Assembly (NCBI RefSeq): GCF_013387475.1
Contig: NZ_VWNB01000001.1
Coordinates: 214,559-278,558 of the forward strand
Reading direction: 5' to 3'
DNA length: 64,000 bases
DNA from: Mariprofundus sp. KV
GTDB taxonomy: Bacteria; Pseudomonadota; Zetaproteobacteria; Mariprofundales; Mariprofundaceae
This document shows positions 1 to 64,000 of the stretch, piece after piece. The first letter of the stretch is position 1; every line of letters begins with the position of its first letter. The notes under the pieces were generated by a model that did not search any database, was not told where the DNA came from, and saw only the letters and a list, made by a program, of their open reading frames with translations. The translations under genes and the position numbers were made by a program.

Positions 1-1
1 T

Positions 2-154
2 CTGCGTCCGAAGGGCATTGTGCAGACACTTGATCTGCTGCGTCCAATCTACGCACAGACCGCTGCTTACGGTCACTTTGGCCGCGAACTGCCGGACTTC
101 ACCTGGGAGAAGACCGACAAAGTGGACGCCATCAAGGCTGCCGCCGGGGTTTAA
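2..154 (+). CDS. metK: S-adenosylmethionine synthetase, C-terminal fragment
   Basis: This is the last 50 codons of an open frame that enters from the left edge and stops at 152-154. The peptide contains YGHFGRE near the C terminus, a sequence typical of the end of MetK, and ends in an Ala-rich tail. MetK makes S-adenosylmethionine from methionine and ATP in the cytosol. The downstream neighbour ahcY removes the product inhibitor S-adenosylhomocysteine, so the two genes form part of one methyl cycle. The start lies outside the window, so domain order cannot be checked. Confidence 0.88.
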
Positions 155-156
155 TT

Positions 157-300
157 GAAAGCCGGATAAATGCATCGTGCATTTCCCGGCTAACGCAAAG
201 CCAAAAACGTCGTTTTGACTTTGCTCACAAAACAGAGTGCCAAGCACTCTGTTTTGGCACCCATCCATAGGTGCGGGAGCAGATTCACAACCGACTTTGA
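157..300. repeat. Structured intergenic repeat, copy A
   Basis: The element begins 2 bases after the metK stop. A first hairpin (161-190) has arms gccgg/ccggc and aaatgca/tgcattt. A second hairpin (195-224) has gcaaag/ctttgc plus caaaa/ttttg. A third (228-256) is a perfect 13-bp stem with loop caa. A fourth (257-274) has gcacc/ggtgc around the loop tcca. An outer pairing of 158-165 with 291-298 (7 of 8 bp) could close the unit. The last three hairpins align with copy B at 49840-49992. No U-tract follows, so a simple terminator is not obvious. Confidence 0.6.
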
Positions 301-346
301 CCAGGATAAACAAACCGGCCACCTTTGTGTGGTCGATTTGCTTCCA

Positions 347-413
347 GACTGAGGAGCACTGCAGTGCCGCAAAGCGGTACCAGGCTCAGTCGAAAAATGT
401 TCAACGGTGCTCA
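347..413 (+). promoter_or_regulatory. SAH riboswitch upstream of ahcY
   Basis: The sequence matches the S-adenosylhomocysteine riboswitch layout. Stem P1 pairs gactgag (347-353) with ctcagtc (385-391). An inner hairpin pairs gtgccgc (364-370) with gcggtac (374-380). The pseudoknot pairs gagcac (354-359) with gtgctc (407-412), placed after an A-rich linker and the conserved aacgg. In known SAH riboswitches ligand binding raises ahcY expression, which fits the gene that starts at 469. Recognition rests on base pairing and conserved bases seen directly. Confidence 0.88.
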
Positions 414-421
414 TATTTTTA

Positions 422-450
422 TGCCCGGTTTGTTGCAACGCAGCCGGGCA
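422..450 (+). promoter_or_regulatory. Hairpin between riboswitch and ahcY ribosome binding site
   Basis: Arms tgcccgg (422-428) and ccgggca (444-450) form a 7-bp GC-rich stem, and the loop contains the self-complementary gttgcaac. It lies directly before the Shine-Dalgarno aggag (457-461). There is no U-run, so it looks more like part of a translational expression platform or an mRNA stabiliser than an intrinsic terminator. The role is inferred. Confidence 0.4.
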
Positions 451-468
451 AGCCATAGGAGTATGAGA

Positions 469-1875
469 ATGTCTGATTTTACCGATTACAAAGTAGCAGA
501 TATGTCCCCGGCAACCATTGCCTGGGGTCGCAAAGAGCTGACCATCGCCGAGACTGAAATGCCGGGCCTGATGGTGACCCGCGAAAAGTATGCGGCATCC
601 CAGCCACTGAAGGGCGCCCGCATTGCAGGCAGCCTGCATATGACCATCCAGACCGGCGTGTTGATTGAAACACTGACCGCGCTGGGCGCTGAAGTGCGCT
701 GGGCATCATGCAACATCTACTCTACACAGGACCACGCTGCTGCAGCCATTGCTGCTGAAGGTATTCCGGTTTTTGCCCATAAGGGCGAGACACTAGATGA
801 GTACTGGGAGTTCTGCCACAACATCATGGAGTGGCATGACGGTGGCACACCAAACATGATCCTTGATGATGGTGGCGACGCCACGACCCTGCTGGTGCTT
901 GGTGCCAAAGCGGAGAAGGATGCATCTGTACTGGATAATCCGGGCTCCGAAGAGGAGGTGGCTCTGTTCGCATCGATCAAGAAACGTCTGGCCACGCAGC
1001 CCGGCTACTACACCAGCCGTCGTGATGCGATTCGCGGCGTAACCGAAGAGACCACCACCGGTGTTCACCGTCTGTATCAGATGTTCGAGCGTGGCGAGCT
1101 GCCGTTCCCTGCGATCAACGTGAACGACTCTGTGACCAAATCCAAATTCGACAACCTCTACGGCTGCCGCGAGTCACTGCTGGACGGCATCAAGCGCGCA
1201 ACCGATGTCATGATTGCAGGCAAAATCTGCGTCGTGCTCGGTTACGGTGATGTCGGCAAGGGCTGTGCACAGGCGTTCCGTGGCATGGGTGCCACCACCT
1301 GGGTGACCGAGATCGATCCGATCTGCGCACTGCAGGCTGCGATGGAAGGCTACCGTGTTGTAAATATGGACGAAGCATGCGCCCTGGGTGATATCTTTGT
1401 TACCACCACAGGCAACTACCACGTCATCACCCACGACCACATGGCAGCGATGAAGGATCAGTCCATCGTCTGCAACATCGGCCACTTCGACAATGAGATC
1501 GATGTTGCCAGTCTGAAGAAATATGAGTGGGACAATGTTAAACCACAGGTGGATCAGATCATCTTCCCTGATGGCAAGCGCATCACGCTGCTGGCAGAGG
1601 GTCGTCTGGTGAACTTGGGCTGTGGCACGGGCCATCCAAGTTTCGTGATGTCCAACTCCTTCACCAACCAGACGCTGGCGCAGATCGAGCTGTTCACACA
1701 GACCGGTGAGTACAAGAATGAAGTGTACACCCTGCCGAAGAAACTGGACGAAGAGGTGGCGCGTCTGCATCTTGCCAAGGTTGGTGTGAACCTGACCCCG
1801 CTTTCGCAGGAACAGGCTGACTATATCGGCGTACCTGTAGAGGGTCCGTACAAGCCAAACCACTACCGTTATTAA
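469..1875 (+). CDS. ahcY: S-adenosylhomocysteinase
   Basis: The 468-residue cytosolic enzyme hydrolyses S-adenosylhomocysteine to adenosine and homocysteine, relieving product inhibition of methyltransferases. Visible family features are the N-terminal [12 protein letters not shown] block, the substrate region [10 protein letters not shown], the Rossmann NAD motif [10 protein letters not shown], the segment TTTGNYHVI, and the C-terminal KPNHYRY with the Lys and Tyr that reach into the partner NAD site. I place the start at ATG 469, 7 bases after aggag. The in-frame ATG at 463 is too close to that site, and upstream codons would translate the riboswitch. The gene is regulated by the SAH riboswitch at 347-413. 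Confidence 0.96.
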
Positions 1876-1882
1876 TCGTGGC

Positions 1883-1900
1883 CCGGGTGTTCGCATCCGG
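1883..1900 (+). terminator. UUCG-capped hairpin after ahcY
   Basis: The arms ccgggtg and catccgg pair over 7 bp (one G-U) around a ttcg tetraloop, 8 bases after the ahcY stop. Only ataaag follows, with no U-tract, so it may be a weak terminator or a 3' stabilising hairpin. Confidence 0.35.
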
Positions 1901-1939
1901 ATAAAGTAGTCATACAACAGCATAAGGAGGGTAGCAGCT

Positions 1940-2218
1940 ATGGATACAAAAACGTCTCTGTTAGCCGCTACCCTTTTTGCTTTTGTGCTGGTTAACAACA
2001 GTTGGGCGGCGGGTGGTTTAAGCGTTGATGCCCGCTTTGATCTGACCGATGACGGTATTGTTGATGCCTCTGACTGGCAGCGCATGACAGAAGATACCAA
2101 GCGCGCCTATGCCAATGAATCGGTCAAAGCTCTCGGAGAGGACCCTTATGCCATCCTTGAAGGGCAACAGACCCGGGGCGACCGTTTTTTAAAGGGCTTG
2201 CGTTCTGTCTACGAGTAA
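1940..2218 (+). CDS. Small exported protein with a dockerin/EF-hand-like loop
   Basis: The 92-residue protein begins after a strong aggaggg (1925-1931). Residues 1-23 form a signal peptide ending near SWAA. Residues 35-47 read DLTDDGIVDASDW, which resembles a dockerin or EF-hand calcium loop with acidic residues at the expected spacing. The remainder is charged and probably helical. I do not recognise a named family. A calcium-binding periplasmic or surface role is only suggested by the loop. It lies between ahcY and two lipoprotein genes on the same strand. Confidence 0.65.
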   Translation: MDTKTSLLAATLFAFVLVNNSWAAGGLSVDARFDLTDDGIVDASDWQRMTEDTKRAYANESVKALGEDPYAILEGQQTRGDRFLKGLRSVYE

Positions 2219-2285
2219 GCGCTTTATACAACGTCTTGCGGATTCCTGAGAATGGCCTATTCTCACATTTGTGGGAGGATCTAAT

Positions 2286-2468
2286 ATGTTAAGAACCGTT
2301 TTACTTGCTGCCTTGTTTACACTCTTTTCCGGCTGCGCCAGTGATGGCACACAAGTTTCAGATGCCGATATTCAGAACGATAACCAGCGTCTGAAAGCAG
2401 AGGCAGCTGCGCTGCGCAACGAGATCAACCAACAGAAGGCCGAGCTGGAAGCGCTGAAAGCAAAATAG
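2286..2468 (+). CDS. Small coiled-coil lipoprotein
   Basis: The 60-residue precursor has a signal peptide ending in the lipobox LFSGC (Cys near position 17), so it should be lipidated. The mature part is a short heptad-like helix rich in Ala, Leu, Glu and Lys (LRNEINQQKAELEALK). ATG 2286 is preferred because gggagga lies 6 bases upstream; the GTG at 2271 overlaps that site. The helix closely resembles residues 64-83 of the next protein, so the two look like partial duplicates. It may be an Lpp-like spacer or partner of that OmpA-type protein; this is inference. Confidence 0.7.
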   Translation: MLRTVLLAALFTLFSGCASDGTQVSDADIQNDNQRLKAEAAALRNEINQQKAELEALKAK

Positions 2469-2505
2469 AGCTGTTCCTCTACAAACAGATCAGGAGACAA
2501 AGATT

Positions 2506-3174
2506 ATGTCCAAGCTAAGAATTTCGCTGACCATCCTGCTGCTACCGCTCTTCTCAGGCTGTGCGGCGATTGATGCATTTCTCTTCGATGCGTACCCCGA
2601 TGGCACACCGATTACCCAGGAGCGGCCACAACAGGTTGAGCAGGTGGCTCCGGCTGCCGAGGAGTCAGGCGGTGATGCCGCACTGCGCGATGAAGCCGCA
2701 GCGCTGCGCGAAGAGCTCAAACAGCAACAGGCTGAACTGGAGGCGCTGAAACAGAAAAAAGCTGCCGAAGCGGCTGCCGCGGCTGCCGCCATCAAAGAGC
2801 AGCTATGGGTTAGAATTGCATTCCGTTCAGGCCAGACAGCTGTAACGGCCCAAACCAGACGCACCATCAAAGAGCTCTCCAATAAGTTTCTCGCTCAGCC
2901 CCGCACACAGACAATCGAGGTGCGCGGCTACTGTGATGATGAGCCGATCGGTGGCTACAGCGGCAAGCAACGCTCTGCGCACAGTTTTGATTCTCAGGTT
3001 GCCCTGAGTCAGGCACGTGCTGATGCAATTGCCGCTGAGTTCAAAAAAGCAGGCATCCCGGCTGAAGCAATCCATGCTATGGGTTTTGGTGCCACGGACT
3101 TTATTGCTGATAATGCTACCGTTGAGGGACGCAACAAAAACCGCCGGGTTGATATCTTTCTGGTTGAGAAATAA
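2506..3174 (+). CDS. OmpA-family (Pal-like) lipoprotein
   Basis: The 222-residue protein has a signal peptide with lipobox LFSGC, a linker, an alanine-rich coiled coil (about 60-100) and a C-terminal OmpA-like peptidoglycan-binding domain (about 105-222). That domain shows VRGYCDDEP, LSQARADAIAAEF and GRNKNRRVDI, where the Asp and Arg that grip diaminopimelate are expected. It likely anchors the outer membrane to peptidoglycan. It is longer than Pal and lies outside a tol cluster, so I leave the symbol blank. It is preceded by aggag and followed by a strong terminator. Confidence 0.85.
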   Translation: MSKLRISLTILLLPLFSGCAAIDAFLFDAYPDGTPITQERPQQVEQVAPAAEESGGDAALRDEAAALREELKQQQAELEALKQKKAAEAAAAAAAIKEQLWVRIAFRSGQTAVTAQTRRTIKELSNKFLAQPRTQTIEVRGYCDDEPIGGYSGKQRSAHSFDSQVALSQARADAIAAEFKKAGIPAEAIHAMGFGATDFIADNATVEGRNKNRRVDIFLVEK

Positions 3175-3205
3175 CAGATAGAGAAGAGTCTGTTAATCTC
3201 TTAAT

Positions 3206-3235
3206 AAAGCGTCCCAATCGGGGCGCTTTTTTTTT
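3206..3235 (+). terminator. Intrinsic terminator after OmpA-like gene
   Basis: A 10-bp stem (3206-3215 with 3220-3229, one G-U pair) closes the short loop aatc and runs into nine T residues. It is a textbook rho-independent terminator 31 bases after the stop codon. Confidence 0.9.
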
Positions 3236-3408
3236 ACAGGCCTTATTGAAATGAATCCGTGGTATTTTTCCAGGTTCGTTCTTTGTACGCACAAAGAGAG
3301 AACCAGCACGCTTAAACTCGAACCATTCGACACAAACTTCCAGCCGTTCCGTTATTAAAAACTGGGCTTCTCGGCCTTCCAGGGGGTGCTCCAACACGCA
3401 ACATCCAG

Positions 3409-4659
3409 TTAGCTCCTGGGTAGTAGCGACTCGATATGATCAATCCTGATCGGAGCTGGAGGGTGTGAATCGTGCCAGGCACTGTAGAGAGGATCAGGCG
3501 TCAGGGTGCTGGCATTATCCTCATACATCTTCACCAGCGCTGAAACCAGTGCTTCACCACTGCTGTTGGCCACAGCGTAAGCATCGGCCTCAAACTCATC
3601 CTTACGGGAGAAATAGCTCATCAGTGGCGTCAGCAAAAAGGTGAATGCCGGTATCACCAGCATAAACAGCAGCAGCGCAGCAGCATTGGATGGCTCCGTG
3701 ATGCCTAACCCTGCATAAAACCATGGCTGCTGACTCAACCAGCCAAGCAGTGCAAAGCCGATCAGCGTTGTAAACACCATAACGATCAGCCGTTTTTTCA
3801 CATGTCCGTGATGAAAATGGCCCAGCTCATGCGCCAGCACCGCCTCAGTCTCGATGGGCTCCAGCTGATTGATCAGGGTATCAAAAAAGACGATGCGCTT
3901 GGCGTTGCCCAGACCGGTAAAGTAGGCATTGCCATGGCTCGAGCGTTTGGAGCCATCCATAACAAACAGGCCATTACTCTCAAAACCACAACGTTTTAAC
4001 AGCGCTTCAATGGTCGCCTTCATCTCACCTTCAGGCAGTGGTTCGAACTTGTTAAACAGCGGCGCTATCAATGTCGGATAACCCCACATCATCAACAGCA
4101 TAAACGCCGTCCAGAAGAGCCAGGCGTAGAGCCACCAGAGCGAGCCTGCACTCTGCATCAGCGTCAAAACCACCCACGCCAGCGGTGTGCCGATTGCCAG
4201 CATAAGCAGAAACTGTTTGGCCATATCACTGAAAAAGAGGGGCAACGTCATTTTATTGAAGCCGAAACGTGCTTCGATAGCAAAGGTGCCATACAGCTCC
4301 ATCGGAAGATCGATAAGGGTGCCGATCAGAAAAAAGAGCAGCATGAAGAGCACGCCACTCCAGACAACAGAGAGCTCAAAGGAGGCTGAAAACTCTCCCA
4401 GCCACGCCAGACCTCCACCGACTGTCCAGATAACCAGAAGCAGCAGCCCCCAGACACCTGAGATCGAACCCAATCGCAGTTTGGCAGCGGTGTAATCAGC
4501 CGCCTTCTGATGAGCGGCCAGAGACACCTTCTCGGCGAAGCGGGTCGGCACTTCACCTCGGTTAGAGGCAACCGCACGTTTCTGCCGGAGTGCGAGGTAG
4601 AGGCCTGTCACTGTCGCCAGCAGTGCAAATCCGAAGACCATCCATGTCCATGCCATCAT
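3409..4659 (-). CDS. M48 family metalloprotease, Ste24/CAAX protease type
   Basis: The 416-residue polytopic membrane protease has an N-terminal CAAX-protease membrane domain with several hydrophobic helices (first near residues 3-22) and a zinc peptidase domain. The motif HELGH (near 276-280) supplies two His ligands and the catalytic Glu. The later EFEADAYA supplies the third ligand Glu, as in Ste24. Length fits Ste24 homologues better than HtpX. The start uses gaggtg, 6 bases before ATG 4659. In bacteria such enzymes act in membrane protein quality control; the substrate here is unknown. It is transcribed alone. Confidence 0.88.
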   Translation of the reverse strand: MMAWTWMVFGFALLATVTGLYLALRQKRAVASNRGEVPTRFAEKVSLAAHQKAADYTAAKLRLGSISGVWGLLLLVIWTVGGGLAWLGEFSASFELSVVWSGVLFMLLFFLIGTLIDLPMELYGTFAIEARFGFNKMTLPLFFSDMAKQFLLMLAIGTPLAWVVLTLMQSAGSLWWLYAWLFWTAFMLLMMWGYPTLIAPLFNKFEPLPEGEMKATIEALLKRCGFESNGLFVMDGSKRSSHGNAYFTGLGNAKRIVFFDTLINQLEPIETEAVLAHELGHFHHGHVKKRLIVMVFTTLIGFALLGWLSQQPWFYAGLGITEPSNAAALLLFMLVIPAFTFLLTPLMSYFSRKDEFEADAYAVANSSGEALVSALVKMYEDNASTLTPDPLYSAWHDSHPPAPIRIDHIESLLPRS

Positions 4660-4791
4660 CTATATCACCTCAAAAAATATTCTGTAAGTTTCAACAGAGC
4701 CCCTGAGCAGGGAAACGCTGCAGTGATCTGGCCGTGCGCAGCCAAAGCAGCGCGTCAAATCAGACGCTGTTGGTTAAACGTATAGGAGAAT

Positions 4792-5772
4792 TTAAAGCTC
4801 TTCGACTGTAGCAAAGCCGCGATGCAGAGCCAGCGAAGATTGCAGCAGTGGCATCAACAGCGCCGCGCCCTTACCACCAATCAGCGGGCGTTGCAGATGC
4901 ATCAGAGGCTCAAGCCCCAACTCCTCAAGTGCCAGATGGTGGGCCTGATCCTCAGAAACAAAGCTGGCCAGCATCCAGCCGGCAATACGCACATCCCATG
5001 CCGCAGCTGCAAGCGCAGCAGCAGCTGATGCCTTACCATCAAGCAGAACAGGCACCCCCTTACGCGCAGCAGCCCGATAGAATCCGGCCATCGCTGCCAA
5101 CTCAATACCACCGACCTCTCGCAGGATATCGTGGGAAGAGGTGCCCTGAGCGCGATCCAGTGCCATCTCTACAGCCATCAACTCCTCTGCATAGGTTTCG
5201 TGACTACTCGCCTCCAGCGCCTCCTCTGGCGCAACACCTGCAAGTTCACAGATAAGGGTAGCAACGGCGATGCGGTCACCGGATACAAGCGAGCTGGCAG
5301 TGAGCAGGTTCGCACCTTCGCTGATGGCACGTGCAGCCAGCTCTTCGCCAATACCAACTGCTTCCCAATACTGTGCTTCACTCATTGCCGACTCGACCCT
5401 GATATCGGCTGAGCCGGACTCCCGAACCACATCACGCTCTACGCCCGAGAGTTCACCTTTAACACCCATATCAACAATAGTCAGTGAAGCGCCCGCCTCT
5501 TCAGCCAGTTTGCGAATAACCGATTGCTTCGAAACTGCGTGTTGCAGACGTTCAACAGTCGTTGGCCCAATCTCAGGATGGGCCAGCGCAGCAGCCACCC
5601 CGTGGTCGGCTGCAAAGATAACAATGGCCGGTTTCAGATTATCAGGCAGCAGCTTTCCCTGGCGTTTGGCAATCCAGTTGGCGACATCTTCCAACCGCCC
5701 CACACAGCCCACAGGCTGCAGCAGCACACTACGATGCTCATGGTCCGGGTTGATGGCAGGAATTTTCATCAT
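4792..5772 (-). CDS. cobT: Nicotinate-nucleotide-dimethylbenzimidazole phosphoribosyltransferase
   Basis: The 326-residue enzyme makes alpha-ribazole phosphate for the lower ligand of cobalamin. Family features are PVGCVGRLEDVANWIA near the N terminus, the block IFAADHGVAA, DMGVKGEL and the C-terminal glycine-rich region with LIGGKGAALLMP. It is about 30 residues shorter than the E. coli protein, mainly by loops, but looks complete. It lies 90 bases downstream of aroB on the same strand. It is relevant to the corrinoid-dependent operon at 33586-45065 because it implies cobamide synthesis or remodelling. No cobalamin riboswitch is visible nearby. Confidence 0.92.
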   Translation of the reverse strand: MMKIPAINPDHEHRSVLLQPVGCVGRLEDVANWIAKRQGKLLPDNLKPAIVIFAADHGVAAALAHPEIGPTTVERLQHAVSKQSVIRKLAEEAGASLTIVDMGVKGELSGVERDVVRESGSADIRVESAMSEAQYWEAVGIGEELAARAISEGANLLTASSLVSGDRIAVATLICELAGVAPEEALEASSHETYAEELMAVEMALDRAQGTSSHDILREVGGIELAAMAGFYRAAARKGVPVLLDGKASAAAALAAAAWDVRIAGWMLASFVSEDQAHHLALEELGLEPLMHLQRPLIGGKGAALLMPLLQSSLALHRGFATVEEL

Positions 5773-5862
5773 CGCACGCGCTCCTGTGCCAAAGTAACAC
5801 TCTCCTCTTCTTCTCTATTTACCAGTATAGTCGAAACAGCAGGCTTTGCGACCCTGCAATAA

Positions 5863-6975
5863 TCACTCATGATGAAAGGAGTCAATCAGCTGAATGATCG
5901 CATCCGGATCGACATCTTCGGCAAGAAAGGCATCACCGATACCACGCAACAGAATATAACGGATTCGACTACCGACATTCTTCTTGTCATGCCCCATAGC
6001 ATCCAGCCACTGCGCCGCTGAAAACTCCGGCACATCCACCGGCAGGCCGATACGCTGGTAACAGGCCCGGATCGAAGCTTCCGTACCTTCAGGGGCATAA
6101 CCGAGCTGCTCGGAGAGGCGTGCAGCCATCACTGTACCAATGGCCACTCCTTCACCATGCAGATAGGTGCTGTAGTGGGTCATCGACTCAATGGCATGGC
6201 CAAAGGTGTGGCCAAGATTGAGTAGGGCACGCTGCCCCTGCTCGGTCTCATCGGCCATCACCACTTCAGCCTTGTGGCGGCAGGAGGTGTGAATCATGCG
6301 CGCCAGCACATCGGCATCGAGATCAAGTGCAGCGCTCTCATTCTGCTGCATCCAGACAAAGAAGTCGGGATCGCGAATCAGACCATATTTGATCGCTTCA
6401 GCGATACCCGCTCTGATCTCACGCATATCAAGCGTTGCCAGCACCTTCGGATCAATCCAGACCAGTTTCGGCTGGTAGAAGGCACCAATCATATTTTTGC
6501 CATGCGGATGATTGATCGCGGTCTTGCCGCCGACACTCGAATCCACCTGTGCCAGCACCGTGGTTGGCACCTGAATAAAGGGGATGCCACGCCGGTAACA
6601 TGCGGCTGCAAAGCCGGTCATATCACCGACCACGCCGCCACCGAGTGCGATAATCGGTTCATTACGCGAAAGCTTACTCTCCATCAGTGCATCCATGATC
6701 AAACCGAAGCTGTCCATGGTTTTATAACGTTCACCATCCGGCAGAATGCATTCGCTTACTGACCAGCCCGCCTGCTCAAGAGAGTTGCGCACACGCTTCA
6801 TATACAACGGTGCGATCGTTACATTACTTATCACCATGCAACGGGTCGGCCTGGCAAACAGCTTGCCCATCTCCTCGCCCAGCCCATCCAGACAGCCCGG
6901 TTCGATATGGATATCATAGGAGCGGGCTCCCAGATCAACATGGTAGTTATGTACGTTCACTTCAAATTCAGCCAT
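5863..6975 (-). CDS. aroB: 3-dehydroquinate synthase
   Basis: The 370-residue cytosolic enzyme converts DAHP to 3-dehydroquinate, the second step of the shikimate pathway, using NAD and a divalent metal. It shows the NAD-binding segment ALGGGVVGDMTGFAAA, the substrate lysine region GGKTAINHPHGKN, and metal His ligands in LNLGHTFGHAIE and YLHGEGVAIG. Length is normal. Its usual partner aroK is not adjacent; cobT follows instead. The 172-base gap upstream separates it from msrB. Confidence 0.95.
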   Translation of the reverse strand: MAEFEVNVHNYHVDLGARSYDIHIEPGCLDGLGEEMGKLFARPTRCMVISNVTIAPLYMKRVRNSLEQAGWSVSECILPDGERYKTMDSFGLIMDALMESKLSRNEPIIALGGGVVGDMTGFAAACYRRGIPFIQVPTTVLAQVDSSVGGKTAINHPHGKNMIGAFYQPKLVWIDPKVLATLDMREIRAGIAEAIKYGLIRDPDFFVWMQQNESAALDLDADVLARMIHTSCRHKAEVVMADETEQGQRALLNLGHTFGHAIESMTHYSTYLHGEGVAIGTVMAARLSEQLGYAPEGTEASIRACYQRIGLPVDVPEFSAAQWLDAMGHDKKNVGSRIRYILLRGIGDAFLAEDVDPDAIIQLIDSFHHE

Positions 6976-7147
6976 CAGCGGAGTCTGACATTTTCCCTGC
7001 CTTCAGAGAAGCCGGAAAAATCTCTGTTTCCAGCACAAAGAGCAGGATGATAAAACCTGAAAACAGACTGTTTTACGTCTCGTCAGCAACGATAAAGGTT
7101 GTATTGACCCGTCCCTCGCTCTGCCTCCTGCTCCTGGTGATGCATGC

Positions 7148-7636
7148 TTATGCCGGAACAAAGCGCAGGGCGACGCCGTTGTTACACCAGCGCTGGCCAG
7201 TTGGCTCAGGCCCGTCATTAAAGACGTGCCCCTGATGACCGCCACAGCGCGCACAGTGGTATTCGGTGCGCGGCAGAATCATTTTGAAATCGCGTTTGGT
7301 CTCGATCTGCCCCTCAATCGGCGCATAAAAACTTGGCCAGCCGGTGCCGCTGTCGAATTTTGTCTCCGATGAGAAGAGCGCCAGATCACAACCGGCACAG
7401 TGGTAAACACCTCTCCCATACTGCTTGTTCAGTTCGCTGGTGAAGGGGCGCTCTGTCCCCTCTCTGCGCAGCACATCATACTGCGCAGCGGTCAAAATAT
7501 TGCGCCACTCGGCATCTGTTTTTTCAATCTTCTCAATCATCGAAACACTCCTCTCACTGCCTGCCTTAAGCAGACGCGGCGCCACCAGAATCAGTCCGGC
7601 AGCCATAGTTAATCGCAGAAAGCCTCGTCTATTCAT
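7148..7636 (-). CDS. msrB: Peptide-methionine (R)-S-oxide reductase with Tat-like signal
   Basis: The 162-residue protein repairs methionine-R-sulfoxide in proteins. Two CxxC pairs (CAGC and CARC) form the structural zinc site, and the C-terminal RWCNNGVALRF carries the catalytic Cys. The N terminus MNRRGFLRLTMAAG matches a twin-arginine signal (RRxFLR) followed by a hydrophobic stretch, so a folded zinc protein is probably exported to the periplasm. ATG 7636 follows ggaggtgacc and overlaps the msrA stop by 8 bases, showing translational coupling. Confidence 0.93.
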   Translation of the reverse strand: MNRRGFLRLTMAAGLILVAPRLLKAGSERSVSMIEKIEKTDAEWRNILTAAQYDVLRREGTERPFTSELNKQYGRGVYHCAGCDLALFSSETKFDSGTGWPSFYAPIEGQIETKRDFKMILPRTEYHCARCGGHQGHVFNDGPEPTGQRWCNNGVALRFVPA

Positions 7637-8225
7637 GGTCACCTCCCCAGAGCTGCTGCAGTCGCTGATCCCGACCACAGTTATAGCGGTAGAACTTATA
7701 GCGGATCGGATTTCTCAGATAGTAGTTCTGATGGTACTCCTCAGCAGGCCAGAAGGTGGTCGCTTCGCTAATCTCAGTCACCACATCCTCGTGGAACCGC
7801 TTGTTCTTCTGCACTCCCACTTTCGAGGCTTCTGCCGCCTGTTGCTGTGCCGCAGAGTGGTAAAAAATACCTGGGCGATACTGTGAACCGACATCACAGA
7901 ACTGCCGGTTGGCCGTGGTCGGATCGGAGTTGCGCCAGTAGACCTGCAGCAGCGTCTCATAACTGACCAGCGCCGGATTAAAGACAATCTGAATCGCCTC
8001 GGTATGACCAGTCGAACCTGCCGACACCTCTTCGTAACTCGGATTGTCCTTGTGACCGCCGGTATAACCGGAGGTGGTCGAGATCACACCGGGCAGTTCG
8101 TCAAAGGGGTGCTCCATGCACCAGAAGCAGCCTGCCGCAAAGGTGGCTGTCTCTCTCTCTTCTGCTTGTGCGCTGTTTACTATTGTCATCATAATCATTA
8201 TTGCCAATACAATTATCCGTTTCAT
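7629..8225 (-). CDS. msrA: Peptide-methionine (S)-S-oxide reductase, exported
   Basis: The 198-residue protein reduces methionine-S-sulfoxide. The catalytic motif GCFWCMEHPF follows a Sec-type signal peptide (about residues 1-20, ending SAQA). Later family motifs are TSGYTGGHKDNPSYEEV, GHTEAIQI and GSQYRPGIFY. ATG 8225 is chosen because aggaggt lies 4 bases upstream. It is first in a two-gene operon with msrB, and together they handle both sulfoxide stereoisomers in the periplasm, a plausible need in an organism exposed to reactive oxygen. Confidence 0.94.
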   Translation of the reverse strand: MKRIIVLAIMIMMTIVNSAQAEERETATFAAGCFWCMEHPFDELPGVISTTSGYTGGHKDNPSYEEVSAGSTGHTEAIQIVFNPALVSYETLLQVYWRNSDPTTANRQFCDVGSQYRPGIFYHSAAQQQAAEASKVGVQKNKRFHEDVVTEISEATTFWPAEEYHQNYYLRNPIRYKFYRYNCGRDQRLQQLWGGDHE

Positions 8226-8329
8226 GAAACCTCCTGTTCGCCCTGTTAGACGACCGGATGAGCAAATCATTACAGACTATTTCTGAATTTCAGATGAATG
8301 ATACGTCGATGATGGGCACAATCGGGGGC

Positions 8330-9517
8330 ATGGACAGATATGATGTGATTGTGATCGGTGCCGGAGCCGCCGGGCTGATGTGTGCAGGAACCGCTGCCAC
8401 ATGTGGCAGATCGGTGCTGCTGCTCGACCATGCCGAGAAGGTGGGCAAGAAGATTCTTATCTCCGGAGGCGGACGCAGCAACTTCACCAACCGATCTGTT
8501 TCGGCCGCCAACTACCTTTCGCACAACCCCCACTTCTGTAAATCAGCACTCTCCCGCTTCACTGCTGCCGATTTTATCACGATGGTGGAAGAGGCTGGCA
8601 TCGCTTATCACGAACGCGACCATGGCCAGCTCTTCTGCGATGAGTCTGCCAGACAGATTGTTGAGATGCTGCTGCAACCCTGTCGCGAACATGGTGTGAA
8701 GATTCAACTACAGACCACCATTACAGCGGTGAAAAAAAACGACTGTTTTGAACTGGTCACCGACAGAGGCCTCTTTCACTCTGAAAGAGTGGTGATCGCA
8801 ACCGGAGGCCTCTCCATCCCCAAGATGGGAGCCACCGCCTTCGGACTGAAATTGGCTGAGCAGTTCGGGTTAACAATCATTCCACCGGTGGCCGGCCTTG
8901 CCCCCTTCACCTTCACCGGCAGGGAGAAAGAGGCGTTGCAGGCACTGGCAGGCATCTCAGTAGATGTCGCAGTGCGCTGTCGAGGTAAGCTGTTCAGGGA
9001 GGCGATGCTCTTCACCCACCGTGGCCTCTCAGGCCCGGCCATGCTGCAGATATCATCCTACTGGCAGCCCGGTGATGCGATAGAGATCGATCTGCTACCT
9101 GAGCAGGAGATCACCACGCTGCTGAAGCTCAAGAAATTATCCAGACCGCTGGCGCAACTCTCGACAGTACTTGCCGAACTGCTGCCCAAACGACTGGTGC
9201 AGCTTCTAACCGGTGGCTATATCGAGGATCTCCGCATGCAGCAACTCAGTGACAGGCAGATTGAGCAGCTGGCAGATCAACTGCATCACTGGCGGCTTAA
9301 ACCCAACGGTACCGAAGGTTATCGCACCGCCGAGGTGACTGTGGGTGGTGTCGACACCAACGAGCTCTCGTCCAAAACAATGGAGAGCAGGAAGGTTCCC
9401 GGGCTCTATTTCATCGGTGAAGTGGTCGATGTGACCGGCCATCTGGGTGGCTTTAATTTCCAGTGGGCCTGGTCATCCGGTTACACCGCCGGTCTCGCCG
9501 TTGCAGATATGATCTAA
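8330..9517 (+). CDS. NAD(P)/FAD-dependent oxidoreductase, HI0933/YhiN family
   Basis: The 395-residue flavoprotein begins with an FAD Rossmann motif (VIVIGAGAAGLMCA), has SGGGRSNFTN near residue 45 and VIATGGLSIPKMGAT near 160, and ends with the family signature YFIGEVVDVTGHLGGFNFQWAWSSG. These identify the HI0933-like (BaiN/YhiN) family, whose substrate in most bacteria is unclear. The start is uncertain: in-frame ATGs lie at 8258, 8294, 8309 and 8312, but homology of the FAD motif favours ATG 8330. It is divergent from msrA. Confidence 0.85.
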   Translation: MDRYDVIVIGAGAAGLMCAGTAATCGRSVLLLDHAEKVGKKILISGGGRSNFTNRSVSAANYLSHNPHFCKSALSRFTAADFITMVEEAGIAYHERDHGQLFCDESARQIVEMLLQPCREHGVKIQLQTTITAVKKNDCFELVTDRGLFHSERVVIATGGLSIPKMGATAFGLKLAEQFGLTIIPPVAGLAPFTFTGREKEALQALAGISVDVAVRCRGKLFREAMLFTHRGLSGPAMLQISSYWQPGDAIEIDLLPEQEITTLLKLKKLSRPLAQLSTVLAELLPKRLVQLLTGGYIEDLRMQQLSDRQIEQLADQLHHWRLKPNGTEGYRTAEVTVGGVDTNELSSKTMESRKVPGLYFIGEVVDVTGHLGGFNFQWAWSSGYTAGLAVADMI

Positions 9518-9525
9518 ACAATCAT

Positions 9526-9670
9526 GAACCACGAAGACACAAAGGCACGAAGAGAACCTTTAGAATAAAAGGGAAAGACTGGCTCGAAATCGTTTGGATT
9601 CATTGAAGCGAATGCCACGGTTATAACTTTATATTCTGTTATTCCTTAGTGTCTTTGTGCCTTGGTGTTA
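9526..9670. repeat. MITE-like imperfect palindrome
   Basis: Two arms (9530-9552 and 9645-9667) are inverted and match at 19 of 23 positions; each carries tandem-like CACnAAG units. The 92 bases between them hold no gene and show weaker inner complementarity. Arms of this cacgaag type are known as dispersed short repeats in several proteobacteria. The element fills the gap between two convergent genes, so it could also act as a bidirectional terminator. Confidence 0.55.
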
Positions 9671-9675
9671 ATAAA

Positions 9676-11076
9676 TCATCTAAAATAAGCCGGATCGATA
9701 TCGTATTTTTTCAGCAGTTTACGCACGGTATTGCGATTCAAACCCAGCATATCAGCGACTTTCAGCTGATTCCCGTTGCAGCGTTCCATAGCCAGAATCA
9801 GCAGTGGTGGCTCCACCTGTTCAAGCATATGCTGATAGATATTGATCGCTTTGGCATAACCGAGCTGATGCAGATACTGGCGCGTGCAGCGGGTCACCGC
9901 GTCCGAAAGCGTCTCTTCCCCCTTCTGCATGTTATCAACATTACCCAGTGCCAGCGCCACATCTGAGAGGGTGATACTCGCCCCCGGTGTCAGCACTGCC
10001 AGCCTGCGCATCACGTTTTTCAGCTCGCGCACATTGCCCGGCCAGTCGTGGCGGGTGAGAAGGTCGGCCGCATCATCCAGAAGAATAGGCGCCTCCATAC
10101 CGAGCTCTTCCACCGCCTGATCAAGCAGGAAGTTGGCCAACTCCCTGATATCATCACGTCGCTCACGCAGCGGAGGGATATGTACCGGAATCACATTCAG
10201 GCGGTAGTAGAGATCCTCCCTGAACTCCCCCTTGGATATCTTCTCAGGCAGATGCTGATGGGTGGCTGCAAGCAGTCGCACATTGACCACTTTAGAGTGA
10301 CTGCCACCGACACGCTGCACACGCCCCTCTTCCAGCACGCGCAGCAGCTTGGCCTGTAGAGCGGCAGGCATATCACCGATCTCATCGAGAAACAGGGTGC
10401 CACCATCGGCCTGTTCAAAACGTCCTTCGCGGAATTTATCAGCACCGGTAAACGAGCCCTTCTCATGACCAAAGAGCTCCGACTCCAACAGCTCGGCAGG
10501 GATCGCGGCGGTATTGATGGCAACAAAGGCCTTATCTGCCCGCTGGCTGCGATCATGCAGCGTGCGTGCCACCATCTCTTTACCTGTTCCCGATTCACCG
10601 GTAATCAGCACAGTGAGATCAGAGGCTGCCACACGCCCGAGGGTGCGGAAAAGATTCTGCATCGCCTGACTGCGCCCGATAATCATATCGTGCTGAACAT
10701 TGATCGCAGGCTTGGCCGCCTTGACCCTTTTCTGCGGACGTACACGCTGAATCAGCTGACGTACCTCATCCAGATCAAACGGTTTGGGCAGATACTCCAT
10801 TGCACCGATACGGTAGGCCTCAGCGGCGTGACCGAAGGTGGTTTCTGCAGTCAGCATCACCACAGGCATGGTAAATACGCCCGAAGCAAGCAGATCCATA
10901 CCGTTGCCATCAGGCAGGTAGACATCGAGAAAGGCCATATCGATCTCATGTGCAGCCAGCGCCTTTTCAGCTTCGCCGATAGTACCGGCCTGGATTACTT
11001 CCAGCCCCTCCTCCTGCAAGACACGATCAAGAATCCAGCGGATTCCTTCATCATCATCAATCACCAATGCCCGCAT
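9676..11076 (-). CDS. ntrC: Nitrogen regulation response regulator NtrC, sigma-54 activator
   Basis: The 466-residue protein has an N-terminal receiver (1-120; ALVIDDDEG and phospho-acceptor Asp in [11 protein letters not shown]), a central AAA+ domain (about 135-370) with Walker A GESGTGKE, the sigma-54 contact loop GSFTGA (usual GAFTGA, one conservative change) and [10 protein letters not shown], and a C-terminal Fis-type helix-turn-helix ([20 protein letters not shown]). ATG 11076 follows aaggag by 6 bases; GTG 11079 is too close. It is last in the dusB-ntrB-ntrC operon. Its partner sigma factor is encoded at 22692-24086. Confidence 0.93.
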
Positions 11077-11079
11077 CAC

Positions 11080-12117
11080 CTACTCCTTACCCTGTTCTTC
11101 TAATGGGACTTCTAACTGTTTTATCGGCAGATGCAGGATCATGGTGGTGCGCCCGTTTGCACTGCGCACACTCACCCGGCCCCCATGCTCCACCATTACC
11201 CGCTCCACCAGCGCCAGCCCCAGACCACTGCCACGCGATTTGCCCGTCACGTAGGGATCAAAGAGCCGCTCGCGCAGCTCCTGCGGCACCATGCGGCCAT
11301 CATTGGTGATGCGAATCTCCATCACCTGCCCACTATGGCCCGGCAGATGCACCAGTGGCGCCATACGCGTCTGCCACTCGATACTGCAATCAGCCGCCTC
11401 GACAGCGTTCTGCCAGAGATTCTCGAAGGCCTGCCTTAGTCGGGCCGGATGCACCAGCGTCTCCGGCAGACTCGGATCAAACACGCGATACACATGAATA
11501 CCCTTCTGATAGACGATCACATCCTGAATCAGGGCATGAATATTGGTCATCTCCATGGCCACCTGCGCCCTTGGCCCGACCTGCAGAAAGGCATCGATAC
11601 GATCACGGATGCGATCCACACCAAGCAGCATCTGCGCCACCGCCTCTCTGTTGCTAACTGAAATATCCTTTTGCTCAGCCAGCCACTGAGCTGCGCCTCT
11701 GAGCGCTGCCAGCGGGTTTTTCACCTCGTGTGCCATCTCCAGCGCAATGCGGGCCACCGCTTCAGCCATCTCGTGACGCTTGGCATGCTGCTCCACTTCG
11801 GCGCGTGCAGCCTCAGGTATAAACAGCGCGGAGATACCCGCATCATGACAACCCAGATGCAGAGATACCGGCATGCCGGTGGCAAGGATGCAGATCTGAT
11901 GGTCGGAGACGCTGCTATAGGGGGTCAGCCGGGCAAAGAGATTTTCAATCTCCACTTTGGGCGAGAAGATATCTGAAACCTGCAGGCCGATCAGTCGACG
12001 CGCCGATTTTCCCAGCGCCTCCTGAGCCGGTATATTACAGCCGACCACCCGTGTCTCATTATCAAGCAGAAGCATCGGCACAGGGACTGCCGAAAGCGAG
12101 ATCGATTCAGGCTGCAT
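11080..12117 (-). CDS. ntrB: Nitrogen regulation sensor histidine kinase NtrB
   Basis: The 345-residue soluble kinase has an N-terminal PAS domain (about 10-110), a HisKA region with the phospho-His in EMAHEVKNPLAALRGAAQ, and a HATPase domain ending in the G box GKSRGSGLGLALVERVM. It controls NtrC phosphorylation, normally under PII control; no PII gene is visible here. The start at ATG 12117 overlaps the dusB stop by 11 bases. An upstream in-frame extension would be out-of-frame dusB. Three bases separate its stop from the ntrC start. Confidence 0.9.
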   Translation of the reverse strand: MQPESISLSAVPVPMLLLDNETRVVGCNIPAQEALGKSARRLIGLQVSDIFSPKVEIENLFARLTPYSSVSDHQICILATGMPVSLHLGCHDAGISALFIPEAARAEVEQHAKRHEMAEAVARIALEMAHEVKNPLAALRGAAQWLAEQKDISVSNREAVAQMLLGVDRIRDRIDAFLQVGPRAQVAMEMTNIHALIQDVIVYQKGIHVYRVFDPSLPETLVHPARLRQAFENLWQNAVEAADCSIEWQTRMAPLVHLPGHSGQVMEIRITNDGRMVPQELRERLFDPYVTGKSRGSGLGLALVERVMVEHGGRVSVRSANGRTTMILHLPIKQLEVPLEEQGKE

Positions 12118-13135
12118 CCGCCAGCTCTCCCTGCACGTCAGAGTCCAAACCAAGGAAATAGGCCTCGGCACTCTCCAGCATCTTCTGCCAGTCGTTCTCC
12201 ACCTGGAAATGGCCACGGAAATCGGCTGAGCCGCGCAACCCCTTGCTGTACCATAGCACATGTTTACGGGCCATTTTTGAGGCGAACTGCACACCGTGAT
12301 GTTCAGCCAGGTTGAGCATATGTTCATGCACAACAGCCCAGCGCTCTTCTGCAGTCGGTGCAGCCGGCTTCTCTGCACCTGTGAGTGCAGCATAGACCTC
12401 TGCCAGCACCCACGGATTACCCTGCACAGCTCGCCCGACCATCACGCCATCGCAGCTTGAGATGCGGATCATCTCTCTGGCTGAATCGCCATCAACAATA
12501 TCACCATTACCGATCACCGGAATCGAACAGGCCGCCTTGGCCAGACCGATATCCTCCCAGCTGGCGTGGCCATGGAACATCTGCGCACGCGTGCGCCCAT
12601 GTACGGTGAGCAGCTGGATACCACTCTCTTCGGCAATGCGGGCGATATTCTCGACATTCTTTGAGGAGTCATCCCAGCCGGTGCGAATCTTCAGGGTCAC
12701 CGGTACTTCAACGGCTTTGACCACCGCCTCCAGCACACGTGCCACCAGTGGCTCATCCCTGAGCATGGCTGAGCCGGCACTCTGTTTGCAGATCTTCTTT
12801 ACCGGACAGCCCATATTAATATCAACAAAATCAGCACCGTGGCCAACCGCCCAGCGCGCCGCCTCAGCCACAAACAGCGGATCGGAACCGGCAACCTGAA
12901 TTGAGATCGGGTGCTCATCAGGGCCGATCTCAGCCATACGTTCGGTACGCACCCGTCCCATATCCACAGCCCGCGATGCAATCATCTCGGTCACCATCAG
13001 CCCTACGCCAAAACGTTTGCATATCTTGCGAAACGGCAGATCGGTAATGCCCGCCATCGGTGCCAGCACCAGCGGCACGTCGATATTATAATTTCCCAGC
13101 TTAAATCCCGGGAGAAGGTGGTTATCTCTGTTCAA
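12107..13135 (-). CDS. dusB: tRNA-dihydrouridine synthase, DusB/NifR3 type
   Basis: The 342-residue FMN enzyme reduces uridines in the tRNA D-loop. It shows LAPMAGITDLPFR, the catalytic Cys in DINMGCPVKKICKQSAGSAM, and the FMN phosphate region IGNGDI...GVMVGRAVQGNPW. The gene order dusB-ntrB-ntrC is the classical nifR3-ntrB-ntrC arrangement known from Rhodobacter and Azospirillum. The start is ATG 13135; an in-frame alternative is not obvious. The 211-base leader holds a possible sigma-54 promoter. Confidence 0.93.
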   Translation of the reverse strand: MNRDNHLLPGFKLGNYNIDVPLVLAPMAGITDLPFRKICKRFGVGLMVTEMIASRAVDMGRVRTERMAEIGPDEHPISIQVAGSDPLFVAEAARWAVGHGADFVDINMGCPVKKICKQSAGSAMLRDEPLVARVLEAVVKAVEVPVTLKIRTGWDDSSKNVENIARIAEESGIQLLTVHGRTRAQMFHGHASWEDIGLAKAACSIPVIGNGDIVDGDSAREMIRISSCDGVMVGRAVQGNPWVLAEVYAALTGAEKPAAPTAEERWAVVHEHMLNLAEHHGVQFASKMARKHVLWYSKGLRGSADFRGHFQVENDWQKMLESAEAYFLGLDSDVQGELADAA

Positions 13136-13198
13136 TGAAAAATCCTTCCATAAGGCGCATGGCTTTTCTGCCTAATATTTGGGCAATCTTACTGATGC

Positions 13199-13213
13199 GC
13201 AACCAATGCACCA
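13199..13213 (-). promoter_or_regulatory. Candidate sigma-54 promoter of dusB-ntrBC
   Basis: Read on the minus strand the 15-mer is TGGTGCATTGGTTGC. It keeps GG at -24 and GC at -12 with the required 10-base spacing (consensus TGGCAC-N5-TTGC), 64 bases before the dusB start. NtrC/RpoN autoregulation of this operon would make sense, but a single match of this quality can occur by chance. Confidence 0.35.
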
Positions 13214-13346
13214 GCCCCAAAATCTTCAGGTCATGCTGCTGGCTCGGTGCAGTCACAAATGGATTCAATCAAGGCGCGAAGAGTGGGGCTATTTGGGGCG
13301 CAACCTCTGCTTGCTACAACTTCAGGCAATCGTCAGCCTTAGCCCC

Positions 13347-13967
13347 ATGAGTAGAACCATTCACTGGCCCAGTACCACCTTCGTGCAATCGGTTGCCGAT
13401 CCGAAACTGTTTCCCGACATTGATCTGCCGCAGATCGCTGTGGCGGGCCACTCCAATGTTGGAAAATCGTCACTGATGAATGCGCTGTTCGGTCGTAAAG
13501 GCCTGGTGAAAACCTCAAAGAATCCCGGTTGCACACGTCTGCTCAACCTCTTTGATGTGGATGACCAGATACTGGTCGTGGATCTGCCCGGTTACGGTTA
13601 TGCGCGTGCGCCGAAGAAAGAGCAGAAGCGCTGGATCACCATGATTGAAGGTTATATGGCCAACACCGACCTGAAACTGGTGCTACTACTGCTCGATATC
13701 CGCCACGGCCCTAAAGATTCAGATATGCAGCTGATTGAATATCTCAATGAAGCAGGCCTGCGCTGGCTGCCAGTGGCCACAAAAGCCGATAAACTCTCCG
13801 GCAATGCACGCGGCAAACGTCTGAAAGAGATGTTTGATGCGATGGGTATGGCCCCGATTCCAACCTCAAGCCTGAAAGGCATGGGCATCGACAAACTTCG
13901 TGCCGTAGTTCAGGAAGAGGCGTTCAGATCACCCTACGCAGGCCTCGTCCCTAATATCGAGGATTAA
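13347..13967 (+). CDS. engB: Ribosome biogenesis GTP-binding protein YihA/YsxC
   Basis: The 206-residue GTPase takes part in large-subunit assembly. G1 is AGHSNVGKSS, G2 includes NPGCTRLLN, G3 is DLPGYGYARAPK and G4 is ATKADKLS. ATG 13347 gives the normal family length. A longer in-frame reading from 13179 would add residues unlike the family, encoded by the dusB leader. It is divergent from dusB-ntrBC and convergent toward the Dabb remnant. Confidence 0.94.
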   Translation: MSRTIHWPSTTFVQSVADPKLFPDIDLPQIAVAGHSNVGKSSLMNALFGRKGLVKTSKNPGCTRLLNLFDVDDQILVVDLPGYGYARAPKKEQKRWITMIEGYMANTDLKLVLLLLDIRHGPKDSDMQLIEYLNEAGLRWLPVATKADKLSGNARGKRLKEMFDAMGMAPIPTSSLKGMGIDKLRAVVQEEAFRSPYAGLVPNIED

Positions 13968-13993
13968 ACCTCGTAATCGACCACGGTGCTAAC
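13964..13993 (-). pseudogene. 3' remnant of a Dabb-domain gene
   Basis: On the minus strand these bases encode VSTVVDYEV and a stop, nearly the same as the C terminus ARTVVDYEV of the intact Dabb gene at 14593-14874. At DNA level 13969-13993 and 14597-14620 align closely with about five differences. The remnant overlaps the engB stop. It implies that an old Dabb 3' end once sat here, and that the toxin-antitoxin cassette now lies between two copies of it. Confidence 0.6.
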
Positions 13994-14085
13994 AATCCAA
14001 GGCCTTTCACAAGAGGATTGATTTGACTTCAATAGAGTTCCGGCGCAATTTACCATGTGCTAATTGGCTCATAGTGAGGTGATAC

Positions 14086-14286
14086 ATGGCTGGTAAAGAT
14101 GTTTTGAAACAGGCGTTAAACCTTAATCCGGAAGAACGCTTCCTGGTTGTTGAAGGCTTATTGAAAAGCCTTGATGAACCGGACGCGAAGCTTGATGCCA
14201 TTTGGGCTGAAGAGGCCGAAAAACGACTGGCTGCTTATCGGCAAGGTAAACTTGCAGGCATCCCAATGGAGGATGTGTTCAGGTAA
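14086..14286 (+). CDS. Addiction-module antitoxin (TIGR02574-type)
   Basis: The 66-residue acidic protein contains LNPEERFLVVEGLLKSLDEP and a C-terminal segment with IWAEEAEKRLAAY. This matches the short putative addiction-module component family that is paired with RelE/ParE toxins. The start ATG 14086 follows gaggtg by 5 bases. It ends 6 bases before the toxin start, so the two are co-transcribed. A possible -35 TTGACT is at 14023-14028. Such antitoxins bind and neutralise the toxin and usually repress their own promoter. Confidence 0.85.
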   Translation: MAGKDVLKQALNLNPEERFLVVEGLLKSLDEPDAKLDAIWAEEAEKRLAAYRQGKLAGIPMEDVFR

Positions 14287-14292
14287 TCATCC

Positions 14293-14568
14293 GTGCAGAT
14301 AATCTTTTCATCTCTCGCGAAATCCGAATTGGATGATGCATCCAGATTTTACGAAATCGAGTTCGCCGGATTGGGACAACAGTTCAAAGATGAGGTACGA
14401 AAAGCAGCCCTCCGTATTGCCGAGTACCCCAAAGCATGGTCAACTGAACAGGGCGAAGTCAGGAAATGCCTACTGCACCGATTCCCATACAAAATACTAT
14501 ATTCAATTGAACACGATCATATTTTTGTTATCGCGATTGCTCACCAGCATAGAAAACCCGACTACTAG
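14293..14568 (+). CDS. RelE/ParE family toxin
   Basis: The 91-residue basic protein starts at GTG 14293, 6 bases after the antitoxin stop. It shows the plasmid-stabilisation (ParE-like) pattern: an N-terminal strand IIFSSLAKSELDDASRFYE, a middle RIAEYPKAW, and C-terminal HRFPYKILYSIEHDHIFVIAIAHQHRKPDY with conserved Arg/Tyr and an IAHQHR ending. ParE members poison gyrase while RelE members cut mRNA; the sequence resembles the ParE-type group more, but the target is not proven. Confidence 0.88.
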   Translation: MQIIFSSLAKSELDDASRFYEIEFAGLGQQFKDEVRKAALRIAEYPKAWSTEQGEVRKCLLHRFPYKILYSIEHDHIFVIAIAHQHRKPDY

Positions 14569-14592
14569 ATTGATGCAAACTAACCGTATTAA

Positions 14593-14874
14593 TCAGACTT
14601 CGTAATCAACCACGGTGCGGGCAACGGCTGCACCCTTAACCAGCGGAATCACAGCCACATGTTCAGGATGCGCCTGATAAATATTCAGCGCCTCACGGCT
14701 CTCCAGCTCGGAATATAAGACAACATCAGCAGACTGCTCCGACTCCAGAAAGTCGATCCCGACCTCAATCTTGATCAACCCGGGAATCTTGCCAGCCAAA
14801 GCCTCCAGCCGCGCTTTGATCTCCGCCGCATCAGCTTTATCCCTCAATTTCCACATCACGATATGTTTGACCAT
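14593..14874 (-). CDS. Dabb (stress-responsive alpha/beta barrel) domain protein
   Basis: The 93-residue single-domain protein begins MVKHIVMWKLRDKADAAEI and has the Dabb features GLIKIEVGIDFLES, DVVLYSELESREALNIYQAHPEH. Dabb proteins form dimeric ferredoxin-like barrels. Some are stress-induced and some act in small-molecule metabolism; function here is unknown. ATG 14874 follows ggaggggg by 5 bases. Its 3' end is duplicated at 13964-13993, flanking the toxin-antitoxin pair. Confidence 0.85.
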   Translation of the reverse strand: MVKHIVMWKLRDKADAAEIKARLEALAGKIPGLIKIEVGIDFLESEQSADVVLYSELESREALNIYQAHPEHVAVIPLVKGAAVARTVVDYEV

Positions 14875-14919
14875 TTTCACCCCCTCCATATTGTGCCCAA
14901 GCAAGCTTCTAGAATTAGT

Positions 14920-14940
14920 CTATAATATGCAATATTATAG
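14920..14940. promoter_or_regulatory. Perfect inverted repeat in a divergent promoter region
   Basis: The 9-bp arms ctataatat and atattatag are separated by gca. The site lies between the divergent Dabb gene (start 14874) and the lipoprotein gene (start 14985). TATAAT at 14921-14926 and its mirror could serve as -10 elements in both directions, or the palindrome could be an operator. Confidence 0.4.
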
Positions 14941-14984
14941 AAAAGGTATGCTATTTGAGAGTTCAAATAGTTTAGGGGAAGAGC

Positions 14985-15779
14985 GTGAACCAAATTAAAA
15001 AACTTTCTATTGCCACCAGCCTAATCGTATTACTAATTTCTACCTCATCTTGCACTACCGCCTCAAATCGAAAACCTCTTGAAATAATGCCATATACGGA
15101 AAAGTTAAAATCAACCGATATCACAAACATTAAATTAGTATTTACCGAAGTTGTTTCTGGAAAGCCATTCAATGAAACTGTATGGGATAATAAAGTCGGA
15201 GCATTCTGGGACGTAAAAGAATCAAACCAAATTGGTTATACCCAAGACTATTCAAAATTTATCCCTGTTGCAGTAGCCGGAGGGCTTGTTGGTGGAGTAG
15301 TAGGAGGAACAATCGCTGCAAGTTCAGCCGGAAAGGATGGGTTAATTGATACAAGAATAGTCATTCCATTTGGGAAAATTATTTCGACAACTTTTGAATC
15401 AGCACTAAAAACCAACTCTATCAGTCATTCATCATGTTATGTTTCAACTTGCACTTCAGAAGCATCTTCCCAAGATGTATTATCTATTCATATTGACGAA
15501 TTATATCTTTGGGAAGAACCACTAAATCATATTAACCTTGTCATTAAAGGAAAAAGCACTTATTCCTCCAAAGGTGAAATTGTGACCCAATACTCCTTTG
15601 AAAAGTCGATGCTTGCTCAAAGGCTTGCTAAGGTAACAAGTACATCAACGGCCCTTATCAAAGAGATGAACAGGCTTTCTAATGTACTAGCTCAAGAAAT
15701 CTCCACCATGATAATTATCAATTCATTAAATGGTGGAGATCAAATCAGCAGAATTAACACCAATAATACAAATAATTGA
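14985..15779 (+). CDS. AT-rich hypothetical lipoprotein with glycine zipper
   Basis: The 264-residue precursor starts at GTG 14985 after aggggaag. The signal peptide ends at the lipobox STSSC (Cys near 23), so the product should be lipidated. Residues 87-110 form a Gly-rich hydrophobic segment (GGLVGGVVGGTIAASSAG) typical of glycine zippers that insert in or span membranes. The rest has no family I recognise. The gene is visibly richer in A and T than its neighbours and uses codons such as ATA and TTA freely, which suggests horizontal gain. It sits beside the toxin-antitoxin patch. Confidence 0.75.
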   Translation: MNQIKKLSIATSLIVLLISTSSCTTASNRKPLEIMPYTEKLKSTDITNIKLVFTEVVSGKPFNETVWDNKVGAFWDVKESNQIGYTQDYSKFIPVAVAGGLVGGVVGGTIAASSAGKDGLIDTRIVIPFGKIISTTFESALKTNSISHSSCYVSTCTSEASSQDVLSIHIDELYLWEEPLNHINLVIKGKSTYSSKGEIVTQYSFEKSMLAQRLAKVTSTSTALIKEMNRLSNVLAQEISTMIIINSLNGGDQISRINTNNTNN

Positions 15780-15831
15780 ATCTAATGCTGTCAGACTCCA
15801 TTGCTTTTCAATTTCAGTTGAAGAATAAACC

Positions 15832-16176
15832 ATGACCCAGTTTTCTCAGGCTGTGGTGGCATGGGGGAATCCTGATTTCAAGGCTGCGGTAAAGTGTGAT
15901 ATTGAGCAACTGTCGGTTAACGAATTGCCTTTACAGCAGGGACTGAGGAACGGAAGCGTTGCGTTGGATGACGATATTCAGGCGATGATTCTCAATGTGC
16001 AGGAATCGGACACATCCATCCGGGTGAAGGCGGGGATATTTTACAAATCGATCATTGCCGGATGCAGTTGTGCCGACGATCCGACACCTGTTGATGAGGT
16101 GGATGAACACTGTGAAGTGCAGATCAATATCAACAAGGCCTCGGGTGAGGCCACAATCACTCTGTTACAGGATTAA
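15832..16176 (+). CDS. Conserved-looking hypothetical protein, 114 residues
   Basis: I do not recognise the family. The protein is acidic, has no signal peptide or membrane segment, and carries Cys residues in [11 protein letters not shown] and EHCEVQ that could bind a metal. Base composition matches the core genes, unlike the AT-rich gene upstream. The stop overlaps the convergent bioB stop by 4 bases. No Shine-Dalgarno is obvious, but the ATG at 15832 opens a well-formed frame. Confidence 0.65.
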
Positions 16177-17159
16177 GCGTTGGCCATGCGGCGGGACGAT
16201 GGGGTTGGTTTCTCCATCGGGCGCAGGCCGAGTTTCTCAAACAGCTTCTGGTCGTTACTCGCTTCCTGATTGCCGGTGGTAAGCAGCTTCTCACCATAAA
16301 AAATAGAGTTAGCGCCAGCCAGGAAGCAGAGCGCCTGCATCTCTTCACTCATCTCTTCACGACCTGCAGATAAACGCACATGGGAGCCCGGCATGGTGAT
16401 GCGGGAGACGGCGATGGTGCGGATGAATTCGAAGTTATCCAGCGTGCCTGCAAACTGTTCATCTTCAGCAACGGGCGTGCCCTCAACCTTCACCAGCATA
16501 TTGATCGGCACAGACTCAGGATGCGGATTCATGCGTGCCAACTGAGCCACAAGACCGGCGCGATGACGGCGTGACTCGCCCATGCCGACAATGCCGCCAC
16601 AGCAGATACTCATGCCTTCAGCACGTACATTCTTCAGGGTATCGAGCCGCTCATCATAGGTACGGGTTGAAATGACCTCTTTATAGTATTCAGGATCGGA
16701 ATCGAGGTTGTGGTTGTAGTAATCCAGGCCTGCACCTTTGAGTTTATGCGCCTGATCGGGGGTGAGCATGCCGAGTGTGGCACACGCCTCCATATCCATC
16801 TCCTTGATCTCGGAGATCATGTCGCAGACCAGATCAAAAGCGCGACCTTTTGGTTCACGCCATGCCGCACCAATACAGAAACGTGATGCGCCCTTCTCTT
16901 TGGCCGCTTTGGCCGCTTCAATCACCTGCGCCTTTTTCATCAGCAGTTCGGATTCAACATCGGTGTTGTAACGCGAGCTTTGCGGACAGTATTTACAATC
17001 TTCCGGGCAGCCGCCGGTTTTAATGGAGAGCAGGGTAGAGAGCTGAACCTCATTGGCATCGAAGTTGCCACGGTGCACCTGCTGTGCCAGGAACATCAGG
17101 TCATTGAACGGCAGCTCAAACAACTCTTGAATCTCATCAACTGTCCAATCAAAACGCAT
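16173..17159 (-). CDS. bioB: Biotin synthase
   Basis: The 328-residue radical-SAM enzyme inserts sulfur into dethiobiotin. The SAM cluster motif is CPEDCKYC, preceded by KTGGC. Other family blocks are [25 protein letters not shown] and the C-terminal [18 protein letters not shown] 17159 follows aggaga. It is transcribed alone here, without bioF or bioD, downstream of an inverted GTTAAC-containing site that resembles a BirA box with unusual spacing. Confidence 0.96.
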
Positions 17160-17176
17160 ACTTCTCTCCTAATGGG

Positions 17177-17216
17177 CTGTTAACGCTATAAGGGTCAGAT
17201 GAGACCCGGTTAACCT
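17177..17216 (-). promoter_or_regulatory. Inverted GTTAAC half-sites upstream of bioB
   Basis: CTGTTAACG (17177-17185) and GGTTAACCT (17208-17216) are inverted half-sites, each matching the proteobacterial BirA half-site (TTGTNAACC / GGTTNACAA) at 7 of 9 bases. The spacer is 22 bases rather than the usual 14-16 and holds a small hairpin (gggtc/gaccc). It lies 18-57 bases upstream of the bioB start. This is only a candidate biotin operator. Confidence 0.3.
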
Positions 17217-17269
17217 CTGGGTGGCGAAGCGTAAACGGCTGGAGTCATTTGGGCAAAAGTTGAATTGAT

Positions 17270-17301
17270 CACTAGCACTGTTTGCTTAAACCCTGCTAGT
17301 G
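17270..17301 (-). terminator. Stem-loop downstream of ptsI
   Basis: The 8-bp arms cactagca and tgctagtg, with a further gttt/aaac pairing inside, lie 23 bases after the ptsI stop. No U-tract follows, so termination would be weak or factor-assisted. It separates the PTS operon from bioB. Confidence 0.4.
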
Positions 17302-17323
17302 CAGATGCTCACAACTGGTGGGA

Positions 17324-19027
17324 CTAAAGCGTTGGATTGTATTTTAGCTGGCTAAGCTGGCGGCGAATCAAAAGCAGCTTGTTCAGGCTCATCGACAGCG
17401 CATCCATATCCAGATTAAGCAGCGTTTCAGTCCACTCCGGTTTGGCAGAGAGCTCACCGCAAACCGAGATCGGAATACCCTCTTTTTTGGCTGCTTCTGC
17501 AGCAAGTTTAATCAATCTCAGTATCGCAGGATGGCCGGATTGATAGAGCCCGGCCACCTCATCATCAGTGCGATCCGTGGCCAGTGTGTACTGCATAAGA
17601 TCGTTGGTGCCGATGGAGAAGAAATCACTCACTTTGGCCAGATCATCGGCAATCAGTGCGCTGGCAGGCACCTCAATCATCGTGCCGATAGAGACCGGCT
17701 TGGTCAGCCCCAACTCCTCGCGGCACTGCAGGGCAATCTCACGTACCCTGTTCACCTCATCGCAGTTGGTGACCATCGGAATAAGGATATGAACCTCACC
17801 CTCTTCAGCGGCACGCAGCATCGCCCGCAACTGCGTACGCAGAATATCGGGCCAGCGCAGCAGCAGGCGTACGCCTCTGAGCCCCATGGCAGGATTGGCG
17901 CCGCCTTCGATATTGGAGGTCAGACGGTGGTAGTGCCACGGCTTGTCGCCACCGACATCGAGCAGACGCATGGTCACAGGTTTACCGGCCATGCGACGAA
18001 CAAGAGAGACATACTGCTCAAACTGCTGCGCTTCATCGGGTATCTCAGGGGCATTGAGGAAGAGGAACTCACTGCGATAGAGGCCGATGCCGTCAATGCC
18101 GACCTGCTCGGCAACATCGAGCTCTTCGGGGAACTCAATGTTGGCCATCAGTTTAAGCGGATGCCCATCCAGACTCTGTGAAACTGCTGCGGCGTAGACC
18201 TCCAGCTCCACCTGAGCCTGCCAGAATGAGTCAATGGTGGCGGCATAAGCCGCCGCCTCTTCAGGCGTGGGATTGTGGATCCATATTCCTTGTTCAGCAT
18301 CAAGGATTAGTTGGTCACCATCTTCGATCTCTCTGAGGATACCAACCGCACCCACCAGCGCCGGCAGACCGATGCCTCGGGCGACAATAATATTGTGCGC
18401 ATCCACGCCGCCCTGCTCAATCACCACACCTGCGACACCGCGCCGCCACATCATCACCATATCGGAAACAGAGAAATCTTCGCCGATATAGATAATGGCG
18501 TTACTGATATTTTTCGCCTCTTCAAGACTGGCATGCATATTGGCGGGCTGGTCGCCCAGAAGGTGGCGCAGAATCCTTTTGCCTGCATGTTCAACATCAT
18601 CCTTGCGGTTGCGCAGATACTCATCTTCGATCTGCTCAAAGGTCTGCTGAATCGCATCCATCTCCTTGCGCAGTGCCCACTCGGCATTGATCTGACTCTC
18701 AACAATGCGGTTACTGGCTCGATTCAGAAGCTCGGGATCGGCAATCAGCATACGATGCACATCGAGCATAATCACCATATCGTTGGTGCCGGTTTTCAAC
18801 AGGTGACTGCGTTCAAAATCGACCTCGGAGCGTGCCGCATCAATTGCAGCCAGCAGGCGCGTAACCTCTGAGCGAACCTCTGAGGGTTCAATCGAGCGCT
18901 CCGGAATCGGCTGCCTGCCATGGCGAAGTTTCTGTGCGTGGCCGATAACAATGCCGGAGCTTGATGCTGTCGCCTTGCCTTCGCGGCGAAGCTTCTGCTG
19001 CACAGATGGCATCTCGGTAACCGGCAC
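17324..19027 (-). CDS. ptsI: PTS enzyme I (phosphoenolpyruvate-protein phosphotransferase)
   Basis: The 567-residue soluble enzyme passes phosphate from PEP to HPr. The N-terminal domain carries the phospho-His in EQGGVDAHNIIVARG (usual TSH here reads DAH). The C-terminal PEP-binding barrel has GLYRSEFLFL, LDVGGDKPWHY, MIEVPASALIADD, FFSIGTNDLMQY and the catalytic Cys in ISVCGELSA. The start GTG 19027 lies 2 bases after the ptsH stop; ATG 19012 is an alternative. No sugar-specific membrane EIIB/C gene is nearby, so the pathway is likely regulatory. Confidence 0.93.
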   Translation of the reverse strand: MPVTEMPSVQQKLRREGKATASSSGIVIGHAQKLRHGRQPIPERSIEPSEVRSEVTRLLAAIDAARSEVDFERSHLLKTGTNDMVIMLDVHRMLIADPELLNRASNRIVESQINAEWALRKEMDAIQQTFEQIEDEYLRNRKDDVEHAGKRILRHLLGDQPANMHASLEEAKNISNAIIYIGEDFSVSDMVMMWRRGVAGVVIEQGGVDAHNIIVARGIGLPALVGAVGILREIEDGDQLILDAEQGIWIHNPTPEEAAAYAATIDSFWQAQVELEVYAAAVSQSLDGHPLKLMANIEFPEELDVAEQVGIDGIGLYRSEFLFLNAPEIPDEAQQFEQYVSLVRRMAGKPVTMRLLDVGGDKPWHYHRLTSNIEGGANPAMGLRGVRLLLRWPDILRTQLRAMLRAAEEGEVHILIPMVTNCDEVNRVREIALQCREELGLTKPVSIGTMIEVPASALIADDLAKVSDFFSIGTNDLMQYTLATDRTDDEVAGLYQSGHPAILRLIKLAAEAAKKEGIPISVCGELSAKPEWTETLLNLDMDALSMSLNKLLLIRRQLSQLKYNPTL

Positions 19028-19029
19028 CC

Positions 19030-19299
19030 CTATTCACCCTCTCCGAAACGGTCATTGACCAGCGCTTCGATAGCATCCAGCGCAGCATCCGCATCCCGCC
19101 CTTCAGCGCGCAACAGCAGCTCGGTGCCTCTGCAGGCGGCCAACATCATAATGCCCATAATACTCTTGCAGTTCACATCGATCTCATCTTTCACCAGCGT
19201 CACTTCGCACTCAAATCGGCTTGCCTCAGTAGCCAGCTTGGCTGATGCACGCGCATGCAATCCCAGCTTGTTTTGAATTCTGATCAGCCGCTCAGCCAT
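19030..19299 (-). CDS. ptsH: Phosphocarrier protein HPr
   Basis: The 89-residue protein has the EI-dependent phospho-His in NKLGLHARAS (His 15) and the regulatory Ser site in CKSIMGIMML (Ser 46 region), the target of HPr kinase. The presence of hprK in the same operon fits this. It lies 3 bases after the EIIA-Man gene and 2 bases before ptsI, indicating one transcript. Confidence 0.95.
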   Translation of the reverse strand: MAERLIRIQNKLGLHARASAKLATEASRFECEVTLVKDEIDVNCKSIMGIMMLAACRGTELLLRAEGRDADAALDAIEALVNDRFGEGE

Positions 19300-19302
19300 G
19301 CT

Positions 19303-19710
19303 CTAACTCCTCACCCTGGTTGTATGCGGAGCGATACGCATATACATCCTGCCCGCCTCCACAACCTGCTCTGCAAAAGCAGCAAGGTCGTTTGCCGAGC
19401 TGCGCAGCGTTGCCGCTTTAACCAGCAGCGGCAGATTAAATCCGGAGACCACCTCAACATGCCCCTTGGCAAGGGTTCCCATTGCCACATTGCACGGGGT
19501 GCCACCAAACATATCAGCCAGCACCAGCACGCCATCACCAATATCACAGGCGCGAATGCGTGCTTCCAGAGCCTTGGAGAGCTGCTCCGGCGGTTGTCCT
19601 GTCACCACATCAATGGCATCAATCAGCGGCTGCTCACCGACAACATACTCCAGCGCCTTTAGCATCTCTGATGCTATGCAGGCATGGCCGATTAATACGA
19701 TTCCGATCAT
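19303..19710 (-). CDS. PTS EIIA component, mannose/fructose (ManX-like) family
   Basis: The 135-residue protein begins MIGIVLIGHACIASEML, where His 9 fits the phosphorylated His of EIIA-Man. It also has VLADMFGGTPCNVA, the family signature. The remaining domain is the IIA fold alone, with no IIB domain. In proteobacteria with incomplete PTS such single-domain proteins accept phosphate from HPr and act as regulators. The ATG overlaps the rapZ stop (ATGA). Confidence 0.9.
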   Translation of the reverse strand: MIGIVLIGHACIASEMLKALEYVVGEQPLIDAIDVVTGQPPEQLSKALEARIRACDIGDGVLVLADMFGGTPCNVAMGTLAKGHVEVVSGFNLPLLVKAATLRSSANDLAAFAEQVVEAGRMYMRIAPHTTRVRS

Positions 19711-20588
19711 GACTCTTCTCCCTCTTCACCGGCATGCCTGCGCTCGACAATAGCCAGCTCGCGGTGCTGGATCACCGGCAGTGCCATCGCTTCGCCCTTT
19801 AACCAGTCCGCCAGACGCTCTGCCATATACACGGAGCGGTGGCGGCCGCCACTGCAGCCAAAGGCAATAGTAAAATACTGTTTTCTCTCTTTCTGAATCA
19901 TCGGCCAGGAAAATTCCAGCCACTGCCGAACCCTCTCGAATGCTTCTCCCACCTCATCACGACCCTCAAGAAAGGCGATCACCTCAGCATCACGTCCGGT
20001 CTGCTGGGCCAGCTCCGGAAGATAGTGGGGGTTGGGCAGAAAGCGCATATCAAAAACCATATCAGCCATGGCCGGCAATCCGTGTTTGTAGCTGAAAGAG
20101 ATCACCGTACAGTTCATGCGGTGCCGTTTCGAGCCCGGCTTAAGCCAGAACTGTTCAGCCTGTTCAGAGAGTTCGTAAGGGGTCAGATGACTGCTATCAA
20201 GAATCAGGTCAGCGATACTTCTGATCGGCAACAGGCTCTCACGCTCCTGCCTGATCGAATCCATCAAATCGACACCCGCCGGATAGGGGTGCCTGCGTTT
20301 AACGGTTGAGAAGCGGCGCTGCAGCACCTCATCCTCAGCCTCAACAAACAGCAGCTGCCACTCATCCTCAGCCAGATTCTCTTCAATCGTTGTGCGGATC
20401 GCCTGGGCGGTAAAACCACTGCGTGCATCCAGGCATACGGCGGCAGGACGCTTACGTGCCTGCATAATCATCGACCAGTCTCGCAGCATCTCAAGCGGCA
20501 GATTATCGGTGCAGAAAAATCCGGCATCCTCCAGCGCATGCAACACAGTGCTTTTACCTGCTCCGGAGAGCCCGCTGATCAGAAGCAT
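19707..20588 (-). CDS. rapZ: RNase adapter protein RapZ (YvcJ/YhbJ family)
   Basis: The 293-residue protein has a Walker A motif near the N terminus (ISGLSGAGKSTVLHALED), DNLPLEML, CLDARS and a C-terminal region with IAFGCSGGRHRSVYMAERLADWL, typical of RapZ. In enterobacteria it binds small RNAs and controls GlmS synthesis; in other bacteria it binds nucleotides and cell-wall precursors. It lies between hprK and the EIIA gene with a 4-base overlap, the usual place in this operon. Confidence 0.94.
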   Translation of the reverse strand: MLLISGLSGAGKSTVLHALEDAGFFCTDNLPLEMLRDWSMIMQARKRPAAVCLDARSGFTAQAIRTTIEENLAEDEWQLLFVEAEDEVLQRRFSTVKRRHPYPAGVDLMDSIRQERESLLPIRSIADLILDSSHLTPYELSEQAEQFWLKPGSKRHRMNCTVISFSYKHGLPAMADMVFDMRFLPNPHYLPELAQQTGRDAEVIAFLEGRDEVGEAFERVRQWLEFSWPMIQKERKQYFTIAFGCSGGRHRSVYMAERLADWLKGEAMALPVIQHRELAIVERRHAGEEGEES

Positions 20589-21533
20589 TTAGCCACCTTT
20601 CTGAATACGTTCCTGAAGAGACTGCACAAAAGCTTCGCCGCTGTAGATGCCGCGCTGTTTAAGCAGCTGATTACGTGTCGCCACCTCAATCAGGATGGCC
20701 AGCGAACGGCCGGTACGAATCGGAATCGGAACGCGGGCAATCGGCACCTCAAGGATTTTGATCTCACTCTCTTCACCCAATACGCGATCTTCTGCAGCCA
20801 CCTGATCCCACGGCACCATCTCCACCACCAGACTAAGCCGTTTGGCATCGGTGATTGCTGCTGCACCATAGAGGTCTCGAATATTGAGGATACCCAGACC
20901 ACGGATCTCCATATGGTATCGCAGGGTGTCAGGGCTGCGCCCAACCAGGGCGGTAGGGCTTTTTCGTGAAAACTCGACCATATCATCGGCAATCAGTCGA
21001 TTGCCTCGACAGATCAACTCAAGCCCGACCTCACTTTTGCCGATACCGCTGGAGCCGGTGATCAGCACACCAAGTCCGAAGATATCCATATAGACGCCAT
21101 GCTGATAGACCACCGGAGCCAGCCGATGGGAGAGGTAGAGCATCATATTGGTCATAAAGGTTGAACTGGGGAATTCAGACAACAACAGCGGCGTATCGGT
21201 ACGTCTGGCCGCTTCAAGAATGATCGCAGGGGGCTGCTGATTGCGCGTAATCACTACGCCGGCAAGGCGCAGATCAAATACCGCATCGACAACGCGCCTC
21301 TGCTCTTCAGGTGAGCGGGTAGCCAGATAACTCAGCTCGGTTTTTCCAATCACCTGCAGACGATAATCACTTAAATTTTCAATAAATCCGGCAAATGCCA
21401 GTGATGGTTTCTGCATACGCGGGTGGTCGATATAGCGATCAAGACCGGCTTCACCGGCCACCAGTTGCATTTTTGCAGCATCACCCTGTGCGGCCAGCAG
21501 CTCACGAATCGTGATCCGGCGGGCCTGAATCAT
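20589..21533 (-). CDS. hprK: HPr kinase/phosphorylase
   Basis: The 314-residue enzyme phosphorylates or dephosphorylates the regulatory Ser of HPr. The C-terminal catalytic domain has Walker A GSSGIGKSEVGLEL, the region RLIADDMVEF, MEIRGLGILN and the family signature PVRPGR-like segment VPIRTGRSLAILIEVATRN (variant IPIRTGRS). The N-terminal domain is of HprK_N type. It ends where rapZ begins and starts with a TGATG overlap with ptsN. Its presence makes Ser-phosphorylation of HPr likely. Confidence 0.92.
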   Translation of the reverse strand: MIQARRITIRELLAAQGDAAKMQLVAGEAGLDRYIDHPRMQKPSLAFAGFIENLSDYRLQVIGKTELSYLATRSPEEQRRVVDAVFDLRLAGVVITRNQQPPAIILEAARRTDTPLLLSEFPSSTFMTNMMLYLSHRLAPVVYQHGVYMDIFGLGVLITGSSGIGKSEVGLELICRGNRLIADDMVEFSRKSPTALVGRSPDTLRYHMEIRGLGILNIRDLYGAAAITDAKRLSLVVEMVPWDQVAAEDRVLGEESEIKILEVPIARVPIPIRTGRSLAILIEVATRNQLLKQRGIYSGEAFVQSLQERIQKGG

Positions 21534-21973
21534 CAGGCCAGCCTTACACGATCAGCAAACAGTGCTGCAATTGCTTCACTGCTCTCAGCCTGCATGACTT
21601 GATGCCTGATGCTCTCCTGCTGCAGTGTTCTGGCCAGCTGCGCCAACAGTTCAAGATGCTGGCGATCATCCGAATCGGGAACCAGCAACATCACAGCGAT
21701 ATAGACCGGCTTTCCATCAATGGAGTCGAAATCGACCCCCTCAGGATGCCTTGCCAGCGCCAGAATCGGCATCGGAAGGTCAGGCATACGCCCATGCGGA
21801 ATGGCAACACCATGGCCGATGCCGGTACTGCCAAGATGCTCGCGGGCCATGACGACCTCCATCACCCGATCCGGGTCGATGGAGGCCAACAGGTTAGCCA
21901 TCTCGGTAATCAGTCCCCGCTTACTTGCTGCGGCTGAGTCGAGTAGCACATGCTCGGGCGTTAACAGATCCAC
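21533..21973 (-). CDS. ptsN: PTS IIA-like nitrogen regulatory protein
   Basis: The 146-residue EIIA-Ntr protein has GSTGIGHGVAIPHGRM, with the phosphorylated His in IPHGR. The C-terminal part has the usual LELLAQLARTLQQE. EIIA-Ntr links PTS phosphorylation state to potassium uptake, nitrogen and stress control. It lies next to hpf and rpoN, as in most proteobacteria. The EI-Ntr and NPr roles are probably filled by the ptsI and ptsH at the end of this block. Confidence 0.93.
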   Translation of the reverse strand: MDLLTPEHVLLDSAAASKRGLITEMANLLASIDPDRVMEVVMAREHLGSTGIGHGVAIPHGRMPDLPMPILALARHPEGVDFDSIDGKPVYIAVMLLVPDSDDRQHLELLAQLARTLQQESIRHQVMQAESSEAIAALFADRVRLA

Positions 21974-21990
21974 GCTCAGAAGCTCCTTAA

Positions 21991-22548
21991 TTAAGCGACT
22001 TCAGGTTCGATCCAGCTCAGAGCACCGTCAGGACGACGGTAAACCGCATTCAACTGCTCGGTCTGACCATTGGTGAAGAAAATCAGGTCACGACTGCCCA
22101 GTTCAAGCTGCATCACTGCCTCATCGACACTCATCGGTTTGGCATCAATCTGCTCATGACGCAGGGTTTCCGGCTGGTGATCTTCAGTCAGCTCATCCTT
22201 GTCGACGGCCATATCAAGAACCTTATGGGAGACCTTGATTTCGCGACCCGCCGCATCACCGCGATGGCGGCGAAGTTTTGCACGATAACGTTTGAGCTGA
22301 CGATTCAGCTTATCAACAACGCCGTCAATCGATGCATACATATCCTCCGTCTCGTGACTGCCGTGGATATTAATGCCACTGGCCTGCATGCTGACTTCAC
22401 AACGCTGGCGAAACTTCTCTACCGACAATACAACATGAACATCTACGACATGGTCGAAAGAGTGTTTCAGGTGCTGCAGTTTGTCGTCCACATACGCCTT
22501 AAGCGGTTCCGTGAGTTCTACATGACGTCCGGTAATGGATACTTGCAT
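21991..22548 (-). CDS. hpf: Ribosome hibernation promoting factor, long form
   Basis: The 185-residue protein has the N-terminal ribosome-binding domain (MQVSITGRHVELTEPLKAYV; VVLSVEKFRQRCEV) and a C-terminal dimerisation domain (KPMSVDEAVMQLEL, VVYRRPDGALSWIEPE, here with AVYRRPDG). The long form dimerises ribosomes directly into 100S particles. ATG 22548 follows ggaggt by 7 bases; the GTG 15 bases upstream lies inside that site. It sits between rpoN and ptsN. Confidence 0.94.
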   Translation of the reverse strand: MQVSITGRHVELTEPLKAYVDDKLQHLKHSFDHVVDVHVVLSVEKFRQRCEVSMQASGINIHGSHETEDMYASIDGVVDKLNRQLKRYRAKLRRHRGDAAGREIKVSHKVLDMAVDKDELTEDHQPETLRHEQIDAKPMSVDEAVMQLELGSRDLIFFTNGQTEQLNAVYRRPDGALSWIEPEVA

Positions 22549-22691
22549 GGTTGTTACCTCCACATTGGATTGAATATAGCAGAAAACCCTTCCATGGATT
22601 CTCTACTTTTGGAAGCGCGCCTGCTGCCTCGCTCCCGGTTGCTTGATGAACTGCTCTTCAGATCATCGGTCGGCCGTTATTTTAAAAGGCC

Positions 22692-24086
22692 TTAACGTGT
22701 TTTAGCGACACGTCTGCGCTGACTGCTCGGAGGCAGCCCTAACTGTTCCCTGTACTTGGCCACAGTGCGACGGGCAATTTCGATCCCCTCGGCCTGCAGA
22801 CGATCCGCAATCGCCTGATCCGAGATCGGCCTTCCCAACGGCTCTGAATCGATCAGCGCTTTCACACGCTGCTGCACACGATAGACAGAGATAGTACCAC
22901 CGCCACGTGTCGGCAGACCAGCAGAGAAAAAACGCCGCAGTTCGATCATGCCTATCGGTGTATCTGCAAACTTTCCATTGGTAACACGTGAAATGGTCGA
23001 TTCATGCAGGCCAACCTCTTCAGCCACATCCTGCAGTGTCAACGGCTTCAGACCCAGCACGCCATACTCCAGAAAAGCACGCTGACGCTGAGCCAGACAG
23101 AGCGCGACCTTCATCAGCGTCTCACTGCGCTGATCCAGTGCATGCAGAAGCCACTTGGCCTCCTTCATCGCCTGACTCATAAAATCTTTATCTTTGCCGG
23201 TCCACTCATGGTCCTGCCACTGCTCATTGAGACGAATGCCGCGCCAGCCTGATGCCGGCACCTCCACCTCAATCTCATTGCCGCTGGTGCGACGGAAGAT
23301 AATTTCAGGACGGATATAATAGTTGTTATCACCGTGCATGCCGTGGCCGGGGAACGGATCAAGGCGGCGCATACGGGCGCGTGCCTGAGCGATCATCTCC
23401 TCACTGCACTCCGCTTTTTTGGCCAGGTCGGCATCGGAGCCAAACAGCTCCATCGGAAAATGGAGCAGCAGCCGCTGCACCCAGAGATCAACCTCAGATT
23501 CGCCATCTAGCTGCATCAGCAGGCACTCGGTAAGATCCCTTGCCCCCAGTCCGGCTGGCTCAAGTTGCTGAATCACCTGCGTCAGCACATTTTCAACCAT
23601 CTCACCATCAACATCCATCTGCTCAGCCATCTCAGCAGCGAATTCATTCGGATCGTTGCGGAAATAGCCATCATCATCAAGGGAGTCGATCATGGCGTGG
23701 GCCAGTTCGCGCTCGATATCACTCATCGGCTGTCGATCCACCTGCTCATGCAGTGAATCACCGAGATTCTGTTCACCCTGCCAGAGCTGCTCACGGTCAG
23801 GCATGCTGTCACGACTGGAGGAGGAGTAGAGCGTCTCCCAACGGTTGTCACCCTGCTCTTTCCACTGCTCGCGCTCATCCATCTCAATAGCACGCTGCTC
23901 CTGAGCACCGGATTCCGGAGGAGTGAATGAACCCTGATCCATATCCAGCATCGGATTGCACTCGATCGACTCCTCGAGATAGTTCTCCAGCTCCATCGAG
24001 TTCATCGCCAGGACCTTAAGGCTCTGAGTCAGTTGCGGCGTCAGAGCCAGACGCTGACCGAGTTTATGGGATAGCTTGGTTTCCAT
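22692..24086 (-). CDS. rpoN: RNA polymerase sigma-54 factor
   Basis: The 464-residue protein has the Gln/Leu-rich activator-interacting region I (residues 1-50), an acidic linker, the core-binding domain (about 95-280) and the DNA-binding domain with the helix-turn-helix (LQDVAEEVGLHESTISRVTNGKF) and the RpoN box ARRTVAKYRE near the C terminus. It reads promoters with -24/-12 elements and needs activators such as NtrC at 9676-11076. It is the first gene of the block; lptB is not visible upstream. Confidence 0.96.
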   Translation of the reverse strand: METKLSHKLGQRLALTPQLTQSLKVLAMNSMELENYLEESIECNPMLDMDQGSFTPPESGAQEQRAIEMDEREQWKEQGDNRWETLYSSSSRDSMPDREQLWQGEQNLGDSLHEQVDRQPMSDIERELAHAMIDSLDDDGYFRNDPNEFAAEMAEQMDVDGEMVENVLTQVIQQLEPAGLGARDLTECLLMQLDGESEVDLWVQRLLLHFPMELFGSDADLAKKAECSEEMIAQARARMRRLDPFPGHGMHGDNNYYIRPEIIFRRTSGNEIEVEVPASGWRGIRLNEQWQDHEWTGKDKDFMSQAMKEAKWLLHALDQRSETLMKVALCLAQRQRAFLEYGVLGLKPLTLQDVAEEVGLHESTISRVTNGKFADTPIGMIELRRFFSAGLPTRGGGTISVYRVQQRVKALIDSEPLGRPISDQAIADRLQAEGIEIARRTVAKYREQLGLPPSSQRRRVAKTR

Positions 24087-24271
24087 CAGTTAAAAAATGC
24101 CCGCTTCTATCATTTGCTTGCCGTTCAGGTTGTAGGGTTGCTGCTGCGGAGAAGCTCCGCTTGTAGGGTCGTGTTGGAAATAGAAATAGAGTGCCATCAA
24201 CATCCTTGTTATAACTCAAATCGCACAAAACCACAAGCCAAAACAGGTGACCGGAAGCTTGTTCGAAGAGC

Positions 24272-24598
24272 TTACGCTTCTTTTTTCAGCGGCGCCAGCA
24301 GTTCAGCCAGCTCTCCATTCTCCTGCATTTCAGAGACAATATCACAGCCACCAATGAATTCACCCTTGATGTAAAGCTGCGGAATGGTTGGCCAATCAGA
24401 GTAATCCTTGATGCCCTGACGGATCTCTTCGCTGAGCAACACGTTGACTGCAGCAAAGGGGACACCATAACTGGATACGATGCTACCCACGCGCTGGGAG
24501 AAACCACACTGAGGAAAGTCCGGAGTGCCCTTCATGAACAGAACGATATCATTTCCTTTAATCACCTGATCAATCTGCTCTAATACGGTTTCGCTCAT
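24272..24598 (-). CDS. grxD: Monothiol glutaredoxin, Grx4 type
   Basis: The 108-residue protein has the monothiol CGFS motif (FPQCGFSQRV), the cis-Pro TIPQLYIKGEFIGGCDIV and the family length. Such proteins carry a shared [2Fe-2S] cluster and act in Fe-S delivery and iron sensing. Its ATG lies 2 bases after the bolA stop, with aaggag inside the end of bolA. BolA-Grx4 pairs form cluster-bridged heterodimers, which this operon supports. Confidence 0.95.
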   Translation of the reverse strand: MSETVLEQIDQVIKGNDIVLFMKGTPDFPQCGFSQRVGSIVSSYGVPFAAVNVLLSEEIRQGIKDYSDWPTIPQLYIKGEFIGGCDIVSEMQENGELAELLAPLKKEA

Positions 24599-24600
24599 GT

Positions 24601-24834
24601 TTACTCCTTGGGAACTGAGGTTTTCAACGCCAGAGCGTGAATCGCCTCTCTCATATGATCACCCAGCGCCGCATAAACCATCTTATGCTGGGCGATGCGT
24701 GATTTACCTGCAAAGGCCGCAGAGACAACCTCCATCTCGAAGTGATCGTCGCCGGAATAGAGGCGCACATCCACGACTGCATCGGGAAGACCCTGGCGAA
24801 CCATCACTGCAATCTCTTCGGGTGTCGGTGTCAT
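24601..24834 (-). CDS. BolA/IbaG family protein
   Basis: The 77-residue protein has the BolA pattern: VRLYSGDDHFEMEVVSAAF, SRIAQHKMVYAAL with the conserved His, and a C-terminal MREAIHALALKT. Members bind a [2Fe-2S] cluster with monothiol glutaredoxins. It lies first in the bolA-grxD pair; a tRNA gene on the same strand lies upstream. Confidence 0.9.
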   Translation of the reverse strand: MTPTPEEIAVMVRQGLPDAVVDVRLYSGDDHFEMEVVSAAFAGKSRIAQHKMVYAALGDHMREAIHALALKTSVPKE

Positions 24835-24868
24835 AAACGTCCTGTCTTTTATATTTATTCTCTGGAAA

Positions 24869-24945
24869 TGGTGGGCTCACCAGGACTCGAACCTGGAACC
24901 AACCGGTTATGAGCCGGTAGCGCTAACCAATTGCGCCATGAGCCC
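24869..24945 (-). tRNA. tRNA with CAU anticodon (Met, or Ile2)
   Basis: The 77-nt gene, with encoded CCA, folds as acceptor GGGCTCA/TGAGCCC, a D-arm with GGCGCAATTGGTTAGCGC-like sequence, an anticodon stem CCGG(T)/ACCGG around CTCATAA, and a T-arm with GGTTCGAGTCC. The anticodon is CAU and the acceptor end is a normal G-C pair, so it is not the initiator. It may be elongator Met, or Ile2 if modified to lysidine; C4-G69 fits TilS preference but position 5 does not. Confidence 0.9.
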
Positions 24946-25088
24946 GTCGTTTCCACGGCAGGCGTGGCAGACTAGGGGCAACAATCCAGGACTGCAATCC
25001 CAAGCCGCATGTGGAATTGTCCATCATGAAGCACCGATCGCATCAACATTTGTGGCAAGGTAATCGCCGAGCGCGTACAGTTGCCGCC

Positions 25089-26417
25089 ATGAAACAGACC
25101 ATTGTCATCAAACCGACCCTTTTTACCGAACTCAACCTCCCTGAAACGCTGCTTCAAGGCATTCAGGATCTTGGTTTTACGGAGATGACAGATGTTCAGC
25201 AGATCGCCCTGCCGATGACACTGCAGGGCAAGGATGTCGCAGGACAGGGACGCACCGGCACAGGTAAAACAGCCACCTTCCTGATCACCGCCATCAACCG
25301 ACTACTCACCACCGAGCCAAAACAGGGGCGTAACAAACAGCACCCGCGCGTACTGATTATCGCCCCAACGCGAGAGTTGGCCGTGCAGATCTCCGATGAT
25401 GCTGCCAAGCTGGCAAAACATACAGGCCTGAAGCTGCACACCGTCTACGGCGGTGTCGATTATGAGAAGCAGCGCCTTGGTTTTGATAACGGTGTCGATA
25501 TCCTGATCGGCACGCCGGGTCGCCTGATCGATTATCTGAAGAAACGGGTCTACTCACTCTCCAAAGCCGACATGCTGATTATCGACGAGGCTGACCGCAT
25601 GTTTGACCTCGGCTTTATTAATGATCTGCGCTTCATGCTGCATCGCCTGCCCAAGTATGATCAGCGCCAGTCCCTGATGTTCTCAGCCACCCTCTCGCAC
25701 CGCGTACTGGAGCTGGCCTATGAGCACATGAATGAGCCAGAGAAGCTGCGTGCTGAAGAGGGCGACCTGACCGCCTCCGGCATTACCGAATCGATGTACC
25801 ACACCAGCATGGAAGATAAATTTCCGCTGCTGGTGCATCTGCTGCGCGAATCTGATGTCAAACGCGGCATGATCTTTATCAATGAGAAACGTACCGGTGA
25901 AAAGGTAGCCCGCAATCTGGCCCGTTACGGCTTCTCTGTCGGCATACTCTCTGGCGATGTGCGTCAGCAGAAACGCACACGCATTCTCGAAGATTTCACC
26001 AAGGGCAAGCTGCAGCTACTGGTCGCCACCGATGTGGCCAGTCGCGGCCTGCATATCGACGGCGTATCACATGTATTCAATTATGATCTTCCTGAAGATG
26101 CTGAGAACTATGTGCACCGCATTGGCCGTACCGCCCGTGCCGGTGCCAAAGGCACAGCCATCTCCTTCTCATGTGAGAGGTTCTGCTTTGGCCTGCCCGA
26201 TATCGAGACCTACATCAGCCGCCAGGTGCCACTTTGCCATATCGAGCATGAGATGCTGCAGATCGGCAAGCCGACCAATCCTGAAGCTACCGCTGAAGGT
26301 TTGAAAAAAGAGGATAAGGCCGAGCAGCATGATCGCCCGAAATCCGGAGGCAGACCCGGTGGCAGACAGGGCGGCAACCGCAACAGCCGTGGCGGCGGTG
26401 GGCGTTCGCGCCGCTAA
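25089..26417 (+). CDS. DEAD-box RNA helicase, RhlB-like
   Basis: The 442-residue protein shows the Q motif (TEMTDVQQIALP), Walker A GQGRTGTGKT, PTRELAVQ, TPGRL, the DEAD box (LIIDEADRMFDLGF), SAT (MFSATLS) and HRIGRTARAG in order. The C terminus is a basic Gly/Arg-rich tail (RPGGRQGGNRNSRGGGG). The N terminus and VAGQ segment resemble RhlB, the degradosome helicase. ATG 25089 is chosen by homology of the first residues; no clear Shine-Dalgarno is seen. It follows a tRNA on the other strand. Confidence 0.9.
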   Translation: MKQTIVIKPTLFTELNLPETLLQGIQDLGFTEMTDVQQIALPMTLQGKDVAGQGRTGTGKTATFLITAINRLLTTEPKQGRNKQHPRVLIIAPTRELAVQISDDAAKLAKHTGLKLHTVYGGVDYEKQRLGFDNGVDILIGTPGRLIDYLKKRVYSLSKADMLIIDEADRMFDLGFINDLRFMLHRLPKYDQRQSLMFSATLSHRVLELAYEHMNEPEKLRAEEGDLTASGITESMYHTSMEDKFPLLVHLLRESDVKRGMIFINEKRTGEKVARNLARYGFSVGILSGDVRQQKRTRILEDFTKGKLQLLVATDVASRGLHIDGVSHVFNYDLPEDAENYVHRIGRTARAGAKGTAISFSCERFCFGLPDIETYISRQVPLCHIEHEMLQIGKPTNPEATAEGLKKEDKAEQHDRPKSGGRPGGRQGGNRNSRGGGGRSRR

Positions 26418-26441
26418 CCCCGGCTATTCAGCTGGCATCTG

Positions 26442-26780
26442 TTAGCGCGTAACCTTGCCGCCACATTTGGCACAAACCTCTACCGTGGTAAGAATCTTCT
26501 TATTGGCCAGCATCTTTCCGCATGACTCGCAGAAATAGAAACCTTTAAGGTTGCTGTAGACAATAATTGCCACCGCCACCAGCAGTATGGCGTAACCCTT
26601 GGGCGGAAAATTGAGCACATACGCCAGCGCCAGCAGCACGCCTGCCAGAGAGAAGATAATCATCGGCCAGAGCTTCTTCTTCAGTTGAATATCGATATTG
26701 ATGGCAAACACAGCCAGCCGGGCTGCCACAAACAACACCCAGAAAAAGACACCAAAGAAAACCAGATCACTTGTACTCAA
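26442..26780 (-). CDS. Small membrane protein with C-terminal zinc ribbon
   Basis: The 112-residue protein has about three hydrophobic helices in residues 5-80 and then two CxxC knuckles, CESC (about 87-90) and CAKC (about 105-108), that could form a zinc ribbon facing the cytosol. I do not recognise a named family. It is convergent with the helicase gene and transcribed alone. Confidence 0.7.
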   Translation of the reverse strand: MSTSDLVFFGVFFWVLFVAARLAVFAINIDIQLKKKLWPMIIFSLAGVLLALAYVLNFPPKGYAILLVAVAIIVYSNLKGFYFCESCGKMLANKKILTTVEVCAKCGGKVTR

Positions 26781-26905
26781 AGCAGCACCCCAAATTCACG
26801 AATATCGCACACACTAATCCAAGCCACCTCATGGTGAAACCACAGGAATCGCCGCTTTGTTTTGTTGACCCTTTTATTTTATGGCTGCTACCTTAGATTG
26901 CTGCA

Positions 26906-27730
26906 ATGGCGATTGAGGAGCATAACAGACCTGAAGGTGAGGGGGCTCACGCAAAACAGACCGATGACAAACAGGCCGAGAATCACCCCCTTCTGCATGG
27001 GCATCACTACGACATTCACAGTAATGAGGAGAGTGAGGCTGTCCATCGCCTCAGAGCGCGACATCAGCAGCTCAAACATGGGCATGAATCTCACGATGAG
27101 CGTGCAGCAGAAAGTCGGCTCGACAACAAACAGAGGCAGATAAAACCGAGACCCCATAAAAAAGGCAAACGTCGCGCTATCTTCTGGGGCCAGATTGCCA
27201 TTGCGCTGTTTATCTTTATCACTGCAGGGCTAACCATCCGCGCCATTGAGATGGCCACCATCAAAAGTGGCAGCCCCACCTGGATCGATGAGTTGAAACA
27301 GGGCAATATCAATCTGGCTACGGAGAAATTTTCAATCACGGCCTCCGCTGCTGTTGCGCAGGTATTCAGCTCCGACCTCTCCATCGAAACACTCATGAAA
27401 GATTTCAACGACGCCCTGCCACACCTGAAAAAGGCGGGTTATATTCTCATTGAGATGGAGGTAGAGCTCGGCATCCCGCCAAAACTTATCCCCCACTTCT
27501 ATCACGATGGTGATATCAAACTGGATATGGAGAAGACACTTCAAGCTCTTGGCGACAACAGTATCGGCAAAGCACTGATTATTGCCCTCTCCCAGGCCGG
27601 TGAACTGCAAAAACAGATTGAGGTCGCCGACATGAAATTCGACTACATTGAGGTGGAGCTAGGGCCAATCCCCGGGCTTAAGCTGCAGTACAAAAACTAT
27701 TACGCCGTGAAAAAGAAAATTTTCAGATAA
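26906..27730 (+). CDS. Hypothetical single-pass membrane protein
   Basis: The 274-residue frame has a His/Glu-rich N-terminal stretch (1-85), a basic patch (KPRPHKKGKRRA), one membrane helix (about 92-113; IAIALFIFITAGLTI) and a C-terminal soluble domain (115-274) with alternating strands and helices. The topology suggests a cytosolic charged arm and a periplasmic domain. No family is recognised. The start is uncertain: the low-complexity N terminus lacks a strong ribosome site, and the part from about residue 80 onward is the most convincing coding sequence. It lies upstream of glyQS. Confidence 0.6.
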   Translation: MAIEEHNRPEGEGAHAKQTDDKQAENHPLLHGHHYDIHSNEESEAVHRLRARHQQLKHGHESHDERAAESRLDNKQRQIKPRPHKKGKRRAIFWGQIAIALFIFITAGLTIRAIEMATIKSGSPTWIDELKQGNINLATEKFSITASAAVAQVFSSDLSIETLMKDFNDALPHLKKAGYILIEMEVELGIPPKLIPHFYHDGDIKLDMEKTLQALGDNSIGKALIIALSQAGELQKQIEVADMKFDYIEVELGPIPGLKLQYKNYYAVKKKIFR

Positions 27731-27804
27731 CGCCACAAAACAGCCTTCTGGCAAGCGGCAGCAAGCGAAGCTAGGCTTGCCGCCAATTTATCAGGGAGCT
27801 CAGC

Positions 27805-28665
27805 GTGTTAACTTTTCAGGATTTGATTCTCACCTTACAGCAGTTTTGGGCCAGACAAGGCTGCGTGGTTCAACAACCATACGACTCATCGATGGGCGCG
27901 GGCACCTTTCACCCCGCCACTTTCCTGCGTGTGCTCGACGATAACGACTGGAACACAGCTTATGTGCAGCCGTGCCGTCGCCCTACCGATGGCCGCTATG
28001 GTGAAAACCCCAACCGACTGCAGCACTACTACCAGTTTCAGGTCATTTTAAAACCTGCGCCGGAGAATATTCTCGATCTCTATCTGCAGTCGCTCAATGA
28101 GATCGGCATCGATACTGAAGTGCATGATATCCGTTTTGTCGAAGATGACTGGGAAAGCCCGACTCTCGGTGCCTGGGGACTCGGCTGGGAAGTCTGGCTC
28201 AACGGCATGGAGGTGACGCAGTTCACCTATTTCCAGCAGGTGGGCAGTGTTGAATTGACCAAAACACCGGGTGAAATCACCTACGGCCTTGAGCGCATGG
28301 CGATGTACCTGCAGGGCGTGGACAACATCTATGATCTGGTCTGGGTGGAGACCCCTGATGGCAAGAAGGTCACCTATGGTGAGGTATTCCACCGCAACGA
28401 AGTGGAGTTCTCTGCCTACAACTTCGATGAAGCCGATACCGATCAGTTGCACAAACAATTCGATCATGCCGAAGGCGAATGCAAACGCCTGACTGAAAAG
28501 GGATTGGTTCTGCCAGCCTATGAGGAAGTGATGAAAGCATCGCATGCGTTTAACCTGCTTGATGCGCGAGGTGCAATCTCCGTCGCTGAGCGCCAGCGCT
28601 TTATCGGACGCGTACGAGGCCTCGCCAGAACCGTGGCCCGTGCCTATGCGGAGGTGGACGCATGA
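27805..28665 (+). CDS. glyQ: Glycyl-tRNA synthetase alpha subunit
   Basis: The 286-residue catalytic subunit of the heterotetrameric bacterial enzyme charges tRNA-Gly. The family start [15 protein letters not shown], then [38 protein letters not shown] and [16 protein letters not shown] are all present. The start is GTG 27805 after agggag. The stop overlaps the glyS start (ATGA). A hairpin-forming ggcaagc/gcttgcc sequence (27750-27781) lies in the leader. Confidence 0.97.
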
Positions 28666-30770
28666 AGACACAACCACTTCTGATTGAAATCGGCATTGAA
28701 GAGATCCCGGCTGGACTGGCTGAAAAGCTGCAGAACAATCTGGTAACGGCCGTTGACAGACTACTCAAGGCTAACGGCATTGAACTCAATAGTGATAGCT
28801 GGACACACGCCTGCACACCGCGCCGTATCCTTGTGCATAGCAACGACTGCCCGGCCAAACAGCCTGATCGTGATGAAACCATCTGGGGCCCACCTGAGAA
28901 GGTAGCCTTTGATGCTGATGGCAAACCAACGCGTGCAGCTGAAGGTTTCGCTAAAAAATCTGGCCTCTCAATTGATGACTTTTCGCTCGAAGATAAAGGC
29001 GATGGCAAAGCACGTTACATGCAAGCGGTTGTTCACAAGGCTGGCCGTGATGTGACCGACATCCTCGGAGAAGCGCTACCTGATATCTTGCGCAAACTGC
29101 CAAGCCCGAAACAGATGAAATGGAACGATGGCGAAACGCGTGACGATGCCTTCATCCGCCCTGTGCGCTGGATTGTAGCGCGCCTTGGTGATGCGGTGAT
29201 TCCCTTCTCCTATGCCGGCGTAAGCAGTGGCATCGAGAGCCGTGGCCATCGTATCTCCGGCTCGGTTGGTGAACTGGATCTCAATGATCCGATCACATGG
29301 CTGGCTGAGCAGAAAGTGATGGCCAAGCGTGAAGATCGCATCAACCATATCAACAACGCCATGCAGACCCTTTGTCAGACTGAAGGGCTGAAAGTGGTGG
29401 CTGATGATGAACTGGTAGAAGAGGTGGCTGACCTGACCGAGTGGCCAGTGCCGCTGCTGGCAGAGTTTGGCAGTGATTATCTGCGCCTGCCTGAAGAGGC
29501 GATCCGCATTACACTCAAAGCACATCAGCGCTGTTTTGTTACCCACGATAGTGCAGGCAACATCTCTAATAAATTTATTGCTGTTGCCAATATTGAATCA
29601 AAAGATGTCAGCAAGGTAGCTGAAGGCAATGCCCGCGTGGTTAATGCCCGACTGGCTGATGCAGCATTCTATTTTGATCGCGATCCATCTGAAACACTCG
29701 ATGCCCGTGTTGAGAAACTTAACAGTGTCACCTTCCAGGAGGGACTTGGCATGGTTGGCGATCAGGTGCGCCGCATGCGCTCATTTGTACTCGACAGTGC
29801 CAAAGCTATTGGTGCAGATGCTGATGCCGCACAGCGTGCCGCCTATCTCTGTAAATCTGACCTCACCACAGGTCTGGTCTATGAATTCCCTGAACTGCAA
29901 GGTTATATGGGTGGCGTCTATGCCCGCATGAATGGCGAGCCCGAGGTTGTAGCTCAGGCCATTGCTGAGCACTACCAGCCAGCAGGAGCCGAGGATGATC
30001 TGCCGGATTCTCCGGAAGCGCGTGCGATCGCCATTGCTGAGCGCATCGACAAGCTACTCGGCTACTTCCATCTCGGTCGTATCCCGACTGCCAGTGCCGA
30101 TCCGTTCGGCCTGCGCCGCGCTGCCATCGGCCTGATCAGACTGCTTGCCGATACCACACAGCCGGTTGAGATGACACTGGATCAGGTGATCAACGAAGCC
30201 GCCAAACAGTGGAATCAGCAGCGTGTCACCATTGCCATTCAGGATGAGACCAAACAGCAGGTGCGCGCCTTTATTATTGAACGCCTGCTGGGGCAGAGTG
30301 ATGCACTCGGCTTCTCCAAAACATCGATGGATGCAGCGGTAAACTCATCGGAAACACGTCCGCTCTACCGCGAAGCGTTGATTGCCCGTCACCTGATGGG
30401 GTTTGAAAGCTCGGAAGAGGGGCAGGCCATTGCCGCTGCCAACAAGCGTATTGCCAATATCCTCAAAAAAGCGAAATCCGTTCCTTCCGTCGTTGAAACA
30501 GCACTCTTCTCTGAAGCTGCGGAACAGGCTCTCTTTGATGCGCTGCTAGAAGCTGAAGCAGGTTTCAGTGGCGCAGTAAGCAGTGGCCCGTTTGAAGCGA
30601 GTATCTCTCCGGCACTGGCTGAGCTGGCCAAACTGCGAGGCCCGGTAGATCAGTTCTTCGATGATGTGATGGTGATGGCAGAGGATGAGAAGGTGCGCGG
30701 CAACCGTCTGGCACTGCTCTCCCGCTTGAGAACACTGTTCCTCAATCTGGCGGATATCTCTCGCCTCTGA
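28662..30770 (+). CDS. glyS: Glycyl-tRNA synthetase beta subunit
   Basis: The 702-residue subunit binds tRNA. It begins with [14 protein letters not shown], the signature of the family, has GHRISG, KAHQRCF and [10 protein letters not shown] in the middle (an HD-like domain follows, [16 protein letters not shown]), and ends with an anticodon-binding domain. Length is normal. It overlaps glyQ by 4 bases, giving a fixed ratio of subunits. The next gene, a permease, begins 37 bases later. Confidence 0.97.
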
Positions 30771-30807
30771 TGACAATCCTTGAAAGCCACGCCGCCGGGC
30801 AGCTGAA

Positions 30808-32334
30808 ATGAACAGCTTCAGCTGGTGGCGGCGCGGAGATCTTGATGGTTTCTTCGGTCTGTTTGTTGATAACCTGATCCAACTGATTCTGATCACCGTG
30901 CTCTGCACGCAACTGCTCGGTTTCCCTCCAGAACTACTGTTCGGAAAGATTCTGCCCGGTGTGGCAATCAGCCTGCTGATCGGCAACCTCTATTATGCAT
31001 GGCAGGCCAAACAGCTGAGTCTGGCAACCGGTCAGCCTGCCACAGCGCTGCCCTATGGTGTGAATACCGTATCCCTGTTTGCCTATGTCCTGTTTGTCAT
31101 GCTGCCGGTGGTGAAAAGCACCGGTGATCCTGAACTGGCCTGGCAGATGGGCCTTGCCGCCTGCCTTGGCTCCGGCCTGATCGAGCTGGCCGGTGCATGG
31201 ATCGGAGCGCGCGTTAAAAAGGTGACACCGCGCGCAGCCCTGCTTGCCACGCTGGCCGGTATCGCCATCACCTTTATCTCGATGGATTTTGCTTTCCGCA
31301 TCTTTGCCGATCCGCTGATCGGTTTTGCGCCGCTGGCGCTGATCTTTATGCAGTATATCGGTCGCTTGCCACTGCCTCGTGGTATCCCGGCAGGCCTTGC
31401 CGCCATGATCGTCGGCACCCTTCTCGCCTGGAGTCTGGGTCGCATGGATGGTGCAGCGCTCTCCGGCGCCTTCTCGATCTCACTGCATCTGCCAACCCCA
31501 CAACTGCTCGAGCTTTTCTCAGCCTTCACATCACCTGAGCTGATCGGTTTCATTGCAGTGATTCTGCCGATGGGGCTGTTCAATCTGATCGGCTCACTGC
31601 AGAACCTTGAGAGTGCGGAGGCCGCAGGTGATTGCTATGCGGTAAAACCTTCACTGGCCGCCAACGGTATCGGCACGATTGTCGCCGCCTGTTTCGGCAG
31701 CTGCTTCCCCACCACCATCTATATCGGCCATCCCGCCTGGAAGGATATGGGGGCAGGGGCAGGTTATTCGATTGCCAACGGTGTTGTCATTACCCTGCTC
31801 TGCACACTCGGGCTGGTCGGTTTTGTCAGTGCCCTGATTCCTATAGAGGCGGGTGCAGCAATCCTGCTCTGGATCGGCATCATCATTGCGGCACAGGCAT
31901 TTAAAGACACACCTTCCCACCATGCCCCGGCCGTGGTTGTCGGACTGATTCCGGCTATCGCCGCATGGGGTCTGTTGATGCTGGAGAGTGGGCTGCGTGC
32001 CGCCGGAACCTCGATTGGCGGGGTCGGCATTGAGACACTTGCCATGCAGTTTCCGATTGCGGGCATGATCGCGCTTGAGCGCGGTTTCATCTTCACCTCC
32101 ATGCTGCTGGCTGCAATGACCGTTGCGCTTCTCGATGGCCGATACAAGATCGCCGCCAACTGGGCCTTTGCCGCCGCCCTGCTTAGCAGCACTGGCATCA
32201 TCCACGGTTATGAGGTTGGCCAGTTTGCCATACTCAACAGCTACGGCCCTGCCAACAGCTGGCCCTTTGTGATCGGTTATCTGATGGTGGGTACGCTTTT
32301 CTGGTTACTGTCGGGCAACAGGGAGAAAGATTGA
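30808..32334 (+). CDS. NCS2/AzgA-type permease
   Basis: The 508-residue integral membrane protein has about 12-14 hydrophobic helices. Features of the nucleobase-cation symporter 2 superfamily are the N-terminal RRGDLDGFFGLFVDNLIQL, the TGQPATALPYGVNT segment that resembles the substrate half-helix, and FPTTIYIGHPAWKDMGAGAGY near the middle. It may take up a purine, uracil or related compound; specificity is not readable. It lies between glyS and a MEKHLA protein whose start is 2 bases after its stop. Confidence 0.78.
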   Translation: MNSFSWWRRGDLDGFFGLFVDNLIQLILITVLCTQLLGFPPELLFGKILPGVAISLLIGNLYYAWQAKQLSLATGQPATALPYGVNTVSLFAYVLFVMLPVVKSTGDPELAWQMGLAACLGSGLIELAGAWIGARVKKVTPRAALLATLAGIAITFISMDFAFRIFADPLIGFAPLALIFMQYIGRLPLPRGIPAGLAAMIVGTLLAWSLGRMDGAALSGAFSISLHLPTPQLLELFSAFTSPELIGFIAVILPMGLFNLIGSLQNLESAEAAGDCYAVKPSLAANGIGTIVAACFGSCFPTTIYIGHPAWKDMGAGAGYSIANGVVITLLCTLGLVGFVSALIPIEAGAAILLWIGIIIAAQAFKDTPSHHAPAVVVGLIPAIAAWGLLMLESGLRAAGTSIGGVGIETLAMQFPIAGMIALERGFIFTSMLLAAMTVALLDGRYKIAANWAFAAALLSSTGIIHGYEVGQFAILNSYGPANSWPFVIGYLMVGTLFWLLSGNREKD

Positions 32335-32335
32335 G

Positions 32336-32815
32336 ATGAGGCCTCTTCCTGAATTGCCATCCGCCACAAACGACTATCTGATCGATCACATCCGACTGCT
32401 CAGTGACAGTCTGGCCCACTGGAGTGGCTGCGGTCTGATGGATGATGAAACCAATCCGATCATTGCAGCTCGCAGGCTCTACTACGCCCCCTTTGCCCTG
32501 CTCTCGCACGGCAGCGAAGAGGATCCGATCATCAATTATGCCAACCATACTGCCCAGCAGCTCTTTGAGATGGGGTGGGATGAGTTTGTCTGCCTGCCAT
32601 CTCGATTTTCGGCAGAAGCAATGGTGCAAGAGGAGCGCAATGCGCTGCTTAAACGGGTAACTGACAATGGTTATATTGATGATTACTCAGGCGTGCGTAT
32701 TGCCAAAAGCGGTAGCCGCTTTCAAATTGAGGATGCCACGGTCTGGAATCTGCTGGACAGGTCAGGAAATTATCGCGGCCAGGCCGCCATGTTCGCGATC
32801 TGGCAGCGACTCTGA
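32336..32815 (+). CDS. MEKHLA-domain protein
   Basis: The 159-residue soluble protein matches the MEKHLA domain: LLSDSLAHWSG, APFALLSHGSEEDPIINYANHTAQQLFEMGWDE (key: YAN...ALELFE-type segment), PSRFSAEA and ISKSGRRF-like IAKSGSRFQIEDATVWNL. This PAS-related domain occurs alone in many bacteria and at the C terminus of plant HD-ZIP III proteins. Ligand and role are unknown. The ATG overlaps the permease stop region, so the two are co-translated. Confidence 0.82.
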   Translation: MRPLPELPSATNDYLIDHIRLLSDSLAHWSGCGLMDDETNPIIAARRLYYAPFALLSHGSEEDPIINYANHTAQQLFEMGWDEFVCLPSRFSAEAMVQEERNALLKRVTDNGYIDDYSGVRIAKSGSRFQIEDATVWNLLDRSGNYRGQAAMFAIWQRL

Positions 32816-32827
32816 TCGACCTGCCTC

Positions 32828-33076
32828 TCAATGGCTGATTTTCAGATCAGCCACCGCTTTGATGATCGGCTCACACTGCGCCCATGCCTTATCATCGGCA
32901 GTCTGGCTCACGCTTGCACCGGGGTAATGCAGCCGCTGTTCGCTACGCGAGAGCTGCTGCTGAAGCAGATCCGCACAGTGATTCAGTGAGGTCGGCCCAT
33001 AACTGTTGTAGGTAAAACCAGCAGAAAACGTCACCAGAAGTAACCCTGCACTCAATGCAAAAAGGTGATCTTTCAT
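32828..33076 (-). CDS. Small exported hypothetical protein
   Basis: The 82-residue protein has a signal peptide or membrane anchor (about residues 1-22, LFALSAGLLLVTFSAG) and a short mature part with two Cys that could form a disulfide. No family is recognised. It lies 23 bases after a 29-residue membrane peptide on the same strand, so the two may be an operon. Confidence 0.6.
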   Translation of the reverse strand: MKDHLFALSAGLLLVTFSAGFTYNSYGPTSLNHCADLLQQQLSRSEQRLHYPGASVSQTADDKAWAQCEPIIKAVADLKISH

Positions 33077-33099
33077 CGCCTGCGCTGAAGCCTCAGCTG

Positions 33100-33189
33100 T
33101 CACATGTTCAACGTAGGGGCTATGGCGAGATAAGCTATCACCATCAGTGTCAGTACGATCATGATCTTAACGCTAAAATTCATCTGCAT
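33100..33189 (-). CDS. 29-residue single-pass membrane peptide
   Basis: A strong gaggaggt lies 4 bases before ATG 33189. The frame encodes a short basic-polar start (MQMNFSVK), one membrane helix of about 17 residues (IMIVLTLMVIAYLAIAP) and a three-residue tail. The layout resembles small subunits such as KdpF or CydX, but no such complex is encoded nearby. The gene is too short for routine calling. It probably is translated with the 82-residue exported protein downstream. Confidence 0.6.
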   Translation of the reverse strand: MQMNFSVKIMIVLTLMVIAYLAIAPTLNM

Positions 33190-33359
33190 ATAACCTCCTC
33201 TCATCCAATGCATGATCAGATGCGCAAAGAGGGCTCATACGTAGCCTTCCATGCAGGTGCGGATGCTATAATCAAAGGGGGAAAAACAGGCGTGAACTAT
33301 TTCACAGATAGCAAAATATCTTGATAAAATTGGCATGTGAGAGGCTTTACTAAAGAAAA

Positions 33360-33436
33360 TGGCGCGCGGTACAGGAGTCGAACCTGTGACCTTCGGCTTC
33401 GGAGGCCGACACTCTATCCAGCTGAGCTAACCGCGC
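33360..33436 (-). tRNA. tRNA-Arg (anticodon CCG)
   Basis: The 77-nt gene includes CCA. Acceptor arms GCGCGGT/ACCGCGC pair fully, the D-arm has TAGCTCAGCTGGATAGAG, the anticodon loop is CTCCGAA (anticodon CCG, reading CGG) and the T-arm has CAGGTTCGACTCCTG. It lies before the corrinoid locus. Confidence 0.95.
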
Positions 33437-33585
33437 ATTTCCAGAGATGAGAAATCCCGGCGCACGATACTGCCTTCCTCATTAAAAAGCCAATCGCTTT
33501 GCTTTCCGCATCAGATCTATCGACAACCAAAGGAGCTTGGGCTTACACTACCCTATGCGCCGCTAAACCTCAGGAGTCACCGGTT

Positions 33586-35199
33586 ATGCCTGAACTACAC
33601 ATCAGCATCGATCAAGACGAGTTGGATATCTCTTTTGAGCCCGGCGCAGCATCTGTTAAAGATCTGCTCGATCAACACGGCATCACCCTGCCGAGCCATT
33701 GTGGTGGTGTGGGCAAATGCGGCCTCTGCATGGTGCGTATCGAATCCGGTGCCTGCTCGCCACTCTCCCTCTCTGAGCAGAGCACACTCACTGCCGAGGA
33801 GATCAAACAGGGTGGCAGACTGGCCTGTCAGGTAAAGCCACTTGCTGATATCAGTCTGAGCATTCACAAGGCTGACAATCCGACAGCCTGGGCTGAGCTT
33901 GATAGCAGCGCATCCACCGGAGAGCCCTCCGCTTCGGATGCGCATGGTCAGAGCAACGGTCAGATCAATGGACTGAACTACGGCCTGGCCATCGATCTTG
34001 GTACCACACAGATACGGGCAACGCTCTGGAACCTCGAAAGCAACAGTCGGATTGATGGCATCACAGAACTTAATCCACAAGCGAAATTCGGTGCCGATGT
34101 GCTTAGTCGGCTTGCCGCAGCCAAAAGCTCAACAGAGCAAGCGGAGCAGCTCTCACAGCTGGCCAGAGATGCCGTGGGAGAGGCCGTTCAGATTCTCACT
34201 TCGCGACACAATTTACCCACATCGGCAATCAAAGCAGTCACCATCGTGGCCAATACCGCCATGCTGGCGCTATTTGCCGGCAGAAATTATGAGCACCTGC
34301 TGGAGCTCGATTACTGGCAGAAACCGGTAGACTGCCTGCCGGAACCAGACCATACGCAAGCGTGGGCAAAAGCCTGGGGCGCGGATGCGGATGCAACGAT
34401 TGAACTGGTACAACCACTGGCCGGTTTTGTCGGCTCAGATCTGCTGGCAGGCATCCTCTCCACCAATCTGATGGCATCTGAGGATGCAGCACTTCTGATC
34501 GATTTTGGTACCAACTCGGAGGTGGCGCTCTGGGATGGCAGCAGGCTCTGGGTCACATCAGCCGCTGGCGGACCGGCCTTTGAAGGCAGTGGTTTAAGCT
34601 GTGGCATGCCGATGATGCAGGGTGCGATTTATAAAATCAGCGCGGGCAGTGAAGACGAGGATGCGTTTGAATTTGATGTGCTTGGTGGCGGTGCTGCCAT
34701 CGGCATCTGTGGCTCCGGTCTGGTCGATGCGATTGCCTGCTTATTAAAGCAGGGCAAGCTCAACATTGTCGGCCGTCTGGCAGAGGCCTTTGCCAAAGAG
34801 GGTATGCCGCTGGACCGATCCGGCTCGATTCGTATCAGAAACCGGGATATCGATCTCTTCCAGCGCGCCAAAGGGGCCACGGGTGCTGCCATAGCCTATC
34901 TTCTTGAACAGTCCGGATTGCAATCAAATATGCTGAACAGGGTCTGCATCACCGGTGCTTTCGGAAGCGGCCTGGACTGCCGCAATGCGGCGATGATCGG
35001 GCTGATTCCCGATGTTAAAGCTGAAATCATTGAGCTGCATAGTGATCATGCCCTCTGCGGCTGTGAGATGCTTCTGCTTGCGCCAGAGAAGAAGAGAGAG
35101 CTCGCATGCATGCGGCAACAGGCCAGGCTGATCAATATGTCACTGGCAGCTGAATTTGATATGCTGTTTGTTGATAAACTGTTTCTTAAACCCCTGTGA
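33586..35199 (+). CDS. Reductive activator of corrinoid proteins (RACo-type, DUF4445)
   Basis: The 537-residue protein has an N-terminal [2Fe-2S] ferredoxin domain with Cys 39, 45, 48 and 81 (pattern CX5CX2C...C), a linker (100-135) and a C-terminal ASKHA ATPase-like domain (LAIDLGTTQIRATLW; LLIDFGTNSEVALW; ICGSGLVDAIACLL; TGAFGSGLDCRNAAMIGLIP). RACo proteins use ATP to reduce inactive Co(II) corrinoid proteins to Co(I). ATG 33586 follows aggag by 7 bases and begins right at the ferredoxin domain. It lies 82 bases upstream of the corrinoid protein gene on the same strand, its expected client. Confidence 0.9.
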   Translation: MPELHISIDQDELDISFEPGAASVKDLLDQHGITLPSHCGGVGKCGLCMVRIESGACSPLSLSEQSTLTAEEIKQGGRLACQVKPLADISLSIHKADNPTAWAELDSSASTGEPSASDAHGQSNGQINGLNYGLAIDLGTTQIRATLWNLESNSRIDGITELNPQAKFGADVLSRLAAAKSSTEQAEQLSQLARDAVGEAVQILTSRHNLPTSAIKAVTIVANTAMLALFAGRNYEHLLELDYWQKPVDCLPEPDHTQAWAKAWGADADATIELVQPLAGFVGSDLLAGILSTNLMASEDAALLIDFGTNSEVALWDGSRLWVTSAAGGPAFEGSGLSCGMPMMQGAIYKISAGSEDEDAFEFDVLGGGAAIGICGSGLVDAIACLLKQGKLNIVGRLAEAFAKEGMPLDRSGSIRIRNRDIDLFQRAKGATGAAIAYLLEQSGLQSNMLNRVCITGAFGSGLDCRNAAMIGLIPDVKAEIIELHSDHALCGCEMLLLAPEKKRELACMRQQARLINMSLAAEFDMLFVDKLFLKPL

Positions 35200-35224
35200 T
35201 ATAACGGCATTAATATTGCTTGTA

Positions 35225-35233
35225 TGCTATACT
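35225..35233 (+). promoter_or_regulatory. Candidate extended -10 promoter of the corrinoid operon
   Basis: TGCTATACT matches an extended -10 element (TGnTATAAT), 48 bases before the first gene of the seven-gene unit. The -35 region is poor, as is common for extended -10 promoters. A short gcagg/cctgc inverted repeat lies in the leader. Confidence 0.4.
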
Positions 35234-35281
35234 AACTAAGAGCAGGCAGAACTTCCCTGACACCTGCAACAGGGGGCGCTT

Positions 35282-35947
35282 ATGCAACATAAGATCATCC
35301 AGGACTATAACGAAGCGGTCTATGACACGGATCGCGACAAAGCCCTTGAGGTGATTAACCGCGCCCTTGCCGATGGCATAACCCCCGAACAGATCGTCTT
35401 TGATGTCATTATCCCCGCCATGGAAGCGATGATGGCGTCGATCAGCAAGGATTTTGACGCCAATCTTGCCCAGCATTTCATGGCTGCCCAGATCGCATCG
35501 GAAGTGACCGAGGAGATGATCTCGCGCTTCCAGAATCCTCCTGAATCACTCGGCACCATTGTCATCGGCACCTCGGTTGGCGATATGCATACACTCGGCA
35601 AACGCATCGTATCCGGCTGTCTGCGCTCGATGATGATCGATGTGGTGGATCTGGGGGTAAACGTCAAACCCGAAACCTTTGTTGATAAAGCCGTTGAGAT
35701 CAATGCCCCGGTCATTGCCATCTCCTCGATGATGATGCACACCGCCACCAGTGAAAACGGCTGCCTGCGGGTGCGCGAAATCCTTAAAGAGCGCGGACTT
35801 GAGGATAAAATCAAACTTGTTGTCGGAGGTGCTCCTTTCCGCTGGGACAACGATCTCTACAAAACTGTTGGTGCTGATGCCTGGGCTGATAACGGCATCT
35901 CTGCAGGCGAAATGATCAAGAAATTTGTTCTGGAGTCCCGCTCATGA
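35282..35947 (+). CDS. Corrinoid protein of a methyltransferase system (MtbC/MttC-like)
   Basis: The 221-residue protein has a helical cap (1-85) and a B12-binding Rossmann domain. The base-off/His-on motif is GDMHTLG with Asp 101 and His 103, followed by ISSMMM (about 148) and VVGGAP (about 182). These are the DxHxxG-SxL-GG marks of methyl-carrying corrinoid proteins. It should shuttle a methyl group between a donor-specific methyltransferase and an acceptor enzyme. The stop overlaps the next gene by 4 bases. Confidence 0.92.
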   Translation: MQHKIIQDYNEAVYDTDRDKALEVINRALADGITPEQIVFDVIIPAMEAMMASISKDFDANLAQHFMAAQIASEVTEEMISRFQNPPESLGTIVIGTSVGDMHTLGKRIVSGCLRSMMIDVVDLGVNVKPETFVDKAVEINAPVIAISSMMMHTATSENGCLRVREILKERGLEDKIKLVVGGAPFRWDNDLYKTVGADAWADNGISAGEMIKKFVLESRS

Positions 35948-36975
35948 TTACCGGCATGGAGAGGCTGGTTGCAGCCATCAACGGTGAAAAATCCGACCGT
36001 ATTCCGGTCTTCTGCAATCTGCTCGATCAGGGTGCAGATGAGCTGGGTATCGCATCACTGCAGGAGTATTACGCAAATGGCGAACATGTCGCCGAAGCGC
36101 AGCTGAGGATGCGCGAGAAATATGGCTACGACAACGTATGGAGTCTCTTCTATGTCGGCAAAGAGGCTGAACTGCTCGGTTGTGAGAAGATCACCTTCTC
36201 CAAAGGCGGACCACCCAATGTCGAGGATTACGTCATCAAAAACTATGACGACATCGTCAACCTTGAGATTCCCGACGATATCTCCGCACTTCCCGCCTTT
36301 GAGGAGAATCTCAAATGTCTGAATATCCTTAAGCGCGAGGTAGGTGGTAAACAGCCGATCTGCGCCTATCTCACCTCAGGCATCACCCTGCCTGCTATTC
36401 TGATGGGCATGGACAAGTGGCTGGAGCTGCTGCTTATGGGGCCAACCGATATCCGTGATCTGTTGATTGCCAAATGCTCGGAGTTTTTCCAGAAAGAGAT
36501 TGATGCCTTCCGCAAAGCCGGTGCGGATGTACTGGTCTATTCTCAACCCTTTGGTTCAACCGACATCATGCCGATGCGGCTGATCAAGGAGTTGACGCTG
36601 CCATCGATGAAGATGGATATTGAACCGGGAGGTGTCGGTGGCCTTGTCTACTACTGCGGCAGCTCTCCCTTCAACAACGTGATCGACATGATGATCAAAG
36701 AGCTCGGTATCGGTGTCTTTTACTTGAGCCCCAAGGATGATATTGCCGAAGCCAAAAAGATCATCAACGGTCGTGCGCTCACCTGCGGTGTGATCAACGA
36801 CATCAAGCTGGTGAGCTGGAGCCGCGAGGAGATCCGTGCCGAGGTCAAACGCATGTGTGAGGCCGGCATGCCGGGTGGCAAGTTCCTCTTCGGCACACTG
36901 GTGATGCCGTATGATATTCCCAAACAGAATATCAGAGCCATGCTGGAGGCAGCCTATGAATATGGCAGTTACTGA
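35944..36975 (+). CDS. Uroporphyrinogen-decarboxylase-fold methyltransferase (MtaA-like)
   Basis: The 343-residue protein belongs to the UroD/MtaA family: ERLVAAINGEKSDRIPVFCN start, DADVLVYSQPFG-like segment, and the GLVYYCGSSPFNNVI strand near 234. In MtaA this strand carries HxC zinc ligands; here it reads Tyr 236-Tyr-Cys 238. The late Cys (usual GCGIP) is replaced in FGTLVMPYDIPKQNI. So the zinc site for thiol activation may be altered, and the protein could act on a donor (like O-demethylase MT-I) rather than a thiol. It is not HemE. It overlaps its neighbours on both sides. Confidence 0.85.
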   Translation: MITGMERLVAAINGEKSDRIPVFCNLLDQGADELGIASLQEYYANGEHVAEAQLRMREKYGYDNVWSLFYVGKEAELLGCEKITFSKGGPPNVEDYVIKNYDDIVNLEIPDDISALPAFEENLKCLNILKREVGGKQPICAYLTSGITLPAILMGMDKWLELLLMGPTDIRDLLIAKCSEFFQKEIDAFRKAGADVLVYSQPFGSTDIMPMRLIKELTLPSMKMDIEPGGVGGLVYYCGSSPFNNVIDMMIKELGIGVFYLSPKDDIAEAKKIINGRALTCGVINDIKLVSWSREEIRAEVKRMCEAGMPGGKFLFGTLVMPYDIPKQNIRAMLEAAYEYGSY

Positions 36976-37570
36976 AAACGCAGAACAGCCTGAGAGACTG
37001 CTGCTGATCGGATGCGGCATTCTGCAGAAGGAGATCCGCTACCTGATCGAGAAAAACAGCTGGCAGATGGACACCTCTTTCATGCGCTCCGCCCTGCACA
37101 ACAATATCGGCAAGCTGGAGAAAGGGCTGACCGGATCGCTGGCCAAACGGGCTGATCGTGAGACCATCGTCTTTTACGGCTGCTGCCACCCCGATATGGA
37201 TCGTATTATTGAAAAGGGCAATTCTCTCCGTACACCCGGCCAGAACTGTGTGGATATCCTGCTCGGTCGCGAACTGTTTGATCTTGAACTGGAGCGGGGC
37301 GCTTTTTTCCTGCTCGAGGAGTGGGCCCAGCGCTGGAGTCCGATCACCGAGATGGTGTTCGGTAAAAACCCGGAGGTGATCCGCTCGGTATTTCAGGAGG
37401 CGCACAAATATATCCTCGCCATCCGCACTCCCTGCTCTGATGATTTCAGTGAAGAGGCGCAGGAAGTTGCCTCCATTGTCGGACTTCCCCTGCAGTGGAT
37501 GGATGTAGGGTTGGAGCATCTTGAATCAACGCTCGATCAAACCATGCAGAAGAAGTTAAAGAGTCGCTAA
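36956..37570 (+). CDS. DUF1638 domain protein
   Basis: The 204-residue soluble protein shows the DUF1638 pattern: LLLIGCGILQKEIRYLIEKN, HNNIGKLEKGL, IVFYGCCHPDMD, GQNCVDILLGRELFDLE and LEEWAQRW. The domain is known mainly beside corrinoid proteins and UroD-type methyltransferases, but its activity is not established. Conserved Cys in GCG, GCCHP and NCVD may bind a metal or act as methyl acceptors (inference). ATG 36956 follows ggaggcag and overlaps the upstream gene by 20 bases. The next gene starts 3 bases after its stop. Confidence 0.85.
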   Translation: MNMAVTENAEQPERLLLIGCGILQKEIRYLIEKNSWQMDTSFMRSALHNNIGKLEKGLTGSLAKRADRETIVFYGCCHPDMDRIIEKGNSLRTPGQNCVDILLGRELFDLELERGAFFLLEEWAQRWSPITEMVFGKNPEVIRSVFQEAHKYILAIRTPCSDDFSEEAQEVASIVGLPLQWMDVGLEHLESTLDQTMQKKLKSR

Positions 37571-37573
37571 CTG

Positions 37574-39676
37574 ATGAGCGAGCTTGAGCAAGCGCCAGAG
37601 AGGGATGAAGAGCTAAGCCGCCTGCAACAGCGCATGAAGAAGCTGGCCATGGAGAAATCCTACTATCAGCTGGTTATGCAGATGATCACCCGCATCAGCG
37701 AGAACCGTGGGCTGGGCAACGTGGTCAACAACCTGTTGATGAACACCGTTGATATTCTCGGCGGCAGTAACCTCAAGCTCTACTACCAGATGGGCGGAAA
37801 ATATTACTATGCGGATGTGCTCGGCGAAGAGAGAGAGCTGGCGCAGATTGATGATGAGGCTGTCATGCGCGCCTATCAGAGCGGCCAGACAGAGGAGATC
37901 GAGGGGAGCTTTGAAGAGACGCTGCTGAATACGCCCGAGTTTACCCACTCCTACACCTGGATATTCCCACTCAAAGCCGCCAGTGAAGTCATTGGCGTAC
38001 TGAAGATGGAAAACCTGCATATCAACATGCGTGAACTGCACGAACATCTGCCCGCCTTCTTCAACTTTGCCGCCCTTATCCTGAAGAACGAGATTCTTAG
38101 TGAATCCGCCCTGCGCAAAGCCAACCTCACCCTTGAAGGAGAGGTGCTCACGCGCAAAGAGAAAGAGAGGGAGCTGGTAGAGGCCAAATCCGGACTGGAA
38201 GCGGCTGTGGCCGAGCGCACAGCCGAGCTTTCGAAAAATAAAGAGGAGCTCGATCTCTTTTTCACCTCGGCACTGGACCTGCTTTGCATTGCCGATACAG
38301 ATGGTCATTTCCGCAAGCTCAACCCTGAATGGGAGAATACACTAGGTTATCCTCTGGATGAGTTGGTGGGTCGTAAGTTTCTTGATCTGATTCATCCCGA
38401 TGATCTGGAAGGGACACTAAAGGCTATCTCCAGGCTCTCTGATCAAAACCCAGTGTTGAGTTTTTCCAACAGATACCGTCATAAAGATGGCAGCTACCGC
38501 TGGCTTGAGTGGCGTTCATATCCTGTAGGTTCAAGCATTTATGCCTCTGCGCGAGACATCACAGAACGTAAAAATATCGAACGTGTCGAACAGGCCCGGC
38601 TGCATCTGTTTCAATTCGCCCAGGATCACAGCATGGATGAGCTGCTGGAAGAGACACTCAATGAAGTGGAACGGCTGACCGGTAGCTGCATCGGCTTCTT
38701 CCACTTTGTCGAAGAGGATCAGGAGACTCTCTGGCTGCAGAACTGGTCAACCCGAACCAAAGCTGAATTCTGCAAGGCAGAGGGAAAAGGAGCGCACTAT
38801 CCGGTAGCGGATGCCGGCGTCTGGGCTGATGCGCTGCGCAACATGGAGCCATTGATTCACAACGATTATGCATCACTGCCCGATAAACATGGCATGCCCG
38901 AAGGACATGCCGAAGTGAACAGGGAGCTGGTTGTACCTGTACAGCGGGGTGAGCAGATCGTGGCGATCCTTGGCACCGGCAACAAACAGAGCGATTACAA
39001 CGATGAGGATGTGAAAACAGTCACCTTTCTGGCCGATCTGGCCTGGGATATCGCCGAGAAGAAACGTGCGGAAGAGGCGCTGGCCATCAATGAACGAAAT
39101 CTTTCAGATGCACAGCGCATGGGCCATCTGGGCAACTGGCGCTTGGATCTACTGTCCAATAAGCTGGAGTGGTCGGATGAGATTTATCGGATTTTTGAAA
39201 TTGATCCGCAACAATTTGAAGCCACCTATGAGGCCTTTCTCAATGCAATACACCCGGATGATCGGGAGATGGTCAATAAGGCCTATAATCAGTCACTACA
39301 GAATCGCAAGCCTTACGAAACCGTGCATCGGCTGCTCATGCCAGATGGCCGTGTGAAATATGTGCAGGAGCAGTGTGAGACGAATTTTGATAAGGAAGGG
39401 ATTGCGCTCTACTCCGTTGGAACAGTGCACGACATCACCGAACTCAAAGAGGCTGAAGCTGAGATCAAACGCTTTAATGCCGAACTGGAGCAGAAGGTGG
39501 CCGAACGAACCGGCAAGTTGAACGAAACCAACAAGCGGCTGGAGTCATTCAATGAACTGATGGCTGAACGCGAAATGCGGGTGATCGAGGTCAAGCAGGA
39601 GGTGAACCGCTTGAGCCGGAAGCTCGGTGAGCCGTTGCCTTACAAGGAGGTATGGGATGCGCTACAGGAGAAGTGA
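37574..39676 (+). CDS. GAF-PAS-GAF-PAS sensory protein without kinase domain
   Basis: The 700-residue cytosolic protein has a GAF-like domain (about 20-180), a coiled coil (180-230), a PAS domain (about 232-335; HPDDLEGT and RHKDGSYRWLEW with PAC end ITERK), a GAF2 domain (about 345-495), a PAS3 domain (about 505-625; LGNWRLDLLSNKLEWSDE, VHDITELKEAE) and a final coiled coil that ends in VNRLSRKLGEPLPY. There is no HisKA, HATPase, GGDEF, EAL or DNA-binding domain. It may signal to the two kinases encoded downstream. It lies directly after the methyltransferase genes. Confidence 0.85.
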   Translation: MSELEQAPERDEELSRLQQRMKKLAMEKSYYQLVMQMITRISENRGLGNVVNNLLMNTVDILGGSNLKLYYQMGGKYYYADVLGEERELAQIDDEAVMRAYQSGQTEEIEGSFEETLLNTPEFTHSYTWIFPLKAASEVIGVLKMENLHINMRELHEHLPAFFNFAALILKNEILSESALRKANLTLEGEVLTRKEKERELVEAKSGLEAAVAERTAELSKNKEELDLFFTSALDLLCIADTDGHFRKLNPEWENTLGYPLDELVGRKFLDLIHPDDLEGTLKAISRLSDQNPVLSFSNRYRHKDGSYRWLEWRSYPVGSSIYASARDITERKNIERVEQARLHLFQFAQDHSMDELLEETLNEVERLTGSCIGFFHFVEEDQETLWLQNWSTRTKAEFCKAEGKGAHYPVADAGVWADALRNMEPLIHNDYASLPDKHGMPEGHAEVNRELVVPVQRGEQIVAILGTGNKQSDYNDEDVKTVTFLADLAWDIAEKKRAEEALAINERNLSDAQRMGHLGNWRLDLLSNKLEWSDEIYRIFEIDPQQFEATYEAFLNAIHPDDREMVNKAYNQSLQNRKPYETVHRLLMPDGRVKYVQEQCETNFDKEGIALYSVGTVHDITELKEAEAEIKRFNAELEQKVAERTGKLNETNKRLESFNELMAEREMRVIEVKQEVNRLSRKLGEPLPYKEVWDALQEK

Positions 39677-40673
39677 AACCATAAACTATCACTGGCTGAG
39701 CCTGCTTCTGCTGCTGGCCTGCATGCCACTGCTGCTGCAGGGGTGCACAGAAAAAACCGAACCATTAAGCATCGACAAGCTGCGACTGGGCCTGCCACTG
39801 CAACCCTCCAGCTCTCTGGTTCTTGTGGCTACAGAAAAGGGTTATTTCAAACAGAGCGGGTTGGATGTTGAGCTAAGCAGCTACCCCAGCGGCAAACGTG
39901 CCCTGCTCGAAGGGCTGCTGCCGGGCAAGGTGGATATCGCTCTTGCAACCGAGGTACCGATTGCCGCTGCCGCCTTGCGTGGCGAGAAGTTCAATATCGT
40001 CGCCTCCACCTTCAGCGCCAGTAACGTCAACCGCCTGATTGCGCGCAAGGATGCAGGCATCGAAAATGCAGCGGATATCGCTGGCAAGCGCATTGCCACC
40101 CAGAAAGATTCGGCGGTGCACTACTTCCTGCATCTCTTCCTGCTTGAGCAGAACCTCTCCGAATCCGACATCCAACTCTCCTTTGCCAAAGCCGAAGCGC
40201 TTCCTCCTGCACTGGAGTGGGGCACAATCGATGCCTTCTCGATGCGCGAACCCTACATCAGTCAGGCCGCCCAGCGACTGCCAAACAATCATCTTATCTT
40301 TGCTGCGCCGGGCATCTACAAACAGTTCGATATTGTGGTTGTAAGGCCTGAGCTGCAACAGCAGCAGCCACAAATCGTTGAAAAATTCGTGCGTGCACTG
40401 CAGATGGCCGAACAGTTTGTTCAGCAGCAGCCCAAACAGGCACAGGCCATTGTGGCCGATAAGCTGGGCATTGAGGTTGCATCTGTTGCCGCAGCCTGGC
40501 CTCAATACAGCTTCCGGCTCGGCATGGATCAGACACTGCTACTACTGCTTGAGGATATCTCCCGCTGGATGCGTGCGGGAGAGGAGGGGCAGCAGACACC
40601 CAACTTTCTCGGCATGATGGTTTTTGACGGGCTGGAAAAGATCAAACCCAATGCCATTACTGTCTTCAGGTAG
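39657..40673 (+). CDS. ABC-type substrate-binding lipoprotein (NMT1/TauA-like)
   Basis: The 338-residue precursor has a signal peptide with lipobox LLQGC (Cys about 31). The mature part has the SsuA/TauA/THI5-like fold: LRLGLPLQPSSSLVLVATEKGYFKQ (key GYFK), LLPGKVDIALATEVP, DIAGKRIATQKDSA and the inter-lobe IDAFSMREPY. It should bind a small ligand in the periplasm. No permease or ATPase genes lie nearby, so a sensory role with the adjacent kinases is likely. ATG 39657 follows ggaggt by 5 bases and overlaps the upstream gene by 20 bases. Confidence 0.88.
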   Translation: MRYRRSETINYHWLSLLLLLACMPLLLQGCTEKTEPLSIDKLRLGLPLQPSSSLVLVATEKGYFKQSGLDVELSSYPSGKRALLEGLLPGKVDIALATEVPIAAAALRGEKFNIVASTFSASNVNRLIARKDAGIENAADIAGKRIATQKDSAVHYFLHLFLLEQNLSESDIQLSFAKAEALPPALEWGTIDAFSMREPYISQAAQRLPNNHLIFAAPGIYKQFDIVVVRPELQQQQPQIVEKFVRALQMAEQFVQQQPKQAQAIVADKLGIEVASVAAAWPQYSFRLGMDQTLLLLLEDISRWMRAGEEGQQTPNFLGMMVFDGLEKIKPNAITVFR

Positions 40674-40690
40674 GCGAAGAGGAGCATGAT

Positions 40691-43093
40691 TTGAGCATCC
40701 GCCATCGCCTGCAACTGCTTATCCTGCTGTTTATCACGGCCGGTGTGACTTCACTTGGCCTGCAGGAGTGGAGCCATCGGGTGATGGAGACATCGATAGC
40801 AACAGAGCACACCATCGATACCATTGAGCGTAAAGCCTATCAGCTCTCAATGCTTACCACGGACATTGCCGCAACGCCTAAAGAGCAGCGAGCGCAACAG
40901 CAGTGGCAGACAAGTTATCAACAGCTGCAAGCGCTGTTGCTGGATGCGCAAATTCAAAGTGTGAAAGGAACGCAACAACCGATCATCCAGCTTCGCAAGA
41001 GTATGAGTGATATGCAGCTGCAGCTGCAGCGGCTGATCAAGGCGGGTCAGGAGGTCGAGGGCAGCCGCTATTTTCAAGTTCGTCTTAATCGGGAGCTGCG
41101 CGCATCGATGTTGCAGGTGCAATCGATCATCTCCCACGCCACCACGATGCGCAATATCATTGATGAACATTATACTCTGGAGCTGCATAACATCCGCACA
41201 GCTTCGATGTTGATCACCGCCACTGCAATCATCCTGCTTGTGCTTCTGGCTGGCGTGATGCTACTCAGAATCATACGCGCTCTGAATATTCTTAAATCAG
41301 GCATCTCACGTTTTGCAGCTGGCGATCTTCATGAACCGATTCGCCTTCGATCAAAAGATGAGCTGGCAGAGGTCGCAGCCAGCCTGAACAGCATGGCACA
41401 CAGTCTCACCGACTCCATGGCCTCACGCGATCAGATGGAAGAGATCATAAAAGAGCGTACCGATGCGCTGCAGAAATCGAGATTGGCCGCCATCAGTGTG
41501 ATGGAAGATATCAATATTCAGCGCCATCAGACCGAAGAGGCGAGGCAGGCTCTGGAAACGCTGAACAGTGAACTTCAGGATGAGGTGAAGATAAGAAAAG
41601 CCAAAGAGAGTGAACTGCGCCGTAAAGAGGCGCTGCTCAGGCAGGCCAAATCCGGTGCCGAACAGGCCAGCCGCTCCAAGAGTATCTTTCTGGCCAATAT
41701 GAGCCATGAGCTGAGAACACCACTCAACGCCATTCTCGGTTTCTCACAACTGCTGCAGATGGATCCGGCTATGAGTGAGGCGAGCAAGGCAAACCTGCAG
41801 ACCATCAATCGCTCAGGCGCCCACCTGCTCACCTTGATCAACGATGTGCTCGACATGTCCAAGATCGAAGCGGGTAAAATCGACCTGCAGAATGACAGCT
41901 TCAATTTTGATGAGCTGATACGTGAGGCCATTGATATGATGGTGGTTCGTGCCTCCAGCAAGGGCATCAGCCTGGGGCTTGATGCCGACTCGAACTACCC
42001 GAAATTTATCTATGCTGATGCCGCAAAAATCCGTCAGATTCTTATCAACCTGCTTAGCAATGCTGTCAAATTTACGGAGCAGGGCGCTGTGAGCCTCCAC
42101 ATCTCAACTGAAGCGCCAAATGAGCAGGGTGAATTCACTCTCACCGGCAGCGTCACCGACAGCGGCATCGGCATCGCAGCCAAAGATCTGGATAAGGTGT
42201 TCGCCCCCTTCGAGCAGATCGTGCAGAAGGGTGAGGAGAAGATCGATCAGAAGGGCACAGGGCTGGGGCTCTCCCTCTGCAAACAGTTCATTGAGATGAT
42301 GGATGGTCATATCGAAGTGCAGAGCAAACTCAATGAAGGCTCCACCTTCACCTTCTCGATCAGGGTGAAAGAGGCGACAGCCTCTGAAATAGAGGAGATT
42401 ACACCCGCAACGAAGGGTCTGCCAACCGGGCTGGCTGCCGGTCAGAAAGCAATCAAGGTGCTGATTGCCGAGGATGACACGGCCAATGCCATTATTCTCG
42501 AGAGTGTGTTGCGCAAAGCCGGCCTGCAGACGCTGGTGGTTGCCAATGGTGAAGAGGCCATTGCACAATTTAAGGCTTGGAAACCCGACCTGATCTGTAT
42601 GGATCGACGTATGCCGGTCATGGATGGCAAAGAGGCCACCCGTCATATCCGTCAGGAGCCGGGAGGGGGTGATGTGAAGATCATTGCTGTTACCGCCGTG
42701 GCCTTCCGTGAAGAGCGGCAACAGATGTTTGATGCCGGCTGTGATGATCTGGTCAAAAAACCCTACGCCTTTGAAGAGATATTCCAGGCTATCGAGCGCA
42801 ATATTGAGATCGAATTCAGCTACCCTGGTGGAGAAGATGCCAGGCAGCCTGCTGACACAGAGAAGCAGCATCTGGATAAAGATGACTTTGCTGCCGCTAT
42901 CAGAGCGCTACCGGCTGCGTTGATAAAGCGGATACAGCAGTGTGCTCTGGAGCTGGATATGGATGGATTTGAGGCCACACTGCCTGAGGTGGAGGCGATC
43001 AACCCGCAATTGGCAGAGAGCTTGCGTAACTTACACAGGCAGCTTGATTATTCTGCTATACTTAAAGTACTGGAGGAGAATGGTCATGGTTGA
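40691..43093 (+). CDS. Membrane hybrid sensor histidine kinase
   Basis: The 800-residue protein starts at TTG 40691 after gaggag (the nearby ATG 40687 leads to an immediate stop). It has TM1 (7-24), a mostly helical periplasmic domain (25-165), TM2 (about 170-193), HAMP (to about 245), a coiled coil, HisKA with phospho-His in NMSHELRTPLNAIL (about 340), HATPase (about 450-560; GTGLGLSLCKQF), a receiver (about 588-705; phospho-Asp in MDRRMPVMDG) and a helical tail (740-795) like those in other hybrid kinases. It may sense the ligand-bound lipoprotein encoded just upstream. Confidence 0.9.
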   Translation: MSIRHRLQLLILLFITAGVTSLGLQEWSHRVMETSIATEHTIDTIERKAYQLSMLTTDIAATPKEQRAQQQWQTSYQQLQALLLDAQIQSVKGTQQPIIQLRKSMSDMQLQLQRLIKAGQEVEGSRYFQVRLNRELRASMLQVQSIISHATTMRNIIDEHYTLELHNIRTASMLITATAIILLVLLAGVMLLRIIRALNILKSGISRFAAGDLHEPIRLRSKDELAEVAASLNSMAHSLTDSMASRDQMEEIIKERTDALQKSRLAAISVMEDINIQRHQTEEARQALETLNSELQDEVKIRKAKESELRRKEALLRQAKSGAEQASRSKSIFLANMSHELRTPLNAILGFSQLLQMDPAMSEASKANLQTINRSGAHLLTLINDVLDMSKIEAGKIDLQNDSFNFDELIREAIDMMVVRASSKGISLGLDADSNYPKFIYADAAKIRQILINLLSNAVKFTEQGAVSLHISTEAPNEQGEFTLTGSVTDSGIGIAAKDLDKVFAPFEQIVQKGEEKIDQKGTGLGLSLCKQFIEMMDGHIEVQSKLNEGSTFTFSIRVKEATASEIEEITPATKGLPTGLAAGQKAIKVLIAEDDTANAIILESVLRKAGLQTLVVANGEEAIAQFKAWKPDLICMDRRMPVMDGKEATRHIRQEPGGGDVKIIAVTAVAFREERQQMFDAGCDDLVKKPYAFEEIFQAIERNIEIEFSYPGGEDARQPADTEKQHLDKDDFAAAIRALPAALIKRIQQCALELDMDGFEATLPEVEAINPQLAESLRNLHRQLDYSAILKVLEENGHG

Positions 43094-45065
43094 AAATGAT
43101 AGCCTGTCGATAGCATCCTCCGAGATTCTTGTCGTTGACGATACCCCGGCCAGCCTGAAGCTGATCACTGAAACGCTTCGAGGTGAAGGTTATCAGGTGC
43201 GTCCGGCCAATAGCGGTCAACTCGCACTCAACTCAGCAGTTGCCAAACCGCCGCAGCTTATCCTGCTTGATATCCGCATGCCCGGCATGGATGGCTTTGA
43301 GGTGATCCGAAAACTCAAAGCCGATGAGATCACCCGTGATGTGCCGGTGATCTTCCTCAGTGCCTCGGTCGAGCTGGAGAGCCACATCAAAGGCTTTGAT
43401 CTCGGTGCTGTCGATTTCGTCACCAAGCCGTTTCAGCGCCAGGAGCTGCTGGCCAGGGTGCGCACCCATCTTGAGCTCTATCGTCTGCGCGCCCGTATGG
43501 GGCAGCTGATTGATGAGCGAACTTCTGCGTTAGAGGAGAGCCAGACCCGTTTCAGACGCCTGGTCGAGAATCTGCGCAACGAATATTTCCTCTACGAACA
43601 TGATGCCAGCGGTGTCTTCACCTATGTCAGTCCATCGATCACCAATCTGCTCGGTTACAGTCAGGAGGAGTTTAGAACCCACTATGCGCAATATCTGACG
43701 GATCACCCGATCAACAAAGCGGTGACCAAAAATACCGAGCAGGCACTTGCAGGCAAAACCCAGCCCTCCTACGAACTTGAGATCTTCGCCAAAGATGGCT
43801 CCCGCCACTGGCTGGAGATCAATGAATCACCGGTCAGCAATAATTCCGGCACCGTATTTTCGGTAGAGGGCATCGCCCACGACATCACCGATAAAAAAGA
43901 GCTGCAGAAGCAGTTCCTGCAGGCGCAGAAGATGGAGGCGCTCGGCACACTGGTTGGCGGCATGGCCCACGACTTCAATAACCTTCTGGCCGGTATAACA
44001 GGTTCGCTCTATATCGCCCGGCGCAGGATCGATTCTGAACCGGAGCAGGCAAAAGAGAAGATTCAGACCGCAGAGGTGCTCGGAACTCAGGCCGCCGATA
44101 TGATCAAACATCTGCTCACCTTCGCCCGTCACGGTGTGGTGGAGAAATCACCGACACCAATCAAATCGCTGTTCAAGGAGGCGAGCAAACTGATTGAGCC
44201 GGGTGTGCCCGCCAATATCAGTTTCAAATCGATCCATACTGATGAGGATATGATCATTATGGCCAGCCCTGCACAGTTGCAGCAGGTGCTGATGAACCTG
44301 GTCAATAATGCCCGCGATGCCTGCATTGATGCGCAGAAACCCGAAGTTACCATCAGCCTGAAACAATATGAATCTGATCTCACCTTCAAACAGCAACACC
44401 CGGAACTCTCCGGCAACGAATTTGCCCTGATTGAGGTGACGGATAACGGCACAGGCATCAGCCATGAGAACCTGGGTAAGGTATTCGAGCCCTTTTTCAC
44501 CACCAAAGATCCCGGCAAAGGTACGGGACTGGGGCTGGCTATGGTCTACGGCACCATCAAGGATCACGGTGGTGTCATAGAGGTGAAGAGCCAGCCGGGC
44601 GAAGGCTCAACCTTCCAGGTATTCCTGCCAATCAAGCATAGTGATCTACAGGAGATGAATGAGGAGAGCGAAGAGCTACAGTCTGAACATGGCGAAACCA
44701 TCCTGCTGGCCGACGATGATGAGATGCTGCTTATCGCTTATGCCGATATCCTCTCATCTCTGGGCTATCAGGTGATCACCGCCAGTAACGGCATGCAGGC
44801 GCTTAATATCTACAAAGAGAAGAGTGATGCCATTGATCTGGTGATTCTCGATATTGTGATGCCGGAGCTGGGAGGCGTTGATGCCGCCCGTGATATCCGC
44901 AAGCTCAATCCCGGGCAGAAGCTGCTCTTCTCCACCGGTTATGACCTCAATCAGGAGATGATCAAACATCTTGCAGAACAGCATGAGATTATTATCAGCA
45001 AACCGTGGGCAGTTTCATCGGCCAGCCGAATCATCCGCGAGCAGCTGGCTTCAGGTAAAGCGTAA
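43086..45065 (+). CDS. Soluble REC-PAS-kinase-REC hybrid histidine kinase
   Basis: The 659-residue protein has an N-terminal receiver (about 14-130; LLDIRMPGMDG), a PAS domain (about 155-275, ending DITDKKELQ), an NtrB-like HisKA (MAHDFNNLLAGITG; His about 295), HATPase (about 390-510; GTGLGLAMVYG) and a C-terminal receiver (about 535-655; LVILDIVMPELGG). The N-terminal receiver could take phosphate from the upstream kinase. No output domain is present. ATG 43086 follows ggagga by about 7 bases and overlaps the upstream gene by 8 bases. It is the last gene of the unit. Confidence 0.9.
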   Translation: MVENDSLSIASSEILVVDDTPASLKLITETLRGEGYQVRPANSGQLALNSAVAKPPQLILLDIRMPGMDGFEVIRKLKADEITRDVPVIFLSASVELESHIKGFDLGAVDFVTKPFQRQELLARVRTHLELYRLRARMGQLIDERTSALEESQTRFRRLVENLRNEYFLYEHDASGVFTYVSPSITNLLGYSQEEFRTHYAQYLTDHPINKAVTKNTEQALAGKTQPSYELEIFAKDGSRHWLEINESPVSNNSGTVFSVEGIAHDITDKKELQKQFLQAQKMEALGTLVGGMAHDFNNLLAGITGSLYIARRRIDSEPEQAKEKIQTAEVLGTQAADMIKHLLTFARHGVVEKSPTPIKSLFKEASKLIEPGVPANISFKSIHTDEDMIIMASPAQLQQVLMNLVNNARDACIDAQKPEVTISLKQYESDLTFKQQHPELSGNEFALIEVTDNGTGISHENLGKVFEPFFTTKDPGKGTGLGLAMVYGTIKDHGGVIEVKSQPGEGSTFQVFLPIKHSDLQEMNEESEELQSEHGETILLADDDEMLLIAYADILSSLGYQVITASNGMQALNIYKEKSDAIDLVILDIVMPELGGVDAARDIRKLNPGQKLLFSTGYDLNQEMIKHLAEQHEIIISKPWAVSSASRIIREQLASGKA

Positions 45066-45201
45066 TCCGAACCGCCGGAGCAGCCCCCCCTTCCATCTCA
45101 AGCCCTGCCACTCTCCTTCAGAGATGCTCATAGCTGTTCAAACGTTCCAGAACCAACAAGTTCATAGATGCACTTTTCCCCTGCTCCACTAAGATTGCAA
45201 A

Positions 45202-47445
45202 ATGAGTGAGAGAAAAATAGTTCGACTGGCGATTGATGGCATGAACTGTGCCGGCTGCGTCGCCAAGGTTGAGGCCGCACTCAACAGTGTGGCCGGTGTC
45301 TCCCATGCCAGTGTCAATCTGGCCCAGCGTAGCGGACTGGTGGAAGGAGCGATGCAGACTGCCGATCTGATTACAGCAATCAGGGCAACCGGACGCGATG
45401 CCCGTGAAATTCGCACAGCCGCCGATGAATCAGAGAGAGAGATCGCCGATCAATTGCGTTTCAAACAACTGCTCAAACAGTTCATGGTTGCCGCAGCCGT
45501 TGGCGCACCGCTGTTTATCGCAGGCATGAGCGGCTGGCTGCCGCAACTCTCCACCGAATCAACCAACATCTTCTGGATTGTGCTGGGGCTGCTCACGCTG
45601 GCGGTGATGATCTATTCAGGTCGCCACTTCTATCGCGGTGCCATGCGTGGCTTTATCCGTCTGCAGTTCGATATGGATACACTGATTGCCACCGGCACCG
45701 GCTCGGCATGGCTCTACTCGATGATCATCACCCTATGGCCCGGCTCCGTGCCTGCGATGGGGCGACACATCTATTTTGAGGCAGCACTGGTTATCATCGC
45801 CCTGATCAATCTCGGACAGGCACTGGAGATGCGGGCGCGTGGAAAAACCTCGGAGGCGATCCGGCGACTGATGGGGCTAACCCCCAAAACAGCCCGCATC
45901 GTACGCGATGGAAAAGAGATTGATCTCCCCCTCGAAGCGGTGGTTATCGGTGATCTTCTGCGTGTGCGCCCGGGGGAAACGATTGCCGTTGACGGCAACC
46001 TCAGCGAAGGCCATTCACTGGTGGATGAGTCGATGCTGACTGGTGAACCGATGCCGGTGGAGAAGGCGGTCGGGGATGAGGTGGTCGGTGGCACCATCAA
46101 TGGGCGGGGAAGTTTTCTCTTTACGGCGACACGGATCGGAGCCGATACCGTGCTTGCCCGCATTGTTGCAACAGTACAGCAGGCACAGAGTTCAAAACCG
46201 CGTATCGGCAGGGTGGTGGATCGGGTGGCAGCCGTGTTTGTACCCGCCATCCTGCTCATTGCTGCGCTCACCTTTCTGCTCTGGTTCTATTTCGGGCCTG
46301 AGCCGCAGATCAGCTATGCCATGGTTACGGCGATGACCGTGCTGATTATCGCCTGCCCCTGCGCATTGGGGCTGGCTACACCGATGTCGATCATGGTGGG
46401 GGTAGGCAAAGCGGCCGAACATGGTGTGTTGATCAAAAACGGTGAGGCGCTGGAGCGGGCGGGCAAGCTTACAACCATCGTGATGGATAAAACCGGCACC
46501 CTGACGCTTGGCAAACCCACGCTTACCGACTGCATCGCGATTGCCGCTGATGAGAAGCAGCTGCTCTACCTTGCCGCTGCACTTGAAGCGGGCAGTGAAC
46601 ATCCGCTGGCTGCAGCCATCATAAGTGCAGCCGCCGGGCAGGGCATAAAAGCTGGCAGCTGTGAAGCGTTCAAAGCCCATGCCGGGCTCGGTCTGGAAGG
46701 CAGCGTGGACGGGCGCAAACTGCTGCTGGGCAGCCTCAGACTGATGCGAGAGCGCGGCGTGACGCTAACTACTGAGATCCAGCAACAGGTGAACAGACTT
46801 GCCGCACAGGCGCGCACCCCCATGTTGCTGGCAGAGCATGGAGAGGTGATCGGTATGATGGCCATATCCGATCCGATCCGCAGTGAGAGCAGGGAAGCGG
46901 TAACGCGACTGCAGGCTCAGGGACTACGTGTGGTGATGCTGACTGGCGACAGCCACGCTACAGCAGCTGCCGTAGCAACTGCTGTAGGTGTTGATGATGT
47001 GATCTCCGAGGTGATGCCCGCGGATAAAGATGCAAAGATCGCGGCGCTGCAACAGGCCGGAGAGATCGTTGGCATGGTCGGTGATGGCATTAACGATGCT
47101 GCAGCCCTGGCCCGTGCTGATGTCGGTTTTGCCATCGCTTCCGGAACCGATATTGCAATGGCCAGTGCGGATATTACGCTGATGCGCTCCTCTCCGCTGG
47201 GTGTGCTTACCGCGATTGAGATATCCCGGGCAACCATGGCCAACATCCGCCAGAATCTGCTGGGTGCCTTTATCTACAATACGCTGGGCATTCCGATAGC
47301 GGCAGGCGTTCTTTTCCCGTTCATGGGGCTGCTGCTCAATCCGATGATAGCCGGAGCAGCCATGGCGCTCTCCTCATTTACCGTGGTCAGCAACGCCAAT
47401 CGCCTGCGCCGGTTCAAACCCGACCAGAGCCACAAAAAGGGCTGA
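45202..47445 (+). CDS. copA: Heavy-metal P1B-type ATPase, copper class
   Basis: The 747-residue pump has one N-terminal metal-binding domain (GMNCAGC, Cys 16 and 19), eight membrane helices, the TGEP actuator loop ([12 protein letters not shown]), the CPC transport motif (ACPCALG, Cys 385 and 387), the phosphorylated Asp 429 in DKTGTLT, HP motif in SEHPLAAAI and GDGINDA. The CPC with one CxxC domain and the late MxxSS-like segment point to Cu(I) export. It lies 136 bases after the signalling operon and stands alone; no copper regulator is adjacent. Confidence 0.93.
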
Positions 47446-47461
47446 ATCGACGCCGTCAAAA

Positions 47462-48613
47462 TTAATCTGAAGAGGCTCTGAAACCACGTTTTGGCAACAT
47501 CAGCGCCAGCGGTATGCCGATGACAGCGACCCCGGCACAGAGATAAAAGGCCATTGCATATCCCATGCTTCCAACAATCAGGCCGCAGCCCATGATGCCA
47601 ATGGTAGTACCCAGTCCGAAACCGGCTGCTGAAAAGAGTCCTTGTGCAGCAGCATGACGGTTATCCGGCGCAATCCTCTTGACCCAGGCGATGGCAGAGA
47701 CATGAAAAGCAGCAAAACTGGCCGCATGCAACAGCTGCAACCCGACCAGCAGCACCATATTGGTTGTTAAACCTGTGCCCAGCCAGCGCAGAGCGGCCAG
47801 CGCCAGACAGATACTGAATACCAGTGCCGGTGCACGCAGCTGCACTGCTCTTGACCAGCGCCACATCAGAACGATCTCAGCAAGTACGCCAATCACCCAG
47901 TAGAGGCCAATCTGCCACCCCGAAAAACCGGCATCGACCAGATAGAGGCTGAAAAAACCGTAGTAGGCACCATGCGAGATCTGCATGATAAAGGCGACGG
48001 CGAGCAGCAGATAGAAAACCCTGGGGAATGGGGTTAATCCACTTTCGGGTTCATGAAACTGCTCGACACTGGGGAAACCCCGTGCAGCAACGGCAAGCAC
48101 AACCATCAGTGCAGCAAGCAGATAGGGGAAGCTGGCGACATGCTCACCCGTCAGCCAAACACCACCGAGCAGTGAGGCGACAACGAAACCGATCGAACCC
48201 CAGACACGCAGACGTCCATAGTCGGCCATCTCCAATTCGGACACCGAGACAGAGAGCCCATCGGCAAGCGGCAATACTGCCGCCCATAAAACACCAAACA
48301 GTAGAATGACCACAGCTAGCAGGTAAACATTAAACACAAACGCAATCACCAGCGCGGCAAAGGCCGCCAGCCATGAGGCAATGACAATAAACCGGTGCCC
48401 CTGATCCTGTGGGCGGCTATCAAGCAGATGCCCGATCCAGGGCGGCGCCACGACTTTCGCCAGTGCCATGAGTCCGGTCATGAAACCGATCAATACTGCA
48501 TCAAGGCCTCGACCATCGAGATAGACCGGAAAGAAGGGCAGCACCAGCCCCATGGCGGCAAAATAGGCTGCGTAGAAGAGACGAATGCGATTCAGGGATG
48601 CGTGGGTAACCAT
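47462..48613 (-). CDS. MFS transporter (MFS_1-like/HcaT type)
   Basis: The 383-residue protein has about 12 hydrophobic helices. The N-terminal YAAYFAAMGLVLPFFPVYLDGRG-type segment (key: FFPVYL) and YGRLRVWGSIGFV in the fourth helix region are typical of the PF12832/HcaT-like group. Substrate is unknown. It is convergent with copA, 16 bases away, and I see no terminator between them. Confidence 0.85.
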   Translation of the reverse strand: MVTHASLNRIRLFYAAYFAAMGLVLPFFPVYLDGRGLDAVLIGFMTGLMALAKVVAPPWIGHLLDSRPQDQGHRFIVIASWLAAFAALVIAFVFNVYLLAVVILLFGVLWAAVLPLADGLSVSVSELEMADYGRLRVWGSIGFVVASLLGGVWLTGEHVASFPYLLAALMVVLAVAARGFPSVEQFHEPESGLTPFPRVFYLLLAVAFIMQISHGAYYGFFSLYLVDAGFSGWQIGLYWVIGVLAEIVLMWRWSRAVQLRAPALVFSICLALAALRWLGTGLTTNMVLLVGLQLLHAASFAAFHVSAIAWVKRIAPDNRHAAAQGLFSAAGFGLGTTIGIMGCGLIVGSMGYAMAFYLCAGVAVIGIPLALMLPKRGFRASSD

Positions 48614-48656
48614 GCCTGCAACTTAGACCATCATCAGGTGTCGGTTAGCGATGGCG

Positions 48657-49052
48657 TTAAACACCCTCGGAAGTAAACAGAAATGCGAGCACAACAAATT
48701 TGGAGCAGATCACCGCCACAAAAATTGCCGTCAATGAGGTAATCAGAACGGTATTGGCCTCTTTCTTGGCAAAGAAAATTTTAGGTAGTAGCGAGAGCCC
48801 GGCAAGAAAGCCGGCAATAGCGAATACCGTATTCAATTCACTGCTGCTCACCTCCAGCTTGACCATCGCATGATTGAGGTCGTCAAAAACAGATCCAACC
48901 AGCAGAACAAACACCAGCCAGCAGAAGTAGAGCATCACATACTCAATCGGATGACAGCGCAGAGAGAACTTTCTACCGAGAAGAATCATTGGTATTGCAA
49001 CGATATTTGCCGCAATGGCATAAGCGATAAAAGAGTGAAGGTATGCGTCCAT
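48657..49052 (-). CDS. Hypothetical four-helix membrane protein
   Basis: The 131-residue protein has about four hydrophobic helices (about 7-27, 37-57, 72-92, 103-125). Charged residues are few, and no motif is recognised. It lies 43 bases upstream of the MFS gene on the same strand and may share its transcript. Confidence 0.65.
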   Translation of the reverse strand: MDAYLHSFIAYAIAANIVAIPMILLGRKFSLRCHPIEYVMLYFCWLVFVLLVGSVFDDLNHAMVKLEVSSSELNTVFAIAGFLAGLSLLPKIFFAKKEANTVLITSLTAIFVAVICSKFVVLAFLFTSEGV

Positions 49053-49242
49053 ATGCGCAGCCTATCGCAGGCGAAAATAAAATCACCGTCCAACAAACAG
49101 GCGGGCGGGAAGGGAAGATGCTGAATGAATAAACGGTGGCTTAGCTTGCGCGAATCATTCGACTCGTCCACATTTACAACCATGAACCCGTCATCGCCCC
49201 CCATGCGTGATCGCCACCCTCTGATTACAAGCGTAAAACAGC

Positions 49243-49839
49243 ATGGATGAGTGGTTCACTATCGTTGTTCGCCAGCTGATTCTCTACAGTCTGCCTGTGC
49301 TTGTTTCGATCACTCTGGTCACCATGCTCGAAGCCCGACTGATAAAAGGTGGGCTGCCACACCCCTTTTATGCCATATCCTGGCGAGGCTGCTGGATTCC
49401 GTTTTTAACCGCACTCTGCTTCCATCGTGGTGTCATCATTGCACTGCCCAACCCTCTCAAGCCGGGTTTAAAGGCTGCGGCCACCCGCCTCATCGCCCAC
49501 GCGCTGCTCTGCGCTATCGGCTTTCTTCTCTATGCCTGGAGCCTTGCCTCTCAGGCTCCGGTCGGCCTGCCGCCGCTGCACCTCTGGTGGGCCAAGGTGT
49601 TGATGTTTTTTAACCTCTGCATGCTCTTTCTGCATCTGCTGCCGCTACCTCTGCTGCTGATGGGAGAGATCATCGCCAAAAGCCCCAAACTTCCCCCTCT
49701 GCCGGGTGGAAATTCGCTGACATGGATTAGCCTGACGCTACTGGTTGCCACACCGATACTTGATCTATCGCTCGGCTCGTTCATGATATATCCGGTCTAC
49801 GAGTGGTTGAGTAGCAGTGCTATACAACTTGCAGGCTAA
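49243..49839 (+). CDS. Hypothetical integral membrane protein
   Basis: The 198-residue protein has about five hydrophobic segments separated by short basic loops. No motif is recognised. No Shine-Dalgarno is clear before ATG 49243. Its stop codon (49837-49839) touches the structured repeat copy B. It is divergent from the four-helix protein gene. Confidence 0.65.
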   Translation: MDEWFTIVVRQLILYSLPVLVSITLVTMLEARLIKGGLPHPFYAISWRGCWIPFLTALCFHRGVIIALPNPLKPGLKAAATRLIAHALLCAIGFLLYAWSLASQAPVGLPPLHLWWAKVLMFFNLCMLFLHLLPLPLLLMGEIIAKSPKLPPLPGGNSLTWISLTLLVATPILDLSLGSFMIYPVYEWLSSSAIQLAG

Positions 49840-49992
49840 GGAATCTCTGAAAAACCACGTCCATGTAGTTTTTCAGTACGCAAAGGCAAAAGCGTGGCTT
49901 TGCCTTTGCTCACAAAACCGAGCACTTACTGTGCATGATTTTGGCAGGCCATCCATGGCCTGCACGGATACGCTGACTTTTTCAGAGTATCC
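49840..49992. repeat. Structured intergenic repeat, copy B, with terminal inverted repeats
   Basis: The 153-bp element starts right after a stop codon. Ends GGAATCTCTGAAAAA (49840-49854) and its inverted partner (49978-49992) match at 13 of 15 bases. Inside are four hairpins: ctgaaaaac/gtttttcag (49847-49876), an 11-bp stem gcaaaggcaaa/tttgcctttgc (49880-49909), caaaa...gcac/gtgc...ttttg (49913-49943) and gcaggcca/tggcctgc (49944-49963) with loop tcca. The last three match copy A (157-300) with compensatory changes. It may be a mobile palindromic element or an RNA 3' element. Confidence 0.65.
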
Positions 49993-50028
49993 CTAATATT
50001 GGCAATATATTTGCTTGAGGATCAAGCT

Positions 50029-50838
50029 ATGCATGACGCAGTTTTCGACAGAGTATCAACCATGGAGCTACTGGCTTTCAGTGAGGATCTACCCTCGCTG
50101 CCGGATCGCTTTATCAAAATTCAGAAAATTGCACAGGATCCCAACTCCAGTGCTGATGATCTGGCTGAAGTGATCAGAAGTGATCAGGCCACCACGGTCA
50201 TGATCCTGAAATTTGCCAACTCCTCAGCCTATAACCCTTCCGGCATCGCCATTGGCGAACTCTCCAAAGCGATCGCCCGACTCGGCTCCAAAGAGACCGT
50301 ACATATCGCTACCGCCATGTCACTGATGTACGGCATCATTCTACCCACCGGCATGGCAAACATTCGCGCCTTCTGGAGCCACGCCTTTGCGGTGGGGCTG
50401 GTCTGTGAACAGCTGGCACATCAGATCGACCCAACAGGTAAAAAATACAATCACGAGCGGGCTTTTATGGTCGGACTTTTGCACGATATCGGTCGGGCTG
50501 CTCTGGGCATGCGTGTCGATTTCTCCTATTTCGAGCGCGAACTCGGCCATCTGCACTCCGATGCTCTGATCAAGGCAGAGGAGAAACTGTATGGTGTCAA
50601 TCACGCCGAAGCAGGTCAGCAGCTGCTTAGTCTGTGGCTGTTTCCTGATGATCTCTGTCAGGTGGTTGCAGAGCACCATAATCCGGATAGTAGTCTGCCC
50701 CTGGCCAGAATCTGTAACATTGCCACCCATTTTGTTGTCGAGAACATGCCTGCCAGAATCTCTTTTGACTCCATCTATATTGAGGTTGAAAAAGCGCTGC
50801 ATAAAAACCCTCCTGATCTGACCTCTATCACCGGCTGA
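50029..50838 (+). CDS. HDOD-domain signalling protein
   Basis: The 269-residue soluble protein is one HDOD domain: LPSLPDRFIKIQKIAQDPNS, LAEVIRSDQATTVMILKFANS, IARLGSKETVHIATA, HAFAVGLVCEQLAH and FMVGLLHDIGRAAL. HDOD proteins are degenerate HD proteins that act in signalling, motility and stress. ATG 50029 follows gaggat. It lies downstream of repeat copy B and stands alone. Confidence 0.88.
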   Translation: MHDAVFDRVSTMELLAFSEDLPSLPDRFIKIQKIAQDPNSSADDLAEVIRSDQATTVMILKFANSSAYNPSGIAIGELSKAIARLGSKETVHIATAMSLMYGIILPTGMANIRAFWSHAFAVGLVCEQLAHQIDPTGKKYNHERAFMVGLLHDIGRAALGMRVDFSYFERELGHLHSDALIKAEEKLYGVNHAEAGQQLLSLWLFPDDLCQVVAEHHNPDSSLPLARICNIATHFVVENMPARISFDSIYIEVEKALHKNPPDLTSITG

Positions 50839-50950
50839 AGCCCCTCCGCCTCTTTTTCAACGCTGAGCTGCCCTCTACTATCGAGCTTGGCTCATTTTCT
50901 GTTACTGTTGGGCTATCCGGAAAATATCACAGCAAGGGTAACCAACACGC

Positions 50951-52741
50951 ATGACAATAAAGGATACATCAGATCGCAAACCGTGGAAAACCTGGCTTCG
51001 CAACCAGGAGATACTCTACGTTGTGCTGCTGGCCGTTGTTGTCGGTGTCGTATCCGGCTACGCATCACTGCTGCTGCGTTTCGCCATTGAGTGGGTCAGC
51101 CTCTTCTGGACAGGTGAACGCACCTGGTTAAAAGCGATGGATACCCTGCCCTGGTATATCTATCTGGTGGCCCCGACCGTGGGTGGCCTGCTGGTCGGCT
51201 GGATCACCGTGCGTTATCTGCCCGGTGGTGAACTGCGCGGCGTATCAGGCGTACTGGCCGATATGGTGGAGAGCAAAGCCAGAGTACACCGCCATCAGAT
51301 GGCTACCGAAACCTTCGGCTCCGCTATTGCCATCGGTAGTGGCGCCAGTCTTGGGCGAGAGGGGCCGACCGTCGCACTGGGCGCCCTGATCTCCTCAGAA
51401 ATCGGCCAGCGTGCAGGACTCTCCGAACAGCAGTTGCGCATCCTTATCGGCTGCGGCGTTGCCGCTGCCATTGCCGCCTCATTCAACACGCCGATTGCAG
51501 GCGTGCTTTTCGCCCTTGAAGTGATCCTGGCTGATTACGCCATTGCCACATTCAGTCCGATCGTTATTGCCTCAGTACTGGCGACCGTGATTGCCCGCTC
51601 CGAGGTGGGCAACTTCCCCGCCTTCACCGTCCCCGAATATCACCTGATCAGCGTCTGGGAGATTCCCGCCTATATGATCATGGGGGCTCTGTGCGGCCTG
51701 GTTGCCAGCGGTTTTATCAAATCGATGGCACCTACACGTGCCTGGCTGGCCAACCTGATTCCCAATCGCAAGCTGCGCCCTGCGGCTGTCGGCTTCGCCA
51801 TCGGCCTGATGGGGCTGGCCATTCCTCAGGTGATGTCGATCGGCTACGGCGTGGTCGAGGATATGCTGCTGGAGCGCATCCACCCTGAACTGCTTGGTGT
51901 GGCGCTGCCGTTAACTGCTTTTCTGGCCATCATCCTGATCGGCAAAACGATCGCCGTAGTTCTGAGTGCCGCAGGCGGTTTTCCCGGTGGGCTGTTCGGC
52001 CCGGCCCTCTTCCTCGGCGCTACCGTTGGTGCGCTCTTCGGTGATATCGCCCATAGCATCTCCCCCGCCTACACTGAAGGTTATGGTGCCTATGCACTGG
52101 TGGCGTGCGGGGCGTTAACGGCAGCTGCCCTGCAGGCACCGCTGACGGTGATGTTGATCGTATTTGAGATGACGGCTGACTATCACATCATGCTACCGCT
52201 GATGATCGCCTGTAGCGTAGCCACCATGGTGACCCGCTCTTTTGGCCGGGCCTCTGTTTTTACCGAAGTGCTGGAGGAGCGCGGCATTGAAACCCACTGG
52301 GGCAGGGAGCAGTCATGGATCAGATCGGTACCGATCACCCAGATCCCCTGGCGCTCGATTGCCCGCGTATCGGAACATGCCAAGCTGGAGGAGCTGAAAC
52401 AGGTCTATACCGGCTCAGGCAAGGGGTGTGTGCAGGTGGTGGATGATAACGGTGATATGGTCGGCATTGTTACCTTTGCCGATCTGCAGCAGTGGCTGAT
52501 TGACCCTGCACTGGATCAGGTTGTAGTGGCCGGAGAGGTGGCCAATCGCAAGGTGCTTACCGTACGTGAATCCGACAGTCTGCTTGATGCCGTACAGATT
52601 CTTGATCGCGAGGAGTTCGAACAGATGCCGGTGGTCGCTGATGACAATCCGCGAAGGGTGCTCGGCATACTGTCCCGCAACGCCATCTTCTCGACCTACC
52701 ACAAACTGATCGTCAAACACGGGGAGGGTGAGCGTGAGTGA
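50951..52741 (+). CDS. CLC chloride channel/transporter with CBS domains
   Basis: The 596-residue membrane protein has the CLC core (about 20-450) and a cytosolic CBS pair (about 465-590). The gating Glu motif GREGPTV, GGFPGGLFGPALFLGA and a late ADYHIMLP (Tyr region) are visible. In the helix NTPIAGVLFALEV the residue that aligns with the inner proton Glu of the E. coli exchanger appears to be Val, as in channel-type members. So ion flow may be uncoupled; this rests on alignment from memory. The stop overlaps the next gene by 8 bases. Confidence 0.9.
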   Translation: MTIKDTSDRKPWKTWLRNQEILYVVLLAVVVGVVSGYASLLLRFAIEWVSLFWTGERTWLKAMDTLPWYIYLVAPTVGGLLVGWITVRYLPGGELRGVSGVLADMVESKARVHRHQMATETFGSAIAIGSGASLGREGPTVALGALISSEIGQRAGLSEQQLRILIGCGVAAAIAASFNTPIAGVLFALEVILADYAIATFSPIVIASVLATVIARSEVGNFPAFTVPEYHLISVWEIPAYMIMGALCGLVASGFIKSMAPTRAWLANLIPNRKLRPAAVGFAIGLMGLAIPQVMSIGYGVVEDMLLERIHPELLGVALPLTAFLAIILIGKTIAVVLSAAGGFPGGLFGPALFLGATVGALFGDIAHSISPAYTEGYGAYALVACGALTAAALQAPLTVMLIVFEMTADYHIMLPLMIACSVATMVTRSFGRASVFTEVLEERGIETHWGREQSWIRSVPITQIPWRSIARVSEHAKLEELKQVYTGSGKGCVQVVDDNGDMVGIVTFADLQQWLIDPALDQVVVAGEVANRKVLTVRESDSLLDAVQILDREEFEQMPVVADDNPRRVLGILSRNAIFSTYHKLIVKHGEGERE

Positions 52742-54839
52742 GTTAAACAGCGCCCAGCAGCAGGCAACCTCTGCAGGTGACGGCCCGCAGCTGATTCTGG
52801 CAGGCGCGGGCTCAGGTAAAACGCGCACCATTGTTCACCGCATTGGCCATCTTATTGCCGAGCGTGGTTTTGCCCCGCACCGGATACTCGCTGTCACCTT
52901 TACCAACAAAGCCGCAGCCGAGCTTAAGGCGCGCCTCTCCATGCTGATCGGTGATGATGGTGGCGGTGTAACCTCCGGCACCTTTCATGCACTCTCTCTG
53001 CGCTTTCTGCGTCGCTATGCCGATGCGCTCGGTTTCCCGCGCTCCTTTCAGGTGATCGACTCCGATGATCAGAAGGCACTGGTCAAACGGCTGCTGAAAG
53101 CACGCAATATTGCCACAGATCGGCTGCACCCCAACTACCTGATCGGCTGGATCGAACACTGCAAACATGCAGGGCTGACTCCGTCCCAGGCGCCTGAACA
53201 TGGCTGGAACGGTATCGATATGCGCGAGCTCTACGCTGAGTACCAGGCTCAGCTCAAACAGCATGAACGCATGGATTTCTCTGATCTGATTCTCAATGTC
53301 GTGCTGCTGATGCGCGAGCATGCTGATATTGCCGAAGCGCTGCGCAGCCGCTTTGATCATGTGCTGGTGGATGAGTATCAGGATACCAACCCGATCCAGC
53401 ATGAGTGGCTGATGCTGCTCTGCAGCGGACACCGTAATCTGACCGTGGTCGGTGATGATGATCAGAGCATCTATGGCTGGCGCGGCGCTGATGTCTCGCA
53501 CATTCTTGATTTCGAACGTCACTGGAGTGGTGCAGGTCTGCACCGGCTGGAGGAGAACTACCGCTCCTCCGCCGCCATCCTTGAGCTGGCCAATGCGGTG
53601 ATCAGTGAAAATGCTGATCGCCATGAAAAAGTGTTGAAAGCAACCCTGGAACAGGGCGATAGGCCGCAGTGGAAGGTGTGTAACGATGATTACGATGAGG
53701 CGCGCCGCATCGCAGCTCAGCTCGATCGCTGGCGCAGCCACGGTTATCCGTGGAGTGAGATGGCCATCCTCTTCCGCTCCAATCGCCAGTCGCTGGTGCT
53801 GGAGCAGGTGCTGCGTGAATCGCAAATCCCCTACCGCATGATCGGCGGTGTCGGCTTCTTCGAACGCATGGAGATCAAGGATGCACTGGCCTACTGGTCA
53901 CTGCTGAACGGCTGCGGCGATGCGCTGCAGCTGCTGCGCATCTGCAACAGACCCAAACGCGGGCTTGGCCTGAAGGGACAGGAGCAGTTGATGGCGATGG
54001 TTGCATCATCAGGACTGAGGGCATGTGACTGGCTGCAATTGATCGCCAGTGGCGGCGCTGAAGGGGCAGCCAAAAAGGTGGAGCCCATCGCCGCCCTGAT
54101 GCAATCACTGCAGCATGACCTGGATGAGATGCCTGATCGCGGCATGAATCTCATACTGCAGGAGTCCGGTTACCTGAAGAGCATCGAGGCGCTCGGAGAG
54201 ATCGAAGCTGCTTCCCGCCTGGAGAACATAAGGACGCTGCAGGAGTATATCGAGATGTCGATGGCACTGGGCTTAACACCGGTGGAGTTCATGGATCGGG
54301 CAGCCCTTCTGCAGAGCAGTGAAGAGATGCATCGCGACGATAACAGTGAAGAGCCTGACGCTGTCTCCATGATGAGTCTGCACCGCGCCAAGGGGCTGGA
54401 GTTCGACTGTGTCATTCTGCCCGGTGTTGAGGAGGGGCAGCTGCCGCATCAGCGCGCCCTTGATGAGGGAATATCGGGTATCGCAGAGGAGCGCAGACTG
54501 CTTTATGTCGGCATCACCCGTGCCCGTAAACATCTGCTGCTCACCTCAGCCCGACTGCGCCGCATGTTCGGCGAGTCGCACTATCCGCTACCCAGCCGCT
54601 TTATCAAACAGCTCTCGCCAGAGATTCTCGGCCAGGAGAATCCAGCCCCTGCAGCAACCAACAGTGCAGCCACATCCGGCGGCATCACTATCGGCAGCAG
54701 TGTCATGCATCCGAGCTTCGGCGATGGTGTCATCCTCTCCCTTGAGGGCTCGGGTGATGCATCACGTGTATCCGTGCAGTTCAAACGTGCCGGCATCAAA
54801 CGACTGATGCTCAAATACGCCGCTTTAGTGCCCATTTAA
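52734..54839 (+). CDS. UvrD/PcrA/Rep-type superfamily 1 DNA helicase
   Basis: The 701-residue helicase has the Q-motif LNSAQQQAT, Walker A AGAGSGKT, motif Ia TFTNKAAAELKAR, motif II DEYQDTN, motif III GDDDQSIYGWRGA, motif IV ENYRSS, motif V MSLHRAKGLEFD and motif VI YVGITRARK. It unwinds 3' to 5' and acts in repair or replication restart. The length and C-terminal Tudor-like segment fit UvrD/PcrA. GTG 52734 is favoured over GTG 52728 because ggggag lies 7 bases upstream. Translational coupling to the CLC gene is odd but clear. Confidence 0.9.
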   Translation: MSELNSAQQQATSAGDGPQLILAGAGSGKTRTIVHRIGHLIAERGFAPHRILAVTFTNKAAAELKARLSMLIGDDGGGVTSGTFHALSLRFLRRYADALGFPRSFQVIDSDDQKALVKRLLKARNIATDRLHPNYLIGWIEHCKHAGLTPSQAPEHGWNGIDMRELYAEYQAQLKQHERMDFSDLILNVVLLMREHADIAEALRSRFDHVLVDEYQDTNPIQHEWLMLLCSGHRNLTVVGDDDQSIYGWRGADVSHILDFERHWSGAGLHRLEENYRSSAAILELANAVISENADRHEKVLKATLEQGDRPQWKVCNDDYDEARRIAAQLDRWRSHGYPWSEMAILFRSNRQSLVLEQVLRESQIPYRMIGGVGFFERMEIKDALAYWSLLNGCGDALQLLRICNRPKRGLGLKGQEQLMAMVASSGLRACDWLQLIASGGAEGAAKKVEPIAALMQSLQHDLDEMPDRGMNLILQESGYLKSIEALGEIEAASRLENIRTLQEYIEMSMALGLTPVEFMDRAALLQSSEEMHRDDNSEEPDAVSMMSLHRAKGLEFDCVILPGVEEGQLPHQRALDEGISGIAEERRLLYVGITRARKHLLLTSARLRRMFGESHYPLPSRFIKQLSPEILGQENPAPAATNSAATSGGITIGSSVMHPSFGDGVILSLEGSGDASRVSVQFKRAGIKRLMLKYAALVPI

Positions 54840-54861
54840 TAAATAGATAGAAGGGGAAACC

Positions 54862-55206
54862 ATGAGTCTGAAAATCTACCATAATCCACGTTGCAGCAAG
54901 TCACGGCAGACACTTGCTCTGATCAAAGAGCAGGGCTTTGAACCTGAGGTTATCGAATACCTCAACACACCGCCGAGTGCAGCGGAACTGGATCAGATAC
55001 TGACCATGCTCGATATGGAGCCGGAGGCGCTTATGCGCAAAGGCGAGGCTGACTACAGGGAGTATATCAAAGGTAAATCGCTGGATCGTGCCGAGGCTAT
55101 TGCACTGATGTTATCCTACCCGAAGGTAATTGAGCGCCCGATTGTCATCCATGACGACAAAGCCGCCATAGGCAGACCTCCCGAGAGTGTGCTCGATATT
55201 TTATAA
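54862..55206 (+). CDS. arsC: ArsC-family glutaredoxin-dependent arsenate reductase
   Basis: The 114-residue protein has the active Cys 12 in HNPRCSKSRQTL and Arg residues in LMRKGE, IERPIV and IGRPPE that match the three Arg of the E. coli ArsC active site. It would reduce arsenate with glutathione and glutaredoxin. No arsR, arsB or acr3 gene is adjacent, so a Spx/YffB-like thiol role is a weaker option. A strong terminator follows. Confidence 0.85.
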   Translation: MSLKIYHNPRCSKSRQTLALIKEQGFEPEVIEYLNTPPSAAELDQILTMLDMEPEALMRKGEADYREYIKGKSLDRAEAIALMLSYPKVIERPIVIHDDKAAIGRPPESVLDIL

Positions 55207-55211
55207 GCATA

Positions 55212-55238
55212 AAAAAGCCCGGGAAACCCGGGCTTTTT
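55212..55238 (+). terminator. Intrinsic terminator after arsC-like gene
   Basis: A 12-bp stem (aaaaagcccggg / cccgggcttttt) with loop aaa lies 5 bases after the stop. It is symmetric and could also stop transcripts from the convergent recQ. Confidence 0.92.
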
Positions 55239-55331
55239 ATTGATTTACAACGCTTCCTTGTGCTTCTAATGAGACGAATCAAGGCATGAGAAGCGACGCT
55301 TAACGCCAAATAGGCCAATCCTGATCGCAGC

Positions 55332-57500
55332 TTATGCGACGCCGATTGCTTCTCGCCAGGCCAGTATCAGTCGGAATTCATCGTTATCGAGATCGACAGT
55401 AAGATCACGTTTAATCTCGGTCAGCGATGCGTAGGGATCGGCATCATCCAGCTCAGCCATGATCGTATCAAAGTCTTCGCCAATCAGCCCCGGCACATCG
55501 ATATACTGTCCGGCTCGAATAATCGCCACGTAATGCTTGAGTACTGTCGCCCGGCTAACACCCTGCTCAGCAGCAATCTCATCAATCGACATGCCACCCT
55601 TGCGCTGCAGCGACAGGGTATAGGTCTGTGTCTCGTTCAGGCCCGGCCCTTTGGCAATCAGCTTGGGAATATCCTTACCACCCACGCTCTCCAGTGCACC
55701 ATCGTTCTTCTCGACATGCTCCTTGATCTGCTTAATGAACGCAGCGCCATAAGCCTCAAGTTTGCGCTGGCCGACACCACTGATGGTGCGCATGGCATCA
55801 TCATCGGTCGGTTTACGCTGAGAGAGCTCGGTTAGCGTCACATCACTGAACACCACATGCGGCGGCAGATCCTCTTTCTCGGCAATGCTCTCTCTGAGCT
55901 TGACCAGCTTCTTGAACAGCGGCTCGTCTCGAGGGGTACCCAGACGTTTGAACTGACGTTTAATACCCGGCTGATACTTGGCCAGAATGATCGGATCACC
56001 GATTCCGATATGCTCGGCTTTCTTCGTCGCCAGCATGGCGGCACGCTTGGAAACGTCCTGGATAAAGTAACCGTGATGCACAAGCTGACGCAGAATAGAG
56101 GTCCACTCATCGGCATTCAGGTCTGAACCTGTACCATGACTCTTGAGTTTATCATGCTTGTTTTCACGGATACGGGCGTTGGTGGAGCCGCGCAGTACGT
56201 CGACAATATAACCCATGCCGAAGTGGCCTTTCACTTCGCGCACACAATCCAGTGCAGCCTGAGCAAATTCGGTTGCATCATAGGTTGCAGGCGGATCAAG
56301 GCAGATATCGCAGTTGCCACATGACTCATCGAGCGCTTCACCAAAGTAACCGAGCAGCACGCGACGACGACAGGTGAGCGCCTCGGAGAAGGCCACCATA
56401 CTGTTGAGTTTGTGCACCTCAACGCGGCGCTGATCGATATTTTCAACATTCTCAATCAGGCGTCGTACCAGATTCACATCGCCGGAGCCGTAGAGCATCA
56501 ACGCTTCCGACTCCAGACCATCACGACCGGCACGGCCTGTCTCCTGGTAGTAGGACTCAATACTTTTCGGCAGATCATGATGGATCACAAAACGGACATT
56601 GGGTTTATCCACACCCATACCGAAGGCGATGGTCGCCACAATCACTTTGATACGGTCACGCAGGAAATCATCCTGCACCTTTTCACGTGAGCGACCCGGA
56701 ATACCGGCGTGGTAGGCAGCAGCACTGATGCCGTGGCGCTGCAGATTCACGGCCAGATCCTCCACCCGTTTACGCGACAGGCAGTAGATCACACCGGAGG
56801 CATTAGGCCAGCCCTCCAGGAACTGTAGAATCTGGGTCAGTGGCTGACGCTTCTCGGCCACCAGATAGCGGATATTGGGGCGATCAAAGCTGGCCACAAA
56901 ACGCGGTGCTTTAGTCAGCTGCAGACGTTCACTGATATCTTCACGGGTATGCTCATCAGCTGTTGCAGTCAGCGCCAGCATCGGCACATCTGGGAAGATT
57001 TCACGCAGCTCACCCAAGCGCACATATTCAGGGCGGAAATCGTGACCCCACTGTGAAACACAGTGCGCCTCATCCACAGCAAACATGGAGATCTTCACCT
57101 TCTCCAGCTTCTGCAAAAAACTCTTGGAGAGCAATCGCTCAGGCGCCACGTAAAGCAGGTCAAGATTACCGGACTCGAAACGTTCCAGCACATCCTTGGC
57201 ATCGGCAGCTTTCAGTGATGAGTTGTAATAGGCGGCTTTGACACCGCAGGCGGTCAGTGCATCCACCTGATCTTTCATCAGAGAGATCAGTGGTGAAACA
57301 ACAATACCCGTACCTTCACGCATGATAGCCGGGATCTGATAACAGATCGATTTACCACCACCTGTTGGCATCAGCACAAAGGCATCCTTGCCATCAATCA
57401 GGTTACAGATGATCTCCTCCTGCATAGGGCGGAACTCATCGTAGCCAAATATATCCTTGAGAACTTTTCTGGTTTCTTCTTTTACCTTCTTTGTAGCCAT
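55332..57500 (-). CDS. recQ: ATP-dependent DNA helicase RecQ
   Basis: The 722-residue helicase has Walker [13 protein letters not shown], the DEAH box and aromatic loop [18 protein letters not shown], motif VI ([10 protein letters not shown]), an RQC domain with zinc Cys ([23 protein letters not shown]), an HRDC domain (about 510-590) and a C-terminal helix-turn-helix (HTH_40-like; [19 protein letters not shown]). It unwinds DNA 3' to 5' in recombination and repair. ATG 57500 follows aggaagg. It is convergent with the arsC-like gene. Confidence 0.94.
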
Positions 57501-57761
57501 TTCCTTCCTCTTGCAACCAGCTCTCTGCTGGGCTGCATGTCGATTGCCAGAACTGAAATTTCCGGTCTTTATCACTCAATGTAAGTGTTAATTTGAGAAC
57601 CCGTCCATGGGATTAATCACTGCCATTTTCAGCTTCCTATTATTATTTCATCACGGATCAGCATTCTTGGCAACTGTTTTGAGTGGAGCATGGCATCATA
57701 CGCCTCTCTTAATGCAGTGTCTTTGACCAATTCAGCATAGCGAAGCCATCGAACTTATTGC

Positions 57762-58547
57762 ATGATTAGACACATGAACTCCTCTGCACTTGAAGGTAAA
57801 CGCATTCTGCTGACGCGTGCTGCTCACCAGCTGGGCAGCATCGAGAAGATGGTGCGCGCCAGCGCTGCTATACCGATCCCTTTTCCATGCCTTGAGCTGC
57901 AGGTGAATACCGATGCGCTCAAGCAGGGTGTTGCCATACTTCCGGAGTTCAGTGATCTGCTCTTTACCAGCGCCAATGGTGTGCTCGCGCTGGCCAGCTT
58001 CTGTCATGAGCAGAATCGCACCTTGAAAAGCACGCTGGCCGGCAAACGCATTGCCGCAGTGGGTGACAGAACAGCTGCTGCACTCGCAGCACTGGATATC
58101 AGTGTTGATATCATCCCGGAGATCGCGTCACAGGATGGTTTGATTGCCGCGTATAGCGAACATGGCCTGCCTGCACAGCTGCTCTTCTTCCGGGCTAAAG
58201 AGGGCAGAGAGAAGCTCGCGGAGGCACTGGAGCAGCAGGGAACTGTTGTCAAAATGGTAGAAGCCTATAACACCGTCTGTCCTGATGCTGATGCTACTGA
58301 AACCGTTGCCCTGCTAGCCGCTGGTCAGATTGATGCCGTGCTTCTGGGCAGCACAAAAACCGCCCGCCACTACCTGCAGCGCATTCATTCCAATGAGCTT
58401 GCCAATCGCCCTGTCGTAGTCGTTATCAGTCAATTCATGGCAGAGGAGACCGAACAACTCGGCTTGCACGTGCAGGTTGTGGCAAAAAGCGCTAGTTTTG
58501 ACTCCATGCTCGATGGTTTGGCTGAGTATTTTGAATCTAATCCCTGA
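57762..58547 (+). CDS. hemD: Uroporphyrinogen-III synthase
   Basis: The 261-residue protein has the variable HemD pattern: [65 protein letters not shown] and [14 protein letters not shown]. It cyclises hydroxymethylbilane to uroporphyrinogen III. The start may be ATG 57762 or 57774. It is first in a hemD-hemB-hemX-hemY cluster; hemC is absent. The gap to recQ (57501-57761) should carry both divergent promoters. Confidence 0.85.
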
Positions 58548-58561
58548 AGAGGTGCCCTCTT

Positions 58562-59551
58562 ATGTCCCTGCCTGATCTGATTGTCCGTCCCCGCCGCCTG
58601 CGCAGAAGCGCGACCATGCGCCGAATGGTGAGCGAGACAACACTCTCTGCAGACGATTTTATCTACCCGATTTTTGTTGATGAGACCATCGACTCACCGC
58701 GTGAAGTGAAAAGTATGCCGGGTGTCTCCCGCATTCCGCTCTCTATGGTTGGCGAGATGACTCAGCAAGTAGCGGCGCTCGGTATTCCGGGCATTATCCT
58801 GTTCGGCATACCGGCAGAGAAAGATGCCATCGGCTCCGGCGGCTGGGATGATAATGGTATTGTGCAGCAGGCGATCCGTGCAGCCAAAGCGGCCAGCCCT
58901 GAAACTTGTGTGATTGCTGATACCTGCTTCTGTGAATACACCGATCACGGCCACTGTGGCGTACTGCATGGCGAAGATGTTGATAACGATGAGACCCTGC
59001 TCAACCTGCAGAAGGAGGCCGCCTCCTATGCCCGGGCCGGTGTCGATATTGTTGCGCCCTCCGGCATGATGGACGGCATGATCTCGGCCATCCGCGCCGG
59101 GCTGGATGAGGCAGGCTTCAAGAATATTCCTATTATGTCCTATGCGGTTAAATATGCCTCCGGCTATTTCGGACCGTTCCGCGATGCTGCCGACTCCACC
59201 CCGAGTTTTGGTGATCGGGCCACCTATCAGATGGATCCGGCCAACCGCCGCGAAGCGTTGAAAGAGGCGTGGCTCGATATTGAAGAGGGCGCAGACATGC
59301 TGATGGTCAAACCCGGACTGGCTTATATGGATATCATTCGCGAAGTAAAAGATGCGACCAATGTGCCTATGGCGGTGTACAATGTCTCCGGTGAATATGC
59401 GATGGTGAAAGCTGCTGCAGCCAATGGCTGGATCGATGAGAAGCGCGTTGTACTGGAAACAATGCTAAGCTTTAAACGTGCCGGTGCGGATCTGATCCTC
59501 TCCTACCATGCGCTGGACGTGGCACGCTGGCTGAAGGAAGATAAGGGATAA
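58562..59551 (+). CDS. hemB: Delta-aminolevulinic acid dehydratase
   Basis: The 329-residue enzyme joins two aminolevulinate molecules to porphobilinogen. The zinc-type Cys cluster [12 protein letters not shown], the Schiff-base Lys regions ([20 protein letters not shown], with key SYAVKYAS; and [10 protein letters not shown]) and DLILSYHA are visible. The three Cys indicate a zinc-dependent active site. It starts 14 bases after hemD, and its stop shares one base with the hemX start. Confidence 0.96.
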
Positions 59552-60558
59552 TGGAGAACGAAAAAGATATGTCCGAGAAGAAGAGCGAGGCTGAGATCGT
59601 CATCTCTGCCGCCCCGTCTGAAGCGACGGCCAGCGAAGACAAACCCTCTGGTGGTCTGGCCAGGTTTGCCGGTTTTATCATACTGGTTCTTATCATTATC
59701 GGTGGCGGACTAGCCGCCAATGGTCAGCTAATGCCGCTGCTTGAATCACTGCAGGCGAAGTTTGCCAGCCAGCAGAGCTCTGAGCCTGAAGTTGTGGTCA
59801 GTGAACCTGAAAACGCTCCGCTCTATCAACCTGCTCCGCAGCCTGAGCCTGAAGTTGTCGCTGCCAGCAGCAAAGCTGCCGCATCTGCAGAGGCGGAGGC
59901 GCTTGTCTCAACCATCGAGCAGCTGCGCAGTGAACTGCAGAGCATGGAAGCGTCACAACGCTCGCTGCAACACGGCCTGATCGAACAGCAGAGAATGAAC
60001 CTGCAGGTACGCCTGCGCTGGATTACTGATCCGGCCAGCAGGGCACCCCAAATTCAACTGGCGTGGGAGGAGATCTCGCTGCTGCCGGGACTGAGCAGTG
60101 AGCAGCGCAGTCAGGCAGAATCGATGCAGTCGCTGGCCCGTGCCACAGTGCAAAGCCTGCGTGACTGGCAGGCCTCGCTGCAGAAATGGGCTGATACGCT
60201 CACCACACCTGTGCATGAAGATATTATCCCAACCCCTGAACATCCGTGGCTGGCCTGGATTACCGGACAGTTTCACCTGCGTCAGGCACCCACGCAGGAG
60301 GCCCGTCGCCTCGGCTCTCTGCGGGAACGGCTTCTCGATGCATCGCGTTCTCTGACACTTGAGAAGTGGCCGAGTGATGGTGAGTGGCAGAGCCTGCATG
60401 CTGAGCTTCTGCTGCAGGTTAAAGCGATGCATGGGCAGAGTAGTGAAACTGCCACCGATCTTGGTCTGCCGGAGAACTTCGCAGCCATCAGGAAAGATCT
60501 GCATACACTGCGTGAAAGCGCCCGACTCTGGCCCCAGGCCCCTCAAGGAGAGTATTAA
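59551..60558 (+). CDS. hemX: HemX-like membrane protein
   Basis: The 335-residue protein has a charged cytosolic start (1-30), one membrane helix (about 33-52), an Ala/Glu-rich linker with coiled coil (100-150) and a periplasmic-side domain. The pattern, including RLRWITDPASRAP and the position between hem genes, matches HemX, a companion of HemY that is not a methyltransferase despite database naming. ATG 59551 overlaps the hemB stop by 1 base; ATG 59569 is an alternative. Confidence 0.78.
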   Translation: MENEKDMSEKKSEAEIVISAAPSEATASEDKPSGGLARFAGFIILVLIIIGGGLAANGQLMPLLESLQAKFASQQSSEPEVVVSEPENAPLYQPAPQPEPEVVAASSKAAASAEAEALVSTIEQLRSELQSMEASQRSLQHGLIEQQRMNLQVRLRWITDPASRAPQIQLAWEEISLLPGLSSEQRSQAESMQSLARATVQSLRDWQASLQKWADTLTTPVHEDIIPTPEHPWLAWITGQFHLRQAPTQEARRLGSLRERLLDASRSLTLEKWPSDGEWQSLHAELLLQVKAMHGQSSETATDLGLPENFAAIRKDLHTLRESARLWPQAPQGEY

Positions 60559-61691
60559 TGCGCCTTGTTCTCCTGCTTATAATCGCACTGGCAACCGCTG
60601 TTGCCCTGATCGCATTCCCCAACATTGCTGATCAGCATCTCCGCATTGAAGCCTTCGGCTGGATTTTTGAAACCCGCCAGGGTGCATTCCTCATCGCGCT
60701 GTTTGCACTGCTGCTTATTATCGGCCTGCTGCGCGCCATTGTTGGCGCCATCTTCTCAGGCCCGGGCACTCTCTGGCGCTCGGTTCGCATGGGCAGCCGT
60801 AAACGCCGGGAGAAAAAGCTGCGTGAAGGTTTGAGTCAGTGGCTCGATAACCGTGGTGATTTCGGTATTAAATCGATCAAACGTGCCAGGGGTGTACTGC
60901 CTGACTGGACGATGGATATGCTTAAAGTGCTGGCTATTCCTGCCAAGGATCAGCAGGTAGACAGTGAGCAGAAGGATGCACTGGTCACGGTACTTGCTGC
61001 ACGCATTGCCACTGATCCATCCGCCCACCAGAAACCCGATCTTGCTACCCGCAAAGCCCATATCGATGCATGGCTGCATCTGCACCCCGGTGCTCCGCTG
61101 GCCATCAGCCGCAAAGCTGATATTGCCGAAGAGGAGGAGGATTGGCGTGGCCTTGTCTCACTGCTTGAAGAGGAGTGGAAGCAGGGACACCGCTCATCCC
61201 ATTCGGTAAAACCACGCCTTGCCATGGCTTATATCCGACTCTCGGAAGCAGCGCCTGAGCAGGCTATGACTTATCTGCGCAAGGCTTACCGCCTGCTGCC
61301 GGAAGATAGCGATGTGTTGCTGGCTTATGGCCTGGGTCTGATAGTCTCTGGTGAAGCCCCTACTGCTTCCCGTCTCTGGTTTGCACACCTGGAGAAGCAT
61401 GATGCTCCCGATATCGCTGACGCCCTGCTCAGCAGCCAGAAACAGGATGCGCTGCGCGCCTATCGCAAACTTGAATCACGCAAAGAGAGCGAGATGAACC
61501 TCTCTGAGCGCTGGCTGCGTGCTGAACTCGCCCATGCCGCCAAACTCGACGGCCTCGCTTTTGAGCAGATGCTTGCGCTGGCTGAAAGCGGCGACTGTTC
61601 TGATGCGTGGCAGAGTCTGGCGCACTGGTACAGTGAAGCAGGTGATTTCGAGAATGCTGCCAACGCATATAAACGTGCGTTAGAAGTCTGA
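60558..61691 (+). CDS. hemY: HemY-like protein with TPR repeats
   Basis: The 377-residue protein has two N-terminal membrane helices (about 2-20 and 38-60), the HemY N domain and TPR-like helices in the C-terminal half (AYIRLSEAAPEQAMTYLRKAY and GDFENAANAYKRAL). Proteobacterial HemY of this type (not protoporphyrinogen oxidase) assists tetrapyrrole enzymes. It is last in the hem cluster and overlaps hemX by 1 base. A terminator follows. Confidence 0.85.
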   Translation: MRLVLLLIIALATAVALIAFPNIADQHLRIEAFGWIFETRQGAFLIALFALLLIIGLLRAIVGAIFSGPGTLWRSVRMGSRKRREKKLREGLSQWLDNRGDFGIKSIKRARGVLPDWTMDMLKVLAIPAKDQQVDSEQKDALVTVLAARIATDPSAHQKPDLATRKAHIDAWLHLHPGAPLAISRKADIAEEEEDWRGLVSLLEEEWKQGHRSSHSVKPRLAMAYIRLSEAAPEQAMTYLRKAYRLLPEDSDVLLAYGLGLIVSGEAPTASRLWFAHLEKHDAPDIADALLSSQKQDALRAYRKLESRKESEMNLSERWLRAELAHAAKLDGLAFEQMLALAESGDCSDAWQSLAHWYSEAGDFENAANAYKRALEV

Positions 61692-61768
61692 TAGTGTTGT
61701 AACTTTGACAATCTCGCTGAGTCGTCTAAAATAGTTATGCAAGAGATCTCCACCTCTCTCGAGGTGTC

Positions 61769-61805
61769 AGGCGGTTACCGACGGGTAACCGCCTGTTTTA
61801 TTTTA
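61769..61805 (+). terminator. Intrinsic terminator after hemY
   Basis: An 11-bp perfect stem (61769-61779 with 61784-61794) around gacg runs into tgttttatttta. It lies 77 bases after the hemY stop and 24 bases before the next gene. Confidence 0.88.
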
Positions 61806-61828
61806 TCCTGGCAGTCTCCGGAGGGGAT

Positions 61829-62218
61829 GTGAGCGACCAACAACAGTGGCAATCTGTTGCGAAACCGGCCGAAGGCGAAGCTGTCTGCTTTGACCTCAAA
61901 GCCAGAGTCCGCCTCTCCAATGGTGAGCAGGCCGATATCAGCGAACAGGGTTTTCTTATCTGCCATCAAGGCCAGTACCGCGCCTGGAAAAACAGCTGCC
62001 CGCATGCCGGAGCTCCGCTGGACTGGATGCCCGGTCAGTTCTTCTCAGAAGATGGCCAACAGCTTGTCTGCCACGTCCACTTCGCCCATTTCGACCCACT
62101 AACCGGCGACTGCCTCTCCGGCCCCTGCCAACAAAAGGGCCTCTCTCCTGTCAAATTCATTGAGTCCGGCAACATGATTCAGGTTCCTGTTTCGACACAC
62201 CTTGTGGATACAGACTGA
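61829..62218 (+). CDS. Rieske-type [2Fe-2S] protein
   Basis: The 129-residue protein has a Rieske cluster motif: Cys 57 and His 59 (SCPHAGAPLDW) and Cys 81 and His 84 (CHVHFAHFD). The fold matches small ferredoxins of the NirD/dioxygenase type rather than bc1 subunits because the second box lacks the disulfide Cys pair at the usual place. GTG 61829 follows ggagggg. Partners are unknown. Confidence 0.88.
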   Translation: MSDQQQWQSVAKPAEGEAVCFDLKARVRLSNGEQADISEQGFLICHQGQYRAWKNSCPHAGAPLDWMPGQFFSEDGQQLVCHVHFAHFDPLTGDCLSGPCQQKGLSPVKFIESGNMIQVPVSTHLVDTD

Positions 62219-62260
62219 CTAAATCCAACTTCCGCATCTGGCCGAAACTCTCATTGAGGT

Positions 62261-62839
62261 TCATTCACAGGCGCGAGAAAGAAAGTCCATATGATCAACA
62301 CCGAAGAAGAGTTCCGGGCGGCCACTCTCTTTTTTGAGAACAAAGCTGGGGACACCGAATGCGCCAGCCATGAGTGCAGCGTGTGTATTGGCTTCGAAAT
62401 CTTCATTTTGATGTTGCAACCACTCTGCGGGCAACTCTTTTAGAGAGACAACCTGCTCCAGCCAATCCGGTTCGGTTGGATCGATTGAGCCTGACCAGAT
62501 CGATTCGAAGATGGCCAGACAGAATGTCATACGGTCATTACCATTTAGCGCACCGGCAATACGCAGGGCAGGGCGGCTGTCGAAGGTGCCGGGTCGGATC
62601 ATTTTGAAGGGCACTTCCAAACAGGAAGCCCAGCGCTTGAGATCACGCAGGGAGTAGATCGCTTTGTTCTTAATGGTGGCAGGAGAAACATTGCCGGAGA
62701 GGCTCATCAGACGCGGCAGGTTGAGTGGCAACCAATGAACCTCCACCGCATGCTTCTCGGCAAAAGCGGGGATCTGTGTTGCCGCCAGATAGCTGTAGGG
62801 GCTGATAAAGTCGAAATAGAAATCTATACGCTTAGTCAT
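62261..62839 (-). CDS. 2-hydroxychromene-2-carboxylate isomerase-like (DsbA fold)
   Basis: The 192-residue protein begins MTKRIDFYFDFISPYSYLA, where the Ser-Pro-Tyr takes the place of the DsbA CxxC. It has the middle PVPFKMIRP-like EVPFKMIRPGTF and the end GVPSFVLKKESGRPELFFG. Such kappa-class GST-like proteins isomerise naphthalene degradation products using glutathione, but are often of unknown role. It overlaps the upstream thioesterase-like gene by 8 bases. Confidence 0.85.
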   Translation of the reverse strand: MTKRIDFYFDFISPYSYLAATQIPAFAEKHAVEVHWLPLNLPRLMSLSGNVSPATIKNKAIYSLRDLKRWASCLEVPFKMIRPGTFDSRPALRIAGALNGNDRMTFCLAIFESIWSGSIDPTEPDWLEQVVSLKELPAEWLQHQNEDFEANTHAALMAGAFGVPSFVLKKESGRPELFFGVDHMDFLSRACE

Positions 62840-63335
62840 CGTGATGCTCATGTGGCGCGACATACCCTTCCGGGCGAATGGCGACGGTATTGAGGATGCG
62901 TGTGCAGACCTTTCCATCCTCTCGTGTGAACTGCATCTCAAAGGTGGGGGTGGAGCGACCGCTCTCTTTCAGCTCTTTTTCGATCTCGTGAAACTGAGCC
63001 TCATCAAAATCAAAGTGCAGGGTAAGGTCTGAACTGCCGACGCGAATAAAATCTACCTCAAGTTTTTTGGTGGCTACCCGGTAACCGGGGAAGCGTTTCA
63101 GACAGGCCAGCGAGGGGATCGGATCGGCCAGACTGGCCTGATAACCGCCATACATATTGCCTGCAGCATTGGCTGAGAACCAGTTCAGCGGCAGGCGAAT
63201 CCTCACACTGCTCCAGTCTTCTGCCAGCTCATCTATCTTGGCACGCATCAGGAAAAAGGGAGGAAAGAGCTCAAAACGCCTGCGATCTGAGAGGAAGCGC
63301 ATTTTGGCCAAAAGATGTAAGTTACTACGACGCAA
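62832..63335 (-). CDS. DUF4442/hotdog thioesterase-like protein
   Basis: The 167-residue protein has a hotdog-like pattern: RIRLPLNWFSANAAGNMYGGYQASLAD, where NMYGG is typical of DUF4442, and a strand-rich second half. It probably acts on acyl-thioesters, but no catalytic residue can be assigned with confidence. It is first of a two-gene unit with the isomerase-like gene and is divergent from the HxlR regulator, a likely controller. Confidence 0.78.
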   Translation of the reverse strand: MRRSNLHLLAKMRFLSDRRRFELFPPFFLMRAKIDELAEDWSSVRIRLPLNWFSANAAGNMYGGYQASLADPIPSLACLKRFPGYRVATKKLEVDFIRVGSSDLTLHFDFDEAQFHEIEKELKESGRSTPTFEMQFTREDGKVCTRILNTVAIRPEGYVAPHEHHDD

Positions 63336-63463
63336 GGCTTCTCCTCCTATCCATCTCAGCCAGACCGCCAGTTGGTTTACAATGGAAACTCATAAATCCT
63401 TCATAAGTCTCCTTTAGTTACCGTTGTAAGAATGTCAGTATCTATTATAAACCAACATCAAAA

Positions 63464-63488
63464 AGTAGGTTTCTTTTTGCAACCTGCT
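63464..63488. promoter_or_regulatory. Candidate HxlR operator
   Basis: The arms agtaggtt (63464-63471) and aacctgct (63481-63488) are inverted with 7 of 8 matches around 9 bases, rich in T. TATAGT at 63488-63493 could be a -10 element only 6 bases before the hxlR ATG, which would make that message nearly leaderless. The position between divergent genes fits an operator. Confidence 0.4.
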
Positions 63489-63499
63489 ATAGTAACACC

Positions 63500-63946
63500 A
63501 TGAGCAGCGAATCATCGGCCTCATCACTGGACCCCATCACCCGCCTGCTGGATATCACAGGTGAGCGCTGGAGTTTTCTCATTCTACGGGATCTCTTTTA
63601 CGGTGTCAGGCGTTTTGACGCGCTGCAGAAACATCTCGGCATCTCCAAAAAGGTATTATCACAGCGTTTAAACTCACTTGTAGAGGCTGAAATGCTCATT
63701 CGCGTCCCCTATCAGGAACGGCCGCCACGCTTTGAATACCAGCTGACTGCAAAGGGGCGTGACTTTTTTCCGGTACTGGTTGCCATGCAGAGCTGGAGCA
63801 ACCGCTGGCTGTTCAGCGAGGGTGAACAGGGCGCTCTGCTTATCCATAGCGATTGCGGCCAGCCGCTGGATACCAAACTGATCTGCAGCCATTGTGAAGG
63901 CAGTGTGACACCGGCTCGCATCAGGCCGGGCAAACGTGAGCAATAG
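63500..63946 (+). CDS. HxlR-family winged-helix regulator
   Basis: The 148-residue protein has the HxlR/DUF24 pattern: ITGERWSFLILRDLFYGVRRF, LGISKKVLSQRLNSLVEAEML and a wing YQERPPRFEYQLTAKG. The C-terminal part has Cys residues (HSDCGQPL, ICSHCEG) that could form a redox or metal switch. HxlR regulators often control adjacent divergent genes in response to aldehydes or redox stress. The divergent thioesterase/isomerase pair is the likely target. Confidence 0.88.
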   Translation: MSSESSASSLDPITRLLDITGERWSFLILRDLFYGVRRFDALQKHLGISKKVLSQRLNSLVEAEMLIRVPYQERPPRFEYQLTAKGRDFFPVLVAMQSWSNRWLFSEGEQGALLIHSDCGQPLDTKLICSHCEGSVTPARIRPGKREQ

Positions 63947-64000
63947 CACAGCCAGTACAAACGTATTATCATACTTTTTTGACTGAACAGAGAACGGGCA

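What the first reader, a model, noticed from the sequence alone, without database searches (positions are those of the whole stretch)
13964..14620. Toxin-antitoxin cassette caught between a duplicated gene 3' end
The last 9 codons of a Dabb gene appear twice, once as a remnant overlapping the engB stop (13964-13993) and once in the intact gene (14593 on). The roughly 600 bases between the copies are exactly a type II toxin-antitoxin pair. This looks like insertion with re-creation of the target gene end, or gene conversion after capture of a second Dabb copy along with the cassette.
Basis: seen in the sequence. Interest (0 to 1): 0.52.

Follow-up and report, generated by a model that had tools for sequence, protein, structure and literature searches.

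The report
Toxin-antitoxin pair beside swapped gene end
In an iron-oxidising marine bacterium, a small toxin-antitoxin pair sits between a leftover scrap of the old neighbouring gene and a different version of that gene, a footprint suggesting the pair arrived from a relative together with a piece of its neighbour.

Summary
The repeat (13963-13989 / 14592-14618, 23 of 27) brackets a PF09720 antitoxin and a ParE-type toxin. The nearest relative, G051, has engB and Dabb abutting, with one 3' end. The engB-side copy matches it 27/27 and stays similar to about 14017, where the intact gene shows no further similarity. So the 'remnant' is the resident gene's own end, about 57 nt, and not a copy of the intact gene's end. 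The intact Dabb and the next shared gene are as far from G051 as from other species, whereas flanking genes are about 90% identical. Best reading: the pair came with a different Dabb allele that replaced the resident one, probably along with DNA up to 16.2 kb. Tree tests are mixed and no donor was found. A modest survey suggests recurrence: 5 of 24 other testable PF09720 pairs in the family have related sequence on both sides, versus 0 of 28 acetyltransferase loci; copies tend to differ at third codon positions. Parallels exist for restriction-modification and T6SS modules, so this is a TA example of a known kind of event.

The parts
13347..13967 (+). engB/ysxC (ribosome biogenesis GTPase), resident left flank; its TAA stop overlaps the remnant Dabb stop
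   Evidence: TIGR03598 189 bits; 90.9% nt identity to G051
13964..14019 (-). remnant of the resident Dabb 3' end (right limit uncertain, 14013-14022)
   Evidence: 27/27 to G051 over 13963-13989; blastn to G051 continues to 14017; extension p=0.0002
14086..14286 (+). antitoxin, PF09720 / TIGR02574 (66 aa)
   Evidence: Pfam 62.7 bits, cutoff 23.3; NCBIfam 34.4 bits, cutoff 31.9
14293..14568 (+). toxin, ParE/RelE superfamily PF05016 (91 aa, GTG start)
   Evidence: Pfam 41.8 bits, cutoff 23
14593..14877 (-). intact Dabb gene (94 aa), allele different from the resident remnant
   Evidence: PF07876 90 bits; 84.2% nt to G051, 87.6% to G043
14985..15779 (+). ORF of 264 aa, lipoprotein-like by eye, no Pfam or NCBIfam match, GC about 36%; absent from all other genomes searched
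   Evidence: 1 of 74 family genomes (the window's own) has it
15832..16176 (+). 114-aa ORF shared with relatives but 73% nt to G051 (inter-species level); right end of the inferred foreign block
16173..17159 (-). bioB-like gene (name by eye), resident right flank, 91.9% nt to G051
   Evidence: 60-nt windows rise from 30/51 at 16126 to 55/60 at 16216

Best explanation
The TA pair was acquired from another Mariprofundus-like lineage on DNA that also carried that lineage's Dabb gene. The incoming Dabb took the place of the resident Dabb by recombination, while the join on the other side fell inside the last ~57 nt of the resident gene, leaving that end stranded next to engB. Shown: one 3' end in relatives, two different 3' ends here, the engB-side end is of the resident (G051) type, and Dabb and the 114-aa ORF are anomalously divergent from G051 while both flanks are not. 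Inferred: that TA, Dabb, the 264-aa ORF and the 114-aa ORF came in one event; that one end joined by homology and the other by illegitimate joining (homology-facilitated illegitimate recombination). The pair itself probably works as an ordinary type II module: antitoxin first, ParE-type toxin second; activity was not tested.
For: Empty site, single 3' end: G051, G043, G047 with a 2-nt gap and TTAA-overlapped stops, G045 similar. Remnant vs G051 27/27, vs intact 23/27; local scores 66 vs 34, extension p=0.0002 vs 0.84. Within those nine codons the intact and remnant copies differ by 4 synonymous codon changes and 1 nonsynonymous change at the edge, as expected of two functional alleles. Divergence ratio d(G000,G051)/mean d(G051; G043,G045): ntrC .53, dusB .50, engB .45, bioB .55, ptsI .44, but Dabb .93 [.74-1.15] and 114-aa ORF .97 [.81-1.13]. 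Fisher, G000-G051 differences vs five flank genes (562/5724): Dabb 44/279, p=0.002; 114-aa ORF 92/342, p=9e-18. AU test of a G000+G051 clade for Dabb, 6 taxa: p=0.0155; the flank tree supports that clade 100/100. The 264-aa ORF is absent from 73 of 73 other family genomes searched, and no DNA match to the cassette longer than 97 nt was found in them.
Against: AU tests are mixed: Dabb with 21 taxa p=0.088, 114-aa ORF p=0.167, the two joined p=0.077. In the Dabb tree G051 groups with G047 (99/96), against the flank tree, so G051's own Dabb may have been exchanged; the deep direction of transfer is therefore unclear. No donor with TA next to Dabb was found. The left join cannot be placed to the base. 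Third-position excess for the Dabb end alone is not significant (3 of 5, p=0.21).
Confidence: 0.66

Rival explanations
1. Insertion with long target duplication: the TA entered the end of the resident Dabb and duplicated at least 57 nt of it locally; later the Dabb-to-114-aa-ORF stretch was replaced separately by ordinary homologous recombination.
For: Direct repeats flank the insert and relatives have one copy. The neighbourhood recombines in this genus (Dabb tree conflict).
Against: Needs two events; the remnant scores higher against seven relatives' ends than against the intact gene's end; copy differences are mostly synonymous.
Confidence: 0.2
2. Site-specific or transposon-type insertion: the repeats are att sites or a target site duplication of a small mobile cassette.
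For: Repeat length (27 nt) is near that of Xer-type sites (recalled; for the length).
Against: No recombinase-sized ORF between the repeats, no inverted repeats at the cassette ends, no dif-like site within 3 mismatches of one recalled consensus in the genome, no second copy of the cassette in the genome.
Confidence: 0.05
3. Two unrelated insertions at permissive convergent gene ends, with the engB-side similarity surviving only because engB and Dabb stops overlap.
For: 7 of 17 genomes with both genes have 261 nt or more between engB and Dabb, with other contents, so the junction tolerates inserts.
Against: The engB-side copy extends far beyond the shared TTAA, to about 57 nt.
Confidence: 0.07

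Closest known systems
Insertion with long target duplication of restriction-modification genes (Nobusato et al. 2000; seen here only through passages of PMC1643837 and a reference in PMC2654758)
   Same: Addiction-type genes lie between direct repeats of a neighbouring stretch; relatives have one copy.
   Different: Here the two copies are different alleles (27/27 vs 23/27 to the resident type) and the rest of the intact gene is also anomalous, so a local duplication does not suffice.
Homology-facilitated illegitimate recombination, as proposed for T6SS effector-immunity arrays in Vibrio cholerae (PMC5361080, passages read)
   Same: Incoming module anchored by a homologous stretch, other end joined without homology, resident gene's 3' end pushed back and left as a remnant.
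   Different: Here the module is a type II TA and the anchor a small conserved Dabb gene; in Vibrio the model concerns the effector genes themselves. The non-homologous join is not resolved here.
Chromosomal type II TA modules at variable intergenic sites (review PMC7167474, passages read)
   Same: Strain-specific TA between conserved neighbours; the same junction holds other inserts in relatives.
   Different: The review says the mechanism of movement and integration is unelucidated; this locus keeps a footprint of it.

Membership tests
Type II toxin-antitoxin module (PF09720 / ParE) | Adjacent antitoxin and toxin genes of recognised families | tested here: met
   6 nt between antitoxin stop and toxin start
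Type II toxin-antitoxin module (PF09720 / ParE) | Toxicity neutralised by the antitoxin | not testable with these tools
   Needs expression assays
Insertion with long target duplication | Insert flanked by direct repeats, single copy in relatives | tested here: met
Insertion with long target duplication | The two repeat copies derive from one another | tested here: not met
   Remnant scores higher against seven relatives' ends than against the intact copy; 27/27 vs 23/27
Homology-facilitated illegitimate recombination | One join by homology: allele replacement on one side | tested here: inconclusive
   Divergence ratios .93 and .97 vs .44-.55 in flanks fit replacement; AU tests mixed (p=0.0155, 0.088, 0.167, 0.077)
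Homology-facilitated illegitimate recombination | Other join at microhomology between donor and recipient | not testable with these tools
   No donor sequence found
Transposon or IS insertion | Terminal inverted repeats and a transposase, short target duplication | tested here: not met
Integron gene cassette | attC site and integrase | not tested
   No attC search was run

The most novel reading that the evidence does not exclude
TA modules of this type spread among Mariprofundaceae by carrying an end of a neighbouring conserved gene as a homology handle; the resident and incoming versions of that gene end remain on either side of the module as an allele-labelled footprint. This would be a general route by which small TA modules without any recombinase move.
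Probability: 0.33. Interest if true: 0.62.

Novelty: new member of a known kind. Interest (0 to 1): 0.36.

Why it matters
How recombinase-free TA modules move into chromosomes is described as unelucidated in the review read here (PMC7167474, passages). A locus that keeps both the resident and the incoming version of the neighbour's end gives a concrete, countable signature that can be searched for in any genome set. The family survey (5 of 24 other testable loci, against 0 of 193 windows, and 0 of 28 acetyltransferase loci) suggests the signature is not unique to this locus.

Tried and rejected
Local duplication of the Dabb end: rejected as sole explanation because the remnant is not closest to the intact copy. 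Xer/dif-type sites: one recalled consensus, no match in the genome with up to 3 mismatches. Donor in phages or plasmids: only toxins under 60% identity (8 plasmid records, 1 phage record); viral contigs none. Solved structures for toxin and antitoxin: none at E 0.01. Sigma-70 promoter and terminator scan of 13900-15100: 1 promoter-like site, on the + strand at 14867-14894, outside the TA genes and under the shuffle mean of 1.9, uninformative.

Other insert-bearing junctions: a Dabb-end remnant next to engB was sought in six more genomes. G054 gave p=0.012 over all relatives, best with the G051 end and not with its own intact end (p=0.31); after dropping the engB stop p against G051 is 0.026; treated as suggestive only. 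G049 gave p=0.004, but through a 17-nt match not at the expected position; G052, G062, G046 and G044 gave nothing.

Which ggt 3' end in G054 (L115) is the resident one: not resolved, both are 68-79% identical to 11 relatives.

Survey caveats: two overlapping surveys were run; of 30 toxin loci, one gave no hit and three were too short, leaving 26; besides the window, 5 exceeded every shuffle; 0 of 736 random windows reached a score of 50 and 7 reached 34; the window's own score is 34; of 31 antitoxin loci 6 were too short, leaving 25 with the window, whose repeat this geometry excludes, hence 5 of 24. The 193 and 736 control windows are not independent (overlapping stretches, related genomes). 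Phylum-wide: 2 of 18 testable of 20 loci; of these L221 has a 161-nt repeat at 95.7% that does not look like a gene fragment, and L225 a 28-nt match far from the TA, so neither supports the gene-end pattern. Fisher 5/24 vs 0/28 acetyltransferase loci p=0.016; 7/42 vs 0/28 p=0.037. L116 and L123 are arrays with several repeats and may have other causes.

Full report
What is there. The window lies in a Mariprofundus-like genome: G000, 2.53 Mb, 28 contigs; genus inferred from the best named matches. Between engB and a convergent Dabb gene sit a PF09720 antitoxin and a ParE-type toxin. A 27-nt direct repeat of the Dabb end flanks them, 23 of 27 matching.

The empty site. Twenty relatives' stretches with Dabb were fetched; 16 also hold engB, 4 do not. 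In the 16, engB and Dabb are 1-35 nt apart in 10 and separated by 261-1189 nt in 6. With the window that makes 10 empty and 7 filled of 17. In G051, G043 and G047 the two stop codons overlap in TTAA, and in G045 too by the sequence. The contents of the filled sites differ; two (G046, G049) hold a Host_attach gene.

Which end is the resident one. The engB-side copy matches G051 27/27, G045 26/27, G043 25/27, G047 24/27, G048 and G063 23/27, and the intact window gene 23/27. Beyond these 27 nt it stays similar to G051 (p=0.0002) and G047 (p=0.0008), weakly to G045 (p=0.039) and G043 (p=0.055), and not to the intact gene (p=0.84; 5000 shuffles each). Blastn to G051 runs to 14017. With the engB stop left out, local scores are G051 52, G043 40, G045 39, G047 34 and intact 34. 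So the remnant is the leftover of a G051-type resident gene, and the intact gene is another allele. The two copies differ by 4 synonymous and 1 nonsynonymous codon change.

The intact gene and its neighbour are anomalous. G000 against G051: ntrC 90.6, dusB 90.4, engB 90.9, bioB 91.9, ptsI 88.5% nt identity, but Dabb 84.2 and the 114-aa ORF 73.1. Normalised by each gene's own rate the ratios are .44-.55 in flanks, and .93 and .97 in these two. The 264-aa ORF between them is found in no other of 74 family genomes, and its GC is about 36% against 51-57% in most flanking stretches. Trees: flanks join G000 and G051 at 100/100. Dabb alone rejects this with 6 taxa (p=0.0155) but not with 21 (p=0.088); the 114-aa ORF (p=0.167) and the two joined (p=0.077) do not reject it. 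G051's own Dabb groups with G047, so exchange of this gene is likely common and its ultimate direction is not settled. What does not depend on that is that two alleles coexist in the window.

Mechanism. The simplest account is arrival of DNA carrying TA and a non-resident Dabb, homologous replacement on the Dabb side and a non-homologous join on the engB side inside the resident gene's last ~57 nt. This is the model called homology-facilitated illegitimate recombination. Passages of PMC5361080 apply it to T6SS effector-immunity modules; [quoted passage not shown] The single-event claim and the nature of the left join are inference.

Is it recurrent? In 24 other testable PF09720 loci of the family, 5 have similar sequence on both sides of the TA: L115/L177 in G054 (ggt 3' end, 351 nt, 84%), L122 in G058 (5' end of a gene I recognise from memory as a carbamoyltransferase, 109 nt, 89%), L123/L197 in G052 (5' end of a gene of unknown family, NERD-like by recall, four copies in an array with Abi and ORF6N genes), L141/L179 in G058 (50-68 nt) and L116/L187 in G065 (ORF6N region); repeats, Pfam labels. 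Controls: 0 of 193 windows, 0 of 28 acetyltransferase loci (30 taken, 2 too short). Copies differ with a third-position excess in L115 (27 of 48, p=0.0009), one pair of L123 (16 of 26, p=0.003; another pair p=0.038; four pairs show none), L122 (4 of 5, p=0.045) and one frame of L141 (9 of 13, p=0.009, chosen among six frames); L116 was not tested. This fits alleles brought together and not fresh local duplications, but the numbers are small. For ggt the empty site is seen in relatives: sequence from downstream of the G054 insert is found near ggt in 8 of 11. Outside the family the pattern was not confirmed: 2 of 18, neither a clear gene end.

Literature. Searches listed no report of this for TA modules that I recognised from titles and abstract starts; they cover only the open-licence library. 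Insertion with long target duplication is known for restriction-modification genes (passages of PMC1643837). The TA review PMC7167474 (passages) calls the integration mechanism unelucidated.

Verdict. Real, and best explained as horizontal replacement with a stranded resident gene end; ordinary in outcome, useful as a footprint of how TA modules move.

Noticed in passing
L123 (G052:C13) 81-251, 1315-1485, 2180-2350, 2858-3028: Array in which Abi-like, PF09720/ParE and ORF6N genes each lie between copies of the same ~171-nt gene start; looks like repeated insertion at one gene's 5' end.
   Followed up: partly
L115 (G054:C31) 1013-2408: TA pair between an intact ggt gene and a second, 84% identical copy of its 3' end; relatives have ggt near the same downstream sequence.
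   Followed up: partly
L148 (G054) 5912-6498 and 6830-8339: In G054 both sides of Dabb hold extra DNA as in the window: a 161-aa ORF near engB and, on the other side, an HTH_3 gene that looks HigA-like by eye.
   Followed up: partly
L165 (G060:C132) 349-445; L164 (G015:C98) 1501-1597: Antitoxin fragments about 81-82% identical in DNA to the window's antitoxin, in other surroundings, apparently decaying.
   Followed up: partly
16173-16176: The 114-aa ORF and the bioB-like gene overlap by their stop codons (TTAA) in the window, as engB and Dabb do in relatives; in G051 they are apart.
   Followed up: no
L221 (G126:C27) 998-1158 and 1732-1892: A 161-nt, 95.7% direct repeat flanks a PF09720/ParE pair in another family; no clear gene fragment.
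   Followed up: partly
Dabb gene across the genus: The Dabb tree joins G051 with G047 (99/96) against the flank tree, suggesting further exchange of this gene.
   Followed up: no

Follow-up and report, generated by a model that had tools for sequence, protein, structure and literature searches.

The 153-bp repeat at positions 49840-49992 of the analyzed Mariprofundus sp. KV DNA (hereafter the window, a stretch of 64,000 nucleotides) is almost certainly a non-autonomous transposable element, a MITE of IS5 type. Its body is a series of five hairpins, and it is very likely the minus-strand form of this fold that is under selection. Taken as a whole, the reading in which a MITE of this type bears, on its minus strand, an RNA resembling those that bind CsrA is probable, and there is about an even chance that the predicted RNA does bind CsrA. 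Computation establishes the repeat family with its target duplication and empty sites, the matching IS5 ends, the covariation and strand preference of the fold, the GGA loops and the co-occurrence with csrA; trans-mobilization, minus-strand transcription, CsrA binding and a physiological effect are inferences. The features of the two copies in the window are:

152-289, minus strand: copy A, an old divergent member of the family, lying after metK and ahead of the following gene's SAH riboswitch
49836-49839, no strand: left target-site duplication CTAA, identical to the CTAA at the right end
49840-49992, minus strand: copy B, the complete mobile element (153 bp), its selected fold very likely on this strand
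49840-49854, plus strand: left terminal inverted repeat GGAATCTCTGAAAAA, which covaries with the right end and is of the same type as IS5-family ends
49847-49876, minus strand: hairpin 1, whose loop on this strand is CAUGGACG, its GGA at 49860-49862; two-sided changes in 10 of 12 pairs
49880-49909, minus strand: hairpin 2, loop without GGA; 8 of 12 pairs with two-sided changes
49913-49943, minus strand: hairpin 3, loop without GGA; 11 of 13 pairs with two-sided changes
49944-49963, minus strand: hairpin 4, whose loop on this strand is CAUGGAUG, its GGA at 49952-49954; two-sided changes in 7 of 8 pairs
49966-49992, minus strand: hairpin 5, which includes the right terminal inverted repeat together with a second, inverted copy further in; two-sided changes in 8 of 11 pairs
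49978-49992, minus strand: right terminal inverted repeat, TTTTTCAGAGTATCC on the plus strand, which covaries with the left end
49993-49996, no strand: right target-site duplication CTAA, flanking copy B

A sequence-only reading had reported two copies of a multi-hairpin element in one orientation, and both are found in the window. Copy B scores 188 bits against covariance model R1 (E = 3e-48) and copy A scores 65.7 bits against the covariance model (E = 8e-15). The predicted folding energies are -66 kcal/mol for copy B (z = -7.9) and -60 kcal/mol for copy A (z = -7.0), and 0 of 200 shuffles were as good in either case. The base changes described between the copies are present as reported. In hairpin 3, GAGTGC/GCACTC of copy A corresponds to GAGCAC/GTGC of copy B (T-A to C-G and G-C to A-T), and in hairpin 4, GCACC/GGTGC corresponds to GCAGG/CCTGC, two C-G pairs being flipped to G-C around an unchanged TCCA. 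The boundaries proposed for copy B prove to be those of the exact element without its flanking CTAA duplications. Copy A has kept the GGA loop of hairpin 4; its hairpin 1 has changed and lost its GGA. Both copies occur at the same loci in a close relative (G001), where the orthologue of copy B is 98% identical. The SAH riboswitch (window 345-419; Rfam RF01057, 55.3 bits) adjoins copy A downstream, after the identified metK, and the ORF that follows it is ahcY-like in appearance.

BLAST of copy B across 61 genomes recovered near-complete copies from its own genome, 81-92% identical to it, and a larger number from other members of its genus and family; an alignment of 13 own copies has sharp ends on both sides. 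With a covariance model of the family built from 47 copies, matches occur in at least 40 of the 78 genomes of the class, and a scan of the collection places the family in Mariprofundus, other Zetaproteobacteria and several proteobacterial MAGs. The multi-genome counts, all lower bounds at E<1e-6, reach at least 40 (G040) and at least 32 (G038) within the order, and beyond the class at least 115 (G041), 38 (G171), 19 (G057) and 11 (G135), with fewer in G169 (at least 7), G219 (at least 7) and G048 (at least 1). The sequence-only reading had made its case depend on further copies that preserve the stems. About 40 matches at E<1e-4, copy A included, are present in the own genome (2.53 Mb) and hundreds in relatives, and the stems are kept by two-sided changes.

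Mobility is recorded at the element's edges. Of the 43 copies flanked by YTAR on either side, 41 have the same 4-mer left and right (permuted mean 14.4; 0/20000 permutations). YTAR is the published target duplication of IS5 (PMC10359306). When contig C11 of the own genome was compared with its syntenic counterpart in G001, the copies at 156347, 160267, 163650 and 176343 were absent from the relative, leaving four empty orthologous sites. The exact target duplication is readable at 176343, where the relative has ..ATATTTAGGATCAAGG.. uninterrupted and the own genome has ATAT-TTAG-[element]-TTAG-GATCAAGG, with TTAG duplicated. A length of 153 bp, multiple copies, no transposase gene, terminal inverted repeats, a target duplication of constant length and empty sites together describe a MITE, and the 4-bp YTAR duplication is that of IS5-type mobilization.

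IS5-family elements with matching ends were found within the class (G004, G067 and G077), with transposases that match NF033581, the IS5 model, at 333-338 bits. The left end of the G004 IS, GGAGATGCTGATTAA, is also the left end of a MITE in that genome (compared ends: IS GGAGATGCTGATTAAT, MITE GGAGATGCTGATTAAA). The G067 element is flanked by CTAG duplications, and the G077 IS has perfect GGCACCTCTGAACAAC at both ends and TTAG duplications. No IS5 transposase of the matching type was found in the own genome at E<=1e-8; the copies there were either made by an IS that has since been lost, or the partner was missed. Two other candidate partners were set aside: the high-copy transposases at contig ends in G016 have ends unlike those of the element, and a search around a PF01609/PF05598 transposase of the own genome (487 aa, C5) found no matching end.

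Copies of the repeat had been noted to start 0-3 bases after a stop codon. This is seen, as the stop codon of the ORF upstream of copy B (49243-49839) is the TAA of the left CTAA. It does not stand as a functional placement, since the element adjoins stop codons because its YTAR target contains TAA or TAG, and copies also lie in divergent, convergent and antisense contexts. Insertion at a stop codon duplicates YTAR, so the stop is regenerated and the upstream gene is unaltered. The target thus offers a simple account of repeats at stop codons. Among non-redundant copies with clear flanking genes, 28 are codirectional in sense, 9 antisense, 15 convergent and 20 divergent. The plus strand is therefore sense in 28 of 37 codirectional insertions (p = 0.0026), and the bias may reflect purifying selection that purges the other orientation from transcripts.

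The same bias is what a plus-strand 3'UTR or attenuator element would show, one located downstream of genes, with UCC loops that either stabilize mRNA or pair with Shine-Dalgarno sequences. The loops do read UCC on that strand, several copies directly adjoin stop codons, and the wobble of hairpin 4 falls on the plus-strand side. However, nearness to stop codons follows from the target, 20 copies lie between divergent genes, and a search in and near copy B found no intrinsic terminator-like site (nor a sigma-70 promoter-like one). Wobble and energy lie on the minus side in four of the five stems and in most copies, and we regard such a plus-strand role as quite improbable.

That selection acts on a folded form, as proposed from two copies, is upheld across the family. 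In a sequence-only alignment, 44 of the 56 pairs of the five-stem structure have two-sided changes, against a shuffled mean of 23.2, and 88.8% of stem cells are standard pairs, a share that falls to 36-47% in slid versions. Covariation is also seen in the alternative pairing between the element's ends, as expected of inverted repeats recognized by a transposase. The terminal inverted repeats and competing fold described for copy B both exist, and because the end pairing covaries too, its competing folds are real possibilities. An H-type pseudoknot beside hairpin 2 (ACGC/GCGT; 85.5% paired, 8 two-sided cells) was also considered and rejected, its two-sided pairs and pair types being not above shuffles.

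Which strand, then, carries the selected fold? An A.C mismatch on the plus strand is a G.U pair on the minus strand. In a parsimony reconstruction, stem mismatches on internal branches are 59 A.C against 17 G.T (plus-strand sense), those on terminal branches are 113 against 87, and unpaired sites have 165 A.C-type and 177 G.T-type. The contrast between internal and terminal branches fits purifying selection in spreading lineages, with decay after insertion. Among 27 representatives below 75% identity, A.C again exceeds G.T (88 to 50); hairpin 4 alone has the opposite bias (8 to 20 in the same set). Of 95 untied copies, 70 fold more stably as minus-strand RNA (p = 2e-8, a value that overstates independence because the copies are related), as do 41 of 50 distant copies. 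The sequence-only reading was right that a folded form is selected and had read it on the plus strand; wobble and energy favor the minus strand, and the plus strand is probably not the functional one.

Could the hairpins instead be self-complementary filler in an ordinary IS5-type MITE, their compensatory changes produced by template-switch (quasi-palindrome) repair? The MITE features are certainly real, the wobble bias on terminal branches is weak, and old orthologous copies diverge beyond their flanks yet stay palindromic, as hairpin-templated correction would give. Nevertheless, such repair leaves the internal-branch excess of A.C over G.T, absent at unpaired sites, unaccounted for, and does not explain why genomes whose stems are unrelated conserve GGA loops in two particular hairpins and in none of the other three. 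We consider this explanation unlikely. A structure read in single-stranded DNA, like IS200/IS605 or the REP/BIME repeats moved by TnpA-type enzymes, would suit a multi-hairpin architecture, and DNA hairpins tolerate G.T wobble too. We hold this to be very improbable, as 4-bp target duplications and terminal inverted repeats are unexpected for IS200/IS605, the matching transposases are IS5-type DDE enzymes, and own copies on contig C11 are without replication-strand bias (6 to 6). A lagging-strand mechanism was rejected given the lack of that bias in own copies.

The loops of the predicted minus-strand RNA set hairpins 1 and 4 apart. Their apexes carry GGA in 88 of 105 copies (hairpin 1) and 91 of 104 (hairpin 4), compared with 0 of 104 for hairpin 2 and near zero for hairpins 3 and 5 and for the plus strand. 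The two GGA loops are ~90 nt apart, read mostly CANGGANG, the CsrA/RsmA motif, and are retained even where the stems are wholly different; one own subfamily has the loop CUACACGGAUGUAG, and extended copies have additional GGA loops. In 50 copies from other families, which differ over most of their stem sequence and can have ends of CAGGCTGTTGAA type, there are 96 GGA loops (72 CANGGANG, 12 CAGGANG), and the plus strand has 1. SELEX with E. coli CsrA gave the consensus RUACARGGAUGU, its GGA placed in hexaloops (PMC7652899); for the RsmA/CsrA structure, the motif cited is CANGGANG (PMC6692469). GGA in hairpin loops and in an ANGGA context, a mark of CsrA-binding RNAs, is thus present, in stems that exceed the length preferred in the CsrA SELEX (PMC7652899). 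No relevant Rfam family matched the window or the distant copies at the gathering threshold, or the surroundings of copy B under a permissive one.

The own genome encodes two csrA genes. csrA occurs in all 27 element-bearing genomes that are at least 90% complete, against 103 of 212 others, and at the genus level in 18 of 18 element-bearing genera against 61 of 136 others (p = 3e-6), an association confounded by phylogeny, as the element could be missing from CsrA-less lineages for unrelated reasons. In two incomplete MAGs (G096 and G097) the element is present and csrA was not found. G169, a distant Pseudomonadota genome, has nine CsrA homologues and at least 7 element copies on CAGGYTGTTGAA ends.

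We suggest the following sequence of events. IS5-family transposases that recognize GGAWRC-type ends presumably move the element in trans. The minus strand would be transcribed as its own short RNA or by read-through, and one CsrA dimer could bind the loops of hairpins 1 and 4 together. Copies may then titrate CsrA, or the host transcript may fall under CsrA control. The orientation of codirectional insertions, 28 to 9 for plus-strand sense, speaks against minus-strand read-through: it more often yields the strand without GGA, and many copies are without minus-strand transcription from their neighbors. More tentatively, and at somewhat less than even probability, the element may be a mobile CsrA sponge, in which a cargo small RNA captures CsrA and copy number and insertion site rewire the host network, with a family that extends across the Zetaproteobacteria and scattered Pseudomonadota and uses IS ends of two or more kinds.

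How does the element compare with known systems? It shares with IS5-family insertion sequences and IS5-type MITEs the 4-bp YTAR duplication, short terminal inverted repeats, and ends that match IS5-family elements of related genomes. Unlike IS5 elements, it has no transposase gene, and its five-hairpin RNA-like module is not seen in them. The same module has CAGGCTGTTGAA-type ends in distant Pseudomonadota. Like CsrB/CsrC and RsmX/Y/Z, it has several hairpins with GGA in apical loops in the CANGGANG context, to which extended copies add GGA loops. However, each 153-bp unit has only two (up to four) such loops and is present in tens of dispersed mobile copies, and unlike CsrB/RsmZ it has no Rfam match, its CsrA binding being predicted here from sequence. 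Correia/NEMIS, ERIC, BOX and QMITE are likewise dispersed intergenic elements with strong folds, and QMITE1 and QMITE2 yield small RNAs (PMC10969869). They differ in sequence and target, and neither CsrA-type loops nor selection on a minus-strand fold is described for them in the section consulted of that review (PMC10969869). The TAACTGA repeats of Beggiatoaceae are something else; their authors thought CsrA unlikely there (PMC4679880).

MITEs are commonly regarded as passive IS debris. Here the non-terminal architecture, five hairpins with GGA in two fixed ones, is constant while stems, ends and hosts change, which points to single-strand-specific selection on the cargo. Elements of this kind are known. 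The open-access literature searched yielded no earlier description of Zetaproteobacterial MITEs or of CsrA-binding MITEs, and no MITE in which a CsrA-type RNA is conserved as cargo through changes of ends and hosts; nor was a CsrB-type RNA found described for element-bearing bacteria. If CsrA does bind, a transposable element would be distributing sites for a global post-transcriptional regulator, sometimes more than 100 per genome, and this would provide a testable route for the rewiring of CsrA regulatory networks.

Variation within the family takes several forms. The 2.9-Mb genome G041, outside the class, has many longer variants (180-210 bp) among its at least 115 matches (L365, L374, L382, L390, L395-L400 and L414). 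At L343 (G002:C42:39500-40800), three consecutive minus-strand matches form head-to-tail tandem copies ~160 bp apart. The G001 orthologue of copy A (L034/L076) carries a nested, multi-hairpin insert of ~70 nt (ACAAAAGAGCTGGAGC..GAGTCA) within hairpin 2, and related inserts with extra GGA loops lie between hairpins 3 and 4 in L157, L020, L186 and L249. Old orthologous copies (own C11:71470 and 190607 versus G001 C2) diverge far beyond their 92-96% identical flanks with their stems kept, which suggests conversion, template switching or a relaxed primary sequence.
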